From NCBI RefSeq assembly GCF_000522985.1, contig NZ_CP007128.1:3270220-3334219 (forward strand): DNA of 64,000 nt, in the 5' to 3' direction. Made by a program: the position numbers and the translations under genes. This document shows positions 1 through 64,000 of this stretch, in pieces. The notes below the pieces were generated by a model, which was given only the letters and a program-made list of their open reading frames with translations, was not told the origin of the DNA and searched no databases. The stretch's first letter is position 1, and every line of letters starts with the position of its first letter. This DNA is from Gemmatirosa kalamazoonensis. GTDB lineage: Bacteria; Gemmatimonadota; Gemmatimonadetes; Gemmatimonadales; Gemmatimonadaceae.

Positions 1-1
1 G

Positions 2-319
2 CCGTTCACCGCGCAGCTCCGCGCGCAGCCGGGCGTCATCGAGGTCGGCGCGGCCGACGCGCCGGAGCGATGGACGGTGCGCGTGCAGCTGTCGGACGCA
101 TGGGACACGGTGCGCATGACCGCGCCGCCGACCGAGCCGGTGCTCACGCTGAAGCTGCGCGCGCTCGAGGTGCTGTGGTCCGACGCGCCGTACCACGACG
201 ACTTCGTGGTGAAGCTGCACGGTGCGGTGGTCGACGAGCACGCGTCGCTGGCCGACGTCGGAGCGACCGACGGGTCGATCCTCCTCCTCATGCTCCGGCG
301 CCGGCGGCCGGTCCGCTGA
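2..319 (+). CDS. Ubiquitin-like beta-grasp domain protein (5' end outside window)
   Basis: The frame is open from the left edge and ends at the TGA at 317-319. Third codon positions are nearly all G or C from the first base, so the gene probably enters from outside and its start is not seen. An internal GTG at 77, behind GGAG at 64-67, would instead give an 80-residue protein. The last ~70 residues read like ubiquitin: a strand pair (WTVRVQL, DTVRMTA), a helix (VLTLKLRALEVL), a strand FVVKLHG, the turn DEHASLADVGATDGS and a last strand ILLLML. The tail is RRRRPVR, with no diglycine, so conjugation is not expected; a docking role is inference. The deacetylase-fold gene follows 19 bases later. 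The fold call rests on pattern reading only. Confidence 0.55.
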   Translation, partial: PFTAQLRAQPGVIEVGAADAPERWTVRVQLSDAWDTVRMTAPPTEPVLTLKLRALEVLWSDAPYHDDFVVKLHGAVVDEHASLADVGATDGSILLLMLRRRRPVR

Positions 320-338
320 GCGCCGTGTGGGGGCACCC

Positions 339-1304
339 GTGAGCGAGGGAGGGGCGAAGCGCGCCCCGCTGGCCTTCGTGTCGCACGCCGACTGCGGGCG
401 ACACGACACGGGGTGGGATCATCCCGAGCACGTGGGGCGCCTGCGCGGCGTGACGCGCGCGCTGGCGACGGCGCCCGACCTGTTCCAGCGCGTGCTGCAC
501 GTCGAGGGGCGGCACGCGACGGAGGACGATCTCGCGCTCGCGCACGACGCCGGCTACGCGCGCGGCGTGCGCGCGCTCGCCGCGCACGGTGGCGGCCGGC
601 TCGACGCGGACACCGTCGTGAGCGAGGGCTCGTGGGACGCGGCGACGGCGGGCGCCGGCTCGGTGCTCGACGCGGTGGACCTCGTGTTAGGCGGCCGGGC
701 GCGCCGCGCGTTCGCCGCGGTGCGGCCGCCGGGACACCACGCGCTGCGCGCGTCGGGCATGGGCTTCTGCCTGTTCGGCAACGTGGCGATCGCGGCCCAC
801 CACGCGCGCGCGCGCCGCGGGCTCGATCGGGTGCTGATCCTCGACTGGGACGTGCACCACGGCAACGGTACGCAGGCGCTCGTGGAGCAGGAGCCGGCGA
901 TCCGGTTCGTGTCGATGCACCAGTGGCCGTGGTATCCCGGCACCGGCGCGGCGGAGGACCGCGGGCCGCACGGCACCGTGTGGAACGTGCCGATGCCGGC
1001 GGGGCTTCCCGCGGCGCGCTACGTCGACGCGTTCGAGCGCGCGGTCGACGCGGCGACGGCGGGGTGGGAGCCGGAGCTCGTGCTCGTGTCGGCGGGGTTC
1101 GACTCGCTGGCCGGCGATCCGTTAGGCGGCTTCACGCTGGAGATGGAGCACGTCGACACGCTCACACGCTCGGTGGTGGCGCGCGCGGAGGCATGGTGCG
1201 GCGGGCGCGTGGCGAGCGCGCTCGAGGGCGGCTACGCGCCGCCGCGGCTCGGCGAGGCATGCGTGACGCACATGCGGGCGTTGGCCGATGGCACCGGTGC
1301 CTAA
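339..1304 (+). CDS. Class II histone-deacetylase-fold amidohydrolase
   Basis: A 321-residue zinc hydrolase of the HDAC / acetoin-utilisation / acetylpolyamine amidohydrolase superfamily, which removes acetyl groups from lysine or polyamines. Hallmarks in order: RPPGHHA with the paired catalytic histidines at about residues 133-134, LDWDVHHGNGTQ with zinc-ligand Asp and His, SAGFDSLAGDPLGG with the second zinc Asp, and LEGGY with the transition-state tyrosine. GTG at 339 is chosen because the conserved part (LAFVSHADCGRHDTGWDHPEH) starts soon after; GTG at 327 is possible. The TAA stop lies inside a GCCTAAC word. It overlaps the downstream methyltransferase by 17 bases, which suggests one transcript. 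The substrate cannot be told from sequence. Confidence 0.9.
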   Translation: MSEGGAKRAPLAFVSHADCGRHDTGWDHPEHVGRLRGVTRALATAPDLFQRVLHVEGRHATEDDLALAHDAGYARGVRALAAHGGGRLDADTVVSEGSWDAATAGAGSVLDAVDLVLGGRARRAFAAVRPPGHHALRASGMGFCLFGNVAIAAHHARARRGLDRVLILDWDVHHGNGTQALVEQEPAIRFVSMHQWPWYPGTGAAEDRGPHGTVWNVPMPAGLPAARYVDAFERAVDAATAGWEPELVLVSAGFDSLAGDPLGGFTLEMEHVDTLTRSVVARAEAWCGGRVASALEGGYAPPRLGEACVTHMRALADGTGA

Positions 1305-2094
1305 CACACCCCCGGCACCGGTCGTGCTCCGGCTCGTGCAGGAGCTGGTGCTCGGCCGCTGGCGTGCGGCGGGGGCGGAGCTGTACCGCGAGGTGGCGTC
1401 GCAGCTCGAGGTGGGCGCGGGGCAGGAGATCCTCGTCGCCGGCTGCGGCGACGGCACGAGCTGCGAGTGGCTCGCGCAGCGCACCGGTGCCGCGGTGACC
1501 GGCGTCGACTCCGACGCCGAGGACATCGAGGAGGCGGAGGAGCGCGCGCGACAGCGCACGCCGTCGCTGCCGCTCGCGTTCCAGCAGGCGTCGCTCGACG
1601 ACCTGCCGCACGAGACGGCGGTGTTCGACGCCGCGGTGGGCGAGCCCGTGCTCGCGGCGGCGCGCGACCCGGAGCGCGCGGTGGCGGAGCTGGCGCGGGT
1701 GACGAAGCCGATGGGCGTCGTCGTGCTCTTGCAGCTATCGTGGGGACCGACGCTGTCGGCGGACGCGCGCACGCTGCTCGTCGACCGGCTCGGCCTGCGC
1801 CCGCATCACGTCGTGGAGTGGAAGCAGATGCTGCGCGACGCCGGCGTGGTGGACCTCCAGGTGCAGGACTGGACGGACGAGGGGGACGAGGCACCGGGCG
1901 TCGGCGACGAGCCGAAGCTCTCCTGGCAGGCGAAGATGCAGATCGTCTCGGGCTCGTTCCGGCGGCTCCGCTGGCGCGAGGCGCGCGAGGCGGTGGAGCG
2001 CGAGTCGACGCTGCTGCGCGAGCTCGCACGCGAGCGGGCGCTGGGCTTCCAGCTCATCCGGGGGGTGAAATGGCCACACGCGCGGGAGACGTGA
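1288..2094 (+). CDS. SAM-dependent class I methyltransferase
   Basis: A 268-residue Rossmann-fold methyltransferase. Motif I is ILVAGCGDGTSCEWLA (residues ~50-65), followed by an acidic ribose-binding end (VTGVDSD), a motif II/III region (LPHETAVFDAAVGEP) and a post-I strand (PMGVVVLLQLSW). The C-terminal ~70 residues are helical and charged and do not indicate a substrate. The ATG at 1288 lies inside the end of the deacetylase gene, and its own end overlaps corA by 25 bases, so the three genes are probably translated from one message. Methylation of a small molecule is as likely as of protein or RNA; no closer family is recognised. Confidence 0.75.
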   Translation: MAPVPNTPPAPVVLRLVQELVLGRWRAAGAELYREVASQLEVGAGQEILVAGCGDGTSCEWLAQRTGAAVTGVDSDAEDIEEAEERARQRTPSLPLAFQQASLDDLPHETAVFDAAVGEPVLAAARDPERAVAELARVTKPMGVVVLLQLSWGPTLSADARTLLVDRLGLRPHHVVEWKQMLRDAGVVDLQVQDWTDEGDEAPGVGDEPKLSWQAKMQIVSGSFRRLRWREAREAVERESTLLRELARERALGFQLIRGVKWPHARET

Positions 2095-3149
2095 CCCCTT
2101 CCGGCGGCGCACCTGCCGACGCGGCGACGTCGGTGTCGTCGACGGGGTCGAACAAGGCCACGCCGGCGTGGACGCCGTGCAGCTTCTACCGCGCCGGCGA
2201 CGGCACCGTGCAGCGCGACCTGCCGCCGAAAGCGCTCGCCGCCGCGCTCGCCGACACGGCGGGCACGCTGTGGGTCGACGTCGACGCCACGAACCGGCAC
2301 CAGCACGCGCTGCTGGAGAAGATCTTCAAGTTCCACCCGCTGGCGGTCGAGGACACGCTCAACCCGAACAGCCGCGTCAAGTACGAGGAGTACGACGGCT
2401 TCCTGTTCGTGATCGCGCGCGCGGTGAAGCTCGAGGAGGATACGCCCGACCCGTACGACGTGGAGACGCAGAACCTCTACTTCTTCCTCGGGCAGAACTT
2501 CCTCGTCTCGGTGCACTCGTACGCGTCGGACTCGGTGCGCACGATGCTCGAGCGCGTGGCGTTGAGCGACGACCTGCTGGCGCGCGGCGCCGCGCGCATC
2601 ATGCACGGGATTCTCGACGTGTCGGTGGACGCGTATTTTCCGCTGCTGGACGGGCTGGACGAGCTGCTCGACAAGCTCGAGGAGCGCGTGTTCGTCCAGT
2701 TCGACCAGGGCGCGCTGCGCGACATCTTCGGCGTGAAGCGGCTCGTGCTCACGCTGCGACGCCACCTCGCGCCGCAGCGCGAGGTGCTGAACCAGCTCAC
2801 GAACCGGCCCTCGGCGCTGCTGCCGCAGTCGGTGCAGGTGTACTTCCGCGACGTGTACGATCACGTGCTACGCATCAACGACACGCTCGACACGTACCGC
2901 GAGCTGCTCTCCAGCACCCTCGACAGCTATCTGTCGCAGGTGTCGAACCGGCTGAGCCGGAGCAGCAAGGGGCTCACCGTGGTGGCGACGGTGACGCTGC
3001 CGTTCGTGATCATGAGCGGCATGTGGGGGATGAACTTCGCGCACATCCCGCTCATGTCGCAGCCGCACGGCTTCGCGCTCCTCGTCGTGCTGCAGATCGT
3101 GGTGGCGGCCGTGCTGCTGGTCCTCCTGCGCTGGCTGCGGCTGCTGTGA
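2070..3149 (+). CDS. corA: CorA-family magnesium/divalent cation transporter
   Basis: A 359-residue inner-membrane ion channel of the CorA (MIT) family. The large cytoplasmic N-terminal domain carries typical blocks (HPLAVEDTLNPNSRVKYEEY, then FFLGQNFLVSVH), followed by the long stalk helix. The C-terminus has two membrane helices: TVVATVTLPFVIMSGMWGMNF, ending in the GMN signature that forms the selectivity filter, and ALLVVLQIVVAAVLLVLL, followed by a basic tail, as usual. ATG at 2070 is preceded by a GGGGGTG purine run that serves as ribosome binding site. The first ~40 residues are low-complexity Ser/Thr/Ala. The stop overlaps the GTG start of the next gene (GTGA), so the two are likely coupled. 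Confidence 0.93.
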   Translation: MATRAGDVTPSGGAPADAATSVSSTGSNKATPAWTPCSFYRAGDGTVQRDLPPKALAAALADTAGTLWVDVDATNRHQHALLEKIFKFHPLAVEDTLNPNSRVKYEEYDGFLFVIARAVKLEEDTPDPYDVETQNLYFFLGQNFLVSVHSYASDSVRTMLERVALSDDLLARGAARIMHGILDVSVDAYFPLLDGLDELLDKLEERVFVQFDQGALRDIFGVKRLVLTLRRHLAPQREVLNQLTNRPSALLPQSVQVYFRDVYDHVLRINDTLDTYRELLSSTLDSYLSQVSNRLSRSSKGLTVVATVTLPFVIMSGMWGMNFAHIPLMSQPHGFALLVVLQIVVAAVLLVLLRWLRLL

Positions 3150-4009
3150 GCGCGGACCGCGACGGAGGGTCGGGGTCGGGACACGACCGCGTGACGGCGG
3201 AGCACCCGGCGCCGTCGACGCGCGCGACGGGCGAGCACGCGCTCTCGCACACGGCGGAGCACACGACGTCGACGCGCGCGACGCCGCTCGGCGCGATGTC
3301 GGTGCGCGGCGACAAGCGCGTGGGGCTGCGGCTGTTCGGCGTGGCGGCGATGGACCAGCACCAGAGCGCGGCGACGCCGTTCGCGGCGGGCACCGAGCTG
3401 GTGACGTTCCGCGACCTCGGCGCGGTCGTGAGCCCGGGACCGTACGCCGCCGACCATCTCGTGCCGCGCGATCTCGACGTGCACTGCGCCGTCGTCGGCG
3501 AGGTGTTCGAGCGTCGGGCGATCGTGCCCGCGCCGCCGGGCACCGTGTTCCGCTCGCGCGAGCGCCTGCTCGGCTGGCTCGAGCTGCACTACTACACGCT
3601 GGCCGAGGCGCTCGACTTCGTGACCGACCGCGCGGTGGCGCGCGTGACCGTTAGGCGGGGCGACCCGAACACGGTGCACGCGGCGGCGACCGGCGTGCCG
3701 CCCGCCACGCTGCGCCTCACGCCGGCGGGCGACGAAGCGTCGGCGGTCGCCGGCGACCTCGTGTCGCTGGCCGCCGACGCGTTCCGCGAGCTGCGGCGCG
3801 ACGCCGTCGCGCTCATCGTGCTGCGCGCCGGTCCCGACGCGGCGCAGCCGGACAGCGAGGCGCACGGCTCGTTCCTCATCGAGCGGTCGCGGTGGGCCAC
3901 GTTCGTCGATGCGGTGGCGCTGCAGGGGCGGCGTCACGCGGCGCTGCGCATGGAGTGCTCGGGGCCGTGGCCGCCGTTCGACTTCGTGCGCATGCAGTTC
4001 ACCACCTGA
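3146..4009 (+). CDS. GvpL/GvpF-family protein, no other gas-vesicle genes nearby
   Basis: A 287-residue protein matching the GvpL/GvpF gas-vesicle accessory family in two blocks: the central part (IVPAPPGTVFRSRERLLGWL, then an HYYTLAEALDFV helix and a strand VARVTVRR) and the C-terminal part (FLIERSRWATFVDAV, then LRMECSGPWPPFDFV), where the PWPPF-F ending is the family's most constant feature. GTG at 3146 overlaps the corA stop; the first ~50 residues are low complexity but codon bias supports translation from there. ATG at 3296 would start just before the first beta strand (RVGLRLFGVA). No gvpA, gvpN or other gvp gene is in the window, so a role in flotation is doubtful. Family call is good, function unknown. 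Confidence 0.72.
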   Translation: MSADRDGGSGSGHDRVTAEHPAPSTRATGEHALSHTAEHTTSTRATPLGAMSVRGDKRVGLRLFGVAAMDQHQSAATPFAAGTELVTFRDLGAVVSPGPYAADHLVPRDLDVHCAVVGEVFERRAIVPAPPGTVFRSRERLLGWLELHYYTLAEALDFVTDRAVARVTVRRGDPNTVHAAATGVPPATLRLTPAGDEASAVAGDLVSLAADAFRELRRDAVALIVLRAGPDAAQPDSEAHGSFLIERSRWATFVDAVALQGRRHAALRMECSGPWPPFDFVRMQFTT

Positions 4010-4021
4010 GGCGCAGCACCC

Positions 4022-5029
4022 GTGTTCTGTCCCGACTGCGGCACCTGGAACCGCGCGAGCGCGCCGCGCTGCCAGCGCTGCGAGGCCGCGCTGCCCGCGC
4101 TCCCCGGCCCGCCCGCGCTCGAGCCGCCCGACGAGGAGATCACGACGCTCCGCCGCGCCACCGGCGACCGCTACACGGTGGAGCGGCGGCTCGGCGGTGG
4201 CGGCATGGCCCACGTGTACCTGGCGAAGCACGCCGCGCTCGGAACGCCGCTCGCGATCAAGGTGCTGCTGCGCCACCTCGCGCGCGACGAGGAGATGCGC
4301 ACGCGCTTTCGCCGCGAGGCGGAGGCGGCGGCGCGGCTGCAGCACCCGAACGTGGTGCCGATCCTCGACTACGGACAGCTCGGCGACGTGTCGTACATCG
4401 TGATGCCGTTCCTGTCCGGCGGCTCGCTCGCCGACGCGATGACGGGACGGCGCACGCTCACGCCGGAGCGCGCGGCGACGGCCGCCGCGCAGGCCGCGCA
4501 GGGGCTCGACTACGCGCATCGGCGCGGCGTCGTGCACCGCGACGTGAAGCCGGACAACGTGCTGTTCGACACCGAGGGCCACGCCGCCGTCACCGACTTC
4601 GGCATCGCGAGCACGCGCTTCCACGCGCGGCTCACGGCGACGGGTCGCGCGATGGGCACGCCGCACTACATGTCGCCGGAGCAGGCGATGGGGCGCCTGC
4701 TCGACGGCCGGAGCGACGTGTACGCGTTAGGCATCCTGCTCTACGAGATGCTGAGCGGCGACCCGCCGTTCGACGGGCCCGACGCGTACGCGGTGGGCTA
4801 CAAGCACGTGCACGAGGCGCCGACGCCGATCGAGATCGTGGCGCCCGGCGCGCCGCCGGCGCTCGCCGCGATCACCATGCGCTGTCTCGCGAAGAACCCG
4901 GCCGAGCGCTACCAGCGCGCGGGCGACCTCGCGGATGCGCTCATCGGGTTCCTCGTCGAGCGTCGCGCGCCGGAGCTGCGGGCCGCGTGGCGGACGCGAT
5001 GGCCGACGCCGGCGAGACCCAGACCGTGA
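4022..5029 (+). CDS. Zinc-ribbon serine/threonine protein kinase (soluble)
   Basis: A 335-residue Hanks-type kinase. It opens with a four-cysteine zinc ribbon (MFCPDCGTWN, then CQRCE; Cys 3, 6, 17, 20). The kinase domain starts near residue 50 with a glycine-rich loop (RRLGGGGMAHVY), the ATP lysine in LAIKVLL (K80), the catalytic HRDVKPDN (D174) and DFG (D192), then GTPHYMSPEQ of the activation segment. All catalytic residues are present, so it should be active. There is no membrane helix or sensor domain; the protein ends ~30 residues after the kinase in an Arg/Pro-rich tail. It starts GTG, 12 bases after the GvpL/F-like gene. A target is not indicated; the PP2C phosphatase at 28.4-29.4 kb could oppose it. 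Confidence 0.92.
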   Translation: MFCPDCGTWNRASAPRCQRCEAALPALPGPPALEPPDEEITTLRRATGDRYTVERRLGGGGMAHVYLAKHAALGTPLAIKVLLRHLARDEEMRTRFRREAEAAARLQHPNVVPILDYGQLGDVSYIVMPFLSGGSLADAMTGRRTLTPERAATAAAQAAQGLDYAHRRGVVHRDVKPDNVLFDTEGHAAVTDFGIASTRFHARLTATGRAMGTPHYMSPEQAMGRLLDGRSDVYALGILLYEMLSGDPPFDGPDAYAVGYKHVHEAPTPIEIVAPGAPPALAAITMRCLAKNPAERYQRAGDLADALIGFLVERRAPELRAAWRTRWPTPARPRP

Positions 5030-5032
5030 ACC

Positions 5033-5130
5033 GGCGCTGTTGAGGCGGTGCTGATACTTCGGCGCTGATACTTCGGCGCTGAACACGCGCGTTATCAGTG
5101 CCGCGGACTCAACGCCGCCTCAACAGCGCC
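5033..5130. terminator. Long hairpin made of inverted tandem words (element A)
   Basis: The 16 bases at 5033-5048 (GGCGCTGTTGAGGCGG) pair perfectly with 5115-5130. Between them the word CGGCGCTGATA recurs on the left (near 5059 and 5074) and its reverse complement recurs on the right (TATCAGTGCCGC, near 5093). The structure lies between two plus-strand genes and would act as a transcription terminator; there is no clear T run. It belongs to the hairpin family described in the findings. Confidence 0.6.
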
Positions 5131-5161
5131 GCCCCACCAGAACCGCATCATCAGCCCTGCA

Positions 5162-6196
5162 ATGGAGCTCTTCCACGAGATCGTCACCGTCCGCACGAAG
5201 CACACGTTCACCATCTCGCGCGGCGGCGCGAGCGAGTGGAAGACCGTCGCCGTACGCGTGCGCGACGCGGACGGGGCCGAGGGGCTCGGCGAGGCGGCGC
5301 CGAACCGGTTCTACGGCGAGAATCCGGAGAGCGTCGTCGCCGCGCTCGCGCGGTTCCGGCCCGTGCTCGCCGACCTCGATCCGTGGCACCTCGAGGAGGC
5401 CGAGGCGCGGATGAACGCGACGATCCGCTTCAACGCCGCGGCGAAGAGCGGGGTGAGCGCCGCGCTGCACGATCTCGCGGCGAAGCGTCTCGGCGTGCCG
5501 CTGTACCGGATGTGGGGACTCGATCCGGCGCGTGCGCCGCAGTCGAGCTTCACGATCGCGATCGCCCCCGACGACGCGACGCTGCGCGCGCGCGTGGAAG
5601 AGGCGTCGGCGTATCCGGTGCTGAAGATCAAGCTCGGGAGCGCGGAAGGCATCGCGCGCGACCAGCAGATCATCCGGCTCGTGCGCGAGGCGGCGCCGCA
5701 CGCGCTGCTGCGCGTGGACGCGAACGCGGCGTGGACGCCGAAGCACGCGCTGCTCATGATCGAGCTGCTCGCGGACCTCGGCGTGCAGTTCGTGGAGCAG
5801 CCGCTGCCCGCGCACGACATCCCGGGGATGCGCTTCGTGCGCGAGCGCTCGCCGCTGCCGATCGTCGCCGACGAGAGCTGCGTCGTGTCGACGGACATCC
5901 CGCCACTGGTCGGCGCGGTGGACGGGATCAACATCAAGCTCGCGAAGTGCGGCGGGCTGCGCGAGGCGCTGCGGATGATCGCGACGGCGCGGTCGCACGG
6001 GCTGCTCGTGATGTGCGGCTGCATGATCGAGACGAGCCTCGGCATCACCGCCGCCGCGCACCTGTCGCCGCTGCTCGACTACGCGGACCTCGACGGCGCC
6101 GCGCTGCTCGCCGACGACCCGTACGTCGGCGCGACGATCGACGGCGGCCAGATCGCCATCCCGGACCGGCCCGGGCTCGGCGTGGCGCGACGTTAG
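5162..6196 (+). CDS. Dipeptide epimerase (enolase superfamily, MLE subgroup)
   Basis: A 344-residue enzyme that most resembles L-Ala-D/L-Glu epimerases, which interconvert dipeptides derived from peptidoglycan. It has the N-terminal capping domain, then the barrel with the KxK base (YPVLKIKLG), the metal ligands Asp (RVDANAAW), Glu (FVEQPLP) and Asp (VADES), and the second lysine in INIKLAKCGG. GLGEAAPNRFYGEN is typical of the capping region. Start ATG 5162; the ribosome site is weak. The TAG stop lies inside a GTTAGGC word and priA starts 5 bases later. A wall-recycling role fits the murQ-anmK genes elsewhere in the window, but other dipeptide substrates are possible. Confidence 0.85.
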   Translation: MELFHEIVTVRTKHTFTISRGGASEWKTVAVRVRDADGAEGLGEAAPNRFYGENPESVVAALARFRPVLADLDPWHLEEAEARMNATIRFNAAAKSGVSAALHDLAAKRLGVPLYRMWGLDPARAPQSSFTIAIAPDDATLRARVEEASAYPVLKIKLGSAEGIARDQQIIRLVREAAPHALLRVDANAAWTPKHALLMIELLADLGVQFVEQPLPAHDIPGMRFVRERSPLPIVADESCVVSTDIPPLVGAVDGINIKLAKCGGLREALRMIATARSHGLLVMCGCMIETSLGITAAAHLSPLLDYADLDGAALLADDPYVGATIDGGQIAIPDRPGLGVARR

Positions 6197-6201
6197 GCGA
6201 G

Positions 6202-8484
6202 ATGCTGGCCGAGGTCGCGCTCCCGCTCCCGCTCTTCCGCACGTTCACGTACGCGGTGCCCGAGCGGCTCCGGCATCCGCTGGTTCCCGGCTCGCGCGTG
6301 GTGGTGCCGCTGCGGACGGGGAAGGAGGTCGGGATCTACCTCGGTCCGGGCGACCCGCGATCGTTAGGCAGCGCGGCCCCGAAGGCGATCCTCGACGCGC
6401 CGGACGCCGAGCCGTCGGTGACGCCGGCGCTGCTCGCGGTGTGCCGGTGGATCGCCGACTACTACATCGTGCCGCTCGGCGTCGCGCTGCGCTGCGCGCT
6501 CCCGGCGCTGCTCACCGGCGCGGCGGCGCCCGAGCCGGCGCAGCGCACGCGACGCGTCGCGACGGTGCGTCGCCACCTCGAGTCGCTGCTGCACCGCGAG
6601 CGGATCTTCGGACGCGCGCCGCAGCAGCGCGCGCTGTTCGAGCTGCTGGAGTCGTTCGGCGGCCGCGCGGCGGTGGACCATCTCACCGAGCGCATGGCGT
6701 TCTCGCCGTCGGTGCTGAAGGGGCTCGTCGCGCGCGGGCTCGTCGAGGTGCGCGACGAGATCGTGGCGCGCGATCCGTTCGCGTCGCGCGCCGGCAGCGC
6801 CACCCCGCCGGTGCCCAGCGCGGAGCAGCGCGCGGCGGTCGAGGCGATCGCGGCCGGACGCGGCGGCGAGACGTTCCTGCTGCACGGCGTGACGGGCAGC
6901 GGCAAGACGCTCGTGTACATCGAGCTCCTGCGGCAGGTACTCGCGCGCGGCCGCGGCGCGATCGTGCTCGTGCCGGAGATCGCGCTCACGCCGCAGACCG
7001 TGGACCGCTTCCGGGGCGCGTTCGGCGACCAGGTCGCGGTGCTGCACAGCGCGCTCTCGGACGGGGAGCGGTACGACGCGTGGCTCGCGCTCCGGCGCGG
7101 CGAGAAGCGGATCGCGGTGGGCGCGCGCTCGGCCATCTTCGCGCCCGTCGCCGACCTCGGCGCGGTCGTCGTCGACGAGGAGCACGAGTCGAGCTACAAG
7201 CAGGGCGAGTCGCCGCGCTACCACGCGCGCGAGGTGGCGATCGTGCGCGCGCGCGCGGAGGGGGCCGTCGTCGTGTTGGGCAGCGCGACGCCGAGCCTGG
7301 AGAGCTGGACGAACGCGGCATCGGGGAAGTACCGGCTGCTCACGCTGCCCGAGCGCGTCGGCGGCGCGCGGCTGCCGGCCGTCGACGTGATCGACCTTCG
7401 CGTCGGGATTCCACGCTCCACGCTCGACGCTCCACGCTTACCCGACCCGAGCGTGGAGCGTGGAGCGTTGACCGTGGAGGGCGTGCTCTCGCGCGAGCTG
7501 CAGCTGGCGCTCGCCGATCGGATCGAGAAGGGCGAGCAGAGCATCCTGCTGCTGAACCGGCGCGGCTACGCGGCGTACGTGCAGTGCAACAACTGCGGCG
7601 ACGTCGCGACGTGCCCGAACTGCTCGATCGCGCTCACGTATCATCGCACGCCCGAGCAGCTCGTCTGCCACTACTGCCTCCACACCGAGCCGCCGCGCGT
7701 GAAGTGCGCGCGGTGCGGCGGTCCCACGCTGAGGCAGCGCGGGCTCGGCACGCAGCAGGTCGAGCGCATCCTGGCGGAGCGGTTCCCGGCGGCGCGCATC
7801 GCGCGCATGGACGTCGACACGACCGGCGCGAAGTGGGCGCACACGGAGATCCTCGATCGCGTGGCGCGCGGCGAGGTCGACATCCTGTTAGGCACGCAGA
7901 TGATCGCGAAGGGCCTCGACTTCCCGAACGTGACGCTCGTCGGGGTGATCGACGCCGACACGGGGATCAACCTGCCGGACTTCCGCGCGTCGGAGCGATG
8001 CTTCCAGCTCCTGAGCCAGGTCGCCGGGCGCGCTGGACGCGGCCCGAAAGGCGGGCGCGTGCTGATCCAGACGCGCGTGCCGACGCATCACGCCGTGCGG
8101 TGCGCGGTGCGGCACGACTACGGCGCGTTCGTCGGGGAGGAGCTGCCGAGCCGGATGGCGCCGGCGTACCCGCCCGCGGTGCGGCTCGCGAACGTCGTGA
8201 TCAGCGGCACCGACGAGACGGCCACCGCGGAGCTCGCGCAGAAGGCGGCGACGTGGGTGGAGCGGCTGCTGGCGCGGGCGCCGGGCGACGCGGTGCGGCT
8301 CGTGGGGCCGGCGCCGTGTCCGGTGGAGCGCATCAAGCAGCGGTGGCGATGGCACTTCCTGCTGAAGGCGGAGCGGCCGGCGGAGCTGACGCGGGTCGCG
8401 CGGTACTTTCTGGAGCGGTTCGCGGTGCCGAAACGCGCCGGGCTGCGCGTGGCGCTGGATCGGGACCCGGTGGCGTTGCTCTGA
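6202..8484 (+). CDS. priA: Primosomal protein N' (replication restart helicase PriA)
   Basis: A 760-residue superfamily 2 helicase that reloads the replicative helicase at stalled forks. In order: N-terminal DNA-binding domain (VALPLPLFRTFTYAVPE), Walker A in HGVTGSGKTLVY near residue 232, the DEEH box (VVVDEEHESSYKQ), a SATPS motif, the eight-cysteine zinc region (CNNCGDVATCPNC, then CHYC and CARCGG), and the C-terminal helicase motifs (LGTQMIAKGLDFP, QVAGRAGR). ATG 6202 is the first start after the upstream stop. Oddly, ~25 residues (about 400-425, from GIPRSTLDAP) between motif III and the zinc region are encoded by an inverted-repeat element at 7411-7477, in frame. The element seems tolerated because all motifs remain. 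Confidence 0.95.
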   Translation: MLAEVALPLPLFRTFTYAVPERLRHPLVPGSRVVVPLRTGKEVGIYLGPGDPRSLGSAAPKAILDAPDAEPSVTPALLAVCRWIADYYIVPLGVALRCALPALLTGAAAPEPAQRTRRVATVRRHLESLLHRERIFGRAPQQRALFELLESFGGRAAVDHLTERMAFSPSVLKGLVARGLVEVRDEIVARDPFASRAGSATPPVPSAEQRAAVEAIAAGRGGETFLLHGVTGSGKTLVYIELLRQVLARGRGAIVLVPEIALTPQTVDRFRGAFGDQVAVLHSALSDGERYDAWLALRRGEKRIAVGARSAIFAPVADLGAVVVDEEHESSYKQGESPRYHAREVAIVRARAEGAVVVLGSATPSLESWTNAASGKYRLLTLPERVGGARLPAVDVIDLRVGIPRSTLDAPRLPDPSVERGALTVEGVLSRELQLALADRIEKGEQSILLLNRRGYAAYVQCNNCGDVATCPNCSIALTYHRTPEQLVCHYCLHTEPPRVKCARCGGPTLRQRGLGTQQVERILAERFPAARIARMDVDTTGAKWAHTEILDRVARGEVDILLGTQMIAKGLDFPNVTLVGVIDADTGINLPDFRASERCFQLLSQVAGRAGRGPKGGRVLIQTRVPTHHAVRCAVRHDYGAFVGEELPSRMAPAYPPAVRLANVVISGTDETATAELAQKAATWVERLLARAPGDAVRLVGPAPCPVERIKQRWRWHFLLKAERPAELTRVARYFLERFAVPKRAGLRVALDRDPVALL
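7411..7477. repeat. Inverted tandem heptamers inside priA (element F)
   Basis: Four consecutive heptamers CCACGCT (7411, 7418, 7425 as CGACGCT, 7432) are followed by an 11-base gap and four reverse-complement heptamers AGCGTGG (7450, 7457, 7464 as AGCGTTG, 7471 as ACCGTGG). The two arms can form a stem of about 28 base pairs. The element is translated in the priA frame without a stop. The same heptamer appears at 31508-31535 in element G. Confidence 0.85.
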
Positions 8485-8634
8485 TGAGGCGGTTCTGGAG
8501 CGGCGGGTCTGAAGCTGCGGTTCGGAAACGGCGGTTCTGAAGAATCGGGAGGGACGGGAGTGCCCCGCTGCACCCGCCCCTCCCGCCGTATCAGAACCGC
8601 CGTCCCAGAGCCGCCGTCCCAGAACCGCCTCATC
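8483..8634. terminator. Long hairpin made of inverted 14-base words (element B)
   Basis: The outer stem is perfect: GATGAGGCGGTTCTGG at 8483-8498 with its complement at 8619-8634. A second stem pairs ACGGCGGTTCTGA (8528-8540) with 8591-8603. On each arm the ~14-base word CGGCGGTTCTGAAG, or its complement, is repeated three or four times with small changes. It begins on the priA stop codon and ends ~30 bases before the next gene, so it probably ends priA transcription. Confidence 0.65.
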
Positions 8635-8651
8635 CGACCCGCCGTCCGGGT

Positions 8652-8657
8652 TAGAAT
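8652..8657 (+). promoter_or_regulatory. Candidate -10 element for the LOR/SDH-family gene
   Basis: TAGAAT stands in a GC-rich background and ends only 6 bases before the GTG start at 8664. A start site ~7 bases past a -10 would fall on the GTG itself, so the transcript would be leaderless; no ribosome binding site is visible. No convincing -35 box is seen. Confidence 0.4.
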
Positions 8658-8663
8658 TCCGAC

Positions 8664-9785
8664 GTGTCCATCCTCATCCCGCACCCCGACTTCACCGCTC
8701 CGCGCCTCGCCGCGGCCCCCGAGGCCCGGTTCGTCCCGGCCCCCGCCGACGGCGTCCTCCCCGAGGGATTCTTCGCAACGACGAATCTCCCGACGTACGC
8801 GAAGATCGACGGGCGCTGGCGCATGCCGCGCGAGCCGCGGATGGACGCCGCGCTCGTGCGTGACGCGGAGGGGGCACTGTGGGCGCGCGAGGGGCGCCGG
8901 GTGCGCGCGGGACAGCTCGTCGCCGTCGGCGCGGCGGAGGACGGGAGCGAGGGGATCCTCGTCAACGTCCCCGGCGCGGGGGCGAACGGGGCGGGGGAGT
9001 TCAAGTTCATGTCGAGCGAGGTGTCGCGCGAGAAGCCGATCGACTACGCGCTCATGGCGCGCATCCTCGTCGACGAGCGGGAGCGCGGCGGCTATCCGGT
9101 TTGGGTGGCCGGGCCGGCGCTCGTGCACTCGCGGGCGCGCGCCGACATGACGTGGTTCGTGCGCAACGGCTTCGTGGGCGCATTCCTCGCCGGCAACGCG
9201 GTGGCGGTGCACGACATCGAGGCGGCGATCTTCGGCACGACGCTGGGGATGACCGGCACGGGCGAGTCGACGAGCGGTGGGCACGGGCTGCACATGCGTG
9301 CGATCAACCGCGTGCGCGCGGCCGGCTCCATCACCGCCGCGGTGCGGCAGGAGATCGTGACCGGCGGCATCATGCACGCGCTCGTGGAGAAGGACGTGCC
9401 GTTCGTGCTCTGCGGCTCCATCCGCGACGACGGACCGCTCCCCGACGTCATCACCGACATGGTCGCCGCGCAGGACGCGATGCGCGCGCACACCACGCGC
9501 GCGACGATGGCGGTGCTCGTCGCCACCGCGCTGCACGCGATCGCCACGGGCAACATGCTGCCGGCGTTCGTCGCCGAGTCGGACACGGCGGACGACGCGT
9601 TGCCGACGCTGCGCGAGCTGCCGACGATCTGCGTCGACTCCGCGGAGTTCGTCGTGAGCAAGCTGAAGGACCGCGGGACGCACCAGGCGTTCGGCGTCGT
9701 GACGAACGCGCAGGACTTCATGCACATCCTCCGCCTCTACGTGGAGCGCGAGCTGGCGGAGCGCGGCGCGGGAGTGCTCGCGTGA
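8664..9785 (+). CDS. LOR/SDH-domain enzyme, related to ornithine cyclodeaminase/ArgZ
   Basis: A 373-residue protein with the LOR/SDH domain shared by the TIGR00300 ornithine cyclodeaminase/arginine dihydrolase group. Typical blocks are FKFMSSEVSREKPIDYALMA, a Rossmann-like VWVAGPALVH, AFLAGNAVAVHDIEAAIFGT, GGHGLHMRAINRVRAAGSI, VPFVLCGSIRDDGPLPDVIT and the late SAEFVVSKLKDRG. The ~100 residues before these blocks do not contain the guanidine-modifying module of the long ArgZ proteins, so ornithine to proline chemistry is more likely than arginine breakdown. That is inference. Start is GTG 8664. The stop overlaps the GTG of the next gene. Confidence 0.7.
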   Translation: MSILIPHPDFTAPRLAAAPEARFVPAPADGVLPEGFFATTNLPTYAKIDGRWRMPREPRMDAALVRDAEGALWAREGRRVRAGQLVAVGAAEDGSEGILVNVPGAGANGAGEFKFMSSEVSREKPIDYALMARILVDERERGGYPVWVAGPALVHSRARADMTWFVRNGFVGAFLAGNAVAVHDIEAAIFGTTLGMTGTGESTSGGHGLHMRAINRVRAAGSITAAVRQEIVTGGIMHALVEKDVPFVLCGSIRDDGPLPDVITDMVAAQDAMRAHTTRATMAVLVATALHAIATGNMLPAFVAESDTADDALPTLRELPTICVDSAEFVVSKLKDRGTHQAFGVVTNAQDFMHILRLYVERELAERGAGVLA

Positions 9786-10528
9786 CCGGCCCCGCGTCCG
9801 GCGGTCGCCCGCCGTTCTCCGGCGCGCAGCGGCTCGCCGACGACACCCGCCGCCGATTCCTCGCGGCGATCGTCGCGCGCGTGCCGCTTGAGCGGCTCGT
9901 CGAGGTGCACCTCTTTCCACCGATCCGACAGGGCGGGGTAGAGACGGGGGTCGCGGTGGTCGCGGCGCTGCCGGAGGAGACCGGCGCGGCGGAAGCGGAT
10001 ACGCCGGCGGAGACTGCGGAATCGGATGCCGCGGGCGTCGCCGCGGAGGCGTGCGATCCGACGGACGACGCGGCGGTCGCGCCGACGTCCGAGGACGGCG
10101 TTCCTGCGGACGAAGCGCCTAACGAAGCAGCGCCGCTCGAGGCCTCACCCGTCGCCGATGTACCTGTCGCCGTCGAACCGGTCGCCGACGCATCCGACAC
10201 GCTCCGCGTCGAAGCGGCCGCGCACGAGCTGGGCGGGCCGTACGACACGACGCGGGCGTCCGACGCACTCGAGGAGGACGACGTGCTGCCGCCGACGCCG
10301 GCGCGTGCGCGACACACGGTGTTCACCGGCCGCTATCGGCTCACGCTGAAAGGTCCCGACCGCGGCAAGTGGGACGCCGACGTCGTCGAGTCGGCGGTCG
10401 CGCCGCTCGTCACCGTCGAAGCGGTCGTGCGGGGCGTGCAGCGTCGCGCCGGCGACACGGCGGACCCCGACCGGCTCGGGCCCGACCTCGTCGCGCGCAT
10501 CCTCGGCCCGGCGCCTAACGCGCCGTGA
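9782..10528 (+). CDS. Uncharacterised protein with acidic linker
   Basis: A 248-residue protein that I do not recognise. Residues 1-60 form a small folded N-terminal part (RLADDTRRRFLAAIVARVPL, then VEVHLFPPIRQGG and VAVVAAL). Residues ~65-165 are an Ala/Glu/Asp/Pro-rich, probably unstructured acidic linker, and residues ~175-248 form a second folded part (HTVFTGRYRLTLKGPDRGKW and EAVVRGVQRR). GTG 9782 overlaps the upstream stop (GTGA) and its stop overlaps the fur-like start, so the three genes are tightly coupled. The linker contains a CCT AAC (Pro-Asn) pair, one of the dispersed GCCTAAC words. No catalytic motif or membrane helix is seen. Confidence 0.7.
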   Translation: MTGPASGGRPPFSGAQRLADDTRRRFLAAIVARVPLERLVEVHLFPPIRQGGVETGVAVVAALPEETGAAEADTPAETAESDAAGVAAEACDPTDDAAVAPTSEDGVPADEAPNEAAPLEASPVADVPVAVEPVADASDTLRVEAAAHELGGPYDTTRASDALEEDDVLPPTPARARHTVFTGRYRLTLKGPDRGKWDADVVESAVAPLVTVEAVVRGVQRRAGDTADPDRLGPDLVARILGPAPNAP

Positions 10529-10986
10529 CGGGCGGCGAGGTCGATCGCGACGCGCGCGAGGCGCTCGAGGCGTTCCGCACGTACCTCCGCGAGCACAACC
10601 TGCCCGTCACCGCGCAGCGCGTCGCCGTGGCCGAGGTGGTGCTCGGCTCGTCGCGCCACCTGTCGGCGGACGACGTCGTGCGGGCGCTCTCGTCGCGCGG
10701 CACGCCGCTCGGCACCGCCACGGTGTACCGCACGCTCGACGTGCTCGTGCGCAGCGGCCTCGTGGTCGAGCGCGACTTCGGCGAGGGGTTCCGCCGCTAC
10801 GAGCCGGCGCGCGGCGAACCGCAGCACGAGCACCTGCTGTGCACCGTCTGCGGGCGCGTGACGGAGTTCCGCGACGAGCGCCTGGATCGCATGACGACGC
10901 TCATCGCCGAGGGACACCGCTTCGCGCGGCAGCGGCACCGGCTCGTCATCTACGGCGTGTGTGATCGGTGCCAGAGGCGGCTCTGA
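10525..10986 (+). CDS. Fur-family metal-responsive transcription regulator
   Basis: A 153-residue repressor of the Fur/PerR/Zur family. The N-terminal winged helix has LPVTAQRVAVAEVVLGSSRH and the recognition helix TATVYRTLDVLVRSGL. The dimerisation domain carries HEHLLCTVCG and a C-terminal CDRC, giving the two CxxC pairs of the structural zinc site. HEHL replaces the longer His cluster of classical Fur, so the regulatory metal cannot be named. Start GTG 10525 overlaps the upstream stop. The stop lies in element C, which ends this plus-strand run against the convergent DUF4249 gene; the nearby TonB receptor is a possible but unproven target. Confidence 0.9.
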   Translation: MTGGEVDRDAREALEAFRTYLREHNLPVTAQRVAVAEVVLGSSRHLSADDVVRALSSRGTPLGTATVYRTLDVLVRSGLVVERDFGEGFRRYEPARGEPQHEHLLCTVCGRVTEFRDERLDRMTTLIAEGHRFARQRHRLVIYGVCDRCQRRL

Positions 10987-11100
10987 TGAATCGGCGCTCG
11001 TGAGGCGGCGCTGAACCGGCGGCGCTGAAACCGCGCGGTACCAGCACCGTGGTTTCGGCGCCGCAGTATCAGAGCCGAGGTTTCAGCGCCGCAGCATCAG
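10983..11100. terminator. Inverted tandem-word hairpin between convergent genes (element C)
   Basis: GGCGCTGAAACC at 11021-11032 pairs perfectly with 11079-11090, and CTGATG at 10983 pairs with CATCAG at 11095-11100. On the left arm the word GAACCGGCGGCGCT recurs with changes; the right arm repeats the complement. It covers the stop codons of both converging genes (10984-10986 and 11097-11099), as expected for a bidirectional terminator. Confidence 0.6.
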
Positions 11101-12329
11101 CGCAGCGTGCTCGAGGTATCCGGCGCCGCGCGCTTCACGAACACCCGCGTCCCCGGATCGTTCGTCGACACCAGTCCCGCCACGCGCGCGAAGATCGTGT
11201 CGTTGCGCACGACGCCGTCGATCGTGCGCAGCACGCGCCGGTAGTCCTGCGGGTCGAGCGTGCGGAGATGGAGCTCGTCGCCCTGCAGCGTGCCGAGGCA
11301 CCCGTACTGATCGCCCCCGGGCAGCCGGTACGCCGCCGTCGCCTCCGCCACGCCGTTGCCGCGCGCGTCGAGCCACACGCGGAGGATCTCCTCGCCCGCT
11401 GGGGACGCCGAGACGTAGCGCCCGTCGACCGGATCGTGATTCGACGCGCGGACGAACAGCGCGCGCGCCATCACCGGCACGTAGGACCCGAAGAACCCGA
11501 TGCCGCCGTCCAGCCGGTTGATGATCCCCGAGCCGGTGAACGGGTTGTTCGCCGAGCGGTAATAGTCGAAGTAGTTCGTGTCGACCGCGGCGACCCACAC
11601 GTTCTGCGTGAACCCGGCCTGGAACACGCGCGGCAGCCGGTCGGCGAACAGGTTGCGCAGCTCGCCCGTGAGGCTCACCGACGTCGAGTCGCTGAACATG
11701 AAGAACGCGCCGTACGGCGTGTCGATGCGCAGCGTGTACGTGCGGGCGCCGGGCAGCGCGTCCCACCGGAGCCTCAGCGTGTCCGTGTCGCGGTTGAACT
11801 CGAGCGCGCGGAAGTCGTCCGGCGGCAGCGTGCTGCCCGGCACCAGCGTCTCGCCGGTCGTCACGCGGCCGTCCGGCGTCTCCACGCGCAGCCGGTAGCG
11901 GCGTCCCGGCACCAGCACGATCTCGTTCGCGAGCCCGAAGCCCGGCGGCCGCTCCTCGCCACGCCCCGCGTCGGGCGCCGTGTTCACGAAGCGATAGACG
12001 CCGGTGCCCGCCGGCGCGGCGCCGTTGCGCGACACGCGCGTCTCGATCGCCGTCGCCGTCGTGCCATCGGGACCGACGACGGTCACGCGGGCGCCGCTGA
12101 TCGGCACGCCGCCGCCGCTGACGATTGGATCGACGGCCGACGCGGCGGAGTCGGTGAACACCGACACGCGTCCCGTGAGCGTGCGCTCCACGAGCACGCT
12201 CTGCGCGATCCGCGTCGGGTTCAGCACCGCGTGCACCACGGGCCGCTCCTCGCCCGGCGCGACGCTCCGTTCGCCGAACTCGCACGCCGCGAGGAGCGCG
12301 AGCACGCCTGACGCCAGCACCCGCCGCAT
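11097..12329 (-). CDS. DUF4249-type outer-membrane lipoprotein, partner of TonB receptor
   Basis: A 410-residue lipoprotein. The N-terminus is a lipoprotein signal with the lipobox LLAAC at about residues 12-16. The body is beta-rich with Ig-like strands (PISGARVTVVGPDGTTA, RRYRLRVETPDGRVT, GARTYTLRID), matching the DUF4249 family usually encoded beside TonB-dependent receptors with a carboxypeptidase-like N-terminal domain. It may help the receptor capture or hold substrate at the cell surface; that role is inference. Its ATG shares one base with the receptor stop (TGATG), so translation is coupled. Family assignment rests on context plus architecture. Confidence 0.75.
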   Translation of the reverse strand: MRRVLASGVLALLAACEFGERSVAPGEERPVVHAVLNPTRIAQSVLVERTLTGRVSVFTDSAASAVDPIVSGGGVPISGARVTVVGPDGTTATAIETRVSRNGAAPAGTGVYRFVNTAPDAGRGEERPPGFGLANEIVLVPGRRYRLRVETPDGRVTTGETLVPGSTLPPDDFRALEFNRDTDTLRLRWDALPGARTYTLRIDTPYGAFFMFSDSTSVSLTGELRNLFADRLPRVFQAGFTQNVWVAAVDTNYFDYYRSANNPFTGSGIINRLDGGIGFFGSYVPVMARALFVRASNHDPVDGRYVSASPAGEEILRVWLDARGNGVAEATAAYRLPGGDQYGCLGTLQGDELHLRTLDPQDYRRVLRTIDGVVRNDTIFARVAGLVSTNDPGTRVFVKRAAPDTSSTLR

Positions 12330-14689
12330 CAGAACTCCACCGTCAGTCCCACGCTCGGCAGCAGCGGGAACTGCGAGATCGCCGTGCGCGTCGGCGGGTT
12401 GGCCTGATAGTCGAACGCGTACACGAACGTGTTCTGTCGGTTGTACACGTTGATGAGCTGCAGCGACGGGGTCCACGTCGTGCGCCCGCGCACGAACGTG
12501 CGCGTCACGCCGAGGTCGAGACGATGGAACGGCGGATAGCGCGACGCGTTGCGCGCGCCGCCCACCGGCTCGGGGCCCGGCCGGTTCACGCCGGTGTCCC
12601 ACGTGTTGTTCGACCCGTCGTAGAGCCGGCGCACGATCTGCCCCGTGACGTCGGTGAACGGGGTGCCCGAGCCGTAGCCGAACCGGGTGCCTAACACGTA
12701 GCCGCGCCCGAGCTTCCAGCTGCCGACGAGGTTCAGGTTGTGGCGGCGGTCCTGCGCCGGCCAGTACGCGCCCTCGTCCGTCGACAGCACGCCCCCCGGC
12801 GACGCGCCGTCGCCGAGCGCGTCGTGCGCGCGCGATCCGACACCGTAGCCGTACGCGAGCCACCCGCTGAAGCGCGACCCCTCCAGCCGCCGCACCAGCA
12901 CGTCGGCACCGTACGACCAGCCGTGCACGCCGCGGAACTCGTCGCCGCGCACCGCGGGGTCGTCGGCGTCGTTCGGCTCCACGAGATGGCGGTAGCGCTT
13001 CGCGTAGCCCTCCGCGCGCACGAACGTCCGCGCGCCGAACCACCGCTCCGCGCCCGCGATCGCGTGCGTCGCCGTCGACACGGGCGTGTAGCGGTCGCTC
13101 GCGATCCAGAAGTCGAAGATGCGCACGGGCACGTCCTCGTTGCGCAGCGCGTGCGTCCACTGTGCGTACTGTCCCGCCGCGACGGTGAACGCGAGGTCCG
13201 GCGTCGCGAACCAGCGCACCGACGCGCGCGGCGAGATCCCGGCCCACCGCGCGCCGCTCACGCCCTCGGCGCGCACGCCGAGCCGCGCGAGCAGCCGATC
13301 GTCCGGCTTCCACAGGTCGTCGGCGTACAGCGAGAGCGCGGTCGGCCGCTGTCGCAGCGTGAACAGCGCCGCGCCGGATCCGGTCGACGTCACGTCGTAG
13401 TCGATCGCGAGGTGCGACAGCTCGTAGCCCACGCGCGGCTGATGCGCGCCGTGCCACGCGAGCAGCTGCCCCGCCGCCTGCATCTCCAGCAGATCGTCCG
13501 AGAAGCGGATGGTGCCGGCGCCGAGGTCGAGCAGCGTGGAGAACGCCGTCACCGACGCGCGCTGCGACACGCGCGCGCTGTCCCGCCACCGCCCGCCGCC
13601 TAACGGCCGCCTGTACGCGAGGCCGGCGAGGCGATTCCCCCACCGGAACGCGAACGCGCCGCCCCCCGCCTGCGACGAGTCGCCGAAGTCCGCGAAGCTG
13701 CCGCCGAGATCGTCCGATCCCGCGTACGCCGTGAGCGACAGCGTGCCGCCGCCGACGGCCCAGCGCGCGCTCCCCTGGGCGTCCTGGAAGTGGTACGGCA
13801 GCGTCTTCGACGTGAGCGCGCCGACCACCTTGTCGATGTACGTGCGCCGCGCGCCGACGGTCCACGCGCCGCGTCCGTCGTCCACCGTGCCGCCGAGCGT
13901 CGCGCTCGACGTCAGCATCGACACGCCCACCGTGCCGTGCACGCCGGCGCGCTCCGGCTCGCGCGTGTGCACGTCGAGCACGCTCGACAGCCGACCGCCG
14001 TACTCCGCGGGGAAGCCGCCGACGAGCATGTCCACGCTGCCCACCGCCTGGTCGATGAACGTCCCGAACAGCCCACCGAGATGGAACGGGTTGTAGACCG
14101 GGATCCCGTCGAGCAGCACGAGGTTCTGATCGCTCTCGCCGCCGCGCACGTTGTAGCCCGCGGTGTAGTCGTTGCGCGCCACCACGCCGGCGAGCAGCTG
14201 CGCCGCGCGCAGCACGTCCGGCTCGCCGATCGACGGCACCGACCGCATCGCGCGCCCCGTCAGCGTGATCGCGCCGGGATCGGGCGTCCGCTCGAACTGC
14301 CCGCGCTCCGTCGCGTGCTCCTCGGCGCGCATCGCCTCCAGCGTCTGTGGCGCCGGATCGAGCCGTAGCGTGACGACCGTCGTGTCCCCCGCGCGCACGT
14401 TCACGGTCGACGCCGCGGGACGGTAGCCGAGCGCGCGTGCGTGCACCGTCCACGCGTGCGCGGCGAGGCCCCCGAACGATGCCACGCCCGCGTCGTCCGC
14501 CGACAGGCGCCGCGGGGCCGCGTTAGGCGCGTCGAGCGAGACCACGGCGCGTGGCACCCCCTCGCCCGTGACCGCCGACGCCACGCGGACCCGCACCGCG
14601 CCCGTCGCGGGTCGCGGCTGCGCGCCGAGCGACGACGCAGCGGTCAGCGCGGCGACGACGAGAGGGATCGTGCGGGAGATCGGCGACAC
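12329..14689 (-). CDS. TonB-dependent outer-membrane receptor with CarboxypepD_reg-like domain
   Basis: A 786-residue outer-membrane transporter. Signal peptide: TIPLVVAALTAASSLGAQP. Residues ~30-115 form a carboxypeptidase-regulatory-like beta sandwich (VRVRVASAVTGEGVPRAVVS to TTVVTLRLDP). The plug follows (LTGRAMRSVPSIGEPDVLRA, DYTAGYNVRGGESDQNLVLL, DGIPVYNPFHLGGLFGTF), then a 22-strand-type barrel ending in aromatic VGLTVEF, the usual last strand. The substrate is not evident. The only reasonable start is GTG 14689. The -10 candidate AGTATACT at 14730-14737 is shared with the divergent CcdA-like gene. Downstream it is coupled to the DUF4249 lipoprotein. Confidence 0.92.
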   Translation of the reverse strand: MSPISRTIPLVVAALTAASSLGAQPRPATGAVRVRVASAVTGEGVPRAVVSLDAPNAAPRRLSADDAGVASFGGLAAHAWTVHARALGYRPAASTVNVRAGDTTVVTLRLDPAPQTLEAMRAEEHATERGQFERTPDPGAITLTGRAMRSVPSIGEPDVLRAAQLLAGVVARNDYTAGYNVRGGESDQNLVLLDGIPVYNPFHLGGLFGTFIDQAVGSVDMLVGGFPAEYGGRLSSVLDVHTREPERAGVHGTVGVSMLTSSATLGGTVDDGRGAWTVGARRTYIDKVVGALTSKTLPYHFQDAQGSARWAVGGGTLSLTAYAGSDDLGGSFADFGDSSQAGGGAFAFRWGNRLAGLAYRRPLGGGRWRDSARVSQRASVTAFSTLLDLGAGTIRFSDDLLEMQAAGQLLAWHGAHQPRVGYELSHLAIDYDVTSTGSGAALFTLRQRPTALSLYADDLWKPDDRLLARLGVRAEGVSGARWAGISPRASVRWFATPDLAFTVAAGQYAQWTHALRNEDVPVRIFDFWIASDRYTPVSTATHAIAGAERWFGARTFVRAEGYAKRYRHLVEPNDADDPAVRGDEFRGVHGWSYGADVLVRRLEGSRFSGWLAYGYGVGSRAHDALGDGASPGGVLSTDEGAYWPAQDRRHNLNLVGSWKLGRGYVLGTRFGYGSGTPFTDVTGQIVRRLYDGSNNTWDTGVNRPGPEPVGGARNASRYPPFHRLDLGVTRTFVRGRTTWTPSLQLINVYNRQNTFVYAFDYQANPPTRTAISQFPLLPSVGLTVEF

Positions 14690-14729
14690 GGCGTGGGGGA
14701 ACGAGGCGACGGCGCGAGGCCGCCGACGC

Positions 14730-14737
14730 AGTATACT
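14730..14737. promoter_or_regulatory. Self-complementary -10 element between divergent genes
   Basis: AGTATACT is a perfect palindrome in a GC-rich gap, so TATACT reads as a good -10 box on both strands. On the plus strand it ends 6 bases before the ATG of the CcdA-like gene (likely leaderless); on the minus strand it lies ~40 bases before the receptor GTG. One sequence may serve both genes. Confidence 0.5.
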
Positions 14738-14743
14738 TCCGGT

Positions 14744-15472
14744 ATGGAAGCGGGTTCCTCCCTCGGACTGCTCGCCGCGTTCGTCGCCGGGCTGCTGTCG
14801 TTCCTGTCGCCGTGCGTACTGCCGCTCATCCCGAGCTACGTCACGTTCATCACCGGCGTCAGCCTCGACGACGCGCAGCGCGCGCGCCGCGCCGCGCTCG
14901 TGCACGCGCTGCTGTTCGTCCTCGGCTTCTCGCTCATCTTCGTCGCCCTCGGCGCGGGCGCGAGCGCGCTCGGTCGGCTGCTCGTCGCGTACCGCGGCGT
15001 GGTGACGCGGCTCGGCGGCGTGCTCGTGATCGCGTTCGGCCTCTATCTCCTCGGCGCGTTTCACCTCGCGGCGTTCGACCGCGAGCGGCGCGTGCACCTC
15101 GCCGACAAGCCGGCGGGCTACCTCGGGACGGTGCTCGTCGGCATCGCGTTCGGCGCGGGATGGACGCCGTGCATCGGGCCCATACTCGGCGCGATCCTCA
15201 CGTACAACCTGAGCGCGGCCGACACCGGGCGCGGCACGGTGCTCCTCGCGACGTACTCGCTGGGGCTCGCCGTGCCGTTCGTGCTCGCGGCGGTCGCCAT
15301 CCCGCAGTTCCTCGCCGCGTTCCGCCGTCTGCGCGCGCATCTCGGCGTCGTCTCGCGCGTCTCCGGCGCGCTGCTCGTCGCCGTCGGGCTGCTGATGGTG
15401 ACGAACTACTTCGGCGTGCTGACGACGATGCTGCAAGGGCTCACTCCCGACGCGATCCGCTCGCGGATCTGA
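14744..15472 (+). CDS. ccdA: CcdA/DsbD-type thiol-disulfide transport membrane protein
   Basis: A 242-residue integral membrane protein with six predicted helices. It carries the two redox cysteine motifs of the CcdA family: LLSFLSPCVLPLIPSYVTF in helix 1 and AFGAGWTPCIGPILGAIL in helix 4, which pass electrons from cytoplasmic thioredoxin to periplasmic thiol proteins, for example in cytochrome c maturation. Length is normal for stand-alone CcdA; the extra periplasmic domains of full DsbD are absent. The ATG is 6 bases after a TATACT box and has no ribosome site. No cytochrome maturation genes lie beside it. Element D follows as a terminator. Confidence 0.92.
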   Translation: MEAGSSLGLLAAFVAGLLSFLSPCVLPLIPSYVTFITGVSLDDAQRARRAALVHALLFVLGFSLIFVALGAGASALGRLLVAYRGVVTRLGGVLVIAFGLYLLGAFHLAAFDRERRVHLADKPAGYLGTVLVGIAFGAGWTPCIGPILGAILTYNLSAADTGRGTVLLATYSLGLAVPFVLAAVAIPQFLAAFRRLRAHLGVVSRVSGALLVAVGLLMVTNYFGVLTTMLQGLTPDAIRSRI

Positions 15473-15500
15473 GAAGACAGGATGCCTGTGCCTCTTTCGT

Positions 15501-15592
15501 GACAGGATGGACAGGACGGACAGGACGAGAACCAACAACGAAGGCACCGCACGTGCTGTTGGTTCTATCCTGTCCGTCCTGTCCATCCTGTC
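15501..15592. terminator. Long hairpin of inverted nonamer words between convergent genes (element D)
   Basis: The left arm reads GACAGGATG, GACAGGACG, GACAGGACG followed by AGAACCAAC. The right arm (15558-15592) is GTTGGTTCT followed by TCCTGTCCG, TCCTGTCCA, TCCTGTC, giving a ~35-base-pair stem with one mismatch/bulge. Further copies of the word flank it (GACAGGATG near 15477; TCCTGTCGC and TCCTGTCAG near 15611-15626). It separates the CcdA-like gene from the convergent response regulator. Confidence 0.75.
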
Positions 15593-15624
15593 GAAAAGAA
15601 CCGCACCGGCTCCTGTCGCTCCTG

Positions 15625-15990
15625 TCAGGCCCCCAGCCACTCGCGCAGCCCCGCGACGAGCACTGCGGGTCTCACGGGCTTCACGAGCACCGCGCGGCAT
15701 CCCGCGGCCAGGCAGCGCGCCTCCGTCTCGGGATCGTCGCGCCCCGTGAGCGCCACGACGGCGCGCGGCATCCGTCCCTCGGCGGCAAGCGTGCGCACGA
15801 CGTCGAGACCGTCGCCGTCGGGGAGCGTGAGGTCGACGAGCGCGGCGTCCGGCGGCTCCTCGCGCGTCGCGCGCAGCGCCTCGGCCACCGATCCGGCGGC
15901 GCGGCTGCGGTAGCCCACCGCGTCGAGCAGGACGGCGAGGGCGTCGGTCACCAGCTCGCTGTCGTCGACGACGAGGACGAGCGGCGTCAG
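15625..15990 (-). CDS. Single-domain response regulator (CheY-like receiver)
   Basis: A ~121-residue receiver domain without an output domain. It has the acidic pair in VLVVDDSE, the phosphorylation site Asp (ALVDLTLPDGDG, about D53), the conserved Thr in VVALTG and the Lys in VLVKPVRP. No ATG, GTG or TTG lies in frame ahead of the first beta strand; the only plausible initiation codon is CTG at 15990-15988, overlapping the kinase stop as CTGA. The alternative is a -1 ribosomal frameshift that fuses kinase and receiver. Either way it should take phosphate from the adjacent kinase. Its own output is not encoded here. Confidence 0.82.
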   Translation of the reverse strand: MTPLVLVVDDSELVTDALAVLLDAVGYRSRAAGSVAEALRATREEPPDAALVDLTLPDGDGLDVVRTLAAEGRMPRAVVALTGRDDPETEARCLAAGCRAVLVKPVRPAVLVAGLREWLGA

Positions 15991-16826
15991 GAGGCGTCCT
16001 GCGGGATCGTGAAGTAGAAGCGGCTCCCGTCGCCGAGCGCGCTCTCCACCCAGATCCGCCCGCCGTGCAGTTCCACGAGCTTGCGCGCGATCGCGAGCCC
16101 GAGCCCCGTGCCGTGGTGCTGCCGCGACGCCGAGGAGTCCACCTGCGCGAACTCGCGGAACACGAGATCGTGGTGCTCCGGCGCGATGCCGATCCCCGTG
16201 TCGCCCACCTCGACGAGCAGCTCGCGGCCGCCCGCCGACGGGCGCAGTCGCGCGCGGATCCACACCCGCCCGTCCTCCGGCGTGAAGTGGATCGCGTTGC
16301 CGACCAGGTTCCCGAGCACGTGGCTGATCTTCTCGCGGTCCGCGCGCACGGGCGGCAGATCGGCCGGCGTGTCGGTCGTGAGCTGCAGGCGCTTCTTCGC
16401 CACCAGCGGCTGGTTCAGCATCACGAGCTGGTCGATCACGGCGCCGAACGAGAAGTCCGTCGGCGCGAGCGCGAGCTGGTTCGCCGCGCCGCGCGCGTAC
16501 GTCAGGATCTCGCTCACCATCTGGATGAGCTGATGGCCGCCCTTGATGATGCCCGAGAGGCTGGCGACCTGCTTCTCGTTCAGCTCTCCGAGCATGCCGT
16601 CGCGCAGCACCTCGGCGTGCGTGATGATGGCCGAGAGCGGGGTGCGCAGGTCGTGCGAGATGTTCGCGAGGAACTGCGTCTTCAGCGCGTCGCGCGCCTG
16701 CAGCTCGGCGATGAGCCGGGCGGCTTCCGCCGTCTGGAACTCGAGCGCGGCGAGGCGCGCCTCGAGGCTCTCCGTGTGCGAAAGCACGTGCCGCTTCGGT
16801 TCCACGGTGACGGAAGTCGGGACCAT
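15987..16826 (-). CDS. Soluble sensor histidine kinase (HisKA plus HATPase)
   Basis: A 279-residue cytoplasmic kinase with no membrane helix and no recognisable sensor domain. Residues ~18-45 form a short coiled coil (ESLEARLAALEFQTAEAARL). The H-box is FLANISHDLRTPLS with the phospho-acceptor at about H58. The ATPase part has the N-box HVLGNLVGNAIHFT, G1 box GDTGIGIAPEH, the F-box region FREFAQVD and the G2 box GTGLGLAIARK. The signal probably arrives through another protein. ATG 16826 is chosen because the coiled coil starts directly after it. It lies 64 bases after the ABC exporter gene and overlaps the receiver gene. Confidence 0.92.
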   Translation of the reverse strand: MVPTSVTVEPKRHVLSHTESLEARLAALEFQTAEAARLIAELQARDALKTQFLANISHDLRTPLSAIITHAEVLRDGMLGELNEKQVASLSGIIKGGHQLIQMVSEILTYARGAANQLALAPTDFSFGAVIDQLVMLNQPLVAKKRLQLTTDTPADLPPVRADREKISHVLGNLVGNAIHFTPEDGRVWIRARLRPSAGGRELLVEVGDTGIGIAPEHHDLVFREFAQVDSSASRQHHGTGLGLAIARKLVELHGGRIWVESALGDGSRFYFTIPQDAS

Positions 16827-16890
16827 GGCGGTAACGTACCGGCGGAAACACCCGGTGCCAACTCCGTACGAACACGCGACGCGGCGTACG

Positions 16891-18846
16891 TCACGCTCCG
16901 GCCGCTGCCGCCTCGTCCTCCGCGTCTTCCTCGTCCGACTCGATCGCGTCCGCGAGCTGCTGGCGGCGGAGCAGGGCGGCGTACCGCCCGTCGCGCGCGA
17001 GCAGCTCCTCGTGCCGCCCCTGCTCCACCACGCGCCCGTCGTCGAGCACGAGGATCCACGACGCGTCGCGGATGGCGCTGATGCGGTGCGACGCGATGAC
17101 CGTCGTGCGCCCCTCGAGCGCGGTGCGCAGCCCGCGCAGGATCGCCGCCTCGGTGTGCGTGTCGACCGCCGACAGCGCGTCGTCGAGCAGCACCACGCGC
17201 GGCCGGCGGGCGAGCGCGCGCGCGAGCGCGGCGCGCTGCTTCTGCCCACCGGAGAGGTTCACTCCGCGCTCGCCGAGTATCGTCTCGTAGCCGGCGGGCA
17301 GCTCCGCCACCGTCTCGCCGAGCTGCGCGACGTCGGCCGCCCAGCGGATCGCGTCGCCCGTCCCCGGCTCCGTCGCGCCCGACGTCGTCTCCTCCACGCG
17401 CACCACCGACGTCGGCTCCTCGCGGCCGCCCTCCAGCCCGTAGCCGATGTTGCGGCCGATGGTCTCGCTGAACAGGAGGCTCTCCTGCGGCACGTAGCCG
17501 ATCTCCCGCCGCAGCGCCGCGAGATCCAGGTCGCGCAGCGGCACGCCGTCGAGCAGCACCTCGCCTTCCTGCGGGTCGTACAGGCGCGGCACGAGGTCGA
17601 TCAGCGCCGTCTTCCCGCTCCCCACCGCGCCCACCACGCCGAGCGTGGCGCCCGCCGGCAGGTCGAACGACACGTGGCGAAGGACCCAACGCGGTTCGGA
17701 ACTCGGGACTCGGGACTCGGGACTCGGGCGTCCCTCGCGAGTCCCGAGTCCCGCGTCCCCAGTCCCGACCTGCGGGAAGTGAAACCCGACGTCGCGGAAC
17801 GTCAGTCTGCGGCCTCCACGCGCGGCCGGCGGCAGCGCGATCGGCCGCTCCGGCGACGACACGTCGGGGCGCGCGTCGAGCAGCTCGCCGAGCCGCGCCA
17901 TCGACGCGGCCCCGCGCTGGAACAGGTTCGTCACCCAGCCCAGCGCGATGAGCGGCCACGTGAGCATCGCGAGATAGATCCCGAACGCGACGAACGCGCC
18001 GACCGTGATCGCGCCGCGCAGCACGAGCCCTCCGCCGACACCGATCACCACCACCGCGCCAAGCCCCGCGATCAGCGAGAACGACGGGTTCATCACGCCG
18101 TTGAGCCGCGCCAGCGCCATATTGCGCGTCAGGTACTCCGCGCCTAACGCCGCGAACCGCGCCGACTCCGACGCCTCCTGCCGGTACGCGCGCACCACGC
18201 GTACGCCGGCGAGGTTCTCCTGCGCGCGCGTCGTCATCTCGCCGAAGTGCTCCTGCACGGCCTCGAAGCGGTCGTGGATCGCGCGGCCCAGGCGCACCGT
18301 GATGAACGGCAGCGCGACCATCGGCAGCACGGCGAGCCCCGTGAGCCGCGCGTCGATGCGCAGCATGAACGCCAGCGCGAACGCGCCGCCGGCGACCGTG
18401 TTCACGAGGTACATGATCGCCGGCCCCGCAGCCATGCGCACGGCCGAGAGGTCGTTCGTCGCCCGCGCCATGATCTCGCCGGTGCGCCACCGGGCGTAGA
18501 ACGGGGCGTCGAGCGTCACGAGCCGCGCGAACAGCGCGTCGCGGATGTCGTACTCCACGTGGCGGCTCACCGCGTTCAGCACCTGCCGCATGAAGAAGCG
18601 CAGCGCGCCGCCCGCGACCGACGCGCCGAGCATCAGCCCCGCCACGCGCAGCACACGCGCCGTGGGCGCGCCCGCAGTGAGCTCGTCGACGCCCTCGCGC
18701 AGGAGCCACGGGATCACGCTCCCGAACGACGCCGAGGCGACCACGAGCACGAGGCCGAGCGCCATGCGTCCCGCGTAGGGGCGCAGGAACGGCACCAGAC
18801 GCCGAAGCGCCCTCAACCCTGGCATGCGCGTTGCCCGCCAGTCCAC
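16891..18846 (-). CDS. ABC exporter, membrane plus ATPase half-transporter (MdlA/MsbA type)
   Basis: A 651-residue type I exporter. Residues ~25-310 hold six membrane helices with the coupling region (RTGEIMARATNDLSAVR). The ATPase domain has Walker A GAVGSGKTAL, a Q-loop (YVPQESLLFS), the signature LSGGQKQR, Walker B VVLLDDALSAVD and the H-loop ASHR. Asp in place of the usual catalytic Glu (LLDDA) is seen in halves of heterodimeric exporters such as MdlA, so a missing partner is possible. Two oddities: ~25 residues encoded by repeat element E inserted before the second ATPase strand, and a Thr/Glu-rich insert after the Q-loop. GTG 18846 has AGGTG upstream; ATG 18825 is also possible. Confidence 0.92.
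   Translation of the reverse strand: MDWRATRMPGLRALRRLVPFLRPYAGRMALGLVLVVASASFGSVIPWLLREGVDELTAGAPTARVLRVAGLMLGASVAGGALRFFMRQVLNAVSRHVEYDIRDALFARLVTLDAPFYARWRTGEIMARATNDLSAVRMAAGPAIMYLVNTVAGGAFALAFMLRIDARLTGLAVLPMVALPFITVRLGRAIHDRFEAVQEHFGEMTTRAQENLAGVRVVRAYRQEASESARFAALGAEYLTRNMALARLNGVMNPSFSLIAGLGAVVVIGVGGGLVLRGAITVGAFVAFGIYLAMLTWPLIALGWVTNLFQRGAASMARLGELLDARPDVSSPERPIALPPAARGGRRLTFRDVGFHFPQVGTGDAGLGTREGRPSPESRVPSSEPRWVLRHVSFDLPAGATLGVVGAVGSGKTALIDLVPRLYDPQEGEVLLDGVPLRDLDLAALRREIGYVPQESLLFSETIGRNIGYGLEGGREEPTSVVRVEETTSGATEPGTGDAIRWAADVAQLGETVAELPAGYETILGERGVNLSGGQKQRAALARALARRPRVVLLDDALSAVDTHTEAAILRGLRTALEGRTTVIASHRISAIRDASWILVLDDGRVVEQGRHEELLARDGRYAALLRRQQLADAIESDEEDAEDEAAAAGA
17701..17766. 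repeat. Inverted tandem heptamers inside ABC gene, quadruplex-prone (element E)
   Basis: The heptamer ACTCGGG is repeated four times without gap (17701-17728), giving four GGG runs spaced by four bases, a classic G-quadruplex pattern. After a short gap the reverse complement GAGTCCC follows at 17739 and 17746, with degenerate copies to 17766. The element is translated in frame on the minus strand as an Arg/Ser/Pro/Gly loop in the transporter. Confidence 0.85.
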
Positions 18847-18872
18847 CCCGGCACCTGCGACCGCGACCCGGG

Positions 18873-18878
18873 TAGGAT
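18873..18878 (+). promoter_or_regulatory. Candidate -10 for the glycine-zipper lipoprotein
   Basis: TAGGAT lies 46 bases before the ATG at 18925, in the gap between divergent genes. The implied ~40-base leader contains GGAG (18913-18916) ahead of the start. A -35 box is not obvious. Confidence 0.3.
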
Positions 18879-18924
18879 CCCGACGAGGTGCGGCACGACG
18901 CCTTCATCCACCTGGAGCTCACGC

Positions 18925-19911
18925 ATGTCGAAATATACCCGTCTCCGGACTCCGCTTCTGGCCGCGCTGGCGGCGCTCGCCACTGGCGCGGCCGCGTGCG
19001 GTGGCGACCGGAAGAACGATGCGCTGTCGCAGGATACCGCGCTCTCCCGCGACCTCGCGATGGCGGGCAGTGACACCTCCGCGCAGCCGCAGCTGCAGGA
19101 CGTGCCGGCGAACACGCCGCCGGCCACGACCACGCCGCCGACGACCACGGCGACCGCGCCCGCTCCGGCGCCGACGCCCGCGCCGACCCGGACGCCGGCC
19201 CGGCCGCGCACCACGACCTCGAGCTCCTCGGGCACGACCGTGCGCACGCGCACGCCGCCCCCGCCGCCCGCGCCGCGCCCCACGACGTCGGCCCCCGCGC
19301 CCGCGCCCGCGAAGCCGACCGTCACCGCGAGCGGTAACACGGTGACGCCGAACGCCGGCGGCGCCGGTGCCGCGGAGCGCTCGAACGTCGGCTCCATCCC
19401 GGCCGGCACCACGCTGGCGCTGCGCTCCAACTCGAAGGTCTGCACGAACACGAACCACGTCGGCGAGCGGTTCACGGCGACGCTCTCGAGCGCGGTGAGC
19501 GGCTCCAACGGCGTCACCATCCCGGCCGGCTCGCAGGCCACCGTCGAGATCACGCAGCTCAAGCGGAGCGAGAACGCGAACGACAAGATCCAGATGGGCT
19601 TCCGCGTCATCTCGATCACGTTCGGCGGGCACACCTACGCGGTCGACGCGACGACGCAGTCGGCCGAGATCTCGCGCGTGCGCAACGAGCCGGCGTCGAA
19701 GGACCGCCAGAAGGTCATCGGCGGCGCGATCGCGGGCGCCATCGCCGGCCAGATCCTCGGCAAGGACACGAAGGGCACCGTGATCGGCGCGGCGACCGGC
19801 GCGGCGGCGGGCGCTGCGGCCGCGGCGGCGACGGCGAACTACGAGGGCTGTCTGAACGACGGCGCCGACCTCTCGGTGAAGCTGAACGAGGCGACACAGG
19901 TCCGCATGTGA
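18925..19911 (+). CDS. Proline/threonine-rich lipoprotein with C-terminal glycine zipper
   Basis: A 328-residue exported protein. The N-terminus is a signal peptide with a probable lipobox (ATGAAAC, Cys at about 25). Residues ~55-140 are a Pro/Thr/Ala-rich spacer typical of cell-wall-spanning linkers. A beta-rich domain follows (GSIPAGTTLALRSNSKVCTN, GERFTATLSSAVSG, ATVEITQLKRSEN), and residues ~270-310 form a glycine-zipper segment (VIGGAIAGAIAGQILG, then VIGAATGAAAGAAAA) that may insert in or span a membrane. GGAG at 18913-18916 serves the ATG. It is divergent from the ABC exporter gene. Exact function is unknown; an envelope structural role is inference. Confidence 0.75.
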   Translation: MSKYTRLRTPLLAALAALATGAAACGGDRKNDALSQDTALSRDLAMAGSDTSAQPQLQDVPANTPPATTTPPTTTATAPAPAPTPAPTRTPARPRTTTSSSSGTTVRTRTPPPPPAPRPTTSAPAPAPAKPTVTASGNTVTPNAGGAGAAERSNVGSIPAGTTLALRSNSKVCTNTNHVGERFTATLSSAVSGSNGVTIPAGSQATVEITQLKRSENANDKIQMGFRVISITFGGHTYAVDATTQSAEISRVRNEPASKDRQKVIGGAIAGAIAGQILGKDTKGTVIGAATGAAAGAAAAAATANYEGCLNDGADLSVKLNEATQVRM

Positions 19912-19950
19912 TGTCGAGGTGATCGGGCGCGGAGCCCGACGGTCTTCGAG

Positions 19951-19970
19951 GGGCGGCTCACCGGCCGCCC
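19951..19970 (+). terminator. GC-rich hairpin after the lipoprotein gene
   Basis: GGGCGGC (19951-19957), a six-base loop and GCCGCCC (19964-19970) form a compact stem 40 bases after the stop at 19911, followed by TTCGTCGT. It resembles a factor-independent terminator but lacks a T run. Confidence 0.45.
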
Positions 19971-20044
19971 TTCGTCGTACTCGCCCTTGCGTCGATTCCG
20001 GACGCGCTCGATAGTCGGGGCACGCCAGCCCGGGAGACGCCGCG

Positions 20045-22171
20045 ATGGAGCAGGCCCTGCGCGCCTGTCCGAACTGCCAGACCACCCTGCCGACGAACGC
20101 GGCGTTCTGCTACGTCTGCGGCGTGGCCACACCCGCGGGCATCGATCGTCGGACGGGGGAGTTCGTGGCGGCCGGCTCGGTCGTCGTGCCGATGTCGGAG
20201 CTGCTGCCGCGGCTCCGCGCGCTGCTCGGCAAGAGCTACGACCTCGGCGAGCGGATCGGCGCCGGCGGCTTCGCCGAGGTCTATCTCGCGCGCGACCTGC
20301 GGCTCAAGCGCGACGTGGCGATCAAGGTCACGCGCCCCGAGTTCGCGCTGAACGATCAGATGATGATCCGCTTCCGGCGCGAGGCGGAGACGATCGCGGC
20401 GCTCCGGCACCCGCACATCATGCCGATCTACGACATCGGCGAGGCGGCGGGGCTCGCGTACCTCGTCATGCCGTTCATCCGCGGCGAGTCGCTGAAGGCG
20501 CGCCTCGATCGCGTGAAGCAGCTCACCCCGGAGCAGGCGCGCGGCATCCTGCTGCAGGCGGCGGACGCGCTCGCGGCGGCGCACGACGCGGGCGTGGTGC
20601 ACCGCGACGTGAAGCCCGACAACATCATGCTCGACCGTCGCGAGGATCAGGTCCTGCTCATGGACTTCGGCATCGCGAAGGCGCTCGAGGCCAGCTCCGA
20701 CAGCGCCGTGCTCACGAGCACGGGGCTCGTCATGGGCACGCCGCACTACATGAGCCCCGAGCAGGCCGTCGGCGAGCGCGACATCGACGCGCGCGCCGAC
20801 CAGTACGCGCTCGGCGTCATCGGCTACCGTATGCTCACGGGCGCGCTGCCGTTCGAGGGGCCCACGGTGCGCTCCATCCTCTCGAAGCAGCTCCTCGCCA
20901 CGCCGAAGCCGCTGCTCGCGCTCGCCCCGGACACGCCGCCCGCGCTCGCCGCGACCATCGAGCAGGCGATGGCGAAGGAGCCGGACGACCGCTTCGCGTC
21001 GATGCGCGACCTCATCGCCGATCTGCGCGCAGACCCGACCTACGCCGACGAGGTGCTGAGCGTCGTGCGCGCGGAGACCGAGCGCATGGAGCGCCGCCGC
21101 ACGCCGCCGCCCACCGCCGACGTGCCCGCGGTTGCGACCGTGCCGGCGCCGCCGCCGCCACGGGCGAAGCGCCGCGGCGCGCTGGCCTGGCTCGCCGTCC
21201 CCGTGATCGCGGCGGTCGCCGCCGGCGTGGCGTGGCAGGCGCGCCGTCAGTCTGCCGCCACGCCGGCGCCGCTGCCGGGCCGCGTCGCGGCGCAGGCACC
21301 CGGGCCGGCCACCGCGTCGACCGCGGCGCCGCGCGCGGACAGCGCGGCGGGCGTCACGGCCGCGACGGGCGACAGCGCGGCGGCGGCCGCGCCGCTCCCC
21401 GATTCCGTCGTCGCGCGCAAGCGCGCGAGCGACAGCGTGAGCGTGGCGCGCGCGGGCCTCAAGTACGGCACGCCGGCGGCGGACAGCTTCGTCGCGCGCA
21501 TCGCGCGCGGCCGCTCCGCGTGCGAGCGCCCGTCCGCGAGCGCGCGTCCGGCCGACGTGCTGGCGGTGTGCGGCGCGTTCGCGCGCATCGCGAGCAACAC
21601 TTGGGCGCAGCTCGCGCTCGGCCAGCTTCACGAGCGCGCCGGTCGCTACGACTCCGCCGCCGCGTGGTACACGCGACTCGCGACGAAGGACCCCGAGGCG
21701 ATGGTGCGGCTCGCTCGCCTGCACGACGAGGGGCGCGGCGTGCCGCTCGACTCCGCCGGCGCGACGCGGCTCCTCGTCGATGCCGCGGGGCTCGGGCACG
21801 TCGTCGGCCAGCGGATGCTCGCCCAGCGTCTCGCCGTCGGCTACACCGGGATGCCGCGCGACGAGCCGAAGGCCGTGAGCTACTTCGTCAGCGCCGCGCA
21901 CGCCGGCGACGTGCCGTCGATGCTCGCGCTGGCCGAGCACTATCGCAGCGGGCGCGGCGTGAAGAAGAGCGACGACAGCTCCGCCGCGTGGTGGCAGCGC
22001 GCCGCCGACCGCGACGACAGTACCGGCGAGTACTGGCTCGGCCGCGCCTATCTCAGCGGCAAGGGCGTGCGGAAGTCGGACAGCGTCGCGTTCATCTGGC
22101 TCCGCCGCGCCGCCGCGAAGGGGCACGAGGGCGCGCGCTTCGAGCTCGAGAAGCGCGGCCAGCACCCCTGA
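20045..22171 (+). CDS. Zinc-ribbon Ser/Thr kinase with membrane helix and Sel1-like repeats
   Basis: A 708-residue membrane-anchored kinase. It starts with a four-cysteine zinc ribbon (Cys 8, 11, 22, 25). The kinase domain (~65-325) has the loop RIGAGGFAEVY, lysine in VAIKVTRPE, HRDVKPDN, MDFG and GTPHYMSPEQ, so it should be active. A membrane helix (LAWLAVPVIAAVAAGVAW) lies near residue 385. The outer part is an Ala/Pro-rich spacer and then Sel1/TPR-like helical repeats (GRYDSAAAWYTRLATKDPEA, AVSYFVSAAHAGDVPSMLAL, GEYWLGRAYLSGKGV) suited to protein binding, possibly as the sensor. ATG 20045 follows GGGAG. A GATAGT at 20010 may be the -10. Targets are unknown. Confidence 0.93.
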   Translation: MEQALRACPNCQTTLPTNAAFCYVCGVATPAGIDRRTGEFVAAGSVVVPMSELLPRLRALLGKSYDLGERIGAGGFAEVYLARDLRLKRDVAIKVTRPEFALNDQMMIRFRREAETIAALRHPHIMPIYDIGEAAGLAYLVMPFIRGESLKARLDRVKQLTPEQARGILLQAADALAAAHDAGVVHRDVKPDNIMLDRREDQVLLMDFGIAKALEASSDSAVLTSTGLVMGTPHYMSPEQAVGERDIDARADQYALGVIGYRMLTGALPFEGPTVRSILSKQLLATPKPLLALAPDTPPALAATIEQAMAKEPDDRFASMRDLIADLRADPTYADEVLSVVRAETERMERRRTPPPTADVPAVATVPAPPPPRAKRRGALAWLAVPVIAAVAAGVAWQARRQSAATPAPLPGRVAAQAPGPATASTAAPRADSAAGVTAATGDSAAAAAPLPDSVVARKRASDSVSVARAGLKYGTPAADSFVARIARGRSACERPSASARPADVLAVCGAFARIASNTWAQLALGQLHERAGRYDSAAAWYTRLATKDPEAMVRLARLHDEGRGVPLDSAGATRLLVDAAGLGHVVGQRMLAQRLAVGYTGMPRDEPKAVSYFVSAAHAGDVPSMLALAEHYRSGRGVKKSDDSSAAWWQRAADRDDSTGEYWLGRAYLSGKGVRKSDSVAFIWLRRAAAKGHEGARFELEKRGQHP

Positions 22172-22178
22172 GCGCCGC

Positions 22179-23954
22179 TCAGTAGCCCGCCTCGCCGCCG
22201 GAGCCGCGCGGCTCGTGCTGTCCCTCCCAGCCGCCCTTCACGCGCAGGATCGCGTTCACGTTCACGAGCGACCCGCGCTGCTGCAGCCCGTGCCCCATCG
22301 CGCGCAGCGAGTCCATCGCGGCCGTCGTTAGGCCGCCGCGCTCGTAGGCGAGGCTGTCGGGCAGCGCCTGGTGGTGCAGCCGCGGCGCGCGCATCGCGTC
22401 CCCGAGCGTCATGCGGTGGTCGATCACGTTCAGCAGCACCTCGGTCGTTCCCGAGATGATCGTCGGCCCGCCCGCCGCGCCCACCACGAGCAGCACGCGC
22501 TGCGCGGAGTCGAGCACGATCGTCGGCGTCATGGAGCTGAGCGGCCGCTTGCCCGGCTGCACCGCGTTCTGCTCGCCCTGCACGAGTCCGAACGCGTTCG
22601 GCTTCCCCGGCGCGGCCGCGAGATCGTCCATCTCGTCGTTCATGAAGAACCCCGCGCCGCGCACCCACACGCCGGAGCCGAAGCCGAGGTTCAGCGTCGT
22701 CGTCGTCGACACCGCGTTGCCGTGCGCGTCCACCACCGAGTAGTGCGTCGTGTGCAGGGAGCTCGGCATGTCCGGGCCCGCCGGCGTGCGCGACGCGCGC
22801 GCGGGATCGATCGTCGCCACGAGGCGCCGCGCGTAGTCCTTGCTCGTGAGCTCCGCCACCGGCACCGTGCAGAACGCGGGGTCGCACAGCTTCGCGTTGC
22901 GGTCGATGAACGCGCGGCGCTCGGTCTCCGCGATCAGGTGGGCGTACGCCGCGCTGCCGAACGCGGGCAGCGTCGGGAACGTCTCGAGCTGGTTCAGGAT
23001 CTCGAACGACGTCGTGCCGCCCGACGACACCGGCGGCATGCCTAACACCGTGAAGCCGCGGTACGTCGTGCGCAGCGGCTCGCGCCAGATCGCCTTGTAG
23101 CCCGCGAGGTCCTGCTTCGTGATGATGCCGCCGCCGCGCTGCATCTCGGCGACGAGCGAGTCGGCCGTCTCGCCGGTGTAGAACTCCGTCGCCCCGCGCT
23201 CGGCGATGCGCCGCAGCGTGCGCGCGAGGTCGGGCTGCACCACGCGCGTCCCCGGCGACAGGAGCCGTCCGTTCGCGAAGAACGGCGACGCCGAGGCGTA
23301 GCGCGCGAGCTTCGCGCTGTCGCCGCGCAGCGAGCGCCACCCCGCGCTGTCGAGGACGTACCCCTCGGACGCGAGCCGGATGGCCGGCGCCATGACCTGC
23401 GCGAGCGACATCGAGCCGTACTTCGCGAGCGCCTCCGCCATCCCCGCCACCGCGCCGGGGACGCCCGAGGCGAGCGGTCCCTCCGTGCTCGTCCGCTGCG
23501 GGTTCCCCGCGGCGTCGAGGTACATGTCGTGGGTCGCCGCGGCGGGGGCCATCTCGCGGTAGTCCATCGCCGCCGTGCGGCCGTCGGCGAGGCGGATCAG
23601 CATGAAGCCGCCGCCGCCGATGTTGCCCGCGGTCGGGTACGCCACGGCGAGCGCGAACCCCACCGCGACCGCCGCGTCCACCGCGTTGCCGCCGCGCTGC
23701 AGGATCTCGCGTCCGGCGTCGCTCGCGAGCTGGCTGTTGCTCGCGATCATCGCGTGCTCCGCGAACGCGGCGCGCGCGCCGGGCTGGAAGCGCCACCCCG
23801 TGGGGAACGTGGCGGCCTGCCGCGCGGCGAGCGTCGGCGCGGCGTCGTTCGACGCGGCGGGTGTGACGTGCGACACACGACAGCTGGCGAGCACCGACAG
23901 GCCGGCCAGGAGCAGCGGGCGCGTCGTCCGAGGAAGGCGAATGCGTGACGACAT
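22179..23954 (-). CDS. ggt: Gamma-glutamyltranspeptidase (lipoprotein form)
   Basis: A 591-residue N-terminal-nucleophile hydrolase that cleaves gamma-glutamyl bonds, for example in glutathione, outside the cytoplasm. A lipoprotein signal (LLLAGLSVLASC) replaces the usual periplasmic signal. The N-terminal subunit has GGNAVDAAVA and PTAGNIGGGGF. Self-cleavage is expected before Thr402 in SLHTTHYSVVD, and the small subunit shows NDEMDD, LSSMTPTIVLD and GAAGGPTIISGT, typical substrate-binding blocks. Length and domain order are normal. A TAAGTTATC word at 24027-24019 on the coding strand may hold its promoter. Convergent with the Sel1 kinase, 7 bases apart. Confidence 0.95.
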   Translation of the reverse strand: MSSRIRLPRTTRPLLLAGLSVLASCRVSHVTPAASNDAAPTLAARQAATFPTGWRFQPGARAAFAEHAMIASNSQLASDAGREILQRGGNAVDAAVAVGFALAVAYPTAGNIGGGGFMLIRLADGRTAAMDYREMAPAAATHDMYLDAAGNPQRTSTEGPLASGVPGAVAGMAEALAKYGSMSLAQVMAPAIRLASEGYVLDSAGWRSLRGDSAKLARYASASPFFANGRLLSPGTRVVQPDLARTLRRIAERGATEFYTGETADSLVAEMQRGGGIITKQDLAGYKAIWREPLRTTYRGFTVLGMPPVSSGGTTSFEILNQLETFPTLPAFGSAAYAHLIAETERRAFIDRNAKLCDPAFCTVPVAELTSKDYARRLVATIDPARASRTPAGPDMPSSLHTTHYSVVDAHGNAVSTTTTLNLGFGSGVWVRGAGFFMNDEMDDLAAAPGKPNAFGLVQGEQNAVQPGKRPLSSMTPTIVLDSAQRVLLVVGAAGGPTIISGTTEVLLNVIDHRMTLGDAMRAPRLHHQALPDSLAYERGGLTTAAMDSLRAMGHGLQQRGSLVNVNAILRVKGGWEGQHEPRGSGGEAGY

Positions 23955-24018
23955 GACGACGTCGGATGGTGAGAGACTTCTCGTGCGTGCGGCCCGTTGC
24001 GATGGGCCAGTCGCGCTG

Positions 24019-24027
24019 GATAACTTA
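24019..24027 (-). promoter_or_regulatory. Candidate -10 (TAAGTT) for ggt
   Basis: The minus strand reads TAAGTTATC about 65 bases ahead of the ggt ATG. The identical nine bases occur at 55034-55026 ahead of the minus-strand aminotransferase, and TAAGTT occurs at 60621 ahead of pyk. A -35 partner is not clear. Confidence 0.35.
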
Positions 24028-24083
24028 GCCGCGCGTCAGCCGGCCAGTACAGACGACGGGCCGCCCACTTCGCCCGCGCGCCC

Positions 24084-25013
24084 TTGGTTCTCGACTCCCG
24101 CGTCACCGAGCAACGGAACCCTCGCACGGCCGACATCGACCTCGCGTCGCCCGAGGAGATCGTCGACCTGATGAACGCCGAGGATCGCGGGGTGCCGCTC
24201 GCCGTCGCGTCGCAGCGCGACCGCATCGCCGAGATGATCGCGATCGTGGAGCGCGCGTTCCGCGCCGGCGGGCGCCTGTTCTACGCGGGCGCGGGCACGT
24301 CGGGTCGACTCGGTGTGCTCGATGCCTCCGAGTGCCCGCCCACGTTCGGCGTCGACTTCGACATGGTGCAGGGAATGATCGCCGGCGGCGAGCAGGCCAT
24401 GTTCCGCGCGCAGGAGGGCGCGGAGGACAGCCCCGAGCGGGGCGCGCGCGACGTCGACGCGCGGGACGTCGGCCCGCGCGACGTCCTCGTCGGCATCGCC
24501 GCCTCGGGCACCACGCCGTACGTGCGCGGTGCGCTCGCCCGCGCGCGCGAGCTCGGCGCGACCACCGGCATCGTCGCCTGCTCGCCGCCGCCCGAGAGCA
24601 CGCTCGCCGTCGCCGACGTCGCGATCGTCACGATCACCGGGCCGGAGGTCGTCACCGGCAGCACGCGACTGAAGGCCGGCACCGCGACGAAGATGGTGCT
24701 CAACATGATCACCACCGGCGCGATGATCCGCATCGGCAAGACGTACGGCAACCTGATGGTGGATCTGAAGGCGACCAACGCGAAGCTCGTCGACCGCAGT
24801 CAGCGCATCGTGATGGAGGTCACCGGTGCGAGCCGCGACGACGCGCGCGCGATCATCGACGCCGCCGGTGGCAGCGTGAAGACGGCGATCGTCATGTACT
24901 CGCTCGGCGTCGACCGCGAGCAGGCGGAGCGCGCGATCTCCGAGGCGGGCGGCGTCGTGCGGCGCGTGCTGCCGGGTGCGCCGCCGCCCGTCACGCCGCC
25001 GCCCGTCGCGTGA
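24084..25013 (+). CDS. murQ: N-acetylmuramic acid 6-phosphate etherase
   Basis: A 309-residue cytoplasmic lyase that splits the lactyl ether of MurNAc-6-phosphate to give GlcNAc-6-phosphate and lactate, the committing step of muropeptide recycling. It is a sugar-isomerase (SIS) domain protein with the diagnostic N-terminus TEQRNPRTADID, the sugar-binding GAGTSGRLGVLDASECPPTF with the active-site Glu, GIAASGTTPYV and KAGTATKMVLNMITTGAMIR. Start is TTG 24084, since no ATG or GTG precedes the conserved TEQRNP. The C-terminus ends in a Pro-rich tail (PPPVTPPPVA). It overlaps anmK by four bases, and the two enzymes act in sequence. Confidence 0.95.
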   Translation: MVLDSRVTEQRNPRTADIDLASPEEIVDLMNAEDRGVPLAVASQRDRIAEMIAIVERAFRAGGRLFYAGAGTSGRLGVLDASECPPTFGVDFDMVQGMIAGGEQAMFRAQEGAEDSPERGARDVDARDVGPRDVLVGIAASGTTPYVRGALARARELGATTGIVACSPPPESTLAVADVAIVTITGPEVVTGSTRLKAGTATKMVLNMITTGAMIRIGKTYGNLMVDLKATNAKLVDRSQRIVMEVTGASRDDARAIIDAAGGSVKTAIVMYSLGVDREQAERAISEAGGVVRRVLPGAPPPVTPPPVA

Positions 25014-26185
25014 CGCGCCGCGCGGTCCCCGACGTCTTCGTCGGGCTCATGTCCGGCACCTCCGTCGACGGGATCTCGGCGGCCGCGGTGCGGTTCGCGG
25101 ATGGCGACGCCGGACGCGTCGCGGCCGACCTCGTGGCGTTCGCGCAGCGCGACTACACGCCGGCCCAGCGCGACCGGCTGCACGCCGCCATGCGCGGCGC
25201 GTCGCCCGAGGAGTACTGCCGGCTGAACTTCGAGCTCGGCGAGTGGTTCGCCGACGCGGCGGCCGCGCTGCTCGCCGACGGCGGCGTGTCGCGCCACGAC
25301 GTGCGCGCGATCGCGTCGCACGGCCACACCATCTGGCACGTGCCGGGCGAGGCCACGTGGCAGCTCGGTGAGTCGGCCGTCATCGCCGAGCGGCTCGCGG
25401 TCGACGTCGTCGCCGACTTTCGCGTGCGCGACATGGCCGCCGGCGGGCAGGGCGCGCCGCTCGTGTCCATCGCCGACACGCTGCTGTTCGCGGGCGACCG
25501 CTGGCGCGCGCTGCAGAACCTCGGCGGCATCGGCAACGTCACGGTGGTGCCGCCGGTGTCGTTAGGCGGCGGCGCGCGCGCGTTCGACACCGGACCCGGC
25601 GTCGCGGTCATCGACGCGGTCGCGCGCCTCGTGCGCCCCGAGCTCCCCTACGACGTCGACGGACGGCTCGCCGCTGCCGGCTCGCCGGTCGCGCGCGTCG
25701 TCGACGTGCTGCTCGCCGAGCCGTACTTCGCCGCGCCGCCGCCGAAGTCGACCGGCCGCGAGCTGTTCAGCGCCGCGTACGTCGAGCGGCTCGTCGCCAT
25801 GTGCCGTGACGCGCGTGCCGACGCGCGCGACGAGGATCTCGTCGCCACCGCGGTATCGCTGACGGCGCGCGCGCTCGCCGACGCGTATCGTCGCTTCCTC
25901 CCCGAGCCGATCGACGACGTGCTCCTCTCCGGCGGCGGAGCGCGCAATCCCGCGCTCGTCGCGGCCATCCAGGCGGAGCTGCACCGCGACCGGCCGGAGG
26001 TGACGGTGCGCGCGTTCGACGACCTGTTCTTCGACGGCGAGGCGAAGGAGGCCGTCGCGTTCGCGCTCCTCGGCTGGCTGCACGTGCACGGACGCGCGGG
26101 CAACGTGCCGACGGCGACCGGCGCGCGGGGCCCGCGCGTGCTCGGCAAGCTGACGCCCGGCGGGCCGCTGGAGCGCGCGTCGTGA
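25010..26185 (+). CDS. anmK: Anhydro-N-acetylmuramic acid kinase
   Basis: A 391-residue ASKHA-fold kinase that opens and phosphorylates 1,6-anhydro-MurNAc to MurNAc-6-phosphate, the substrate of MurQ. Diagnostic blocks: FVGLMSGTSVDGISAA at the N-terminus, AIASHGHTIWHVPG, VVADFRVRDMAAGGQGAPLV, LQNLGGIGNVT, FDTGPGVAVIDAV, and the C-terminal LLSGGGARNPAL. GTG 25010 overlaps the murQ stop. The stop in turn overlaps the start of the GH3 gene. Gene order and overlaps make a single recycling operon almost certain. Length is normal. Confidence 0.95.
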   Translation: MTRRAVPDVFVGLMSGTSVDGISAAAVRFADGDAGRVAADLVAFAQRDYTPAQRDRLHAAMRGASPEEYCRLNFELGEWFADAAAALLADGGVSRHDVRAIASHGHTIWHVPGEATWQLGESAVIAERLAVDVVADFRVRDMAAGGQGAPLVSIADTLLFAGDRWRALQNLGGIGNVTVVPPVSLGGGARAFDTGPGVAVIDAVARLVRPELPYDVDGRLAAAGSPVARVVDVLLAEPYFAAPPPKSTGRELFSAAYVERLVAMCRDARADARDEDLVATAVSLTARALADAYRRFLPEPIDDVLLSGGGARNPALVAAIQAELHRDRPEVTVRAFDDLFFDGEAKEAVAFALLGWLHVHGRAGNVPTATGARGPRVLGKLTPGGPLERAS

Positions 26186-27639
26186 GCACCACTGCGGAGC
26201 TGCTCGTCGTCGCGCTGCGCGCCGACGCCGGCGGTCGACTCACGGCCGCGCGCGAGCAGGCCCTCGCCGCGATCGCGCACGGCGTCGGCGGCTTCGTGCT
26301 GTTCGGCGGCGACCAGGACGCGGTGCGCGCGTTCACGAAGGAGGTGCAACAGCGCTCGCGCACGCCGCTGCTCATCGGCGCGGACCTCGAGCGCGGGGCG
26401 GGGCAGCAGTTCACCGGCGCCGCCGGCCTGCCGCCGCTCGCCGCGCTCGCGTGGCTCGGCGACGCGGAGGCGCTGCGCCGCGCGTCGCGTCTCACCGCGC
26501 GCGAGGCGCGCACGATGGGCGTGAACTGGGACCTCGCCCCCGTCGTGGATCTCGAGCTGGCCGACGACGCGGCCGTCGTCGGCACGCGATCGTTAGGCGC
26601 CGATCCCGCGGTCGTCGGGCGCATGGCGGCGGAGTGGATCACCGCGTGTCAGGCCGAGGGCGTGCTCGCCTGCGCGAAGCACTTCCCGGGGCTCGGCCGC
26701 GCGCCGCTCGACGCCGACGGCCAGGCGCCCGTGGTGCGCGCCGACCGCGACGCGATGCACGCGACCGACCTCGTGCCGTTCCGCGCGGCGATCGACGCCG
26801 GCGTCGCGTCGATGATGACCGCGCACGCGGCCTATCCCGCGCTCGACCCGAGCGGCATGCCGGCGATGTTCTCGCGCGAGCTGCTGCAGTGGCTCCTGCG
26901 CCAGCAGATGCGCTACGACAACCTCGTCGTCGCCCATCTACCCACCGCGGTGCGCGGCACGCCCGGCGGCGACGAGGGTGAGGCGGCGGTGCGCGCGCTC
27001 GCCGCGGGCTGCGACGTGCTGCTCGCGCCCAACGACGTGCCCGCGGTGATCGCCGCGCTCGAGCGCGCGCTCGCCGAGCGGCGGCTGGATCCCGAGCGCA
27101 CGCGGCAGAGCGTCAGGCGGCGTCTGAAGTGGGCGCAGTGGGCCGCGCCGCCTAACGACTGGCGCCGCCCGACGGCGTCCGACGCCGCGTGGGGCGCGCA
27201 ACTGTGCGACCGCGTGGTGCATCTCGTGCGCGGCGCGCCGCCCGCGCTGCCGCAGGTGGTCGAGGTGCTCTACGTCGACTGCGGCGCCGAGGCGAGCGCG
27301 TACGACGGGTTCGTCGACACGCTGCGCACCGCGGGACACGAGGTGCGCCCGGTCGACGAGCCGTCGCCGGCCGATGCGGGAGCCCCGCTCGTCGTCGCGC
27401 TGTTCCCGGGCGACGACGCGGAGCACGGCGACGCCGACGCGCAGGCCGACGTCGCGTCGCGCGTCGCCGCGGTGTGCGCGAGCGCGTCGCAGGCCGGGCG
27501 CCTGCCGATCGTCGCGCTGTTCGCGCATCCGAGCCTCGCGTCGGCCGTGCCGGACGAGGTGCCGCTGCTGTGCGCGTGGACGGGCGACGTCGCCATGCAG
27601 CGCGCCGCGGCGCGCTGGCTCGCCGCGCGGCGCGGCTGA
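26182..27639 (+). CDS. GH3 NagZ-like protein, probably catalytically inactive
   Basis: A 485-residue relative of beta-N-acetylhexosaminidase NagZ, which would supply anhydro-MurNAc to the two upstream enzymes. Barrel blocks are recognisable: GVGGFVLFGG, PLLIGADLERGAGQQF, NWDLAPVVDL, VVGTRSLGADP, CAKHFPGLGRAPLDADG. But the loop that in NagZ reads KHFPGHG-T--DSH is KHFPGLGRAPLDAD, losing the catalytic His of the Asp-His dyad, and the nucleophile segment (usually VVTDD or VVSDA) is LVVAHLPTAV with no Asp. A ~130-residue C-terminal domain (ALPQVVEVLYVDCG onward) is unusual for short NagZ. Likely a binding or regulatory pseudoenzyme, unless the active site has moved. ATG overlap of four bases with anmK. 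Confidence 0.8.
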   Translation: MSTTAELLVVALRADAGGRLTAAREQALAAIAHGVGGFVLFGGDQDAVRAFTKEVQQRSRTPLLIGADLERGAGQQFTGAAGLPPLAALAWLGDAEALRRASRLTAREARTMGVNWDLAPVVDLELADDAAVVGTRSLGADPAVVGRMAAEWITACQAEGVLACAKHFPGLGRAPLDADGQAPVVRADRDAMHATDLVPFRAAIDAGVASMMTAHAAYPALDPSGMPAMFSRELLQWLLRQQMRYDNLVVAHLPTAVRGTPGGDEGEAAVRALAAGCDVLLAPNDVPAVIAALERALAERRLDPERTRQSVRRRLKWAQWAAPPNDWRRPTASDAAWGAQLCDRVVHLVRGAPPALPQVVEVLYVDCGAEASAYDGFVDTLRTAGHEVRPVDEPSPADAGAPLVVALFPGDDAEHGDADAQADVASRVAAVCASASQAGRLPIVALFAHPSLASAVPDEVPLLCAWTGDVAMQRAAARWLAARRG

Positions 27640-27641
27640 TC

Positions 27642-28142
27642 TCAGCGCCCGTCGACCGGCACGGCGACGGGCTGCCACACGTCGTCGCCGGCGGCGCCCG
27701 CGATCAGGCCGATCACCCCGCCGACGATCCCGAGCGCGCCGCCGAGGATCGCGGCGCGATCGCCGCGACCGATGGTGAACTCGCCCGGCGGATCGTCCGG
27801 CATGATCGCGCCGACGGCGGCGCCGATCGCGGCGCAGGTGCCCGCCCCCATCAGGAACCCGCGCAGCGGGCGTCGCCGTCGACCGCGGAACAGCTCGACG
27901 CGGGTATCGCGCGTCAGCGGCACGGCGACCGTCTCGGCACGATCGACGGCAACGACCAGCGTGTCGCCGCGCATGGCGACGACTCTCGCCTGGATGCCGT
28001 TCCGGAATCGGCTGCCCGAGTCGCTCTGGGTGACGCGTACGCGGGCCCCGGCGGGCAGCGGCGCCGCGAGCGTCACCCGGCTCTGAGCGAGCGCGCTGCG
28101 GGCGCCGACTACGAGGAGCGCACCGAGGACCAGACGTCGCAT
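27642..28142 (-). CDS. Small exported protein with glycine-zipper membrane segment
   Basis: A 166-residue protein with a signal peptide (LVLGALLVVGARSALAQ). Residues ~25-90 are beta-rich (GARVRVTQSD, ARVVAMRGDTLVVAVD, VAVPLTRDTRVELFRG), similar to small SH3-like barrels, followed by RRRRP and two Gly/Ala-rich hydrophobic segments (GFLMGAGTCAAIGAAVGAIM; ILGGALGIVGGVIGLIAGAA). This layout is frequent in secreted proteins of unknown function in this kind of genome. It is convergent with the recycling operon, two bases after its stop. No catalytic residues are evident. Confidence 0.75.
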   Translation of the reverse strand: MRRLVLGALLVVGARSALAQSRVTLAAPLPAGARVRVTQSDSGSRFRNGIQARVVAMRGDTLVVAVDRAETVAVPLTRDTRVELFRGRRRRPLRGFLMGAGTCAAIGAAVGAIMPDDPPGEFTIGRGDRAAILGGALGIVGGVIGLIAGAAGDDVWQPVAVPVDGR

Positions 28143-28183
28143 GCGGACTTCGCGCGCGCTCCGCGGCGGCGATGCCTAACGGC

Positions 28184-28399
28184 TCAGCGGTGCAGCAGCT
28201 GCCAGAGCGAGAGCAGCGCGACGAGGATCGCCGCCGCACCGAGCACGAGGTAGTACACCCGCACGCGCTCCCGCCGCTCGCGCACCGCGTTGCCCTGGTG
28301 CGGCAACACCGGCGACGAGGGCGCGGGCGGCCGCTCGGGGATGCGCGGGGCGGGAGACACGCCCCCGGGCGGCGTGGCGCTCAGCGGCGCGCCGCTCAC
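28184..28399 (-). CDS. 71-residue tail-anchored membrane protein after PP2C
   Basis: A short Pro-rich N-terminal stretch (residues 1-40) is followed by a basic patch (RERRERVRV) and a single C-terminal membrane helix (YYLVLGAAAILVALLSLW), ending QLLHR. By the positive-inside rule the N-terminus should be cytoplasmic. GTG 28399 overlaps the PP2C stop as GTGA, so it is co-translated and may tether or regulate the phosphatase; that is inference. The motif GCCTAAC lies at 28174-28180, just after the stop. Confidence 0.7.
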   Translation of the reverse strand: MSGAPLSATPPGGVSPAPRIPERPPAPSSPVLPHQGNAVRERRERVRVYYLVLGAAAILVALLSLWQLLHR

Positions 28400-29400
28400 C
28401 GCGGGGGCAGCGTCGCGGTCACGGGCACCGACTCGGACGGCGTGCGCCGCTCCTCCGTCTGGCCCGCGAGCAGGAACGCCTGGTGGCCGACGGCGTCGCC
28501 GGTCGACGGCGGCGTGAGCGCCGCGCCGTCGAACCGCGCCGCGACGACGGTGATGTTGTCCGGGCCCCCGCGGTCGTTCGCGCGGTCGATCAGGTCGCGG
28601 CACAGCGCATCGAGATCGGGCGCCGTCGCCGCGATCTGCGCCAGCTCCTCGGCGCGGACCTGCCCGAACAACCCGTCGCTGCACAGCACGAGCAGGTCGC
28701 CGCGCCGCAGCAGCTGGTGCGTGAGGTCGATCTTCACGCTCGTCTCGGGGCCGAGCGCCTGCAGGATGATGTTGCGGCGCGCGCTCAGCTCCGCCTGCTC
28801 GGGGGTGATCTCCCCGGCCTCGACGAGCTTCTGCATCAGCGACTGGTCCTTCGTGATCTGCTGCGCCGCGCCGTCGCGGATGATGTACGCGCGGCTGTCG
28901 CCGACCTGCGCGAGGAACAGCGTATCGCCGAGGAGGGCCGCGGCGGTGATCGTCGTCCCCATGCCGTGCAGCTCGCGGTTCCGCTGCGCGTGCAGGTGGA
29001 TCGCCTCGTTCGCCGCCAGCGTCGCATCGCGGAGCGCGGTGGCGAAGCGCGCCGGGTCGGCCGCCGGGCCGGCGAGGCGGTTGCGCAGCGTGTCGAAGAC
29101 GGTCTGCACCGCCATGTGGCTCGCCACCTCGCCGGCGGCGGCGCCGCCGAGCCCGTCGGCGACGATAAACAACATCCCCGGGTTGCCGGTCAGCACCTCC
29201 TGCGGCCGGGCCGGCGCCTCGCCGTCGTCGAACCGCAGTGCCTCCTCGGCGCGCAGATCGGCGACGAGGAACGCGTCCTCGTTGTGCTCCCGGGTCCGCC
29301 CGACGTCGGTGCGCGCGAAGACGCGCACCACCACTCCCGTCGCGGCGGCCATCTCGGAGGTGTCGGGCGACAAGATCACGCCCACGCTTCGGCTCGGCAC
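28396..29400 (-). CDS. PP2C-family protein serine/threonine phosphatase
   Basis: A 334-residue metal-dependent phosphatase expected to reverse phosphorylation by the Hanks-type kinases of the window. Family motifs in order: TDVGRTREHNEDAF (metal Asp), FIVADGLGGAAAGEVAS (metal Asp), MGTTITAAALLGDTLFLAQV, GDSRAYIIRDGAAQQITKDQ, CSDGLFGQV, and GGPDNITVVAARFD with the last metal Asp. There is a ~60-residue tail without motif. GTG 29400 is the longest start; ATG 29352 begins just before the domain and is equally possible. A TATCTT box on the minus strand at 29497-29492 is a candidate -10. Confidence 0.93.
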   Translation of the reverse strand: MPSRSVGVILSPDTSEMAAATGVVVRVFARTDVGRTREHNEDAFLVADLRAEEALRFDDGEAPARPQEVLTGNPGMLFIVADGLGGAAAGEVASHMAVQTVFDTLRNRLAGPAADPARFATALRDATLAANEAIHLHAQRNRELHGMGTTITAAALLGDTLFLAQVGDSRAYIIRDGAAQQITKDQSLMQKLVEAGEITPEQAELSARRNIILQALGPETSVKIDLTHQLLRRGDLLVLCSDGLFGQVRAEELAQIAATAPDLDALCRDLIDRANDRGGPDNITVVAARFDGAALTPPSTGDAVGHQAFLLAGQTEERRTPSESVPVTATLPPR

Positions 29401-29574
29401 GGGAACAGGCGCATGCGACCACTACGCCCGCCGACCGAGAAGGTTGCGCCCTGGAAGCTGCGCCGAGTGCCGAGTGTCATCCGGCGCGAAGATAGACGCC
29501 GCTCAGAGGGGGGTCAATCGCCGGGGCCGTCCGTCGCCGCGACCGGCGTGACTCCCCGCACCCCCGGCCCGCCG

Positions 29575-29580
29575 TTAGTT
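29575..29580 (+). promoter_or_regulatory. Candidate -10 for the amidase gene
   Basis: TTAGTT followed by a C-rich run ends 9 bases before the ATG at 29590, leaving a very short or no leader and no ribosome binding site. It is one of several AT-rich hexamers placed directly before start codons in this window. Confidence 0.35.
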
Positions 29581-29589
29581 TCCCCGCGC

Positions 29590-31500
29590 ATGACGACCCG
29601 CCCTGCGGCCCGTCCTGCGCGCGTCGCGATCGCGCCCGTCCTCGCCAGCCTGCTCGCCAGCGCGTTCGGCTGCGCCCGCGCCCGTCCGACGCCCACGCCG
29701 GCGCCGACGCCCGCCGAGGCTCCCGAGCGCGTCGGGCTGCCACCGGTGCCGCGCGTGAACGGCGCCCTGAACATCCGTGTCGTCTCCCCCGGCGAGAACC
29801 AGGCGCTCGGCCGGCTCGACTCGACGTTCGTGTTCGGCCAGGTGGGAAGCGGCGACGCGACCCTGCGGATCAACGGCGAGACGGTCCCCGTGGCCCCGAA
29901 CGGGGCGTTCCTCGCGTTCGTGCCGGTGCCCCCGGCGTCCGCGCCGCGCTACGAGCTGGTCGCGGTCCGCGGTGCGGACACGGCACGCCGGACGATCCCG
30001 GTGCGGGTGGCGCCGCGGCGTCCGCTCGGCGCCACCGGCTCGCTGGCCGTCGACGAGGAGAGCATGGGGCCGGCCGAGACCCTGTCGCTCCGCGGCGACG
30101 AGCCCGTGCGCGTGACGCTCCGCGCGCCGCGCAACGCCACCGTCTGGATCGCCGCCGACTCGGCGCGCATCCCGCTCGTCGACTGGTCGGCGGCGCGCGG
30201 CGTGGCCCCGGGCGACGATGCGGCGACCACCTGGGTGACCGAGGTGCCGGCACGGGTGCTCGCCGCCGCGCGCTCGGCCCGCCTCGTCGCCGCGCGCGGA
30301 CGCGACACCGTCCGCCTGCGGCCGCTGCGCGTCACGCTCGCCGACCGCCCCGGCACGGGGCCCGACTCGACGCTCGCGCGCGACTTCGTGATGCTCGGCC
30401 GCCCCGACGCCGCGGCCGACACCGATCGCGTGATCATCGGCCGGCCGGTGCCGGGGGGCTTCTACAAGTGGTTCTTCATCCCCGGCACGATCGTCGAGCG
30501 CACCGGCGTGCAGGGCGAGTTCACGCGCGTACGCCTCGACTCGCGGCTGGAGGTCTGGGTGCCTAACGCCGACGTCGTCGCGCTGCCGGCCGGCGCCGCG
30601 CCGGCGCGCCGCGTCGTGGGCAACGTGCGCCTCGCGCCATCCGCCGGGTGGGTCGACGTCACGTTCGGCACCGGCGACCGGCCCCCGTACGAGATCGTCG
30701 AGCGCGGCACCGACGTGGACCTGCTGCTCTACGGTACGCAGCTCACGCCCGAGATCCTGCCGATGATCGGCAACGACACGCTCGTGCGGCAGATCGTGTG
30801 GACGCAGGACGCGACCGACCGCGCGCGCGTGACGCTACGGTTGTCGCGCGCGCCGTACGGCTATCAGGTGCTGTGGGACGCGGCGGGTGGATCGTTCACG
30901 CTGCGGCTGCGGCGCACGCCGACGATCGACCCGCGCGCGCCGCTGCGTGGTCTCACCGTCGTCGTGGACCCGGGCCACCCGCCCGGCGGCGCGACGGGCG
31001 GCACGGGGCTCACCGAGCCGGCCGCCGTGCTCCCGGTGGGCTTCCTCGTACGCGACATGCTCCAGCAGCGTGGCGCGAAGGTCGTCATGACGCGGACGAC
31101 CGCGGACCCCGTGGCATTGGGCGACCGCGCCGTCATCGCGCGCCGCGCGAACGCCGACGTGTTCGTGTCCATCCATCTCAACGCGTTCGGCGAGGGCACC
31201 AACCCGTTCGCGAACTACGGCACGAGCACGCTGTTCTACCACCAGCACTCGGAGCCGCTCGCACGGTACGTCGAGCGCGAGCTCGTGAAGCGCTTCCGCA
31301 TTCCCGACCTCGGCGTGCACTACCAGAACCTCGCCGTGGCGCGCCCGACGTGGTATCCGGCGGTGCTCACCGAGGGGCTGTTCCTCATGTTCCCGGAGCA
31401 GGAGAACGCGATGCGCACGCCGGAAGGGCGCGAGCTCTACGCGCGCGGCATCGTCGCCGGTCTGGAATCGTATTTCCGTGACCTGGCCGGTCCGCGCTGA
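29590..31500 (+). CDS. N-acetylmuramoyl-L-alanine amidase (AmiC/Amidase_3 type), lipoprotein
   Basis: A 636-residue exported peptidoglycan amidase that cuts the bond between MurNAc and the stem peptide. It begins with a lipoprotein-like signal (VLASLLASAFGCARA) and a Pro/Thr-rich spacer. Residues ~55-400 contain beta domains (ALNIRVVSPGENQALG; an SH3-like FTRVRLDSRLEVWVPNADV). The catalytic domain (~455-636) has the zinc ligands: His in VVVDPGHPPG, Glu in GLTEPAAVLP and His in VFVSIHLNAF, and the late catalytic Glu in AVLTEGLFLM. The start ATG follows a TTAGTT -10-like box. The 3' end overlaps the next frame start by 23 bases. Confidence 0.93.
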   Translation: MTTRPAARPARVAIAPVLASLLASAFGCARARPTPTPAPTPAEAPERVGLPPVPRVNGALNIRVVSPGENQALGRLDSTFVFGQVGSGDATLRINGETVPVAPNGAFLAFVPVPPASAPRYELVAVRGADTARRTIPVRVAPRRPLGATGSLAVDEESMGPAETLSLRGDEPVRVTLRAPRNATVWIAADSARIPLVDWSAARGVAPGDDAATTWVTEVPARVLAAARSARLVAARGRDTVRLRPLRVTLADRPGTGPDSTLARDFVMLGRPDAAADTDRVIIGRPVPGGFYKWFFIPGTIVERTGVQGEFTRVRLDSRLEVWVPNADVVALPAGAAPARRVVGNVRLAPSAGWVDVTFGTGDRPPYEIVERGTDVDLLLYGTQLTPEILPMIGNDTLVRQIVWTQDATDRARVTLRLSRAPYGYQVLWDAAGGSFTLRLRRTPTIDPRAPLRGLTVVVDPGHPPGGATGGTGLTEPAAVLPVGFLVRDMLQQRGAKVVMTRTTADPVALGDRAVIARRANADVFVSIHLNAFGEGTNPFANYGTSTLFYHQHSEPLARYVERELVKRFRIPDLGVHYQNLAVARPTWYPAVLTEGLFLMFPEQENAMRTPEGRELYARGIVAGLESYFRDLAGPR

Positions 31501-34500
31501 CACGGTGAGCGTGGAGCGTGGAGCGGGGAGCGTGGAGCACCGAGGGCGTGTTCGCTCCACACTCCGCGCTCTACGCTCGCTCGCCGTGCTGGGATGCCTA
31601 ACGGCACGCGCGGCGCTCGCGCAGGGAGTCGACCCCCGGGGTGACTGGCGGACGCTCGCCACGCCGCACTTCCGCGTGCACTTCCCGACGACGCTCGACG
31701 ACCAGGGGCGGCAGGCCGCCGCCGCGGCGGAGCGGGCGTGGGGGCTGCTCGCGAGCGAGCTCGCGCCGCCGCGGGGGCCGGTCGACCTCGTGCTCACCGA
31801 CAACGTCGACTTCTCGAACGGCTACGCGCAGCGCGTGCCGACGAACCGCATCGTCATTTACGCGCAGCCGCCGATCGACGCGTCGTCGCTGCGCGCGTTC
31901 TACGGCGACTGGCTGCCGATCGTCATCACCCACGAGCTGACGCACGTCTTCCATCTCGACCGCACGCGCGGCGTGTGGCGACTGGCGCAGGGGATCTTCG
32001 GCCGCAACCCGGCGCTGTTCCCCAACTCGTACGGGCCGTCGTGGCTCACCGAGGGGCTCGCGGTCTACTTCGAGTCGCGGCTCACCGGCGCCGGACGCAT
32101 CGTCGGCTCGCAGCACCGTCTCATCGCGCGCGCGGCTGCCGCCGACGCCGAGATCCCGCGCCTCGATCAGCTCAGTCTCGCCGGCTCGGTGTTCCCGTTG
32201 GGCGATCGCGCGTACGCGTACGGATCGCTCGTCGTCGACTACATCGCGCGGCACGGCGGCCCGCAGAAGGTCGGCGATTTCGTCGACCGGCAGAGCGCGC
32301 AGCTGATCCCGTGGCGGCTCGACCACGCCGCGCGCGCCGCGTTCGGGCTCTCGTTCACCGACGCGTGGCGCGCGTGGCGCGACTCGGTCGTGCGCGACGT
32401 CGGTGCGCGGCGCGACACGAGCGCGTGGCGCGAGCTCACGCGCTCCGGCTGGTTCGTGGAGTCGCCGCGCTGGGCCGACGCGCGCACGCTGCTCTACGGC
32501 GCGAACGATGGCCGCTCGGTGCCGGCGCTGGAGCGCGTGGACGTCGCCGGCGACCGGCGGCGTCTCGGGCGGCGCAACTCGCTCTCGCCGAACGTGCCGT
32601 TGCCCGGCGGCCGCGTGCTGTTCGCGCAGACCGACTTCACCGACCGCTTCGAAGTGCGCAGCGACCTCTGGGTGCAGGACGCGTCGGTCGGCGACCCGGG
32701 ATTCGGCGCGGCGTCGCGCGGGCAGCGGCGCCTCACGCGCGGCGCGCGCCTGACGAGCCCCGACGCGCGCGCCGACGGCTCCATCGTCGCCGTGCAGTCG
32801 GCGGCGGGGCTCACGTGGCTCGTGCGGGTGTCGCCGGACGGCCGCACGATCGTCCCGCTCACGCGCGCATCGGCGGACACGCAGTGGACGGAGCCGCGCT
32901 GGTCGCCCGACGGCAGGATCGTCGCCGCCGTGCAGCTCGTGCGCGGCGGGCATTCCGCGGTCGTCGTGCTCGACACCACCGGGCGCGCGCTCGTCGACGC
33001 CGTGCGCGACCGCGCGGTGAACGGCGCGCCGAGCTGGTCGCCCGACGGCAGGCGGCTCTACTGGTCGTCCGACCGTACGGGTGCGCCGCAGATCTACGCC
33101 GCCGACGTGCGCGACCTCGCACGCGTCGGCCCCGCGCGGCGCTTGAGCGGCGTGACGACCGGACTCGGCGACCCCGCGCCGTCGCCCGACGGTCGCGTGC
33201 TCGGTGCGCTGCTGTTCCACGTCGACGGGTACCACGTCGCGGTCACCGACGAGGCGCGGCTCGACGCCGTCGCGACGGACGGCGACGCGACGTACTACAC
33301 GGCCGCGTCGCGGCTGGCCGCGGAGGCGGAGCGCACGACGGGTGCGACGACCCGCTACCGACCGTGGCGCTCGCTGCTGCCGCGCTACTGGACGCCGATC
33401 TCGGGCCCCTCCGACGGTGGCAGCGTCACGCTCGGCGCGGCGACGAGCGGCGTCGACGTGCTCGGACGGCACTCGTACGCCGCGCAGGCGACGATGAACC
33501 TCGACACGCGCGACCTCGAGGGCGGCGTCGCGTATCGCTACGCGCGGCTCGCGCAGCCGCTCGTCGATCTCAGCGCGAGCCAGTCGTGGGTGTACGACAG
33601 CACGCTGGTGCGCGCGAGCGGAGTGCTCGACACGGTGCCGCTGTTTCGCCGGTCGCGCACCGCGGCGCTCACGCTCACGTTCACGCGGCCGCGCGTGCGC
33701 ACCGGCGCGTCGCTGTCGGTCGGCGCGCTGTACGAGCAGCGGGGCTACACGTCGACGTTCGCGCCGCTCGTGCCGCGCGCCGACTCGATACTCGGCCGCT
33801 CGTTCCCGGCGCTGTTCGTGTCGGCGGGATGGTCGAACACGCGCCGTCCGGTGCGCAGCATCTCGCCGGAGGACGGCGTGTCGCTCTCCGGGTCCGTGCA
33901 GCAGCGGTGGCAGGAGGGGCGGCTCGGACCGTGGTCGCGCCGCGCGACCGGCGTCGGCCGGCTGTTCAAGTCGCTCGACCTCCCGGGGTTCGCGCACCAC
34001 GTGCTGGCGCTGCGCGCCGCCGGCGGCGCGACCGACGCGCGCACCGCGACCGAGCTCACGGCGGGCGGCGTGAGCGGCAGCTCGGCGGAGGTGCTGCCGG
34101 GGCTCACGATCGGCGACCCGTCGCGCACGTTCGGCGTGCGCGGGTTCGCGGGCGGCGCGCAGCAGGGCGTGCGCGCGGCGGCCGGCTCGGTGGAGTACCG
34201 CGCGCCGCTCGCGCTGCCGGCGCGCGGCGCGCGCCTGCTGCCGGTGTTCGCCGACCGGCTGTTCGTCACCGCGTTCGCCGACGCGGGGAGCGCGTGGTGT
34301 CCGACGTCGGTGAGCCGCACGGCCCAGCCGCTGTGCCTGGCGACGGCGTCGGGCGCGCCGTCGCGCCGCTCGCCGACGTCGCCGACGTGGATGGCGTCGG
34401 TCGGCGCGGAGCTCGGCCTCGACGCGGCGCTCTCGTACGACGTGCCGTACCGCTTCCGACTCGGCGTCGCGGCACCGGTGGCGCAGCGCGACCTCGCGCC

Positions 34501-34543
34501 GTCGGCGGTGCGGGTGTACTTCACGTTAGGCCTGGCATTCTGA
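31478..34543 (+). CDS. Secreted MA-clan metallopeptidase with beta-propeller and outer-membrane barrel
   Basis: A ~1021-residue protein. Signal peptide: LRSLAVLGCLTARAALAQG. The zinc peptidase domain (~55-290) has HELTHVFHLD with the downstream Glu in WLTEGLAVYFE, a gluzincin pattern. Residues ~310-590 are PD40/WD40-like strands (DTQWTEPRWSPDGRIVAA, NGAPSWSPDGRRLYWSSDRT, GDPAPSPDGRVLGAL), a TolB-type propeller. The last ~380 residues look like an outer-membrane barrel of the BamA/D15 class (TFGVRGFAGGAQQG, ending VRVYFTLGLAF). The first ~25 codons coincide with repeat element G, so the true start (ATG 31478, GTG 31505 or GTG 31511) is uncertain. Function beyond surface proteolysis is unknown. 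Confidence 0.82.
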   Translation: MTWPVRADTVSVERGAGSVEHRGRVRSTLRALRSLAVLGCLTARAALAQGVDPRGDWRTLATPHFRVHFPTTLDDQGRQAAAAAERAWGLLASELAPPRGPVDLVLTDNVDFSNGYAQRVPTNRIVIYAQPPIDASSLRAFYGDWLPIVITHELTHVFHLDRTRGVWRLAQGIFGRNPALFPNSYGPSWLTEGLAVYFESRLTGAGRIVGSQHRLIARAAAADAEIPRLDQLSLAGSVFPLGDRAYAYGSLVVDYIARHGGPQKVGDFVDRQSAQLIPWRLDHAARAAFGLSFTDAWRAWRDSVVRDVGARRDTSAWRELTRSGWFVESPRWADARTLLYGANDGRSVPALERVDVAGDRRRLGRRNSLSPNVPLPGGRVLFAQTDFTDRFEVRSDLWVQDASVGDPGFGAASRGQRRLTRGARLTSPDARADGSIVAVQSAAGLTWLVRVSPDGRTIVPLTRASADTQWTEPRWSPDGRIVAAVQLVRGGHSAVVVLDTTGRALVDAVRDRAVNGAPSWSPDGRRLYWSSDRTGAPQIYAADVRDLARVGPARRLSGVTTGLGDPAPSPDGRVLGALLFHVDGYHVAVTDEARLDAVATDGDATYYTAASRLAAEAERTTGATTRYRPWRSLLPRYWTPISGPSDGGSVTLGAATSGVDVLGRHSYAAQATMNLDTRDLEGGVAYRYARLAQPLVDLSASQSWVYDSTLVRASGVLDTVPLFRRSRTAALTLTFTRPRVRTGASLSVGALYEQRGYTSTFAPLVPRADSILGRSFPALFVSAGWSNTRRPVRSISPEDGVSLSGSVQQRWQEGRLGPWSRRATGVGRLFKSLDLPGFAHHVLALRAAGGATDARTATELTAGGVSGSSAEVLPGLTIGDPSRTFGVRGFAGGAQQGVRAAAGSVEYRAPLALPARGARLLPVFADRLFVTAFADAGSAWCPTSVSRTAQPLCLATASGAPSRRSPTSPTWMASVGAELGLDAALSYDVPYRFRLGVAAPVAQRDLAPSAVRVYFTLGLAF
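31508..31580. repeat. Inverted tandem heptamers at the 5' end of the metallopeptidase gene (element G)
   Basis: AGCGTGG occurs at 31508, 31515, 31522 (as AGCGGGG) and 31529. After a ~19-base gap come GCTCCAC (31554), ACTCCGC (31561), GCTCTAC (31568) and GCTCGCT, degenerate reverse complements at the same 7-base pitch. The word is the same as in element F within priA. It lies between the amidase stop and the signal peptide. Confidence 0.75.
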
Positions 34544-34597
34544 GGCGCGCAGCGCCGAAGAATCCGCTCTCACCGCACCGAGCCGCCGCGCCGAGTC

Positions 34598-35116
34598 ATG
34601 CCCATCGATCCGACCGCGTTCATCCATCCCCTCGCGTTCGTGTGCGGCGACGTGACGTTGGGCGCGCACGCCAGCGTGTGGCCGTTCGCCGTGATCCGCG
34701 CCGACAGCGACCGGATCGTCGTCGGCGCCGACACCAACGTGCAGGACGGCGCGGTGCTGCACACCGATCCGGGGCTCGTCTGCTCGCTCGGCGCGCGCGT
34801 GGTGGTGGGGCACCGCGCGGTCGTGCACGGCGCGACGGTGGAGGACGACGTGCTCGTGGGCATGGGCGCGATCGTGCTGAACCGCGCGGTGATCGGCGCG
34901 GGCTCCATCGTCGCCGCGGGCGCGGTGGTGACGGAGGGCACGACGATCCCGCCGAACTCGCTCGTCGTCGGCGCGCCGGGGCGCGTCGTGCGGTCGACGA
35001 CGGACGCGCACCGGGCGGGCATCCGCCGGGGCGTGGCGTCGTATCTCGCGCTGCAGCGGCGGCACGCCGCGGGCGAGTTGCCGCGCCACGTCGGCGAGAC
35101 CGCGACGGGCGCCTAA
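34598..35116 (+). CDS. Gamma-carbonic-anhydrase-like hexapeptide-repeat protein
   Basis: A 172-residue left-handed beta-helix protein of the gamma-carbonic anhydrase/YrdA group. Repeating hexapeptides run from FVCGDVTLGAHASVWPFAVI to SIVAAGAVVTEG. The three zinc histidines are present at about H55 (GAVLHTD), H72 and H77 (VGHRAVVHG), and Arg34/Asp36 (VIRADSDRI) match the trimer salt bridge. Hydration of CO2 is possible, but many members lack measurable activity. ATG 34598 is preceded by no strong ribosome site. The TAA stop lies within GCCTAAC, which forms a hairpin with a nearby GTTAGGC. Confidence 0.88.
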   Translation: MPIDPTAFIHPLAFVCGDVTLGAHASVWPFAVIRADSDRIVVGADTNVQDGAVLHTDPGLVCSLGARVVVGHRAVVHGATVEDDVLVGMGAIVLNRAVIGAGSIVAAGAVVTEGTTIPPNSLVVGAPGRVVRSTTDAHRAGIRRGVASYLALQRRHAAGELPRHVGETATGA

Positions 35117-35131
35117 CGGTCAGCGTTAGGC
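35111..35131. terminator. Hairpin formed by an inverted pair of GCCTAAC/GTTAGGC words
   Basis: GCCTAACG (35111-35118), a five-base loop and CGTTAGGC (35124-35131) make a perfect 8-base-pair stem that starts on the stop codon of the gamma-carbonic-anhydrase-like gene. A third copy, GTTAGGC, lies at 35156. It may work as a terminator, although no T run follows. Confidence 0.5.
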
Positions 35132-35604
35132 GGCTGGACGCGCGTTGGGAGGCGCGTTAGGCGGTCCCGGGCTGTCCGGACCCGTCGCCATGGGAACGTG
35201 TGACACACGGCCGCGCAAGGGGTCCGTGGGACGCCACGTGTCGCGCAACAGCGGCACGGGAGATGCCACACGTGAAGGCGAGCAAGCCGGCGTCTGGCGA
35301 CGTCGAGCAGAGGGCGGTGCGGTCGAGTCTGGCGTGCTGCGCAACGGTGTGGAACAGCTGTCGGCGAATGCGTCTCTACCTCTTGTCTCACATGCGATTG
35401 CGCGCCTGCTGCCGAATCGGCGGTGACGCGTGAGACGGCGGCAGGGACACGTCGTCCGACAGTCCGACACGGGTGTGTGACGCACTCCATTGTGGAACCG
35501 AGCAAGCACCACTAGACTCTGCCTCCCCGCCGCCACAAGCCGTCCGTCCCGCAGCACTCGGTGCTGTCGATACATCGCCGTACCCACAGGTGGAGAGCCG
35601 TCGC
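35132..35604 (+). other. Long leader/intergenic region upstream of nrdJ
   Basis: This is the longest gap in the window (~470 bases). It holds one more GTTAGGC (35156), mixed-frame short open stretches without codon bias and a lower GC content toward its right end. There is no convincing gene. CTGCGCAACGGT at about 35336-35347 loosely recalls the core of a cobalamin riboswitch, which would suit a B12-dependent enzyme, but the rest of that consensus is not recognisable. GTGGAGAG at 35590-35597 is the likely ribosome binding site. Confidence 0.4.
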
Positions 35605-38154
35605 ATGCCGCTGAGCACCACGCCGCCCGCCATCCCCGCGCAACTCAGCCAGAACGCGCGGACCGTTCTCGCGAAGCGCTACCTCGTGAAGGACGCCGCC
35701 GGCAAGCCGACGGAGACGCCGGAGGACATGTTCTGGAGGGTGGCGACGGTGGTCGCCGAAGCGGACCGCCGCTACGGCGCGAGCGATGCCCAGGTGCAGG
35801 CGCTGGCCGAAGAGTTCTACGCGCTCATGACGCAGCGTCGCTTCGTGCCGAACTCGCCGACGCTCATGAACGCCGGCCGCCCGCTCGGCCAGCTCTCTGC
35901 GTGCTTCGTGCTGCCCGTCGACGACGCGCTGTCCAACGGGCAGAACGGCATCTATGACACGCTCCGCTCGATGGCGCTCATCCACCAGAGCGGCGGCGGC
36001 ACCGGCTTCTCGTTCAGCCGCCTCCGGCAGAAGGGAAGCATGGTGCGCTCGACGACCGGCGTCGCGAGCGGCCCCGTGTCGTTCATGAAGCTCTACGACG
36101 CGAGCACGGACGCGGTGAAGCAGGGCGGCACGCGGCGCGGCGCGAACATGGGCATCCTGCGCGTCGACCATCCCGACGTGCTCGAGTTCATCACCTGCAA
36201 GGAAGACCTCACGCAGGTGACGAACTTCAACATCTCGGTGGCCGTCACCGAGAAGTTCATGCAGGCGCTGCAGGCGGGCACGAGCTACGACCTCGTCGAG
36301 CCGTCGAGCGGCCGCGTCGTCGCGCAGCTCGACGCGCGCACGGTGTGGGACAAGATGGTGCTCGGCGCGTGGCGCACCGGCGAGCCGGGCGTGTTCTTCA
36401 TCGACGAGGCGAACCGGTACAACCCGGTGCCGCACCTCGGCGCGTACGAGGCGACGAACCCGTGCGGCGAACAGCCGCTGCTGCCGTACGACGTCTGCAA
36501 CCTCGGCTCGGTGAACGTCGGCTGGTACGTGACGGACGGCGTCGTCGACTGGGATGCGATGGCGCGCGACATCCGCACGTCGACGCACTTCCTCGACAAC
36601 ATCATCGACGTCAACAAGTACCCGCTGCCGGAGATCGACGCGCTGTCCAAGCGCATCCGCCGCATCGGGCTCGGCGTCATGGGCTTCGCGGATCTGCTCG
36701 TGCGCATGGGCATCCCGTACGACACGCCCGAGGGCGTGGAGATGGGCCGCCGCGTGATGGAGTTCCTCGACGTCGAGGGGAAGAAGGAGAGCGAGCGCCT
36801 CGCGAACGAGCGCGGGCCGTTCCCGGAGTGGGCGCGTTCCATCTGGGGCCCGGACGAGACGTGCGCGCGTGACGCGAGCGGTGCGCGCATCCGCCCGATG
36901 CAGCTCCTCCGCAACTGCAACGTCACGACGGTCGCGCCCACGGGCACGATCTCCATCATCGCCGGCTGCTCGTCGGGGCTCGAGCCGCTGTTCGCGGTCG
37001 CGTTCATGCGCAACCAGGCGGGCGTCATGATGCCCGACGTGAACGAGGACTTCGTCGCCGTCGCCCAGCGCGAGGGATGGTACTCCGACGCGCTCATGGA
37101 GCGCATCGCGAAGACCGGCTCGGTGAAGCAGTCCGAGATCCCGGAGCGGTGGCAGCGCGTGTTCGTCACCGCGAACGAGATCACCCCCGAGTGGCACGTG
37201 CGCATGCAGGCCGCCTTCCAGCAGCACTGCGACTCGGCGATCTCCAAGACGACGAACTTCGCCCACACGGCGACCGTCGACGACGTGCGCGCGATCTACG
37301 AGCTCGCGTACGAGTTGAACTGCAAGGGCGTCACCGTCTACCGCGACGGGTCGCGCGACAACCAGGTGCTGTCCACCGGCGCCACCGAGCAGGCGAAGAA
37401 GGAGCGCGAGAAGGGCGGGGCGCCCGCCGCGGCTTCCGTCGCCGCACCGGGCGCGGGCGAGCTGCCGGCGCTGAAGCGGCAGGTCGGTGAGCTCACCGGC
37501 ACGATCGCCGAGCTCGAGGCGGAGCTCGAGCGCACGAAGAAGAGCCTCTACGACGCCGAGGCGGAGAACCTGCAGCGCCGCGCGAAGCGTGCGCGCCCCG
37601 ACAAGCTCCGCTCGACGTCGATGCGCAAGGAGACGCCGTTAGGCACGATGTTCGTCCACATCTCGGAGGACGACCGCGGCCAGCCGTTCGACGTCTTCAT
37701 CAACCTCGGCAAGGCCGGCGGCTCCGCGATGGCGGACGCCGAGGCGTTGGGCCGCATGATCTCGCTCGCGCTGCGCAGCGGCATCCCGCTCATGGAGATC
37801 CACCGCCAGCTCCGCGGCATCAGCTCCGACCGTGCCGTGGGCCTCGGCCCGAACAAGGTGCTCTCCGTGCCCGACGCCGTCGGCCTCGCGCTCGAGGAGT
37901 GGTGGCGCGACAAGCAGGGCGTGCAGCAGGAGCTGCTCGCGCCGACGCTCCCGATGCAGACGCCCGTCGCGTCGATCCCGGTGGTGCCCGCTCCGGTGGC
38001 GAACGGTGGCGCGGAAGCGCAGGCCCAGCTCGGGCTGCAGGCGTACGATCCCGGCGAGTCGTTCATGGGCACGTGCCCCGACTGCGGCAGCCAGCTCGAG
38101 TTCGCGGAAGGGTGCGTGAAGTGCCACGTGTGCGGGTTCAGCGAGTGCGGCTGA
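35605..38154 (+). CDS. nrdJ: Class II (adenosylcobalamin-dependent) ribonucleotide reductase
   Basis: An 849-residue reductase that makes deoxyribonucleotides with or without oxygen. The alpha/beta barrel core has RFVPNSPTLMNAGRPLGQLS with one redox Cys, GGGTGFSFSRLR, the active-site finger NPCGEQPLLPYDVCNLGSVN, and NVTTVAPTGTISIIAGCSSG. A coiled coil (~630-665) links it to a second conserved part (MFVHISEDDRGQPFDVFINL) and a C-terminal zinc ribbon with thiol shuttle (CPDCGSQLEF, then CVKCHVCGFSECG). ATG 35605 follows GTGGAGAG; an in-frame extension upstream has no codon bias. It seems monocistronic, with a terminator at 38194. No NrdR gene is in the window. Confidence 0.96.
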   Translation: MPLSTTPPAIPAQLSQNARTVLAKRYLVKDAAGKPTETPEDMFWRVATVVAEADRRYGASDAQVQALAEEFYALMTQRRFVPNSPTLMNAGRPLGQLSACFVLPVDDALSNGQNGIYDTLRSMALIHQSGGGTGFSFSRLRQKGSMVRSTTGVASGPVSFMKLYDASTDAVKQGGTRRGANMGILRVDHPDVLEFITCKEDLTQVTNFNISVAVTEKFMQALQAGTSYDLVEPSSGRVVAQLDARTVWDKMVLGAWRTGEPGVFFIDEANRYNPVPHLGAYEATNPCGEQPLLPYDVCNLGSVNVGWYVTDGVVDWDAMARDIRTSTHFLDNIIDVNKYPLPEIDALSKRIRRIGLGVMGFADLLVRMGIPYDTPEGVEMGRRVMEFLDVEGKKESERLANERGPFPEWARSIWGPDETCARDASGARIRPMQLLRNCNVTTVAPTGTISIIAGCSSGLEPLFAVAFMRNQAGVMMPDVNEDFVAVAQREGWYSDALMERIAKTGSVKQSEIPERWQRVFVTANEITPEWHVRMQAAFQQHCDSAISKTTNFAHTATVDDVRAIYELAYELNCKGVTVYRDGSRDNQVLSTGATEQAKKEREKGGAPAAASVAAPGAGELPALKRQVGELTGTIAELEAELERTKKSLYDAEAENLQRRAKRARPDKLRSTSMRKETPLGTMFVHISEDDRGQPFDVFINLGKAGGSAMADAEALGRMISLALRSGIPLMEIHRQLRGISSDRAVGLGPNKVLSVPDAVGLALEEWWRDKQGVQQELLAPTLPMQTPVASIPVVPAPVANGGAEAQAQLGLQAYDPGESFMGTCPDCGSQLEFAEGCVKCHVCGFSECG

Positions 38155-38193
38155 TCGGCTGACGCGCCGGGCGCGGCGCGCGCCGGATGTGAC

Positions 38194-38244
38194 GAGACCC
38201 GGGGCTCCACGGTTGCGACCGCGGATCCCCGGGTCTCACCTTTT
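38194..38244 (+). terminator. Factor-independent terminator after nrdJ
   Basis: GAGACCCGGGG (38194-38204) pairs with CCCCGGGTCTC (38227-38237) and is followed by ACCTTTT. The 11-base stem plus T run is the clearest intrinsic terminator in the window. Confidence 0.8.
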
Positions 38245-38278
38245 GCTGGTCACGCATCAGAGACCCGCATCGCGAACC

Positions 38279-39616
38279 ATGTCGACGCTCGCTGCCGCCG
38301 TACTCGCCGCCGGCCTCGCCGCCGCGCGCCTAACGCAGGCCCAGCCCGCCGTACCCGACACCATCGGTGGCCTGCCACGCCACGCCGTGCTCGGCGTCGC
38401 GGTCACCCGCGACTCCGCCGCGGCGGACGGCCGCGGCGTCGTGATCCAGGCCATCGGGCCCACCGGCACCGCCGCGCTCGCGGGCGTGCACGCCGGCGAC
38501 CGCGTGCTCACCTTGAACGACACCGCGGTGACCGACGTCGCGACGTTCGTCGCGCGCAGCGGTCGACTGCTCGCCGGGCGGCCGGTGACCCTGCGTGTGC
38601 GCCGCGGCCGCGACACGCTCGAGCTGCGCGCGCGCGCCGTGGCGCGGCCGCTGGAGGCGGCGGCACCCGGCGTGACGGTGGACTACGGCTCGGTGGAAGG
38701 TGCGGGCGTGCGACGCCGCACGATCACCGTGCGGCCGGCGACGCCGGGCCGCCATCCCGGGCTGCTGTTCATGGGCGGCGTCGGCTGCTACTCGCTCGAC
38801 GGCCTGCGCGAGCAGGGCGGCTACGGCACGCTGATCTACGGGCTCGCGCGGGCCGGCTACGCCGTGATGCGCGTGGAGAAGGTGGGCATGGGCGACAGCG
38901 ACGGGCCGTCGTGCGACAGCCCCGCTGCCGACCTGCACCTCGAGATCGCCGGCCTAACGGCGGGGCTCCGCGCGCTGCGAGCCGACCCGCGCGTGGACAG
39001 CGCGCACGTCGCGATCGTGGCGCACAGCATGGGACCCATCGAGGCCTCGATCGTCGCGGACTCCATCCCGGTCTCCGCGCTCGTGCTCGCGGAGACCACG
39101 GGGCTGAACTGGCTCGAGTACGACCTCGCGAACGCGCGGCGACAGCTCGTGCTGCTCGGCCGCCCGTACGACGAGGTGGAGCGCGAGATGCGCCTGCACG
39201 TGCAGTGCGCCTACCGCTTCCACGTCCTCCACGAGACGCCGCAGGCGATCACCGCCGCGCTGCCCGGCTGCGCGGGGAATCTCGCGCTGCCGCAGCCGTA
39301 CACCTACATGCAGCAGGTCGGCGACGTCGACCAGGCCGAGCACTGGAAGCGCATCGACCGCCCGGTGCTCGTGATCTACGGCACGTCCGACTTCGTCACG
39401 TCGGAGGCCGACAGCCGGTACCTCGTCGACATGATCAACGGGTTCCATCCGGGGCGCGCATCGCTGCGCGTCATCGAGGGGATGGACCACGGCCTCGAGA
39501 GCGCGCCGCCGCCGCGCGAGGCCATCCGCCAGCAGCGCGCGGGGCCGGGCGAGGCGCACCCCGCGCTGCTGCCGACGGTGCGTGCGTGGCTCGACCAGGC
39601 TGTGAAGCCCGCCTAG
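38279..39616 (+). CDS. Exported alpha/beta hydrolase with N-terminal PDZ domain
   Basis: A 445-residue protein with a signal peptide (STLAAAVLAAGLAAARLTQA). Residues ~40-130 form a PDZ domain (HAVLGVAVTRD, GPTGTAALAGVHAGDRVLTL, PVTLRVRRGRDTLEL). The hydrolase part (~150-445) has an oxyanion region (LLFMGGVGCYSLDG), a nucleophile elbow with Ser (VAIVAHSMGPIEAS), an acid in YGTSDFV and the catalytic His in GMDHGLES. PDZ and hydrolase in one chain suggests a peptidase or esterase acting on membrane or surface substrates; no substrate is evident. ATG 38279 is taken because the signal peptide starts right after it; a longer frame begins at 38189. Confidence 0.82.
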   Translation: MSTLAAAVLAAGLAAARLTQAQPAVPDTIGGLPRHAVLGVAVTRDSAAADGRGVVIQAIGPTGTAALAGVHAGDRVLTLNDTAVTDVATFVARSGRLLAGRPVTLRVRRGRDTLELRARAVARPLEAAAPGVTVDYGSVEGAGVRRRTITVRPATPGRHPGLLFMGGVGCYSLDGLREQGGYGTLIYGLARAGYAVMRVEKVGMGDSDGPSCDSPAADLHLEIAGLTAGLRALRADPRVDSAHVAIVAHSMGPIEASIVADSIPVSALVLAETTGLNWLEYDLANARRQLVLLGRPYDEVEREMRLHVQCAYRFHVLHETPQAITAALPGCAGNLALPQPYTYMQQVGDVDQAEHWKRIDRPVLVIYGTSDFVTSEADSRYLVDMINGFHPGRASLRVIEGMDHGLESAPPPREAIRQQRAGPGEAHPALLPTVRAWLDQAVKPA

Positions 39617-39635
39617 GGTGATTACTCCTTCCGGG

Positions 39636-39935
39636 ATGTCACAGCGCTACCATCGCTCCACGAACGGGCCGCGCCCGACGCACCCCACGCCGTACACGGA
39701 CTTCTTCGACGGCCTCGGGCCCGACCTGAAGGACGCCAACCGCGTGAGTCGGGCGCTGCACCAGCTCCTGCGCCGCCGCGCCGAGAGCGCCGACGTCGAC
39801 CTCAAGGTCGACGAGCGGGGGTTCGATCCCGACTTCCTGCCGGCGCTGCTCGACGAGATCATCGCCACGGCGCAGGCGATGAAGGACGCGGCGCTGCTCT
39901 ACTCCAAGCGACGCGGCGCCGTCGACCAGTGGTGA
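39636..39935 (+). CDS. Uncharacterised 99-residue protein
   Basis: A small, mostly helical cytoplasmic protein that I do not recognise. The N-terminus is basic and polar (QRYHRSTNGPRPTHPTPYTD). Two helices follow (DLKDANRVSRALHQLLRRR and LPALLDEIIATAQAMKDAAL), separated by a short VDLKVDERG strand. ATG 39636 is used; GTG 39618 would add six residues. It lies 19 bases after the hydrolase gene and converges on the next gene with a 10-base gap. Third-position GC is strong, so it is very likely real. Confidence 0.65.
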   Translation: MSQRYHRSTNGPRPTHPTPYTDFFDGLGPDLKDANRVSRALHQLLRRRAESADVDLKVDERGFDPDFLPALLDEIIATAQAMKDAALLYSKRRGAVDQW

Positions 39936-39945
39936 GCGCGCGCCG

Positions 39946-40281
39946 TCACTCGTCGTCGGCGTCGCCGCCGGTGGCGAGGGCGGCGCGCCCGGCGTCGGTC
40001 ACCGTCACGCGCTTGGAGTAGTCCGCGCCGCGCGCCACCGACAGCAGCCCGCGCTCCACGAGCTGCGTCATGATCTGCGTGACCTGCGCCTCGGAGAACA
40101 TCGGTCCGGGCTTGTCGAACCCCGTCGTCACCGCGGCGCGGTGCCGGGCCGCGAGCTGGTTGCGGATGCTCAGCACCAGGCCGTCCCACCGCGGGCCTGC
40201 CTCGTTCCGGCCGGGAATGGGCACGTCGATCTCCGCCACGGCTTCCTTGAGCACGAGCCGCTGGCGATCCGTCAGCTTCAT
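39946..40281 (-). CDS. Uncharacterised winged-helix-like protein
   Basis: A 111-residue protein beginning MKLTDRQRLVLKEAVAEIDV. Residues ~60-105 (SEAQVTQIMTQLVERGLLSV, then YSKRVTVTDAGRAAL) look like the second half of a winged helix: recognition helix followed by a beta wing and the TDAGRAAL helix typical of MarR/PadR-like regulators. The N-terminal half lacks a clear first helix set, so the fold is tentative. It lies 15 bases after the SARP-pseudokinase gene on the same strand, so the two are probably co-transcribed. No ligand site is seen. Confidence 0.6.
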   Translation of the reverse strand: MKLTDRQRLVLKEAVAEIDVPIPGRNEAGPRWDGLVLSIRNQLAARHRAAVTTGFDKPGPMFSEAQVTQIMTQLVERGLLSVARGADYSKRVTVTDAGRAALATGGDADDE

Positions 40282-40296
40282 GTCGACTCCGTTTCG

Positions 40297-42006
40297 TTAG
40301 GCGCCCGCCGTCGGGCGCACCGCGGCGAGCGCCGCGCGCAGCTCGCCGCCGTCGCGGTAGCGGTCCGACGGCGACTTCGCGAGACACCGCCGCACCACCG
40401 CGTCCAGCTCGGGCGTCACGCTGTCGCGCCGCTCGCGCAGCGACGGCACCGGGGCCGTGAACTTCGCGCTCACCAGATGCGTCGGGTTGCCGCTCGCGAA
40501 CGGTACCTCGCCGGCGAGCATCTCGTACAGCATGCAGCCGAGCGCGTACACGTCCCACCGGGCGTCGACGCCGGACGCGCCGGTGAGCTGCTCGGGGCTC
40601 TGGTACGCCGGCGATCCGACGCGGATTGCGGTCGACGTCCGATCGTGCGCCGTCGCGCTGACCAGCGCCTCGGCGATGCCGAGCCCCGTCACGACGCAGC
40701 CCGCGTCGCCGCCGACGACGTACTTCGGGCGCAGGTCCCCGTGACGCACGCCGCGCTCGTGGGCGTGCGCCAGCGCCGCCGCCACGTCGTCGGCGACGGC
40801 GAGCGCCTCGCCTAACGGCAGCTGCCGCTCGCGCGCGAGCCGGTCGCGCAGCGACACGCCTTCCGGGCGCGAGACCACGTAGTACACGACGTGCTCCGCG
40901 ACGCCGTGCTCGTACAGCGGCGCCACGTGCGGCTCGTCGAGCGACGCGATGCGGTCGAGGTGCGCGCCGAGCAGGTCGAAGTCGGCGCTCGTCGACACGC
41001 CGGCATCGAGCAGATGGATCTCGACCGGCACGCGCCGCGTGCGATCGAACGCCTGGTAGCTCACGATGGCGCCGACGACGTGCCGCGACGTCTGCGCGTC
41101 GATGTCGAAGCGCGCGCCGAGCGTGCGATCGAGCCACGCGAGCCGCCGGTCGCGTGCGCGCTCGCGCACCGCGTCGGCGCGCAGCGCGGCCGCCGCGCGC
41201 GCGCCGCCCCGCGCGGTCGTCGCGTCGGGCTCCTCGCCGGCGCGGAGCTGCGCGGCGAGGTCGGCGACCGCAGCATCGGGCTCGGTGCCGAGCTGCTGGC
41301 GCACCACCGTCTCGTGCACGGCGGCGAACTGCAGCGCGCCGGTGCGGTCGCCCGCGTCGGAGAGCGCGCGCATGAGACCGAGCGCATAGCGCGAGCTCAC
41401 CGGGTGCTCGGCGGCGAGCCGGCGCCACCAGGTCACCGCACCCGTGCGGTCGCCGCGCGCGGAGCTCTCGGCGGCGAGCGCCTCGAGCGACGCGGTGTGC
41501 AGCCGCGCGAAGTGCGCGCGCTGCGCGTCGGCCCAGTGCTCGAACTCCGGCGCGTCGCTCACCACGAAGCCGTCGAGGAACGGACCCTTGTACAGCGCGA
41601 CGACTCGCTGGTGTGCGCCCGCTTCCGCCGCTTCCTCGAGCTCCTGCACGTCGGAGCTGATGACCGCGGGGTTGAGCTGCAGCGCCGACGTGCCGAGGAA
41701 CAGCGCGTCGCCGCCGAGCGCGTGCTGCAGCGCGTGCAGCGCCTGGCGCAGCGCGTGGCGCGCGCGCTCCTCGTCGACGTCGGGCCACAGCACGCCGACC
41801 AGCTTGTCGCGGCTGATCGGCCGCGTGCCCGCGGCGGCGACCAGCACGAGCAGCGCCAGCCGTCGGCGCTGGCTCGCCGCGCCGGTGTGGGGCTCGCCGT
41901 CGTCGCGCAGCAGCACGCCGCCGAACGTCGTCAGTCGGAGCACGCGAAAGGGTCGCAGGGGAGGGGATCGTGCATCGACGGTGGGCGCGGGTAGGCGGAT
42001 CACCAC
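40297..42006 (-). CDS. SARP-type regulator (BTAD domain) fused to a pseudokinase
   Basis: A 569-residue protein. The N-terminal part is a SARP/BTAD module: an OmpR-like winged helix (LTTFGGVLLRDDGEP, RRRLALLVLVAAAGTRPISR, GVLWPDVDEERARHALRQAL) and a TPR-rich BTAD region with YKGPFLDGFVVSDAPEFEHW. The C-terminal ~260 residues are kinase-shaped (LYEHGVAEHVVYYVVSRPEG, GSPAYQSPEQLTG, DVYALGCMLYEMLAG) but lack key residues: VAIK is VPVEIHLL, HRDxKPxN is HGDLRPKY and DFG is GLG. It is therefore probably a non-catalytic sensor or scaffold. GTG 42006 is preferred because a TATCTT box ends 7 bases before it (leaderless). The stop TAA lies in GCCTAAC. Divergent from a true kinase gene. Confidence 0.82.
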   Translation of the reverse strand: MVIRLPAPTVDARSPPLRPFRVLRLTTFGGVLLRDDGEPHTGAASQRRRLALLVLVAAAGTRPISRDKLVGVLWPDVDEERARHALRQALHALQHALGGDALFLGTSALQLNPAVISSDVQELEEAAEAGAHQRVVALYKGPFLDGFVVSDAPEFEHWADAQRAHFARLHTASLEALAAESSARGDRTGAVTWWRRLAAEHPVSSRYALGLMRALSDAGDRTGALQFAAVHETVVRQQLGTEPDAAVADLAAQLRAGEEPDATTARGGARAAAALRADAVRERARDRRLAWLDRTLGARFDIDAQTSRHVVGAIVSYQAFDRTRRVPVEIHLLDAGVSTSADFDLLGAHLDRIASLDEPHVAPLYEHGVAEHVVYYVVSRPEGVSLRDRLARERQLPLGEALAVADDVAAALAHAHERGVRHGDLRPKYVVGGDAGCVVTGLGIAEALVSATAHDRTSTAIRVGSPAYQSPEQLTGASGVDARWDVYALGCMLYEMLAGEVPFASGNPTHLVSAKFTAPVPSLRERRDSVTPELDAVVRRCLAKSPSDRYRDGGELRAALAAVRPTAGA

Positions 42007-42013
42007 CGCAGGC

Positions 42014-42019
42014 AAGATA
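42014..42019 (-). promoter_or_regulatory. Candidate -10 (TATCTT) for the SARP-pseudokinase gene
   Basis: On the minus strand TATCTT ends 7 bases before the GTG at 42006, so transcription would start at or next to the start codon. The same hexamer is seen ahead of the PP2C gene (29497-29492, minus). Confidence 0.45.
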
Positions 42020-42078
42020 GCAAGTCGACCGCTCGGACCGAGGGAGGAACGACCCTGGTAGGGGCCACGGCGGGGTCG

Positions 42079-42084
42079 TATAGT
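42079..42084 (+). promoter_or_regulatory. Candidate -10 (TATAGT) for the divergent kinase gene
   Basis: TATAGT ends 8 bases before the ATG at 42093, giving a near-leaderless transcript. Together with the TATCTT on the opposite strand it defines a compact divergent promoter of ~70 bases. Confidence 0.45.
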
Positions 42085-42092
42085 GAGCACCG

Positions 42093-44117
42093 ATGACGTG
42101 GCCCGTGATGGCAAGGGATCTCCAGCAGTACCTCGGCACCGTCCTCGCCGCCAATTACCGGATCGAGCGCGAGCTCGGCGTCGGCGCGACGGCCAGGGTG
42201 TACCTCGCGCACGACCTGAAGCACGACCGGCTCGTCGCGCTGAAGGTCCTGCGCCCGGAGATCGCCGTCGCGATGGGGGCCGAGCGGTTTCTCCGCGAGA
42301 TCCAGACGGCCGCGCGCCTGTCGCATCCGGGCATCCTGCCGCTCTACGACTCGGGCGAGACGGAGGGGCTGCTCTACTTCACGATGCCGTTCATCGAGGG
42401 CGAGTCGCTGCGCGACCGCCTCGAGCGCGAGGAGCGGCTTCCGGTGGACGAGGCGGTTCGGATCACGCGCGACGTGGCCGAGGCGCTCGGCTTCGCGCAC
42501 GAGTGCGGCGTCATCCACCGCGACGTGAAGCCGGAGAACATCCTGCTGGCCGGGCACTCGCCCGATGGGCGGCGGCACACCGGCGGTGTCCGGCCGCTCG
42601 TCGCCGACTTCGGGATCGCGCTCGCGCTTGAGGACTCGGAGTCGCGGCTCACGCACACGGGCATGGTCGTCGGCACGCCGCGCTACATGAGCCCCGAGCA
42701 GAGCATCGGCATCGCGGCGCTCGATCATCGGACCGACGTGTACAGCCTCGCGTGCGTGCTGTACGAGATGCTCACCGGGCGCGCGCCATTCGAGGGCCCG
42801 ACGCTGCAGGCGATCGTCACGCAGCGGCGGTACGAGGATCCGCCGGCGATCCAGTCGCTGCGTCCCGACGTGCCGCGCGCCGTGTCCAACGCGCTCGCCG
42901 AAGCGCTGGCGAAGGATCCGGCCGACCGCTTCGCGAGCATGGAGCAGTTCTCCGCCGCGCTCGTCGATCCGACGCGCCGCCGCCGCATGACGCGCCGCGC
43001 GGCGCGCCGGCTGCGCGTGTGGGCCGGCGTCGGCGTGGCGCTCTCCGCGCTCGCCGTCGTCGGAGCGGTAGCCGTGCGCACGCAGACGTCGCCGTTGAAG
43101 CGGCGCGATTGGGTGGTCGTCTCCGACTTCGACGGTCCGCCGTCGGACCCGGCGCTCGGCCGCGTGGTGCGCGAGCTCGTGACGACGGAGCTGAATCAGT
43201 CGCGGTTCGTCTCCACCATGCCGCGGTCCGCGCTCGCCGGGGCGCTCCGCGCGTCGGGTCGGCCCGAGACGACGCGCGTGAACGTCGACCTCGCGCGCGA
43301 GCTCGCGGAGCGCAGCTCCGTGCGTGCCGTGGTGACCGGGAACGTGGAGACCGCCGGCGACGGATACCGGCTCGTCGTGCGCGTGGTGGACCACGACGCG
43401 GGGAAGGAGATCGCCACCGCGTCGGCGGTCGCCTCCGCGGACAGCGTCGTTCCCGTCGTGCAGCGACTCGGCCACGCGCTCCGCGAGCAGCTCGGCGAGC
43501 GTCGCAGTGAGCTCGAACGCAACCAGGTGCTGCTCGACATCGCCACGCCCTCGCTCCCGGCCTACCGCAGATACGTCGACGCGCTCGCCCGCAAGGAGAG
43601 CGGCGACGTCGCCGGGAGCAACCGGCTGCTGCGCGATGCCGTCGCGCTGGACACCGGCTTCGCGGCAGCGTGGGCGCTCATGGGGCTCAACTACATCGAG
43701 GCGCGCAATCTCGACTCCGCGCGGCTCACGCTGAGCGAGGCGCTGCGTCGACCGCAGCGGCTCAGCACCGCGCAGAGCTACCGGCTGAAGGCGGACGCCG
43801 CGTACGCCATCGACCGCGACCTCACGTCGGCGGTGAAGTGGTACACGCAGTACCTGTCGCTCGTCCCGAACTCGGTCGGCGGCCGCAGCAACCGCGGGCT
43901 GTACATGTACATGCTCGGTCGGTACGAGGACGCGCTCGCGGACTTCGACAGCGCCGCGGCGAACAACCCGTTCGGGCGCGATCAGGATCCGCCGATGGTG
44001 ATCAACGCGGCGGACATGCTGATGGCGTTAGGCCGTCCGGATCGCGCCGCGGAGCGTGCGCGCGCGCGCTCACCGGCGTCTACGCCGACGACGCATCGAT
44101 CCTGCTCGCCACGGTGA
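42093..44117 (+). CDS. Membrane Ser/Thr kinase with TolB-like domain and TPRs, truncated by frameshift
   Basis: As written the frame gives 674 residues. The kinase domain (~15-285) is intact: RELGVGATARVYLA, VALKVLRPE, HRDVKPEN, ADFG, GTPRYMSPEQ. A membrane helix (VWAGVGVALSALAVVGAVAV) lies near 305. The outer part has a FlgO/TolB-N-like domain (DWVVVSDFDGPPSDPALG, SSVRAVVTGNVET) and TPR repeats (LPAYRRYVDALARKESGDV, GGRSNRGLYMYMLGRYEDAL). After residue ~655 the reading frame switches to a nonsense tail (SPASTPTTHRSC) at the GC run 44058-44067; the TPR region continues in another frame to 44911. ATG 42105 is an alternative start. The kinase domain may still work. Confidence 0.88.
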   Translation: MTWPVMARDLQQYLGTVLAANYRIERELGVGATARVYLAHDLKHDRLVALKVLRPEIAVAMGAERFLREIQTAARLSHPGILPLYDSGETEGLLYFTMPFIEGESLRDRLEREERLPVDEAVRITRDVAEALGFAHECGVIHRDVKPENILLAGHSPDGRRHTGGVRPLVADFGIALALEDSESRLTHTGMVVGTPRYMSPEQSIGIAALDHRTDVYSLACVLYEMLTGRAPFEGPTLQAIVTQRRYEDPPAIQSLRPDVPRAVSNALAEALAKDPADRFASMEQFSAALVDPTRRRRMTRRAARRLRVWAGVGVALSALAVVGAVAVRTQTSPLKRRDWVVVSDFDGPPSDPALGRVVRELVTTELNQSRFVSTMPRSALAGALRASGRPETTRVNVDLARELAERSSVRAVVTGNVETAGDGYRLVVRVVDHDAGKEIATASAVASADSVVPVVQRLGHALREQLGERRSELERNQVLLDIATPSLPAYRRYVDALARKESGDVAGSNRLLRDAVALDTGFAAAWALMGLNYIEARNLDSARLTLSEALRRPQRLSTAQSYRLKADAAYAIDRDLTSAVKWYTQYLSLVPNSVGGRSNRGLYMYMLGRYEDALADFDSAAANNPFGRDQDPPMVINAADMLMALGRPDRAAERARARSPASTPTTHRSCSPR

Positions 44118-44911
44118 CGAACCGGTGGGCCGACGCGGAGCGCGTCGCGACACGCGCGGCGAACGCGCCCGGCTCGTCTCCGAGCCTCCGGATCGACGCG
44201 ACGACGGCGCTCGCCGCGGTGCGCGCCGTCCACGGCGAGGTGGCCGCGGCCGGGCGCATCCTCTCCGCCGCGGCCGCGCGGTCGACGGGCGCCGAGCAGC
44301 GCTGGTACGAGAACGCGCGCTCGATCCTCGCCATCGTCAGCGGCGAGTCGGAGCCGGCGATCGGCGCCTCGCTGGCGAGCGACAGCACCCCTGGCGCCGT
44401 GCAGGCGCGCGGACTGCGGCTCGCCGCGCGCGGCGACACGAGCGGCGCCCGTGCCGTCCTCCGACACCTCGACGCGCTGCCGCCGGTGGAGCTGGCGCGA
44501 CTCGGCCACGGCCCGGTCGTCATCGCGTCGCTCATCGACGGCCGCGCGGGACGGTGGGCGCACGTGATCGAGACGCTCGCACCGCTCGCGCGGGCGGGCG
44601 AGCACGAGTCGCTGAACGCGGACCGCGCGCCGAGCCTCATCATGCGGTGGATCGTGGCGGACGCGTATGCGCACGTCGGCGAGCTGGATTCCGCCGTCGT
44701 GACGATGGCGCGCGCGGTGGATTACCGGCGCGTGCCGCCGGGGCACCTGGTGCTGCGGGGGCTCGCATACTCCTTCGCGCAGCGCCGGCTCGCGGAGTGG
44801 CAGGAGCGTCGCGGCGATCGCGACGCCAGCCGCCGCGCGTGGGCGGCTTTCCGCGCGGCGTTCACGAACCCCGATCCGGCGCTTCGCCACCTGCTCGTCG
44901 GCGCTCGATGA
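44068..44911 (+). pseudogene. Out-of-frame C-terminal TPR part of the kinase gene
   Basis: The frame following the (GC)5 run encodes ~280 residues that carry on the TPR region of the upstream kinase without a gap (ALTGVYADDASILLATVTNR, AAGRILSAAAARSTG, DSAVVTMARAVDYRRVPPG, RRAWAAFRAAFTNPDPALRH). Removing one GC unit would join both parts into a ~938-residue protein. Codon bias is strong throughout, so the break is recent, phase-variable or a sequencing error. There is no ribosome site or start codon that would suit an independent gene. Confidence 0.8.
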
Positions 44912-45002
44912 CGGCCCGAGGTGACGAGGTGATGACGCAGCGGTGACTCGGCGCGGCGCATAGTCCCGGCGTCCACGACACACCGTACCGCCGGGAGGCC
45001 TC

Positions 45003-45227
45003 ATGTCGCCGTCCACGTCGCACGCCGTCGCTCCGCGTCGTCTCCACGCGCTCGTCGCCGCGATCGCGGCGCGCCGCACCGCGCCGTCGCCGGTCGGCAC
45101 CGTGCTCCGCGGCCGGGAGCTCTGCTCCGCCCACTTCATCTCCGGGCCGGGGTGGATGTCGCGGGTCACCGCCGTCCTCGCGAGCGATCGGGCCGCGGCC
45201 ACGGCGGCGCGGAGGCGGAGCGCATGA
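45003..45227 (+). CDS. Small protein of unknown function, coupled to next gene
   Basis: A 74-residue Ala/Arg-rich protein with one weak hydrophobic stretch (LHALVAAIAARR) and a single Cys in RGRELCSAHFISGPGW. The ribosome site GGGAGG lies 5-10 bases before ATG 45003, one of the best in the window, and a CATAGT at about 44959-44964 could be the -10, so it is likely expressed. Its stop overlaps the next start (ATGA). Not recognised. Confidence 0.55.
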   Translation: MSPSTSHAVAPRRLHALVAAIAARRTAPSPVGTVLRGRELCSAHFISGPGWMSRVTAVLASDRAAATAARRRSA

Positions 45228-45466
45228 TCGGCCGCAAGCTCGTGATGGCGCCGATCGTCGCCGGCGGCCTGCTGCTCGCCGCCGCCCGCGTGGGAGCCGT
45301 TAGGCCCGCGCCGGCCCCCGCGCCGCCGTCGCCCGGACTGCTCGCCCTCGGCGCGGCGGCGCTCGTTGGACTCGGCCTCCGCGCGCGTCGCGAGCGCGCC
45401 ACGGGGCTCGACGACTGGCGGCCGGAGCCAGCGAAGGAGCCTGTGGTCGTCCAGCGCGTCGAGTAG
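45224..45466 (+). CDS. Small two-helix membrane protein
   Basis: An 80-residue protein with two hydrophobic segments (MAPIVAGGLLLAAARVGAV and GLLALGAAALVGLGLRARR) separated by a Pro-rich loop (RPAPAPAPPSPG), ending in a charged tail (DDWRPEPAKEPVVVQRVE). The second segment followed by Arg residues recalls a PEP-CTERM anchor but the tail is too long. ATG 45224 overlaps the stop of the upstream small gene, so both are made together. Contains a GTTAGGC word (45299). Not recognised. Confidence 0.6.
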   Translation: MIGRKLVMAPIVAGGLLLAAARVGAVRPAPAPAPPSPGLLALGAAALVGLGLRARRERATGLDDWRPEPAKEPVVVQRVE

Positions 45467-45550
45467 CTCGACGCGCCGCGACGCGCGCGGATGTGGTCAA
45501 GGTCGCCGCCGAACGGCGGGATGGCGCAAAAGAACAGAAATTGCTGCGCT

Positions 45551-45556
45551 ATTCTC
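45551..45556 (+). promoter_or_regulatory. Candidate -10 for the DUF4142 gene
   Basis: TATTCT lies in an unusually AT-rich patch (about 45527-45560) in the 135-base gap before the DUF4142 gene, 46 bases ahead of its ATG. The leader carries CCGGAGAG near 45590, a good ribosome binding site. Confidence 0.45.
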
Positions 45557-45601
45557 CGTTTCGAGCAGACGGCGTTCCTACACCACGTCCGGAGAGCCCA
45601 C

Positions 45602-46252
45602 ATGTCCGTCCAGTCCTCCACCAGATCGTTCGCGCGCGTCGTTCTCGTCAGCGGGGCCAGCCTCGCCTGCCTCTTGGCGGCCTGCGCGAAGAAGGACACC
45701 GCGGCCGACACCGCGGGTGCGACCGCTGCTCCTGCCGCCAGGAGCGATTCGGCCACGTCGGGCACCCCGACCGCGAGTGCGAGCGCGTCCGGGGGCGCGC
45801 TGAACGACGCGCAGATCGCGCACGTCGCGGTGACGGCGAACTCCATCGACAGCACCGCCGGCGAGCTCGCGAAGAAGAAGGGGACGGCGAAGGCGGTGAA
45901 GGACTTCGCGCAGACGATGATCACGGACCACTCGGGCGCGAACAAGGAAGCCGTCGCGCTCGCGACGAAGCTGAACGTGACGCCGCAGGACAACCCGACC
46001 AGTCAGCAGCTGAAGAGCGGCGCCGACGCGTCGAACTCCGCCCTGCAGGGGATGAGCGGCGCGGCGTTCGACTCGGCGTACATCGCGCACGAGGTCGACT
46101 ACCACCAGGCGGTGCTGAACGCGCTCGATCAGACGCTCATTCCGGGCGCGCAGAACGCGGAGCTGAAGGCGCTGCTGCAGAAGGTGCGGCCGGTCGTCGC
46201 GGCGCACCTCGACCGCGCGAAGAGCATCCAGTCCGGGCTCGGCAAGAAGTGA
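45602..46252 (+). CDS. DUF4142-domain lipoprotein
   Basis: A 216-residue lipoprotein: signal with lipobox CLLAAC (Cys at about 26), an Ala/Ser/Thr-rich spacer, then a four-helix ferritin-like DUF4142 domain (DAQIAHVAVTANSIDSTAGE, KGTAKAVKDFAQTMITDHSG, FDSAYIAHEVDYHQAVLNAL, LIPGAQNAELKALLQKVRPV, ending AHLDRAKSIQ). Conserved DHSG and the His in EVDYHQ are typical of the family. The family is frequent in periplasms, with no firmly assigned reaction. ATG follows CGGAGAG. The stop overlaps the next gene (GTGA). Confidence 0.9.
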   Translation: MSVQSSTRSFARVVLVSGASLACLLAACAKKDTAADTAGATAAPAARSDSATSGTPTASASASGGALNDAQIAHVAVTANSIDSTAGELAKKKGTAKAVKDFAQTMITDHSGANKEAVALATKLNVTPQDNPTSQQLKSGADASNSALQGMSGAAFDSAYIAHEVDYHQAVLNALDQTLIPGAQNAELKALLQKVRPVVAAHLDRAKSIQSGLGKK

Positions 46253-46581
46253 GGTCGCGGGCAGGGGTCGCGAGCGCCGGCGCGATCGCGATGGGGCTCG
46301 CGCTGGCCTCGTGCGCGCGACGCCCGCCGCCGCGAGCGTACACTGTGACCATCGTGAACTTCGTGACTCAGCCGGCGACGCTGCGCGTCGCGCCCGGCGA
46401 CACCGTCGTCTGGAAGAACACCGACTTCGTGCCGCACACGGCGACGGCGCGCGACGGCGCGTTCGACTCGAAGACGATCGACGGCGGCAAGAGCTGGCGC
46501 TGGGTCGCTGCGGCGGCCGGCAGCCATCCGTACTACTGCATCTTCCACCCGAACATGCAGGCGACGATCGAGGTGCGATGA
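46249..46581 (+). CDS. Exported cupredoxin (plastocyanin-like) lipoprotein
   Basis: A 110-residue blue-copper protein. Lipoprotein signal ends at ALASC (Cys 22). The Greek-key domain starts AYTVTIVNFVTQPATLRVAPG and contains the four type 1 copper ligands: His63 in FVPHTAT, Cys97 and His100 in YYCIFHPNM and Met103 in the same loop. It should carry single electrons in the periplasm. GTG 46249 overlaps the DUF4142 stop, giving a two-gene unit; the partner oxidase or reductase is not encoded nearby. A perfect hairpin ends the unit at 46608-46651. Confidence 0.9.
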   Translation: MRSRAGVASAGAIAMGLALASCARRPPPRAYTVTIVNFVTQPATLRVAPGDTVVWKNTDFVPHTATARDGAFDSKTIDGGKSWRWVAAAAGSHPYYCIFHPNMQATIEVR

Positions 46582-46607
46582 GTCGGCGGCGGCACGGATG
46601 AGCCGAT

Positions 46608-46651
46608 GGCCGGGGACGGTTCGCGGGCACGATCGCGAGCCGTCCCCGGCC
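46608..46651 (+). terminator. Strong GC hairpin after the cupredoxin gene
   Basis: GGCCGGGGACGG (46608-46619) pairs with CCGTCCCCGGCC (46640-46651), extended by CGCG/CGCG closer to the loop. It lies 27 bases after the stop. There is no T run, so it may be factor-assisted. Confidence 0.6.
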
Positions 46652-46740
46652 TCGCTTCCGCTCGGCACGGATCACGCGACAGGAGCGGTCGGTCCGGCCG
46701 CGGGTCGCCGGATGGATCCCCGTCGTCGCGGAGGCAGCCG

Positions 46741-47883
46741 ATGGAAACAGTCGCCCAGCTCGTGGAGCGGGCGTTGCAGCTTCCCGAGCCACCCGGCAGC
46801 TGGTGGCACCGGGCCGGGGTGTCTCCGCGCGCGGAGCGCTGGCTCGAGGTGATCTCGTCGGTCGTCCTCGCGGTGCTCGCGGTCGCGTGGATCTGGACCA
46901 TCGTGCAGGCGCGCGCGCTGACGACCGCCGAGAGCGGCGGCGAGGCGACGACCCCGACGACGCGCTCCGTGGCCGCGGCGCTCACGAACCCCGACGCGCC
47001 GTCGACCGCGTATCTCACGAGCGCCGCGCTCGAGGCTCTGGTTCCGCTGCGCGGCGCGAGCGGCAAGGTGCGCATCGTCATGCGCACCCCCGGCGACTCG
47101 GCGGGCGCGCTGCCGCACGGTGCGGAGGTGGTCTACGGCACCGACTCGGCGGCGCCGCGTCCGTCGGCGGTCGGGCAGGTCGCGCTTCGCGTGGCGAACG
47201 CGCTCCGGCCGGTGACCGATCTCAGCGTCGTCACGCTCACGCCGCTCTCCGAGCGCAAGGGCGGCCGGATCGGTCTCTACTACATCGGGTCGTGGCCCAC
47301 GGAGCACGGGGCGCGCGGCCCGGCGAAGGCGCCGCCGGCGAAGTACGCGCCGCCGCGCGGCCTCATCGAGGTCACCCCGGAGACGCAGGACACGCGGCTG
47401 TCCGAGCACCTGCGCATCCGCGACTTCCTCACCCACGACCAGCAGAACGTCTGGCCGAAGTACGTCGTGGTGCAGCCGTCCATCCTCGACAAGGACGAGC
47501 TGGTGCTCGCCGACCTCGAGTCGCATGGGATCGCCGCGAAGGGATTCCACGTGATGAGCGGGTTCCGCTCGCCGCAGTACAACGCCGGCGGCGGCGACAA
47601 GACCGGTCGGGCGAACCTCAGCCGGCACATGTACGGCGACGCGAACGACATCTGGATCGACAACGACGGCGACGGCCAGATGGACGACCTCAATCATGAC
47701 GGACGCATCGACATCCGCGACGCGCAGGTGGTCTGCAGCGCGGTGGAGCGCGTGGAGCAGGCGCATCCCGAGCTCGTCGGCGGGTGCGGCATCTATCCCG
47801 GCAACGGTGCGCACGGTCCCTTCACTCACATCGACGCCCGCGGGTATCGCGCCCGATGGACGGGCGGGAGCAATGGCGGATGA
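46741..47883 (+). CDS. Membrane-anchored M15-like peptidase with EF-hand-like loops
   Basis: A 380-residue protein with one N-terminal membrane helix (VISSVVLAVLAVAWIWTIV, residues ~40-58). The C-terminal domain resembles the YcbK/DUF882 group of zinc D,D-peptidases: HVMSGFRSPQYN, then LSRHMYGDANDIWID with His and Asp ligands, and a final His in HIDARG. Between them lies IDNDGDGQMDDLNHDGRID, two overlapping Dx(D/N)xDG calcium loops, unusual in this family. The middle ~130 residues are unassigned. It may cut cell-wall cross-links in a calcium-dependent way (inference). ATG 46741 follows GGAGG. The stop overlaps the next start. Confidence 0.8.
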   Translation: METVAQLVERALQLPEPPGSWWHRAGVSPRAERWLEVISSVVLAVLAVAWIWTIVQARALTTAESGGEATTPTTRSVAAALTNPDAPSTAYLTSAALEALVPLRGASGKVRIVMRTPGDSAGALPHGAEVVYGTDSAAPRPSAVGQVALRVANALRPVTDLSVVTLTPLSERKGGRIGLYYIGSWPTEHGARGPAKAPPAKYAPPRGLIEVTPETQDTRLSEHLRIRDFLTHDQQNVWPKYVVVQPSILDKDELVLADLESHGIAAKGFHVMSGFRSPQYNAGGGDKTGRANLSRHMYGDANDIWIDNDGDGQMDDLNHDGRIDIRDAQVVCSAVERVEQAHPELVGGCGIYPGNGAHGPFTHIDARGYRARWTGGSNGG

Positions 47884-48392
47884 GCGACAGAGAGATCCTT
47901 CCTCGCACGAGCGACGAGACCGCGGTGCGCAACGGCCGTGAGAACGGCCGCGACAATGGCCGCGACAATGGGCGCGACAATGGGCGCGACACCGCGCGGC
48001 GCGCGCTGGACCCGCTCATGGGCGTGCGTGCGGCCGACATCGAGCCGTATACCGGGCTCCGCTACCTGTCGAAGCTGTTCCGCATGATCGCGATCGTCCT
48101 CGTGCTGATGCTGATCGCCGAGGTGGTCACGGGGCTCGCGCGGCAGGGCGTGGAGTCGGTGCCGACGCTCGTGTCGGAGGTGAGCCGGCTCATCGTGCTC
48201 GCCGGGCTGCTGTGGGGCGTCGGCGACCTCGCGGTGCTGCTCGTGGACGTCGGCCACGACGTGCGCGCGGTGCGCATCCTCATGGGGCGGCAGACCTCGC
48301 ACCTCACGCAGCACGCGCACGAGCATCCCGTGACGCACGCGCCGGTCGTCGCCGACACGCCAGCGACGCCGCCGAACGAGCGGCGCATCTGA
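47880..48392 (+). CDS. Membrane protein with N-terminal NGRD tandem repeats
   Basis: A 170-residue protein. Residues ~18-37 are five copies of a four-residue unit (NGRE, then NGRD four times) coded by a 12-base tandem repeat. Two membrane helices follow (FRMIAIVLVLMLIAEVVTGL and LIVLAGLLWGVGDLAVLLV), then a His-rich tail (SHLTQHAHEHPVTHAP). ATG 47880 overlaps the peptidase stop (ATGA), so the two are co-translated and may act together. Not recognised. The gene ends ahead of a perfect palindromic terminator. Confidence 0.7.
   Translation: MSDREILPRTSDETAVRNGRENGRDNGRDNGRDNGRDTARRALDPLMGVRAADIEPYTGLRYLSKLFRMIAIVLVLMLIAEVVTGLARQGVESVPTLVSEVSRLIVLAGLLWGVGDLAVLLVDVGHDVRAVRILMGRQTSHLTQHAHEHPVTHAPVVADTPATPPNERRI
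47931..47990 (+). repeat. Five 12-base tandem repeats coding NGR(D/E)
   Basis: Units at 47931, 47943, 47955, 47967 and 47979 read AACGGCCGTGAG, AACGGCCGCGAC, AATGGCCGCGAC, AATGGGCGCGAC and AATGGGCGCGAC. Unit length is a multiple of three, so copy changes keep the frame. Confidence 0.9.
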
Positions 48393-48409
48393 CGGCTGCC
48401 TAACGACGC

Positions 48410-48443
48410 GGTGGCCGCGCCCGGAGCTCCGGGCGCGGCCACC
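48410..48443. terminator. Perfect 34-base palindrome between convergent genes
   Basis: GGTGGCCGCGCCCGGAG (48410-48426) is followed directly by its exact reverse complement (48427-48443), with ACGAC/GTCGT continuing the pairing outside. It lies between the NGRD protein and the convergent Tat-exported gene and is flanked by two GCCTAAC words in the same orientation (48398 and 48451). A bidirectional terminator is likely. Confidence 0.75.
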
Positions 48444-48475
48444 GTGTCGTGCCTAACGTCGTCCGGCCGGGCTGC

Positions 48476-49144
48476 TCAGCCGCCCTGGCAGTACGTGCAG
48501 CCGGCCATCTGCGCGCGGTGCACGCCGTACACGCCGGACGCCACGGGCGAGATGCCGGGGATGAGCCCCGCGGTCCACTCGCGCTTCGCCTGGTCCGCCG
48601 ACACGCCGATGCGCTGGCCGGCCATGCCGCTGAGCACCGTGAGCGCCTTGTTGCACGCGAGCAGCACGACGCTCGGATTCGCCGCGAGCTTCTGGTACGT
48701 CAGCCCCGGGTTCAGCGGCAGGTTCTCGTGGAACACGTTCCGGACCGCGGTGGTCTTCGTCTTCGGATCGGTGACGTTGATCAACTCTCCGATGTGGTAC
48801 TTCGCCCAGATCTGATCGTTCAGCGCGAGCGGCATGGCGAAGTGGCGCAGCACGATCACGGCGCTGATGTCGGAGTCCGGGACGCCAAGCGCTTCCTTCG
48901 TCGTCGCGATCCACGTGAGGGCGAACACCGGGCCCCACCCGTCGTTAGGCGCGGTGACGTCGAAGACCTGGCGGTGCTTGCCCTTGATGCGCGCGAACAG
49001 CGGATCGTCGGGTGCCGCGAGGCCGTGCCGGCTCGACTCGGCAGCGGCCGCGGTGCCACCCGTGGCGAGGAACGCCGCCGTGCCGGCGGCCAGGCGCTGC
49101 AGGAAGCTGCGGCGCGGGGACGGAGACGCCAACGACTCGAGCAT
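48476..49144 (-). CDS. Tat-exported DsrE-like protein
   Basis: A 222-residue protein with a twin-arginine signal (SPRRSFLQRLAAGTAAFLAT), so it is exported folded, perhaps with a cofactor. The body (VTAPNDGWGPVFALTW, VIVLRHFAMPLALNDQIW, SVVLLACNKALTVLSGM) resembles the DsrE/DsrF-like fold of sulfur-relay proteins; LACN offers a conserved-position Cys. The C-terminus ends GCTYCQGG, a CxxC pair that could bind metal or form a disulfide. ATG 49144 is the first Met before the Tat motif. It is divergent from the ArsR-methyltransferase gene. The fold call is moderate, function unknown. Confidence 0.65.
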   Translation of the reverse strand: MLESLASPSPRRSFLQRLAAGTAAFLATGGTAAAAESSRHGLAAPDDPLFARIKGKHRQVFDVTAPNDGWGPVFALTWIATTKEALGVPDSDISAVIVLRHFAMPLALNDQIWAKYHIGELINVTDPKTKTTAVRNVFHENLPLNPGLTYQKLAANPSVVLLACNKALTVLSGMAGQRIGVSADQAKREWTAGLIPGISPVASGVYGVHRAQMAGCTYCQGG

Positions 49145-49262
49145 GGCAAGGCCTCCGAGCAGGGGAAGGGGATAGGGGCGGAGCGAAGGTGCAACGGAGT
49201 TGATACGCGGTCCAGCCCCGCAACCGGACAACGGCTCCGTCTTGCCGGCGCGGACCCCGGCA

Positions 49263-49284
49263 TATATCCTTTGATCCGGATATA
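49263..49284. promoter_or_regulatory. Inverted repeat, probable ArsR-type operator
   Basis: TATATCC (49263-49269) and GGATATA (49278-49284) form a 7-base inverted repeat with an 8-base spacer, in an AT-rich island 9 bases before the ATG of the ArsR-type gene. TATACGAAT inside it could be the -10. The placement suits autoregulation by the downstream regulator. Confidence 0.6.
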
Positions 49285-49293
49285 CGAATAGAC

Positions 49294-50232
49294 ATGGCCG
49301 CCCCTCCTGTCCTCGACCACCTCGCCGCGCTGGCCGACCCCATCCGGGGCCGGCTGCTGCTCGTCCTCGAGCGGAACGAGCTCGCGGTGACCGAGCTGGC
49401 GGGCGCGCTCGCGCTCCCGCAGTCCACGGTGAGCCGGCACCTGAAGACGCTCGCCGACGCCGGGTGGGTGACCGCCCGCACCGAGGGGACCAGCCGCCGC
49501 TACCGCATGGCGGCGCAGCTCGACGATCCGGCGCAGGCCGTCTGGAGCGCCGTGCGCGCGCCGCTCGCTGCCCACCCCGACGCCGCGACCGACGCCGCCC
49601 GCCTCGCCGCGCTGCTGCTGGTGCGTCGGGCCGCGTACTTCTCCGCCGCCACACGCTGGGATCGCACCCGCGCCGAGCTGTTCGGCACGCGCGTCGACCA
49701 GTCGGCGTTCCTCGCCCTGCTCGATCCCGACGCCGTCGTTGGGGACCTCGGCTGCGGCCTCGGCGCGACGACCGACGCCGTCGCGCCGTTCGTGCGGCGG
49801 GTGATCGCCGTCGACGACTCGCCGGCGATGCTCGCCGAGGCCCGCCGTCGGCTCGACGGTCGCGCGAACGTGGAGCTGCGCGAGGGCTCGCTCGAGTTGC
49901 TCCCGCTCGATGACGGCGAGCTCGATGCCGCCTTGATCCTGCTCGCGCTCCACTACTCGGCCGACCCGGCTCGCGTGTTGGGCGAGGCGCTCCGCGCGCT
50001 GCGTCCGGGTGGCCGTCTCGTCGTCGTCGACATGCTGCCGCACGACCGCGAGGCGTACCGCGCCGAGATGGGGCACGTCTGGCTCGGCTTCGACCCGTCG
50101 CGGGTCGAGAGCTGGATGCGCGCGGCCGGCGCCGACGCCGTGCGCATCGTCCCGCTTCTGCACGACCCCGCGGCCAAGGGGCCGCCGCTGTTCGCCGCGT
50201 CCGCGCGACGCGCCCTTTCCCCGGCGCGTTAG
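49294..50232 (+). CDS. ArsR-family regulator fused to a SAM methyltransferase
   Basis: A 312-residue two-domain protein. Residues 1-85 form an ArsR winged helix ([48 protein letters not shown]). Residues ~130-312 form a class I methyltransferase ([56 protein letters not shown]). The fusion lies 34 bases before ahcY, so it may sense the SAM/SAH balance and control ahcY, like the separate SahR regulators of other bacteria; that is inference. No metal-binding Cys pair of classical ArsR is present. The operator-like repeat lies just upstream. The stop TAG is inside GTTAGGC. Confidence 0.9.
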
Positions 50233-50266
50233 GCGCGCCGCACCTTCACCAACCGAGACCGTCACG

Positions 50267-51748
<1,482 letters not shown>

Positions 51749-51750
51749 CA

Positions 51751-51840
51751 GGGCAGGAGGGCGCGCGCGAAGCGCGCGAGGGCAGGAGGGCAGGAGAGCC
51801 GACGACTCTCCTGCCCTCCTGCGCTCCTGCCCTCCTGCCC
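51751..51840. terminator. Hairpin of inverted octamer words after ahcY (element H)
   Basis: GGGCAGGA occurs at 51751, 51780 and 51788, with a GC-rich insertion after a partial copy at 51759. After a 13-base centre come TCCTGCCC copies at 51809, 51817 (as TCCTGCGC), 51825 and 51833. The inner arms pair without mismatch. It begins two bases after the ahcY stop, so it is the likely terminator. Confidence 0.8.
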
Positions 51841-51929
51841 TCTCCGTTCTGGGTCGTTCGACTCACGCGCGCGCTTCCGGGTTGAGGGAAATTGCCGGCT
51901 CCTCAGCTTCCCTCAACCGGAGAACGACC

Positions 51930-52574
51930 ATGCGACTCGTCGCCTCACTGCTCGCTCTCGGTGTCGTCCTGTCCGCGTCGCCGCTGTCCGCGCAGAGCCT
52001 CGCCAACGGGAGCGCCGCGCGCCCGAAGTTCGCCGAGCCCGATCTCACGGCGGTGCGCGCCGCGACCGAGCGATTCCGCGACGTGAAGGTCGCACTCGCC
52101 GAAGGGTACATCCGCGATCCGTTCGACCTCTGCGACACCGCGGAGATGATGGGACGCCCCGCGGCGCTCGGCGCGATGGGCATCCATTACGTGCGCCCCG
52201 ACCTGCTCGGCATCACCGGCCCGCCGAACCCGCGCGTCGACGGCACCGGCACGCACATCGACTTCCGCAAGCCGGCGATCCTCATCTACGAGCCGCAGAA
52301 GGACGGGTCGCTCGATCTCGTCGCCGTCGAGAACCTCGTGTTCATCAAGGCGTGGGAGAAGGCGGGCAACAGCGCGCCGCCGTCGTTCCGCGGCGTGCCG
52401 TTCGATCGCATGGTCGACGACCCCGCGACGGCGGCGGACGAGGCGCACATGTTCGAGCCGCACTACGACCGGCACGTCTGGCTGTACCGCGACAACCCGA
52501 ACGGCATCTTCGCGCAGTACAACCCGAACGTGAGCTGCGCGAACCACACCGGGGCGCGCACGCACAAGCACTGA
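51930..52574 (+). CDS. Uncharacterised secreted protein
   Basis: A 214-residue protein with a clear signal peptide (LVASLLALGVVLSASPLSAQ). The mature part has a helical start (LTAVRAATERFRDVKVALAE), then GYIRDPFDLCDTAEMMGRP, MGIHYVRPDLLG, RKPAILIYEPQKDGSLDLVA and a His-rich end (MFEPHYDRHVWLYRDNPNG, then SCANHTGARTHKH). Two Cys may form a disulfide and the His cluster could bind metal, but no known motif is present. CCGGAGAA before ATG 51930 is the ribosome site. It stands alone between ahcY and a convergent gene. Not recognised. Confidence 0.75.
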   Translation: MRLVASLLALGVVLSASPLSAQSLANGSAARPKFAEPDLTAVRAATERFRDVKVALAEGYIRDPFDLCDTAEMMGRPAALGAMGIHYVRPDLLGITGPPNPRVDGTGTHIDFRKPAILIYEPQKDGSLDLVAVENLVFIKAWEKAGNSAPPSFRGVPFDRMVDDPATAADEAHMFEPHYDRHVWLYRDNPNGIFAQYNPNVSCANHTGARTHKH

Positions 52575-52591
52575 GCGGCCGGAGCGGCCGC

Positions 52592-53785
52592 CTAACGGGT
52601 CTCGAGCTTGTAGACCTTGCCGTTCTGGGACACGACGTACAGCTCGCCCGCCGCGTCCACGCCGAACGACGTCACGTTGCCGAGCGCGCCGACGTTCCAC
52701 GTCTGCCGATCGGCGACGCTGCCGTCGTCGGCGACGCGGAGGCTGCGCAGGAAGCCGGAGCAGTAGTCGGAGTAGAAGTAGTGCCCGCGGAGCGCGGCGA
52801 TCGCGCCGCGGTACACGTAGCCCCCGGTGATCGAGCAGCCCTGGTCGTGGCCGTACTCCGCAACCGGCAGCCGGAGCTGCGACCGATCGCACGACGCGCC
52901 ATTGTAGCAGTCGCTCCCTTCCATGCGGTTCCAGCCGTAGTTCACGCCGGCCTCGCGCACCCCCGCGACGTCGACCTCCTCGAGGCGCCCCTGTCCCACG
53001 TCGGCGATGTAGAGCCGCGACGACGGCGGGTCGAACGAGAAGCGCCACGGGTTGCGCAGCCCGAACGCCCAGATCTCGCCGCGCGCGCCGGACGCCGACA
53101 CGAACGGGTTGTCCGCCGGCACCGAGTAGGCGGCGCCGTTAGGCACGTCGTCGACGTCGAGGCGCAGCAGCTTGCCGAGCAGCGTCGAGAGCTTCTGGCC
53201 GTTGCCCTGCGGATCGCCGGCGCTGCCGCCGTCGCCCATGCCGACGTACAGCTTGCCGTCGGGGCCGAACGCGAGCATGCCGCCGTTGTGGTTCGCGAAC
53301 GGCTGCGCGACCGTGAGCACGAGCGACGCGCTCGCCGCGTCCGCGCGGTCGCGGTCCGCGCTCACCCGATACCGCTCGACGCGCGTGTCGCCGTTGCGGT
53401 CGGTGTAGTTCACGTAGAACTGGCCGTTCTGCGCGTAGCGCGGATGGAACGCGAGGCCCAACAGTCCGCGCTCGCCGCCCGACGTGAGCTTGGCAGCGAT
53501 GTCGAGGAACGGCGTCGGCAGCAGCCGGCCGCCGCTCACGATGCGGATGCGTCCGGGCTGCTCGAGGATGAACAGCCGCGCGTCGCCGGGCGGCGACGTG
53601 AGGAACAGCGGCGCGTCCAGCCCGGAGACGACCTCGCGTGCGACGAGCTGCACCGGCGCGGTGCTGCCGGCGGTCGAGTCCACCGGCGCCGCGGCCTCCG
53701 CGCCGCGCTCGGAGCACGACGGGAGCGCCGTCGCGGCGAGCGCGGTGACGGCGCGGCGCAGCAGGAACGCGAACGCGAGGCGCAT
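52592..53785 (-). CDS. PQQ-dependent sugar dehydrogenase-type beta-propeller lipoprotein
   Basis: A 397-residue exported protein. Lipoprotein signal: LAATALPSC. The propeller matches the soluble glucose dehydrogenase / aldose sugar dehydrogenase family: FILEQPGRIRIVSGG, GERGLLGLAFHPRYAQNGQF, the catalytic-type His in PFANHNGGMLAFGPDGKLYV, GDGGSAGDPQGNGQ, EIWAFGLRNPWRFSFD, EVDVAGVREAGVNYGWNRME, and EYGHDQGCSITGGYVYRG. It would oxidise a sugar in the periplasm with PQQ; no PQQ synthesis genes are in the window. ATG 53785 lies 5 bases after the aminotransferase stop, so they form an operon. The stop TAG lies in GTTAGGC (minus strand). Confidence 0.9.
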   Translation of the reverse strand: MRLAFAFLLRRAVTALAATALPSCSERGAEAAAPVDSTAGSTAPVQLVAREVVSGLDAPLFLTSPPGDARLFILEQPGRIRIVSGGRLLPTPFLDIAAKLTSGGERGLLGLAFHPRYAQNGQFYVNYTDRNGDTRVERYRVSADRDRADAASASLVLTVAQPFANHNGGMLAFGPDGKLYVGMGDGGSAGDPQGNGQKLSTLLGKLLRLDVDDVPNGAAYSVPADNPFVSASGARGEIWAFGLRNPWRFSFDPPSSRLYIADVGQGRLEEVDVAGVREAGVNYGWNRMEGSDCYNGASCDRSQLRLPVAEYGHDQGCSITGGYVYRGAIAALRGHYFYSDYCSGFLRSLRVADDGSVADRQTWNVGALGNVTSFGVDAAGELYVVSQNGKVYKLETR

Positions 53786-53790
53786 GGGCG

Positions 53791-54972
53791 TCAGCTCACG
53801 GGCGCTTCGGCGAGCTGCGCGAGGCGCGTGACCGCATCGGACAGCACGTGCGCCGGCTGCACGAGCGAGATGCGGAAGAAGCCCTGCCCACCGGGACCGA
53901 ACGCGAGCCCCGGCGTGACGACGATCCCCGTCTCGTCGAGCGCGGCGCGCACCCATCCCCAGTCGTCGAAGCCGGCCGGCACCGGGAGCCACGCGTACAT
54001 CGCGCCCTTCGGCGGCGCCGCGTCCCAGCCGGCGGCGGCGAGGGCGCCGTACACCGCGTCGCGGCGGCGCTTGTACTCCGCGGTCACCGGCGCGGACAGC
54101 TCACGCCAGTGCGAGAACGCGTGCGCGCCCGCCGCCTGCGCGACCCACGGCGTGCCGTAGCCCACGTTCGAGCGATAGGCGAGCAGCGCGTCGAGCGCGT
54201 CGGGACGGCCGGTCGCGAAGCCGATGCGCAGCCCCGCCATGTTGAACGCCTTCGAGCACGAGTGCATCTCCACCGCGACCGCCGCGGCGCCGTCGATCTC
54301 GAAGATGCTCGGCGCGACGAAGCCGTCGTACGTCAGCTCGCTGTACGCGAGGTCGCTCACGAGCAGCAGGTCGTGGTCGCGCGCGAACGCCACCGCGCGG
54401 TCGAGGAACGCGCGGTCGGCGACCGCGCCCGTCGGGTTGTTGGGGTAGTTCACGACGAGCACCTTCGCGCGCGACAGCACCGAGGCCGGCACGTCGTCGA
54501 GCGACGGCAGGAAGTCCGGCGCCGCCGCGCGCAGCAGGTGCACCTCGGCGCCGTTCAGCAGCGGCGCGCGGCCGTACACCGGGTAGTAGACGTCGGGCAC
54601 GAGCGCGACGTCGCCGGCGCCGCAGTACGCCGCGAGGATCTGCGCGATCCCCTCCTTCGAGCCGCTGAGCGCGACGACCTGGCGCTCCGCGTCGATCACG
54701 ACCCCGAACCGCTCGGCCATGAACCCGGCCGCGGCGGCGAGCAGCTCCGGCGAGCCGCGAAACGGCGGGTAGCCGTGGCGCGACGTGTCGGCGATCGCGC
54801 GCTGCACCGCGTCGACCACGGCGGGCGGCGTCGGCTGGTCGGGGCTCCCGATGCCGAGGTCGAGGTACGCCTGCCCGCGCGCGCGGGCGTCGGCCTTGAG
54901 GCGGTCGAGCTCGGCGAACACGTACGGCGGGAGCTGCGAGAGCGAGGCGGTCGGGGAGGGGGCTGGCGGCAT
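53791..54972 (-). CDS. PLP-dependent class I/II aminotransferase (LL-DAP aminotransferase-like)
   Basis: A 393-residue fold-type I aminotransferase. Blocks: YLDLGIGSPDQPTPP, HGYPPFRGSPELLAAAAGFM, VALSGSKEGIAQILAAY, VPDVYYPVYGRAPLLNGAEV, VVNYPNNPTGAVA, LLVSDLAYSELTYDGF, the PLP lysine in MHSCSKAFNMAGLRIGFATG, and the C-terminal Arg in FFRISLVQP. SKEGIAQ and the overall pattern are closest to LL-diaminopimelate aminotransferases and related class I enzymes, so a lysine/cell-wall precursor role is possible but not shown. ATG 54972 is chosen over an upstream ATG because the conserved part starts soon after. A TAAGTTATC box lies ~55 bases upstream. Confidence 0.88.
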   Translation of the reverse strand: MPPAPSPTASLSQLPPYVFAELDRLKADARARGQAYLDLGIGSPDQPTPPAVVDAVQRAIADTSRHGYPPFRGSPELLAAAAGFMAERFGVVIDAERQVVALSGSKEGIAQILAAYCGAGDVALVPDVYYPVYGRAPLLNGAEVHLLRAAAPDFLPSLDDVPASVLSRAKVLVVNYPNNPTGAVADRAFLDRAVAFARDHDLLLVSDLAYSELTYDGFVAPSIFEIDGAAAVAVEMHSCSKAFNMAGLRIGFATGRPDALDALLAYRSNVGYGTPWVAQAAGAHAFSHWRELSAPVTAEYKRRRDAVYGALAAAGWDAAPPKGAMYAWLPVPAGFDDWGWVRAALDETGIVVTPGLAFGPGGQGFFRISLVQPAHVLSDAVTRLAQLAEAPVS

Positions 54973-55025
54973 GTGCACGACGTGATGGACGTGACGACGG
55001 CAGCGGCGCACGCACGCGCCGCTTC

Positions 55026-55034
55026 GATAACTTA
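55026..55034 (-). promoter_or_regulatory. Candidate -10 (TAAGTT) for the aminotransferase operon
   Basis: The minus strand reads TAAGTTATC 54 bases before ATG 54972, identical to the word ahead of ggt. It lies in the divergent gap shared with the sorbosone-dehydrogenase-like gene. Confidence 0.35.
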
Positions 55035-55082
55035 CCCCTCGGGCTGCGGCTGGGCACCAACACTCGAGCTCAGGGGGAGGAC

Positions 55083-56456
55083 GTGACTGCGATGGTCCGC
55101 GAAACGCGCGCCGGTCGGGGTGGTGGACACGGAGGGATGCTGCTGCTGGTCGCCGCGGGAGCGATCGCCGTGGCGTGCGGTAAAGGCTCGGGGGACGGCC
55201 GCGCGGTCGACTCCCATGCGGTGGGCGGCGAGGTGACGCCGACGGCGGGCCCCTCGGCCGCCGCGAAGCCCGCCTGCGCCGCCGACAACGGCGGCATCAC
55301 GCTCCCCGCCGGCTTCTGCGCGACGATCTTCGACGACCGAGCGGGTACCCCGCGTCACATCGTGGTGGCCCCGAACGGCGACGTGTTCGTGAACCGGTCG
55401 AGCGCGCGCTCCGGCGGGGGCGTGCTCGCCCTGCGCGACACGAACGGCGACGGCCAGGCCGACGTGCGCGAGACGTTCGGGAGCGGCACCGGCACCGGCA
55501 TCGGGCTCGTGCCGGGGTGGCTCTACGTCGAGCACTCCACGCGCATCGTGCGCTATCCGATGACCGCGGGACGCCTGACGCCTAACGGCGAACCCGAGGT
55601 GATCGTCACCGGGCTGCCGACGGGCGGCCACGACGCGCACCCGTTCGTGCTCGATGGGAAGGGGAACCTGTTCGTCGACCTCGGCTCGCCGTCGAACTCG
55701 TGTCAGCAGTCCGACCGGCAGAACCGCTCGCCGGGCAAGGACCCGTGCCCCGAGCTGACGATGCGCGCCGGGATCTGGCGCTTCGACGCGAACAAGCAGA
55801 ACCAGGAGCCCACGGCCACGAACCGGTACGCGACGGGTCTGCGCAACGCCGAGGGACTCGCGGTGCACCCGGGTGACGGCGCACTGTATTCCACGTCGCA
55901 CGGCCGCGACCAGCTGTCGCAGAACTGGGGCTTCACGGACCAGCAGAGCGCCGAGCTCCCGGCCGAGGAGCTGTTCAAGGTCGACCAGGGGACCGACGGC
56001 GGGTGGCCCTATTGCTACTACGACCAGTTCCAGAAGAAGAAGGTCCTCGCCCCCGAGTACGGCGGCGACGGCAAGCAGGTCGGCCGCTGCGCGGGCAAGG
56101 CCGAGCCGGCGGTCGCGTTCCCGGGGCACTGGGCGCCGATGGCGACGCTGTTCTACACGGGGCGCGCGTTCCCGGCGAAGTACCGCGACGGCGCGTTCGT
56201 CGCGTTCCACGGCTCGTGGAACCGCCTGCCGCTGCCGCAGGCGGGCTTCCGCGTGGCGTTCGCGCCCATGTCGGGCGGCAAGTTCACCGGCGCGTACGAG
56301 ACCTTCGCCGACGGCTTCGCGGGCGGCGAGATCCGCAGCATGCCCAACGCCGCCGCCCATCGCCCGTCGGGCCTCGCGCAGTCGCCCGACGGGGGCATCT
56401 ACGTCACGGACGACGCGAAGGGGCGCATCTGGAAGATCGTCTACGTCGGACGTTAG
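55083..56456 (+). CDS. Glucose/sorbosone dehydrogenase-type beta-propeller lipoprotein
   Basis: A 457-residue exported protein with a lipoprotein signal (LLLVAAGAIAVAC). The propeller differs from its neighbour at 52.6 kb: TLPAGFCATIFDDRAGTPRH, VAPNGDVFVNRSS, ALRDTNGDGQADVRETFGSG (a calcium-type DxNxDG loop), GGHDAHPFVLDGKGNLFVDL, GLRNAEGLAVHPGDGALY, VAFPGHWAPMATLFYTG, VAFHGSWNRLP and GIYVTDDAKGRIWKI. This is the L-sorbosone dehydrogenase-like family. GTG 55083 follows GGGGGAGG; the TAG stop lies within GTTAGGC, and a second copy follows 13 bases later. Substrate unknown. It faces the aminotransferase operon. Confidence 0.85.
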   Translation: MTAMVRETRAGRGGGHGGMLLLVAAGAIAVACGKGSGDGRAVDSHAVGGEVTPTAGPSAAAKPACAADNGGITLPAGFCATIFDDRAGTPRHIVVAPNGDVFVNRSSARSGGGVLALRDTNGDGQADVRETFGSGTGTGIGLVPGWLYVEHSTRIVRYPMTAGRLTPNGEPEVIVTGLPTGGHDAHPFVLDGKGNLFVDLGSPSNSCQQSDRQNRSPGKDPCPELTMRAGIWRFDANKQNQEPTATNRYATGLRNAEGLAVHPGDGALYSTSHGRDQLSQNWGFTDQQSAELPAEELFKVDQGTDGGWPYCYYDQFQKKKVLAPEYGGDGKQVGRCAGKAEPAVAFPGHWAPMATLFYTGRAFPAKYRDGAFVAFHGSWNRLPLPQAGFRVAFAPMSGGKFTGAYETFADGFAGGEIRSMPNAAAHRPSGLAQSPDGGIYVTDDAKGRIWKIVYVGR

Positions 56457-56498
56457 GCGTCCCCGTTAGGCGTTCCCAATCACCGAGGCTCACGACCC

Positions 56499-57626
56499 AT
56501 GTCCAATAGACTCCAGCAGCTCCACGCCGCCGGCGTGTCGATCTGGCTCGACTACATCGACCGCACGATGCTGTTCAACGGAGACCTTGAGCGGCGCATC
56601 CGCGACGAGGCGCTCACCGGGATGACGTCGAACCCGACCATCTTCGAGAAGGCGATGGCCGAGGGGGAGGCGTACGACAAGCAGCTCTCGTCGGCCGAGT
56701 CGGGGCTGTCGCCGTGGGAGCTGTTCGAGCTCGTCGAGACCGAGGACGTGCGCCGCGCGTGCGACCTCTTCGCCCCGGTCTACGACGCGACGAAAGGCGC
56801 CGACGGGATGGTGTCGATCGAGGTGTCGCCCGGCGTCGCGAACGACTCGCAGGCGACGGTCGAGGAGGCCAAGCGTCTGTGGCGCGCCGTCGAGCGGCCC
56901 AACGTGATGATCAAGGTGCCGGGCACGGAGACCGGCGCCGTCGCCGTCCGCGAGCTCATCACCGAGGGGATCAACGTCAACATCACGCTGCTGTTCAGCG
57001 TCGACGCGCACCGCCGCGTGATCGACGCGTACCTCGACGCGCTGGACGCCCGCGCCGCGGCCGGCAAGCCGGTGGACGGCATCGCGAGCGTCGCGAGCTT
57101 CTTCGTGAGCCGCGTCGACACGCTCGTGGACAAGAAGCTCGACGCGCTCATCGCCACGCTCCCCGAGGACCGGCGCGCGCACGCCGAGTCGCTGAAGGGC
57201 AAGGCGGCGATCGCGAACGCGAAGATGGCGTACCGCCTCTTCCAGCAGAAGTTCTCGGGCCCGCGGTGGGACGCGCTCGCCGCGAAGGGTGCACGCGTGC
57301 AGCGGCCGCTGTGGGCGAGCACGAGCACGAAGAACAAGGCGTACCGCGACGTGATGTACGTCGAGCAGCTCATCGGCCCCGACACGGTGAACACGATGCC
57401 GCCGGCGACGATCGACGCGTTCGCCGACCACGGCGTCGTCGCGCGCACGGTGGACGCCGACCTCGACGCGGCCGAGCGCGTGCTCGCCGACCTCACCGCG
57501 CTCGGCATCGACATGCGTCAGGTGACCGACCAGCTTCTGGAAGAGGGGATCACGTCGTTCCAGAAGTCGTTCGACGGGCTGCTCGGCGGGATCGAGAAGA
57601 AGGTGTCGTCGCTCGCCGCGCGCTGA
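56499..57626 (+). CDS. tal: Transaldolase
   Basis: A 375-residue enzyme of the non-oxidative pentose phosphate pathway that moves a three-carbon unit between sugar phosphates through a Schiff base. It is the long bacterial form: GVSIWLDYIDRTML, GMTSNPTIFEKAM, VSIEVSPGVANDSQATVEEA, the catalytic lysine in NVMIKVPGT, NVNITLLFSVDAHRRV, ASFFVSRVDTLVDKKLD, RPLWASTSTKN and NTMPPATIDAFADHG. ATG 56499 starts 42 bases after the upstream stop. The acylase-type gene follows after 6 bases and pgi lies 5.3 kb downstream, a partner often found next to this form of tal. Confidence 0.96.
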   Translation: MSNRLQQLHAAGVSIWLDYIDRTMLFNGDLERRIRDEALTGMTSNPTIFEKAMAEGEAYDKQLSSAESGLSPWELFELVETEDVRRACDLFAPVYDATKGADGMVSIEVSPGVANDSQATVEEAKRLWRAVERPNVMIKVPGTETGAVAVRELITEGINVNITLLFSVDAHRRVIDAYLDALDARAAAGKPVDGIASVASFFVSRVDTLVDKKLDALIATLPEDRRAHAESLKGKAAIANAKMAYRLFQQKFSGPRWDALAAKGARVQRPLWASTSTKNKAYRDVMYVEQLIGPDTVNTMPPATIDAFADHGVVARTVDADLDAAERVLADLTALGIDMRQVTDQLLEEGITSFQKSFDGLLGGIEKKVSSLAAR

Positions 57627-57632
57627 GCGGCG

Positions 57633-59654
57633 ATGCGCGCGCGCACCCCGCTCGCCCTCGCGGTCCTCGCCGGCGCGCTGTACGTGGGGGCGCGCCCGGC
57701 GGGCCCGCTTCCCGCGCTCGGGCCGCTCCTGGACCCGGCGCGCGGGCTGTGGTCGGCCGCCCGCGGCCCGACGGCCCTGCCTAACGGAACCGAGATCGCC
57801 GTGCCCGGCCTCGGCGCGCCGGTGCGCGTGATCTACGACGCGCGCGCCGTACCGCACATCTTCGCCACGCGCGAGGACGACGCGTACCGCGCGCTCGGCT
57901 ACGTCGTCGCCCGCGACCGGCTGTTCCAGATGTACGTGCAGACGCTCGCCGGCAGCGGACGGCTCACCGAGATGGGCGGCGCGCGCGTGCTTCCGCTCGA
58001 CCGCGAGATGCGGCACCTCGGCATGCCGTGGGCCGCCGAGCGCAAGCTCCGCGCGGTCGACACCACGAGCGCGACGTGGCGCAACGTCGTCGCGTACGCG
58101 GCGGGCGTGAACGCGTACATCGGCAAGCTGGCGCCGGGCGACGTGCCGATGGAGTTCCGCATGCTCGGCCTCGCGCCGCCGCGGTGGGAGCCGATCAACT
58201 CGCTGCACCTCATGAACCGCATGGGGTACACGCTCGCCGACATCGACCCGGAGACGGACCGCGCCGCGGCTGCCGCCCGCGTCGGTCGCGCGGCCGCCGA
58301 GGCGCTGTTCCCGGTGGCCGAGCCGATCGTCGAGCCGATCCAGCCGAACGGCCAGCGTGCGCCGCGCTTCGACTTCGCGCCGCTGCCGCCGCCGGGCGCG
58401 CCGGACACCGCCGCCGCGACGGTCGCCGCGCTCGTGGGCGACGCGTTCCCGCTCCGTCTCGCCGCGCACCGTGCGCTGAGCGAGGAGCCGACGACGATGG
58501 CGAGCAACAACTGGGCGGTCGCGCCGCGCCGCACGAAGAACGGCTACGCGCTGCTCGCCGGCGACCCGCACCTCGAGCTCACGCTCCCGTCGATCTGGTA
58601 CGAGGCGCACCTCGTGGTGCCCGGGCAGCTCGACGTGTACGGCGTCACCATCCCGGGCGCGCCGGGGATCATCATCGGCTTCAACCGCGACGTCGCGTGG
58701 ACGTTCACGAACACCGGCGCCGACGTCATGGACTACTGGGCGGAGCGCGTGGACGACGACGCGCACCCCACGAAGTACATGCTCGACGGCGTGTGGCGCC
58801 CGCTCGAGACGCGTGTGGAGACGTACCGCGCGCCTAACGGCTCCGCGCTCGCCACCGACACGCTGTACTTCACGCACCGCGGACCGATGCGGCGCGAGGG
58901 CGGCCGCTGGGTGTCGATGCGCTGGACCGTGCTCGAGCCGGGCTCGAACGAGGTCGAGGGGTTCCAGCGCGTGGCGCGCGCGCGCAGCGTGGCCGAGTGG
59001 CACGACATCATGGGGGCCGTGTACTGGGCGCCCGCGCAGAACATGCTCACCGCCGACCGGCAGGGGCACATCGGCATCCGCTCCACGGGCCACTACCCGC
59101 TGCGTGCCGGCGACGGCAGCGGTCTCGAGCTGCGCGACGGCACCACGTCGGCGAACGACTGGCGCGGCATCGTTCCGCTCGCGCAGTACCCGCAGGCGTT
59201 CGACCCGCCGCAGGGCTACCTCGCGAGCGCGAATCAGCAGCCGATCGACCCGAAGCAGGCGGGCTGGTACATCGGCGGCTCGTACGATCCGTGGCGCGCG
59301 CTCCGGATCAACGCGCTGCTGCGCGCCGACTCGCAGATGACGCCCGACGCGATGCGCCGCATGCAGACGGATCCGGGCAGCGCGCGCGCGCCGACTACTT
59401 CGTGCCGTTCTTCCTCGCGGCGTCCAACACCGCGCACGCCGGCGTCGACTCCGCGAAGCTCGCCGAGGCCGGCCGGCTGCTGTCGCAGTGGGACCGCCGC
59501 TACACGCGCGACGACACGCGCGCGGTGCTGTTCGAGCTCGCGATGCGCGAGCTGTCCATCCGCACGTGGGACGAGCTGGACGACGAGGCGAAGGGCGCGC
59601 GCCCCGCCCCCGGCGCGTTCGGCGAGCCCTCGACGACGCCGGCCCGCGCGGTGA
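57633..59654 (+). CDS. Penicillin-acylase-family Ntn hydrolase, truncated by frameshift
   Basis: As written the frame gives 673 residues. The family normally matures by self-cleavage before a Ser; here Ser291 in TMASNNWAV is the expected nucleophile. Other blocks: VIYDARAVPHIFATREDDAY, VVARDRLFQMYVQTLAGSGR, LLAGDPHLELTLPSIWYEAH, IIIGFNRDVAWTFTNTGADV, YWAPAQNMLTADRQGHIGIR, GYLASANQQPIDP. After ~residue 583 the frame leaves the family at a (GC)6 run (59380-59391); the natural continuation DYFVPFFLAA is in another frame to 60172. An N-terminal hydrophobic stretch (LALAVLAGALYVGARPAG) suggests export. Substrates could be acyl-homoserine lactones, amides or lactams. Confidence 0.88.
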   Translation: MRARTPLALAVLAGALYVGARPAGPLPALGPLLDPARGLWSAARGPTALPNGTEIAVPGLGAPVRVIYDARAVPHIFATREDDAYRALGYVVARDRLFQMYVQTLAGSGRLTEMGGARVLPLDREMRHLGMPWAAERKLRAVDTTSATWRNVVAYAAGVNAYIGKLAPGDVPMEFRMLGLAPPRWEPINSLHLMNRMGYTLADIDPETDRAAAAARVGRAAAEALFPVAEPIVEPIQPNGQRAPRFDFAPLPPPGAPDTAAATVAALVGDAFPLRLAAHRALSEEPTTMASNNWAVAPRRTKNGYALLAGDPHLELTLPSIWYEAHLVVPGQLDVYGVTIPGAPGIIIGFNRDVAWTFTNTGADVMDYWAERVDDDAHPTKYMLDGVWRPLETRVETYRAPNGSALATDTLYFTHRGPMRREGGRWVSMRWTVLEPGSNEVEGFQRVARARSVAEWHDIMGAVYWAPAQNMLTADRQGHIGIRSTGHYPLRAGDGSGLELRDGTTSANDWRGIVPLAQYPQAFDPPQGYLASANQQPIDPKQAGWYIGGSYDPWRALRINALLRADSQMTPDAMRRMQTDPGSARAPTTSCRSSSRRPTPRTPASTPRSSPRPAGCCRSGTAATRATTRARCCSSSRCASCPSARGTSWTTRRRARAPPPARSASPRRRRPAR

Positions 59655-60172
59655 ACGTCCCCACGGCGATCCTCGCCGAGCTGCTCGCCGACTCGGCGAG
59701 CGCGTGGTGGGACGTGCGGCGTACGGGCGACCGCGTGGAGCATCGCGACGACGTCGTCGCGGCGAGCCTCGTCGCCGCGCTCGACAGCGCGCGCCGCAAG
59801 TACGGCGAGCCCGACGCCGGTGGGTGGACGTGGAGCAGGATGCGCCACGCGAACATCAAGCACCTGCTGCAGATCCCGGCGCTCGGCGCGCTCGACCTGC
59901 CGGTGCAGGGCGGGCCATCGACGATCGCGCCGTCGCCCGGCACCGGCACGCACGGCCCGAGCTGGCGCATGGTCGTCGAGCTCGGCCCGGAGGTGCACGC
60001 GATGTCGATCTACCCCGGCGGCCAGTCGGGCAATCCGCTCAGCCCGCGCTACAAGGACCGCATCGGAAAGTGGCTTGCGGGAGAGCTCGACACCCTCTTC
60101 GTTCCCCACGCCGCGAGCGAGATGGCCGGCGCGCGTTCGGCGGGCGCCCTCACCCTCGTTCCCGGTCGCTGA
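59391..60172 (+). pseudogene. Out-of-frame C-terminal part of the penicillin-acylase gene
   Basis: About 260 residues continue the beta subunit of the acylase without a gap: ADYFVPFFLAASNTAHAGVD, LFELAMRELSIRTWDELDDE, RMRHANIKHLLQIPALGALD, GPSWRMVVELGPEVHAMSIY and PGGQSGNPLSPRYKD, the last being a strongly conserved end of the family. Deleting one GC unit restores a single ~845-residue protein. Codon bias is unchanged, so the break is either recent, phase-variable or a sequencing error. Confidence 0.8.
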
Positions 60173-60184
60173 CCCCTCCCACGC

Positions 60185-60610
60185 ATGCGTGCTCTCTCCG
60201 TCCTCGTCCTCGCCGCGCTGCTGGGGCTCGTCACCGTGTTCGTCGCGTGGTGGGCCGTGCCCATCGTCGCGTTCGTGTGGGGGATCGTGACCGCGCGGTG
60301 GATGCGGCGGCCGGCCGCCGGCGCGGCGCTCGCCGGGGCGTTAGCGTGGGCGGCGCTATTGGGCGTGGACGCGATGGACGGCCGCCTGTACGGCCTCGGC
60401 ACGCTGTTCGGGGAGATCGCGAAGCTGCCGCCCGCGGTCTTCTTCGCGCTCTCGGTCCTGTTCCCCGCGCTCCTCGCGTGGAGCGCCGCCGCGCTCGGGG
60501 CCGACCTGCGAGGGCGTCCGGCGCGCCGTCGGTACTACGTGCCGCCCGACAAGATCCTCGGCCCGGCCACCCGCGTCGGCCGGAGCGACGAGGTGCGGGC
60601 CCGCGGGTGA
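60185..60610 (+). CDS. Uncharacterised membrane protein
   Basis: A 141-residue protein with four hydrophobic segments (VLVLAALLGLVTVFVAWWAV, IVAFVWGIVTARW, AGAALAGALAWAALLGV and AVFFALSVLFPALLAWSAAA) and a basic, probably cytoplasmic C-terminal tail (RGRPARRRYYVPPDKILG). It starts 12 bases after the acylase stop and may be co-transcribed with it. No family is recognised; size and topology are reminiscent of small accessory membrane proteins. Confidence 0.7.
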   Translation: MRALSVLVLAALLGLVTVFVAWWAVPIVAFVWGIVTARWMRRPAAGAALAGALAWAALLGVDAMDGRLYGLGTLFGEIAKLPPAVFFALSVLFPALLAWSAAALGADLRGRPARRRYYVPPDKILGPATRVGRSDEVRARG

Positions 60611-60620
60611 CCGGGGTGAT

Positions 60621-60626
60621 TAAGTT
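60621..60626 (+). promoter_or_regulatory. Candidate -10 (TAAGTT) for pyk
   Basis: TAAGTT stands in a short AT-richer patch (GTGATTAAGTTGCAC) 78 bases before GTG 60705. It matches the TAAGTT found ahead of ggt and the aminotransferase gene. Confidence 0.35.
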
Positions 60627-60704
60627 GCACGGTCGCAGGTTGGAGCATTCCTAGCCACGTCGGCGAGCGACGTCGCGCTCCCACGCAACCGCTGCAACCG
60701 GATC

Positions 60705-62147
60705 GTGCCCACGAAATATCACGCGCGCACCAAGATCGTCGGAACGCTGGGCCCCGCGAGTACGTCGCGGGAGACCATCCGCGGTCTCATCGACGCGGGA
60801 CTGAACGTCGCCCGCATCAACTTCTCGCACGGGACCCACGAGCAGCACGCCGAGCGCGTGCGCCTGGTGCGCGAGGCGGCCCGCGAGGCCGGCTGCGCCG
60901 TCGCGATCCTCGGCGACCTGCAGGGCCCGCGCATCCGCATCGGCGACCTCGAGGCGCCGGTGCCGCTCGAAGCCGGCGAGGAGATCGTCCTGTATCCCGA
61001 AGGCGAGCCGCCCGCGGTCGACGAGGGGGATGCGCGTCAGCTGCCGATCACGTACGAGGCGCTCGCCGACGACGTGAGCTCGGGCGACCGGATCCTGGTC
61101 GACGACGGGTTGATCGAGCTCGTGGTGCTCGCCGTCGAGGGACGGCGCGTCCGCGCGCGCGTGGTGCACGGCGGGCCGGTGAAGAGCCACAAGGGGATGA
61201 ACCTCCCGGGCGTGAGCGTCTCCGCGCCGTCGATCACCGACAAGGACCGCGCCGACGTGCAGTTCGTGATCGAGCACCAGCTCGACTACGTGGCGCTGAG
61301 CTTCGTGCGCCGCGCGGAGGACGTCGAGTCGCTGCGCGCGCTGCTGCCGAAGGGGATCCTCATCGTCGCGAAGATCGAGAAGGACCAGGCGCTCGACAAC
61401 ATCGAGGAGATCGTGCGCGCCACCGACGCGGTGATGGTCGCGCGGGGCGACCTCGGCGTCGAGCTGCCGTTCGAGCGCGTGCCGCTCGCGCAGAAGCAGA
61501 TCATCGAGGTCTCGCAGCGGCACGGCCGCCCCGTGATCACGGCGACGCAGATGCTGGAGTCGATGATCGAGCACCCGCGTCCGACGCGCGCCGAGGCGAG
61601 CGATGTCGCGAACGCGATCCTCGACGGCACCGACGCGGTCATGCTCTCGGCGGAGACCGCGGCGGGGAAGTACCCGAACCTCGCCGTGCAGGCGATGCGC
61701 CGCATCATCGCCGAGATCGAGGCCCACCCGGCGGGCAGCGCGGCGATGCGCGACGAGCGGCGCGTGCGCGGCGCGTTCGTCGCGACGGAGAACGCGATCG
61801 CCGCGGCGACGGTCGCCGCGGCGCGGCAGTTGGGCACCCCGCTCGTGTGCGTCTTCACGAAGAGCGGCTTCAGCGCGCGCGTCGTGTCGTCGCACCGTCC
61901 GCCGGTGCCCATCCTCGCGCTCACCGACACCGAGCGCACCGCGCGGCAGCTCGCGCTCGTGTGGGGAGTGGTGCCCGAGCTCGTGCCGCACCAGCACTCC
62001 TACGACGAGATGATCGGCGTGGCGCTCGACGCCGCGGTGAAGCGCGAGCTCGCCGTGCCGGGCGACCGCGTCGTGGTGACCGCGGGCGTGCCGTTCGACG
62101 AGCCGGGCACGACGAACACGTTGAAGGTGGAGGTCGTGCCGCACTGA
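60705..62147 (+). CDS. pyk: Pyruvate kinase
   Basis: A 480-residue glycolytic enzyme that makes ATP and pyruvate from phosphoenolpyruvate. Blocks: TKIVGTLGPASTSRETIRGL, NVARINFSHGTHEQH, ILGDLQGPRIRIG, the catalytic region VAKIEKDQALDNIEEI, VMVARGDLGVELP, QMLESMIEHPRPTRAEASDV, DAVMLSAETAAGKYPN, and a C-terminal allosteric domain (GTPLVCVFTKSGFSARVVSS, GVPFDEPGTTNTLKV). KIEKDQA has Glu where potassium-independent enzymes differ from TKxE types; potassium need is not settled. GTG 60705 is the first start in frame before TKYHARTKIV. Downstream, the MBL-fold gene follows after 13 bases. Confidence 0.97.
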   Translation: MPTKYHARTKIVGTLGPASTSRETIRGLIDAGLNVARINFSHGTHEQHAERVRLVREAAREAGCAVAILGDLQGPRIRIGDLEAPVPLEAGEEIVLYPEGEPPAVDEGDARQLPITYEALADDVSSGDRILVDDGLIELVVLAVEGRRVRARVVHGGPVKSHKGMNLPGVSVSAPSITDKDRADVQFVIEHQLDYVALSFVRRAEDVESLRALLPKGILIVAKIEKDQALDNIEEIVRATDAVMVARGDLGVELPFERVPLAQKQIIEVSQRHGRPVITATQMLESMIEHPRPTRAEASDVANAILDGTDAVMLSAETAAGKYPNLAVQAMRRIIAEIEAHPAGSAAMRDERRVRGAFVATENAIAAATVAAARQLGTPLVCVFTKSGFSARVVSSHRPPVPILALTDTERTARQLALVWGVVPELVPHQHSYDEMIGVALDAAVKRELAVPGDRVVVTAGVPFDEPGTTNTLKVEVVPH

Positions 62148-62160
62148 TGCGGTCGCGCTG

Positions 62161-62934
62161 ATGCGGCTCACGTTTCTCGGGACGGGCACGAGCTTCGGCG
62201 TGCCGCAGATCGGATGCGGGTGCGCGGTGTGCCACTCGAACGACGAGCGCGACCGGCGCACGCGCGTCGGCGCGCTCGTCGAGACGGACGAGGGCGGACG
62301 TATCCTCGTCGACACGCCGCCCGAGCTGCGGCTCCAGCTCGTGCGCGCGGGCGTCGGGCACGTCGACGCGGTGCTGTACACGCACGACCACGCGGACCAC
62401 ACGCACGGCATCGACGACATCCGCGCGTTCACGGCGCGGGGCGGCGCGCTCGAGGTGTACGGCTCCGCGGCGACGATGAGCGCGCTGCAGCAGAAGTTCC
62501 GCTACATCTTCGACCCGAGCGTCATGGCGCTCCCCGGCACCTACAAGCCGGAAGGCATTCCCCGCGTGCTCGCCGAGGGCGAGACGGTGCGCATCGCCGG
62601 CGCGGACGTGACGCCCGTGCGCGTGCCGCACGGCCGCGCCGAGGTGTTCGGCTACCGCATCGGCGCGCTCGCCTACGTCACCGACGCGAAGGCGATCCCG
62701 CCCGCGGCGGTGGAGCGACTGCGCGGCGCGCGCGTGCTCGTGGTGAACGGCCTGTTCTTCGAGCCGCACCCGACACACCTCAGCATCCCCGAGGCGGTAC
62801 AGCTCGCGCGCGCCGTCGGCGCGGAGCGCACGTACCTCACGCACCTCACGCACCGCTACTCGCACGCCGAGCTGGAGTCGCGGCTGCCGCCCGACGTTAG
62901 GCCCGCGTACGACGGACTCACCATCGACGTCTGA
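62161..62934 (+). CDS. MBL-fold hydrolase (PhnP-like phosphodiesterase family)
   Basis: A 257-residue metallo-beta-lactamase-fold protein. FLGTGTSFGVPQIGCGCAVC with three Cys is typical of the PhnP/phosphoribosyl cyclic phosphodiesterase and lipoyltransferase-linked MBL group. Metal ligands: LYTHDHADHTHG (HxHxDH), His in VPHGRAEV, Asp in YVTDAKAI and His in LTHLTHRYSH. It probably cleaves a small phosphodiester; the substrate is open because no phn genes are near. ATG 62161 lies 13 bases after pyk and pgi follows 12 bases after its end, so these three may form one unit. Contains one GTTAGGC (62896). Confidence 0.88.
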   Translation: MRLTFLGTGTSFGVPQIGCGCAVCHSNDERDRRTRVGALVETDEGGRILVDTPPELRLQLVRAGVGHVDAVLYTHDHADHTHGIDDIRAFTARGGALEVYGSAATMSALQQKFRYIFDPSVMALPGTYKPEGIPRVLAEGETVRIAGADVTPVRVPHGRAEVFGYRIGALAYVTDAKAIPPAAVERLRGARVLVVNGLFFEPHPTHLSIPEAVQLARAVGAERTYLTHLTHRYSHAELESRLPPDVRPAYDGLTIDV

Positions 62935-62946
62935 CCCGAGGCGCTC

Positions 62947-64000
62947 ATGGCACTCTCGATCGACTACACGAACATGTTCCTCCCCGGCGCCGTGACGGAC
63001 GCCGACTGGGAGTTCGCCGCGGGACGCTTCCGCGCCGCGCATGCGGCGGTCATGGCGCGCGTCGCACGGGGCGACCTGGGATTCGTCGACCTGCCCGAGG
63101 ACGCGGCGCTGCTCCGGCAGACCACTGACTTCGTGCAGCGGGCCGGCGACCGCTGGGAGGACGTCGTCATCCTCGGCATCGGCGGCTCCGCGTTAGGCCC
63201 CATCGCGCTGCGCACCGCGCTCCGCCCGCACGCGTGGAACACGCTGTCGCGCGAGGAGCGGGGTGGGAAGCCGCGCCTGACGGTGCTCGACAACGTCGAC
63301 CCGGAGACGATCGACGCCGTCATGTCGCGCCTCCATCTCGAGCGCGCACTGTTCGTCGTCATCTCCAAGTCCGGCGGGACGGCGGAGACGATGGCGCAGT
63401 ATCTCATCATCCGCGCCGCGCTCGACGAGCGGTTCGGCGATCGCGCGAAGGAGCACCTCGTCTTCGTCACCGATCCGGCGAAGGGATCGCTGCGGCCGAT
63501 CGCGACGAAGGAGGGCATCGCCGCGCTCGACATCCCGCCCAACGTCGGCGGCCGGTTCAGCGTGCTCACGCCGGTCGGCGTGCTGCCGGCGGCGCTCATC
63601 GGCATCGACGCGGGGCAGCTGCTCGCCGGCGCGGCCGACATGCGCCGGCGCTGCGCGGGCGACGACCTCGCGGGCAATCCCGCCGGCACGTTCGCGCTGC
63701 TGCAGTGGCTCGCCGACGACCGGCACGGGAAGCACAATCACGTGCTCATGCCGTACGCCGATCCGCTGCGCGACTTCGCCGCGTGGTTCGTGCAGCTGTG
63801 GGCCGAGTCGCTCGGCAAGGTGCGCAAGGACGGCACGCACGTCGGCCCCACGCCGATCGCCGCGCTCGGCACCACCGACCAGCACGCGCAGGTGCAGCTC
63901 TTCATGGAGGGCCCGGCCGACAAGACGATCACGTTCGTCGAGGTCGCCGGCCGCACCGCGCTCGGACCGATCCCCAAGCTCTACGCCGACGTGCCGGACC
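62947..64000 (+). CDS. pgi: Glucose-6-phosphate isomerase (3' end outside window)
   Basis: The first ~351 codons of a phosphoglucose isomerase, interconverting glucose-6-phosphate and fructose-6-phosphate. The frame is open to the right edge. Blocks: VVILGIGGSALGPIALRTAL (first sugar-phosphate loop; contains GTTAGGC at 63192), LTVLDNVDPETIDAVM, FVVISKSGGTAETMAQYLII (SIS motif), VTDPAKGSLRPIA, NVGGRFSVLTPVGVLPAALI, GKHNHVLMPYADPLRDFAAW, WAESLGKVRKDGTHVGPTPI and TDQHAQVQLFMEGPADKTIT. This is the shorter bacterial/archaeal type rather than the E. coli long form. ATG 62947 lies 12 bases after the MBL-fold gene. Confidence 0.96.
   Translation, partial: MALSIDYTNMFLPGAVTDADWEFAAGRFRAAHAAVMARVARGDLGFVDLPEDAALLRQTTDFVQRAGDRWEDVVILGIGGSALGPIALRTALRPHAWNTLSREERGGKPRLTVLDNVDPETIDAVMSRLHLERALFVVISKSGGTAETMAQYLIIRAALDERFGDRAKEHLVFVTDPAKGSLRPIATKEGIAALDIPPNVGGRFSVLTPVGVLPAALIGIDAGQLLAGAADMRRRCAGDDLAGNPAGTFALLQWLADDRHGKHNHVLMPYADPLRDFAAWFVQLWAESLGKVRKDGTHVGPTPIAALGTTDQHAQVQLFMEGPADKTITFVEVAGRTALGPIPKLYADVPD

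Follow-up and report, generated by a model that had tools for sequence, protein, structure and literature searches.

In Streptomyces the kinase AfsK has the SARP regulator AfsR among its targets (PMC1262709), and in Mycobacterium tuberculosis the FHA domain of EmbR couples a SARP to the kinase PknH (PMC4601284). In these known cases the kinase and the SARP that it controls are separate proteins, whereas at the locus described here a kinase fold and a SARP module are joined in one chain. The bacterial pseudokinases catalogued so far fall into the families ActPs1-3, GLW, CP1, DYD and DLHK (PMC12599244), in a text that mentions neither BTAD nor SARP and describes no family fused to them, and in the open-access literature that we searched neither BTAD-kinase fusions nor a BTAD-linked family of bacterial pseudokinases are described. 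The fusion analysed here lies in a window of 64,000 nucleotides (the whole stretch of DNA under study) from Gemmatirosa kalamazoonensis, a soil bacterium of the phylum Gemmatimonadota.

Results

A SARP module and a kinase fold in one chain

The fusion gene, its parts and its downstream neighbour are as follows.

40297-42006, minus strand: SARP-pseudokinase fusion gene, open frame of 569 aa from GTG 42006
41221-41943, minus strand: SARP module, winged helix plus BTAD (residues 22-262), from AF2, structural matches and Pfam BTAD
41119-41205, minus strand: predicted linker helix of 29 residues (268-296), from model secondary structure and alignment
40312-41118, minus strand: pseudokinase domain (residues 297-565), complete bilobal fold, from AF2 and structural matches
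39946-40281, minus strand: 111-aa ORF, 15 bp downstream of the fusion, no Pfam family

The frame has no internal stop codons, and a Pfam scan of its product finds BTAD (1.5e-11) and Pkinase (3.4e-22). Trans_reg_C scores under the cut-off in most relatives. The AF2 model of the whole protein has a mean pLDDT of 89 and includes a full bilobal kinase. Because the structural matches of the whole protein (Foldseek) were all taken by kinases, the SARP half was folded separately; modelled alone it reached a pLDDT of 95.8 and matched AfsR (Z 18-18.9) and EmbR (Z 17.3). No unrelated fold scored above 11.7. A SARP has a winged helix at its N-terminus and BTAD helical repeats after it, and the SARP module that a first-pass annotation had read in this half is borne out by the model, by these AfsR/EmbR matches (Z 17-19) and by Pfam BTAD. 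The true start is uncertain: the relatives begin with M-L-R-L-x-T-F-G-G, the matching site in the window gene is GTG 41943, a likely alternative start, and residues 1-21 of the fusion model are of low confidence, so that the protein may be one of 548 aa. The linker helix is longer than the linker of most relatives.

The 111-aa ORF likely shares an operon with the fusion. Its homologues, 71% identical, occur in two genomes of another genus of the same family, and in one of these genomes (G158) the homologue follows a plain kinase gene. With homologues in only 2 other family genomes, a role of the ORF as a conserved partner of the fusion found no support.

The kinase half has lost four of five catalytic residues

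The kinase half, which in the structural comparison of the model matches PknA and PknB (Z 28-31), carries these altered motifs.

41014-41025, minus strand: beta-3 motif VEIH (V328-H331) replacing VAIK, from alignment
40720-40743, minus strand: catalytic-loop motif HGDLRPKY (422-429) replacing HRDxKPEN, from alignment
40678-40686, minus strand: GLG (441-443) replacing DFG, from alignment
40630-40632, minus strand: Thr459 in the activation segment, from alignment; Ser/Thr in all three HGD-type relatives

Aligned with the divergent active kinase and with active fusions, the domain has His331 in place of the ATP lysine, Tyr429 in place of the HRD-loop Asn and Gly441 in place of the DFG Asp, and both the C-helix Glu (no RE is present) and the glycine loop are missing. 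Four of the five canonical catalytic residues are therefore gone and only the HRD Asp is left, as D424. An active Hanks-type Ser/Thr kinase would have the beta-3 Lys, HRD Asp, HRD-loop Asn and DFG Asp, of which this domain has the HRD Asp alone; a kinase fold, as modelled, combined with the loss of catalytic motifs indicates a Hanks-type pseudokinase. The three losses named in the first-pass annotation (ATP lysine, DFG Asp, HRD-loop Asn) were all correct, the surviving HRD Asp having been omitted there, and the structure prediction that it called for returned a complete bilobal kinase. Both the SARP fold and the dead kinase fold are seen as predicted models and motifs. The retained HRD Asp makes a weak or altered activity of the domain possible, and Thr459 is a possible candidate site of trans-phosphorylation.

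The dead-kinase signature is shared by relatives in other genera

The same domain order and signature are found in two genomes of other genera of the same family, G336 (L176:4709-6406, plus strand) and G029 (L184:7842-9461, minus strand). Common to the three members are ExH in beta-3, HGDLRPK/R, Gly for the DFG Asp and GSPxYQSPEQ; HGDLRP, E329 and H331 are invariant, and the position of the HRD-loop Asn is Tyr or His. The three kinase halves group together in the kinase tree (100/99), and since the members are only 31-42% identical to one another, retention of the shared motifs cannot be ascribed to recent copying. This same divergence is too great for dN/dS of the HGD group to be computed. 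At least three such fusions exist among the 179 family genomes searched, a lower bound since few candidates were scored per genome.

Such conservation bears on whether D424, ExH and Arg426 give the domain an old or newly acquired activity of a non-canonical kind, or let it bind nucleotide without metal, as has been proposed for the DLHK pseudokinases and ULK4. The invariance of HGDLRP, E329 and H331 in three divergent relatives would fit this idea, as would the HRD Asp and the constraint on an Arg in the catalytic loop of DLHK members, one of which is listed with GFG (PMC12599244). However, the domain lacks the glycine loop, the beta-3 Lys, the C-helix Glu, the Asn and the DFG Asp, and of these DLHK keeps the Asn; we regard such an activity as quite unlikely.

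Live and dead fusions across the phylum

Profile searches of 395 phylum genomes recovered at least about 30 full-length BTAD-kinase fusions; 3-7 candidates were scored per genome, so that the fusion counts are lower bounds. Most fusions keep all catalytic residues in the alignment. The dead ones form three groups on motifs and trees: the HGD type, which includes the window fusion; a second group (L120, L158, L053, L112, L173) with C-helix E to Q, HRD to HRN, and GFG where the segment is present; and a third (L121, L188/L198, L164, L175) in which only DFG has changed, to NLG or NFG. The second and third groups sit next to each other on the kinase tree, though with modest support (91/56), so that the motifs and trees suggest two lineages with loss of catalysis as a minimum and three as the probable number. 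The first and second groups share the change of DFG Asp to Gly and are poorly separated by the BTAD tree. In the kinase half, dN/dS is 0.167 and 0.156 in two pairs of the second group versus 0.161 in one live pair; the dead domain in the second group is under the same purifying selection as the live ones, at about 0.16.

These comparisons argue that the window fusion belongs to a type that is conserved and derived from live fusions, and that it is not a lone decayed gene. If the kinase half were a degenerating remnant and the SARP half alone mattered, one could point to its terminal branch in the window, twice that of the SARP half (1.03 vs 0.53), yet a longer kinase branch is also what is expected after loss of catalytic constraint, and the absence of stops, the high-confidence fold, the specific motifs kept across three genera and the purifying selection in the comparable second group all speak against decay, which we find very improbable.

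In a separate arrangement (L125:7106-11748), a live fusion and a second kinase gene on its strand are in tandem, the fusion reaching over the start of that gene.

The divergent kinase is not a conserved neighbour

An 86-bp gap separates the fusion from a divergent gene.

42007-42092: divergent promoter gap, from the sequence
42079-42084: TATAGT, putative -10 of the kinase gene, read by eye
42093-44117, plus strand: divergent membrane kinase with TPR, all catalytic residues and a transmembrane segment present

The description of this gene as a catalytically complete membrane kinase holds, with the qualification that its frame breaks in the interval from about 44034 to 44174. Homology runs on to 44911, and an intact 924-aa homologue matches frame 1 of the kinase to residue 647 and then another frame; either a frameshift or an error in the sequence accounts for the break, which falls in a GC-rich run. 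The kinase domains of the two window genes are 33-35% identical and lie in different clades, and a recent duplication as the origin of the pair was dropped on these grounds.

The first-pass annotation had also proposed that fusion and kinase may form a circuit and that genomes be searched for the domain order together with the divergent kinase. The domain order was recovered; the divergent kinase was not conserved. In G336 a co-directional peptidase-like gene precedes the fusion, and the 10.7-kb contig that carries them has no kinase; in G029 an ECF sigma factor stands opposite the fusion. From the side of the kinase, no BTAD gene lies beside its two closest homologues (G033, G230). The conserved pair, tested from both sides, was rejected.

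The circuit itself, a functional unit in which the 42093 product would act on the fusion by binding or phosphorylating it, draws on the 86-bp divergent gap, on the EmbR/PknH precedent (PMC4601284) and on the kinases directly adjacent to four fusions, namely the window fusion and L164 (divergent) and L125 and L170 (directly downstream), more than the one or so in 27 that a rough estimate predicts. These adjacent kinases vary from case to case, in arrangements unrelated to one another; moreover, neither HGD-type relative has the pair, nor does it occur at the two nearest kinase homologues, and the window kinase frame is broken. We consider this unit rather unlikely.

What stands opposite the fusions differs between live and dead members. 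Assigned by eye, and in members that are not phylogenetically independent, genes for small lipoproteins, several with Big_2 domains, lie opposite 17 of 19 live fusions. None of the 8 dead fusions has a lipoprotein there: three stand across from a sigma factor, two from a kinase and two from a secreted protein, and one has no opposing gene. An automatic lipobox test was positive for 12 of 27 fusions, compared with 14% of divergent genes (p = 0.0002). Lipoproteins with Big_2 opposite live fusions can be seen at L159:6952-7410, L160:6731-7177, L162:7366-7872 and L124:2717-3241.

A candidate SARP operator

SARP operators are 11-bp direct repeats, with 10-bp variants also described (PMC5930380). 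Many fusions have upstream NTCA repeats, usually CTCA, that recur every 11 bp and often end at the start codon (CTC-ATG). At least three exact registers (three or four) were present in 9 of 27 fusions, in none of the reversed and reverse-complement controls and almost never in shuffles; when 13 whole genomes were scanned, most occurrences of the four-copy pattern fell on fusion start codons. G336 has a four-copy repeat upstream of the operon of the fusion, and G029 a three-copy repeat between fusion and sigma factor. These CTCA repeats, found at the fusion or operon starts listed below, are a candidate SARP operator for Gemmatimonadota.

L123:2361-2397
L124:3237-3273
L159:7514-7550
L160:7279-7315
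L162:7928-7964
L176:2756-2792
L184:9509-9534

No regular CTCA repeats above chance were found in the window, which has only a TCA triple.

42084-42109: candidate operator TGAG-TGAC-TGAT, spacing 10 and 12, overlapping the kinase start, from shuffles

None of 1000 shuffles had such a triple, which is a post hoc find with irregular spacing, and because it was found after inspection we treat it as a lead to a SARP operator. Upstream of the fusion, TCGTTCC and TCGGTCC occur 11 bp apart; as a single pair with a mismatch, they were put down to chance. Elsewhere in the same genome, a four-register CTCA-type repeat with one mismatch (L002:1443-1479) lies just upstream of the start of the SARP paralogue that is closest to the SARP half of the window fusion.

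Discussion

On balance we favour, as moderately probable, a fusion that serves as a SARP-type regulator acting locally on the divergent gene, its pseudokinase being a control domain responsive to a partner or to phosphorylation. Most likely, the SARP half would bind NTCA-type repeats in the shared promoter and regulate the divergent gene, in the window the membrane kinase, and possibly the fusion itself. A SARP placed as the fusion is would be expected to have the 42093 kinase gene as its target, and the start of that gene is overlapped by a SARP-like repeat. The dead domain would most likely set the activity of the SARP half through binding to a partner kinase or to a phosphorylated protein, a control logic that may be likened to that of the FHA domain coupling EmbR to PknH; alternatively, the input could be trans-phosphorylation of the activation-segment Ser/Thr that the dead domain has retained. 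The 42093 kinase would be only one candidate partner. The earlier suggestion of ligand- or partner-controlled transcription is reasonable, given a SARP joined to a dead-kinase signature that is retained in relatives.

For the family as a whole, one may envisage the live fusions as one-chain switches, Ser/Thr kinase and transcription factor together, that sense or phosphorylate in cis and govern the opposite gene for an envelope lipoprotein, with the dead lineages rewired to another divergent gene (sigma factor, kinase or secreted protein) and converted from self-contained to trans-controlled. This scheme is speculative, and we would not bet on it as a whole. Since fusions have passed from live to dead and been maintained at least twice among the relatives, the kinase shape that is still maintained probably serves to take orders from partners and not to catalyse. 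Live and dead versions with separate losses provide a naturally occurring set in which to study the role of a pseudokinase after catalysis is lost, and a short, defined DNA operator is a possible read-out for it.

The known systems share parts of this arrangement. Like EmbR-PknH (and EmbR2), the window protein has a SARP module with a C-terminal domain tied to Ser/Thr kinase signalling (PMC4601284); unlike EmbR, its C-terminal domain is a pseudokinase, the Pfam scan of the fusion finding no FHA and the kinase fold standing in its place, and the partner kinase is not conserved. Its SARP half matches AfsR, but the protein ends after the kinase fold, without the C-terminal NOD/NB-ARC and TPR part of AfsR, and the kinase fold is in the same chain. 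The live Gemmatimonadota fusions (L122-L127, L159-L163, L165-L172) have the same domain order, with 30-40% identity over the fusion, and differ in their complete catalytic residues and in a divergent gene that is mostly a small lipoprotein. With the catalogued families ActPs1-3, GLW, CP1, DYD and DLHK the domain has in common the loss of ATP- and metal-binding motifs, and with DLHK also the retained HRD Asp. DLHK, however, keeps the HRD-loop Asn, has degraded VAIK and DFG and is often helicase-linked (PMC12599244), whereas in the three HGD-type fusions this Asn has become Tyr or His and no helicase domain is present in the Pfam scan.
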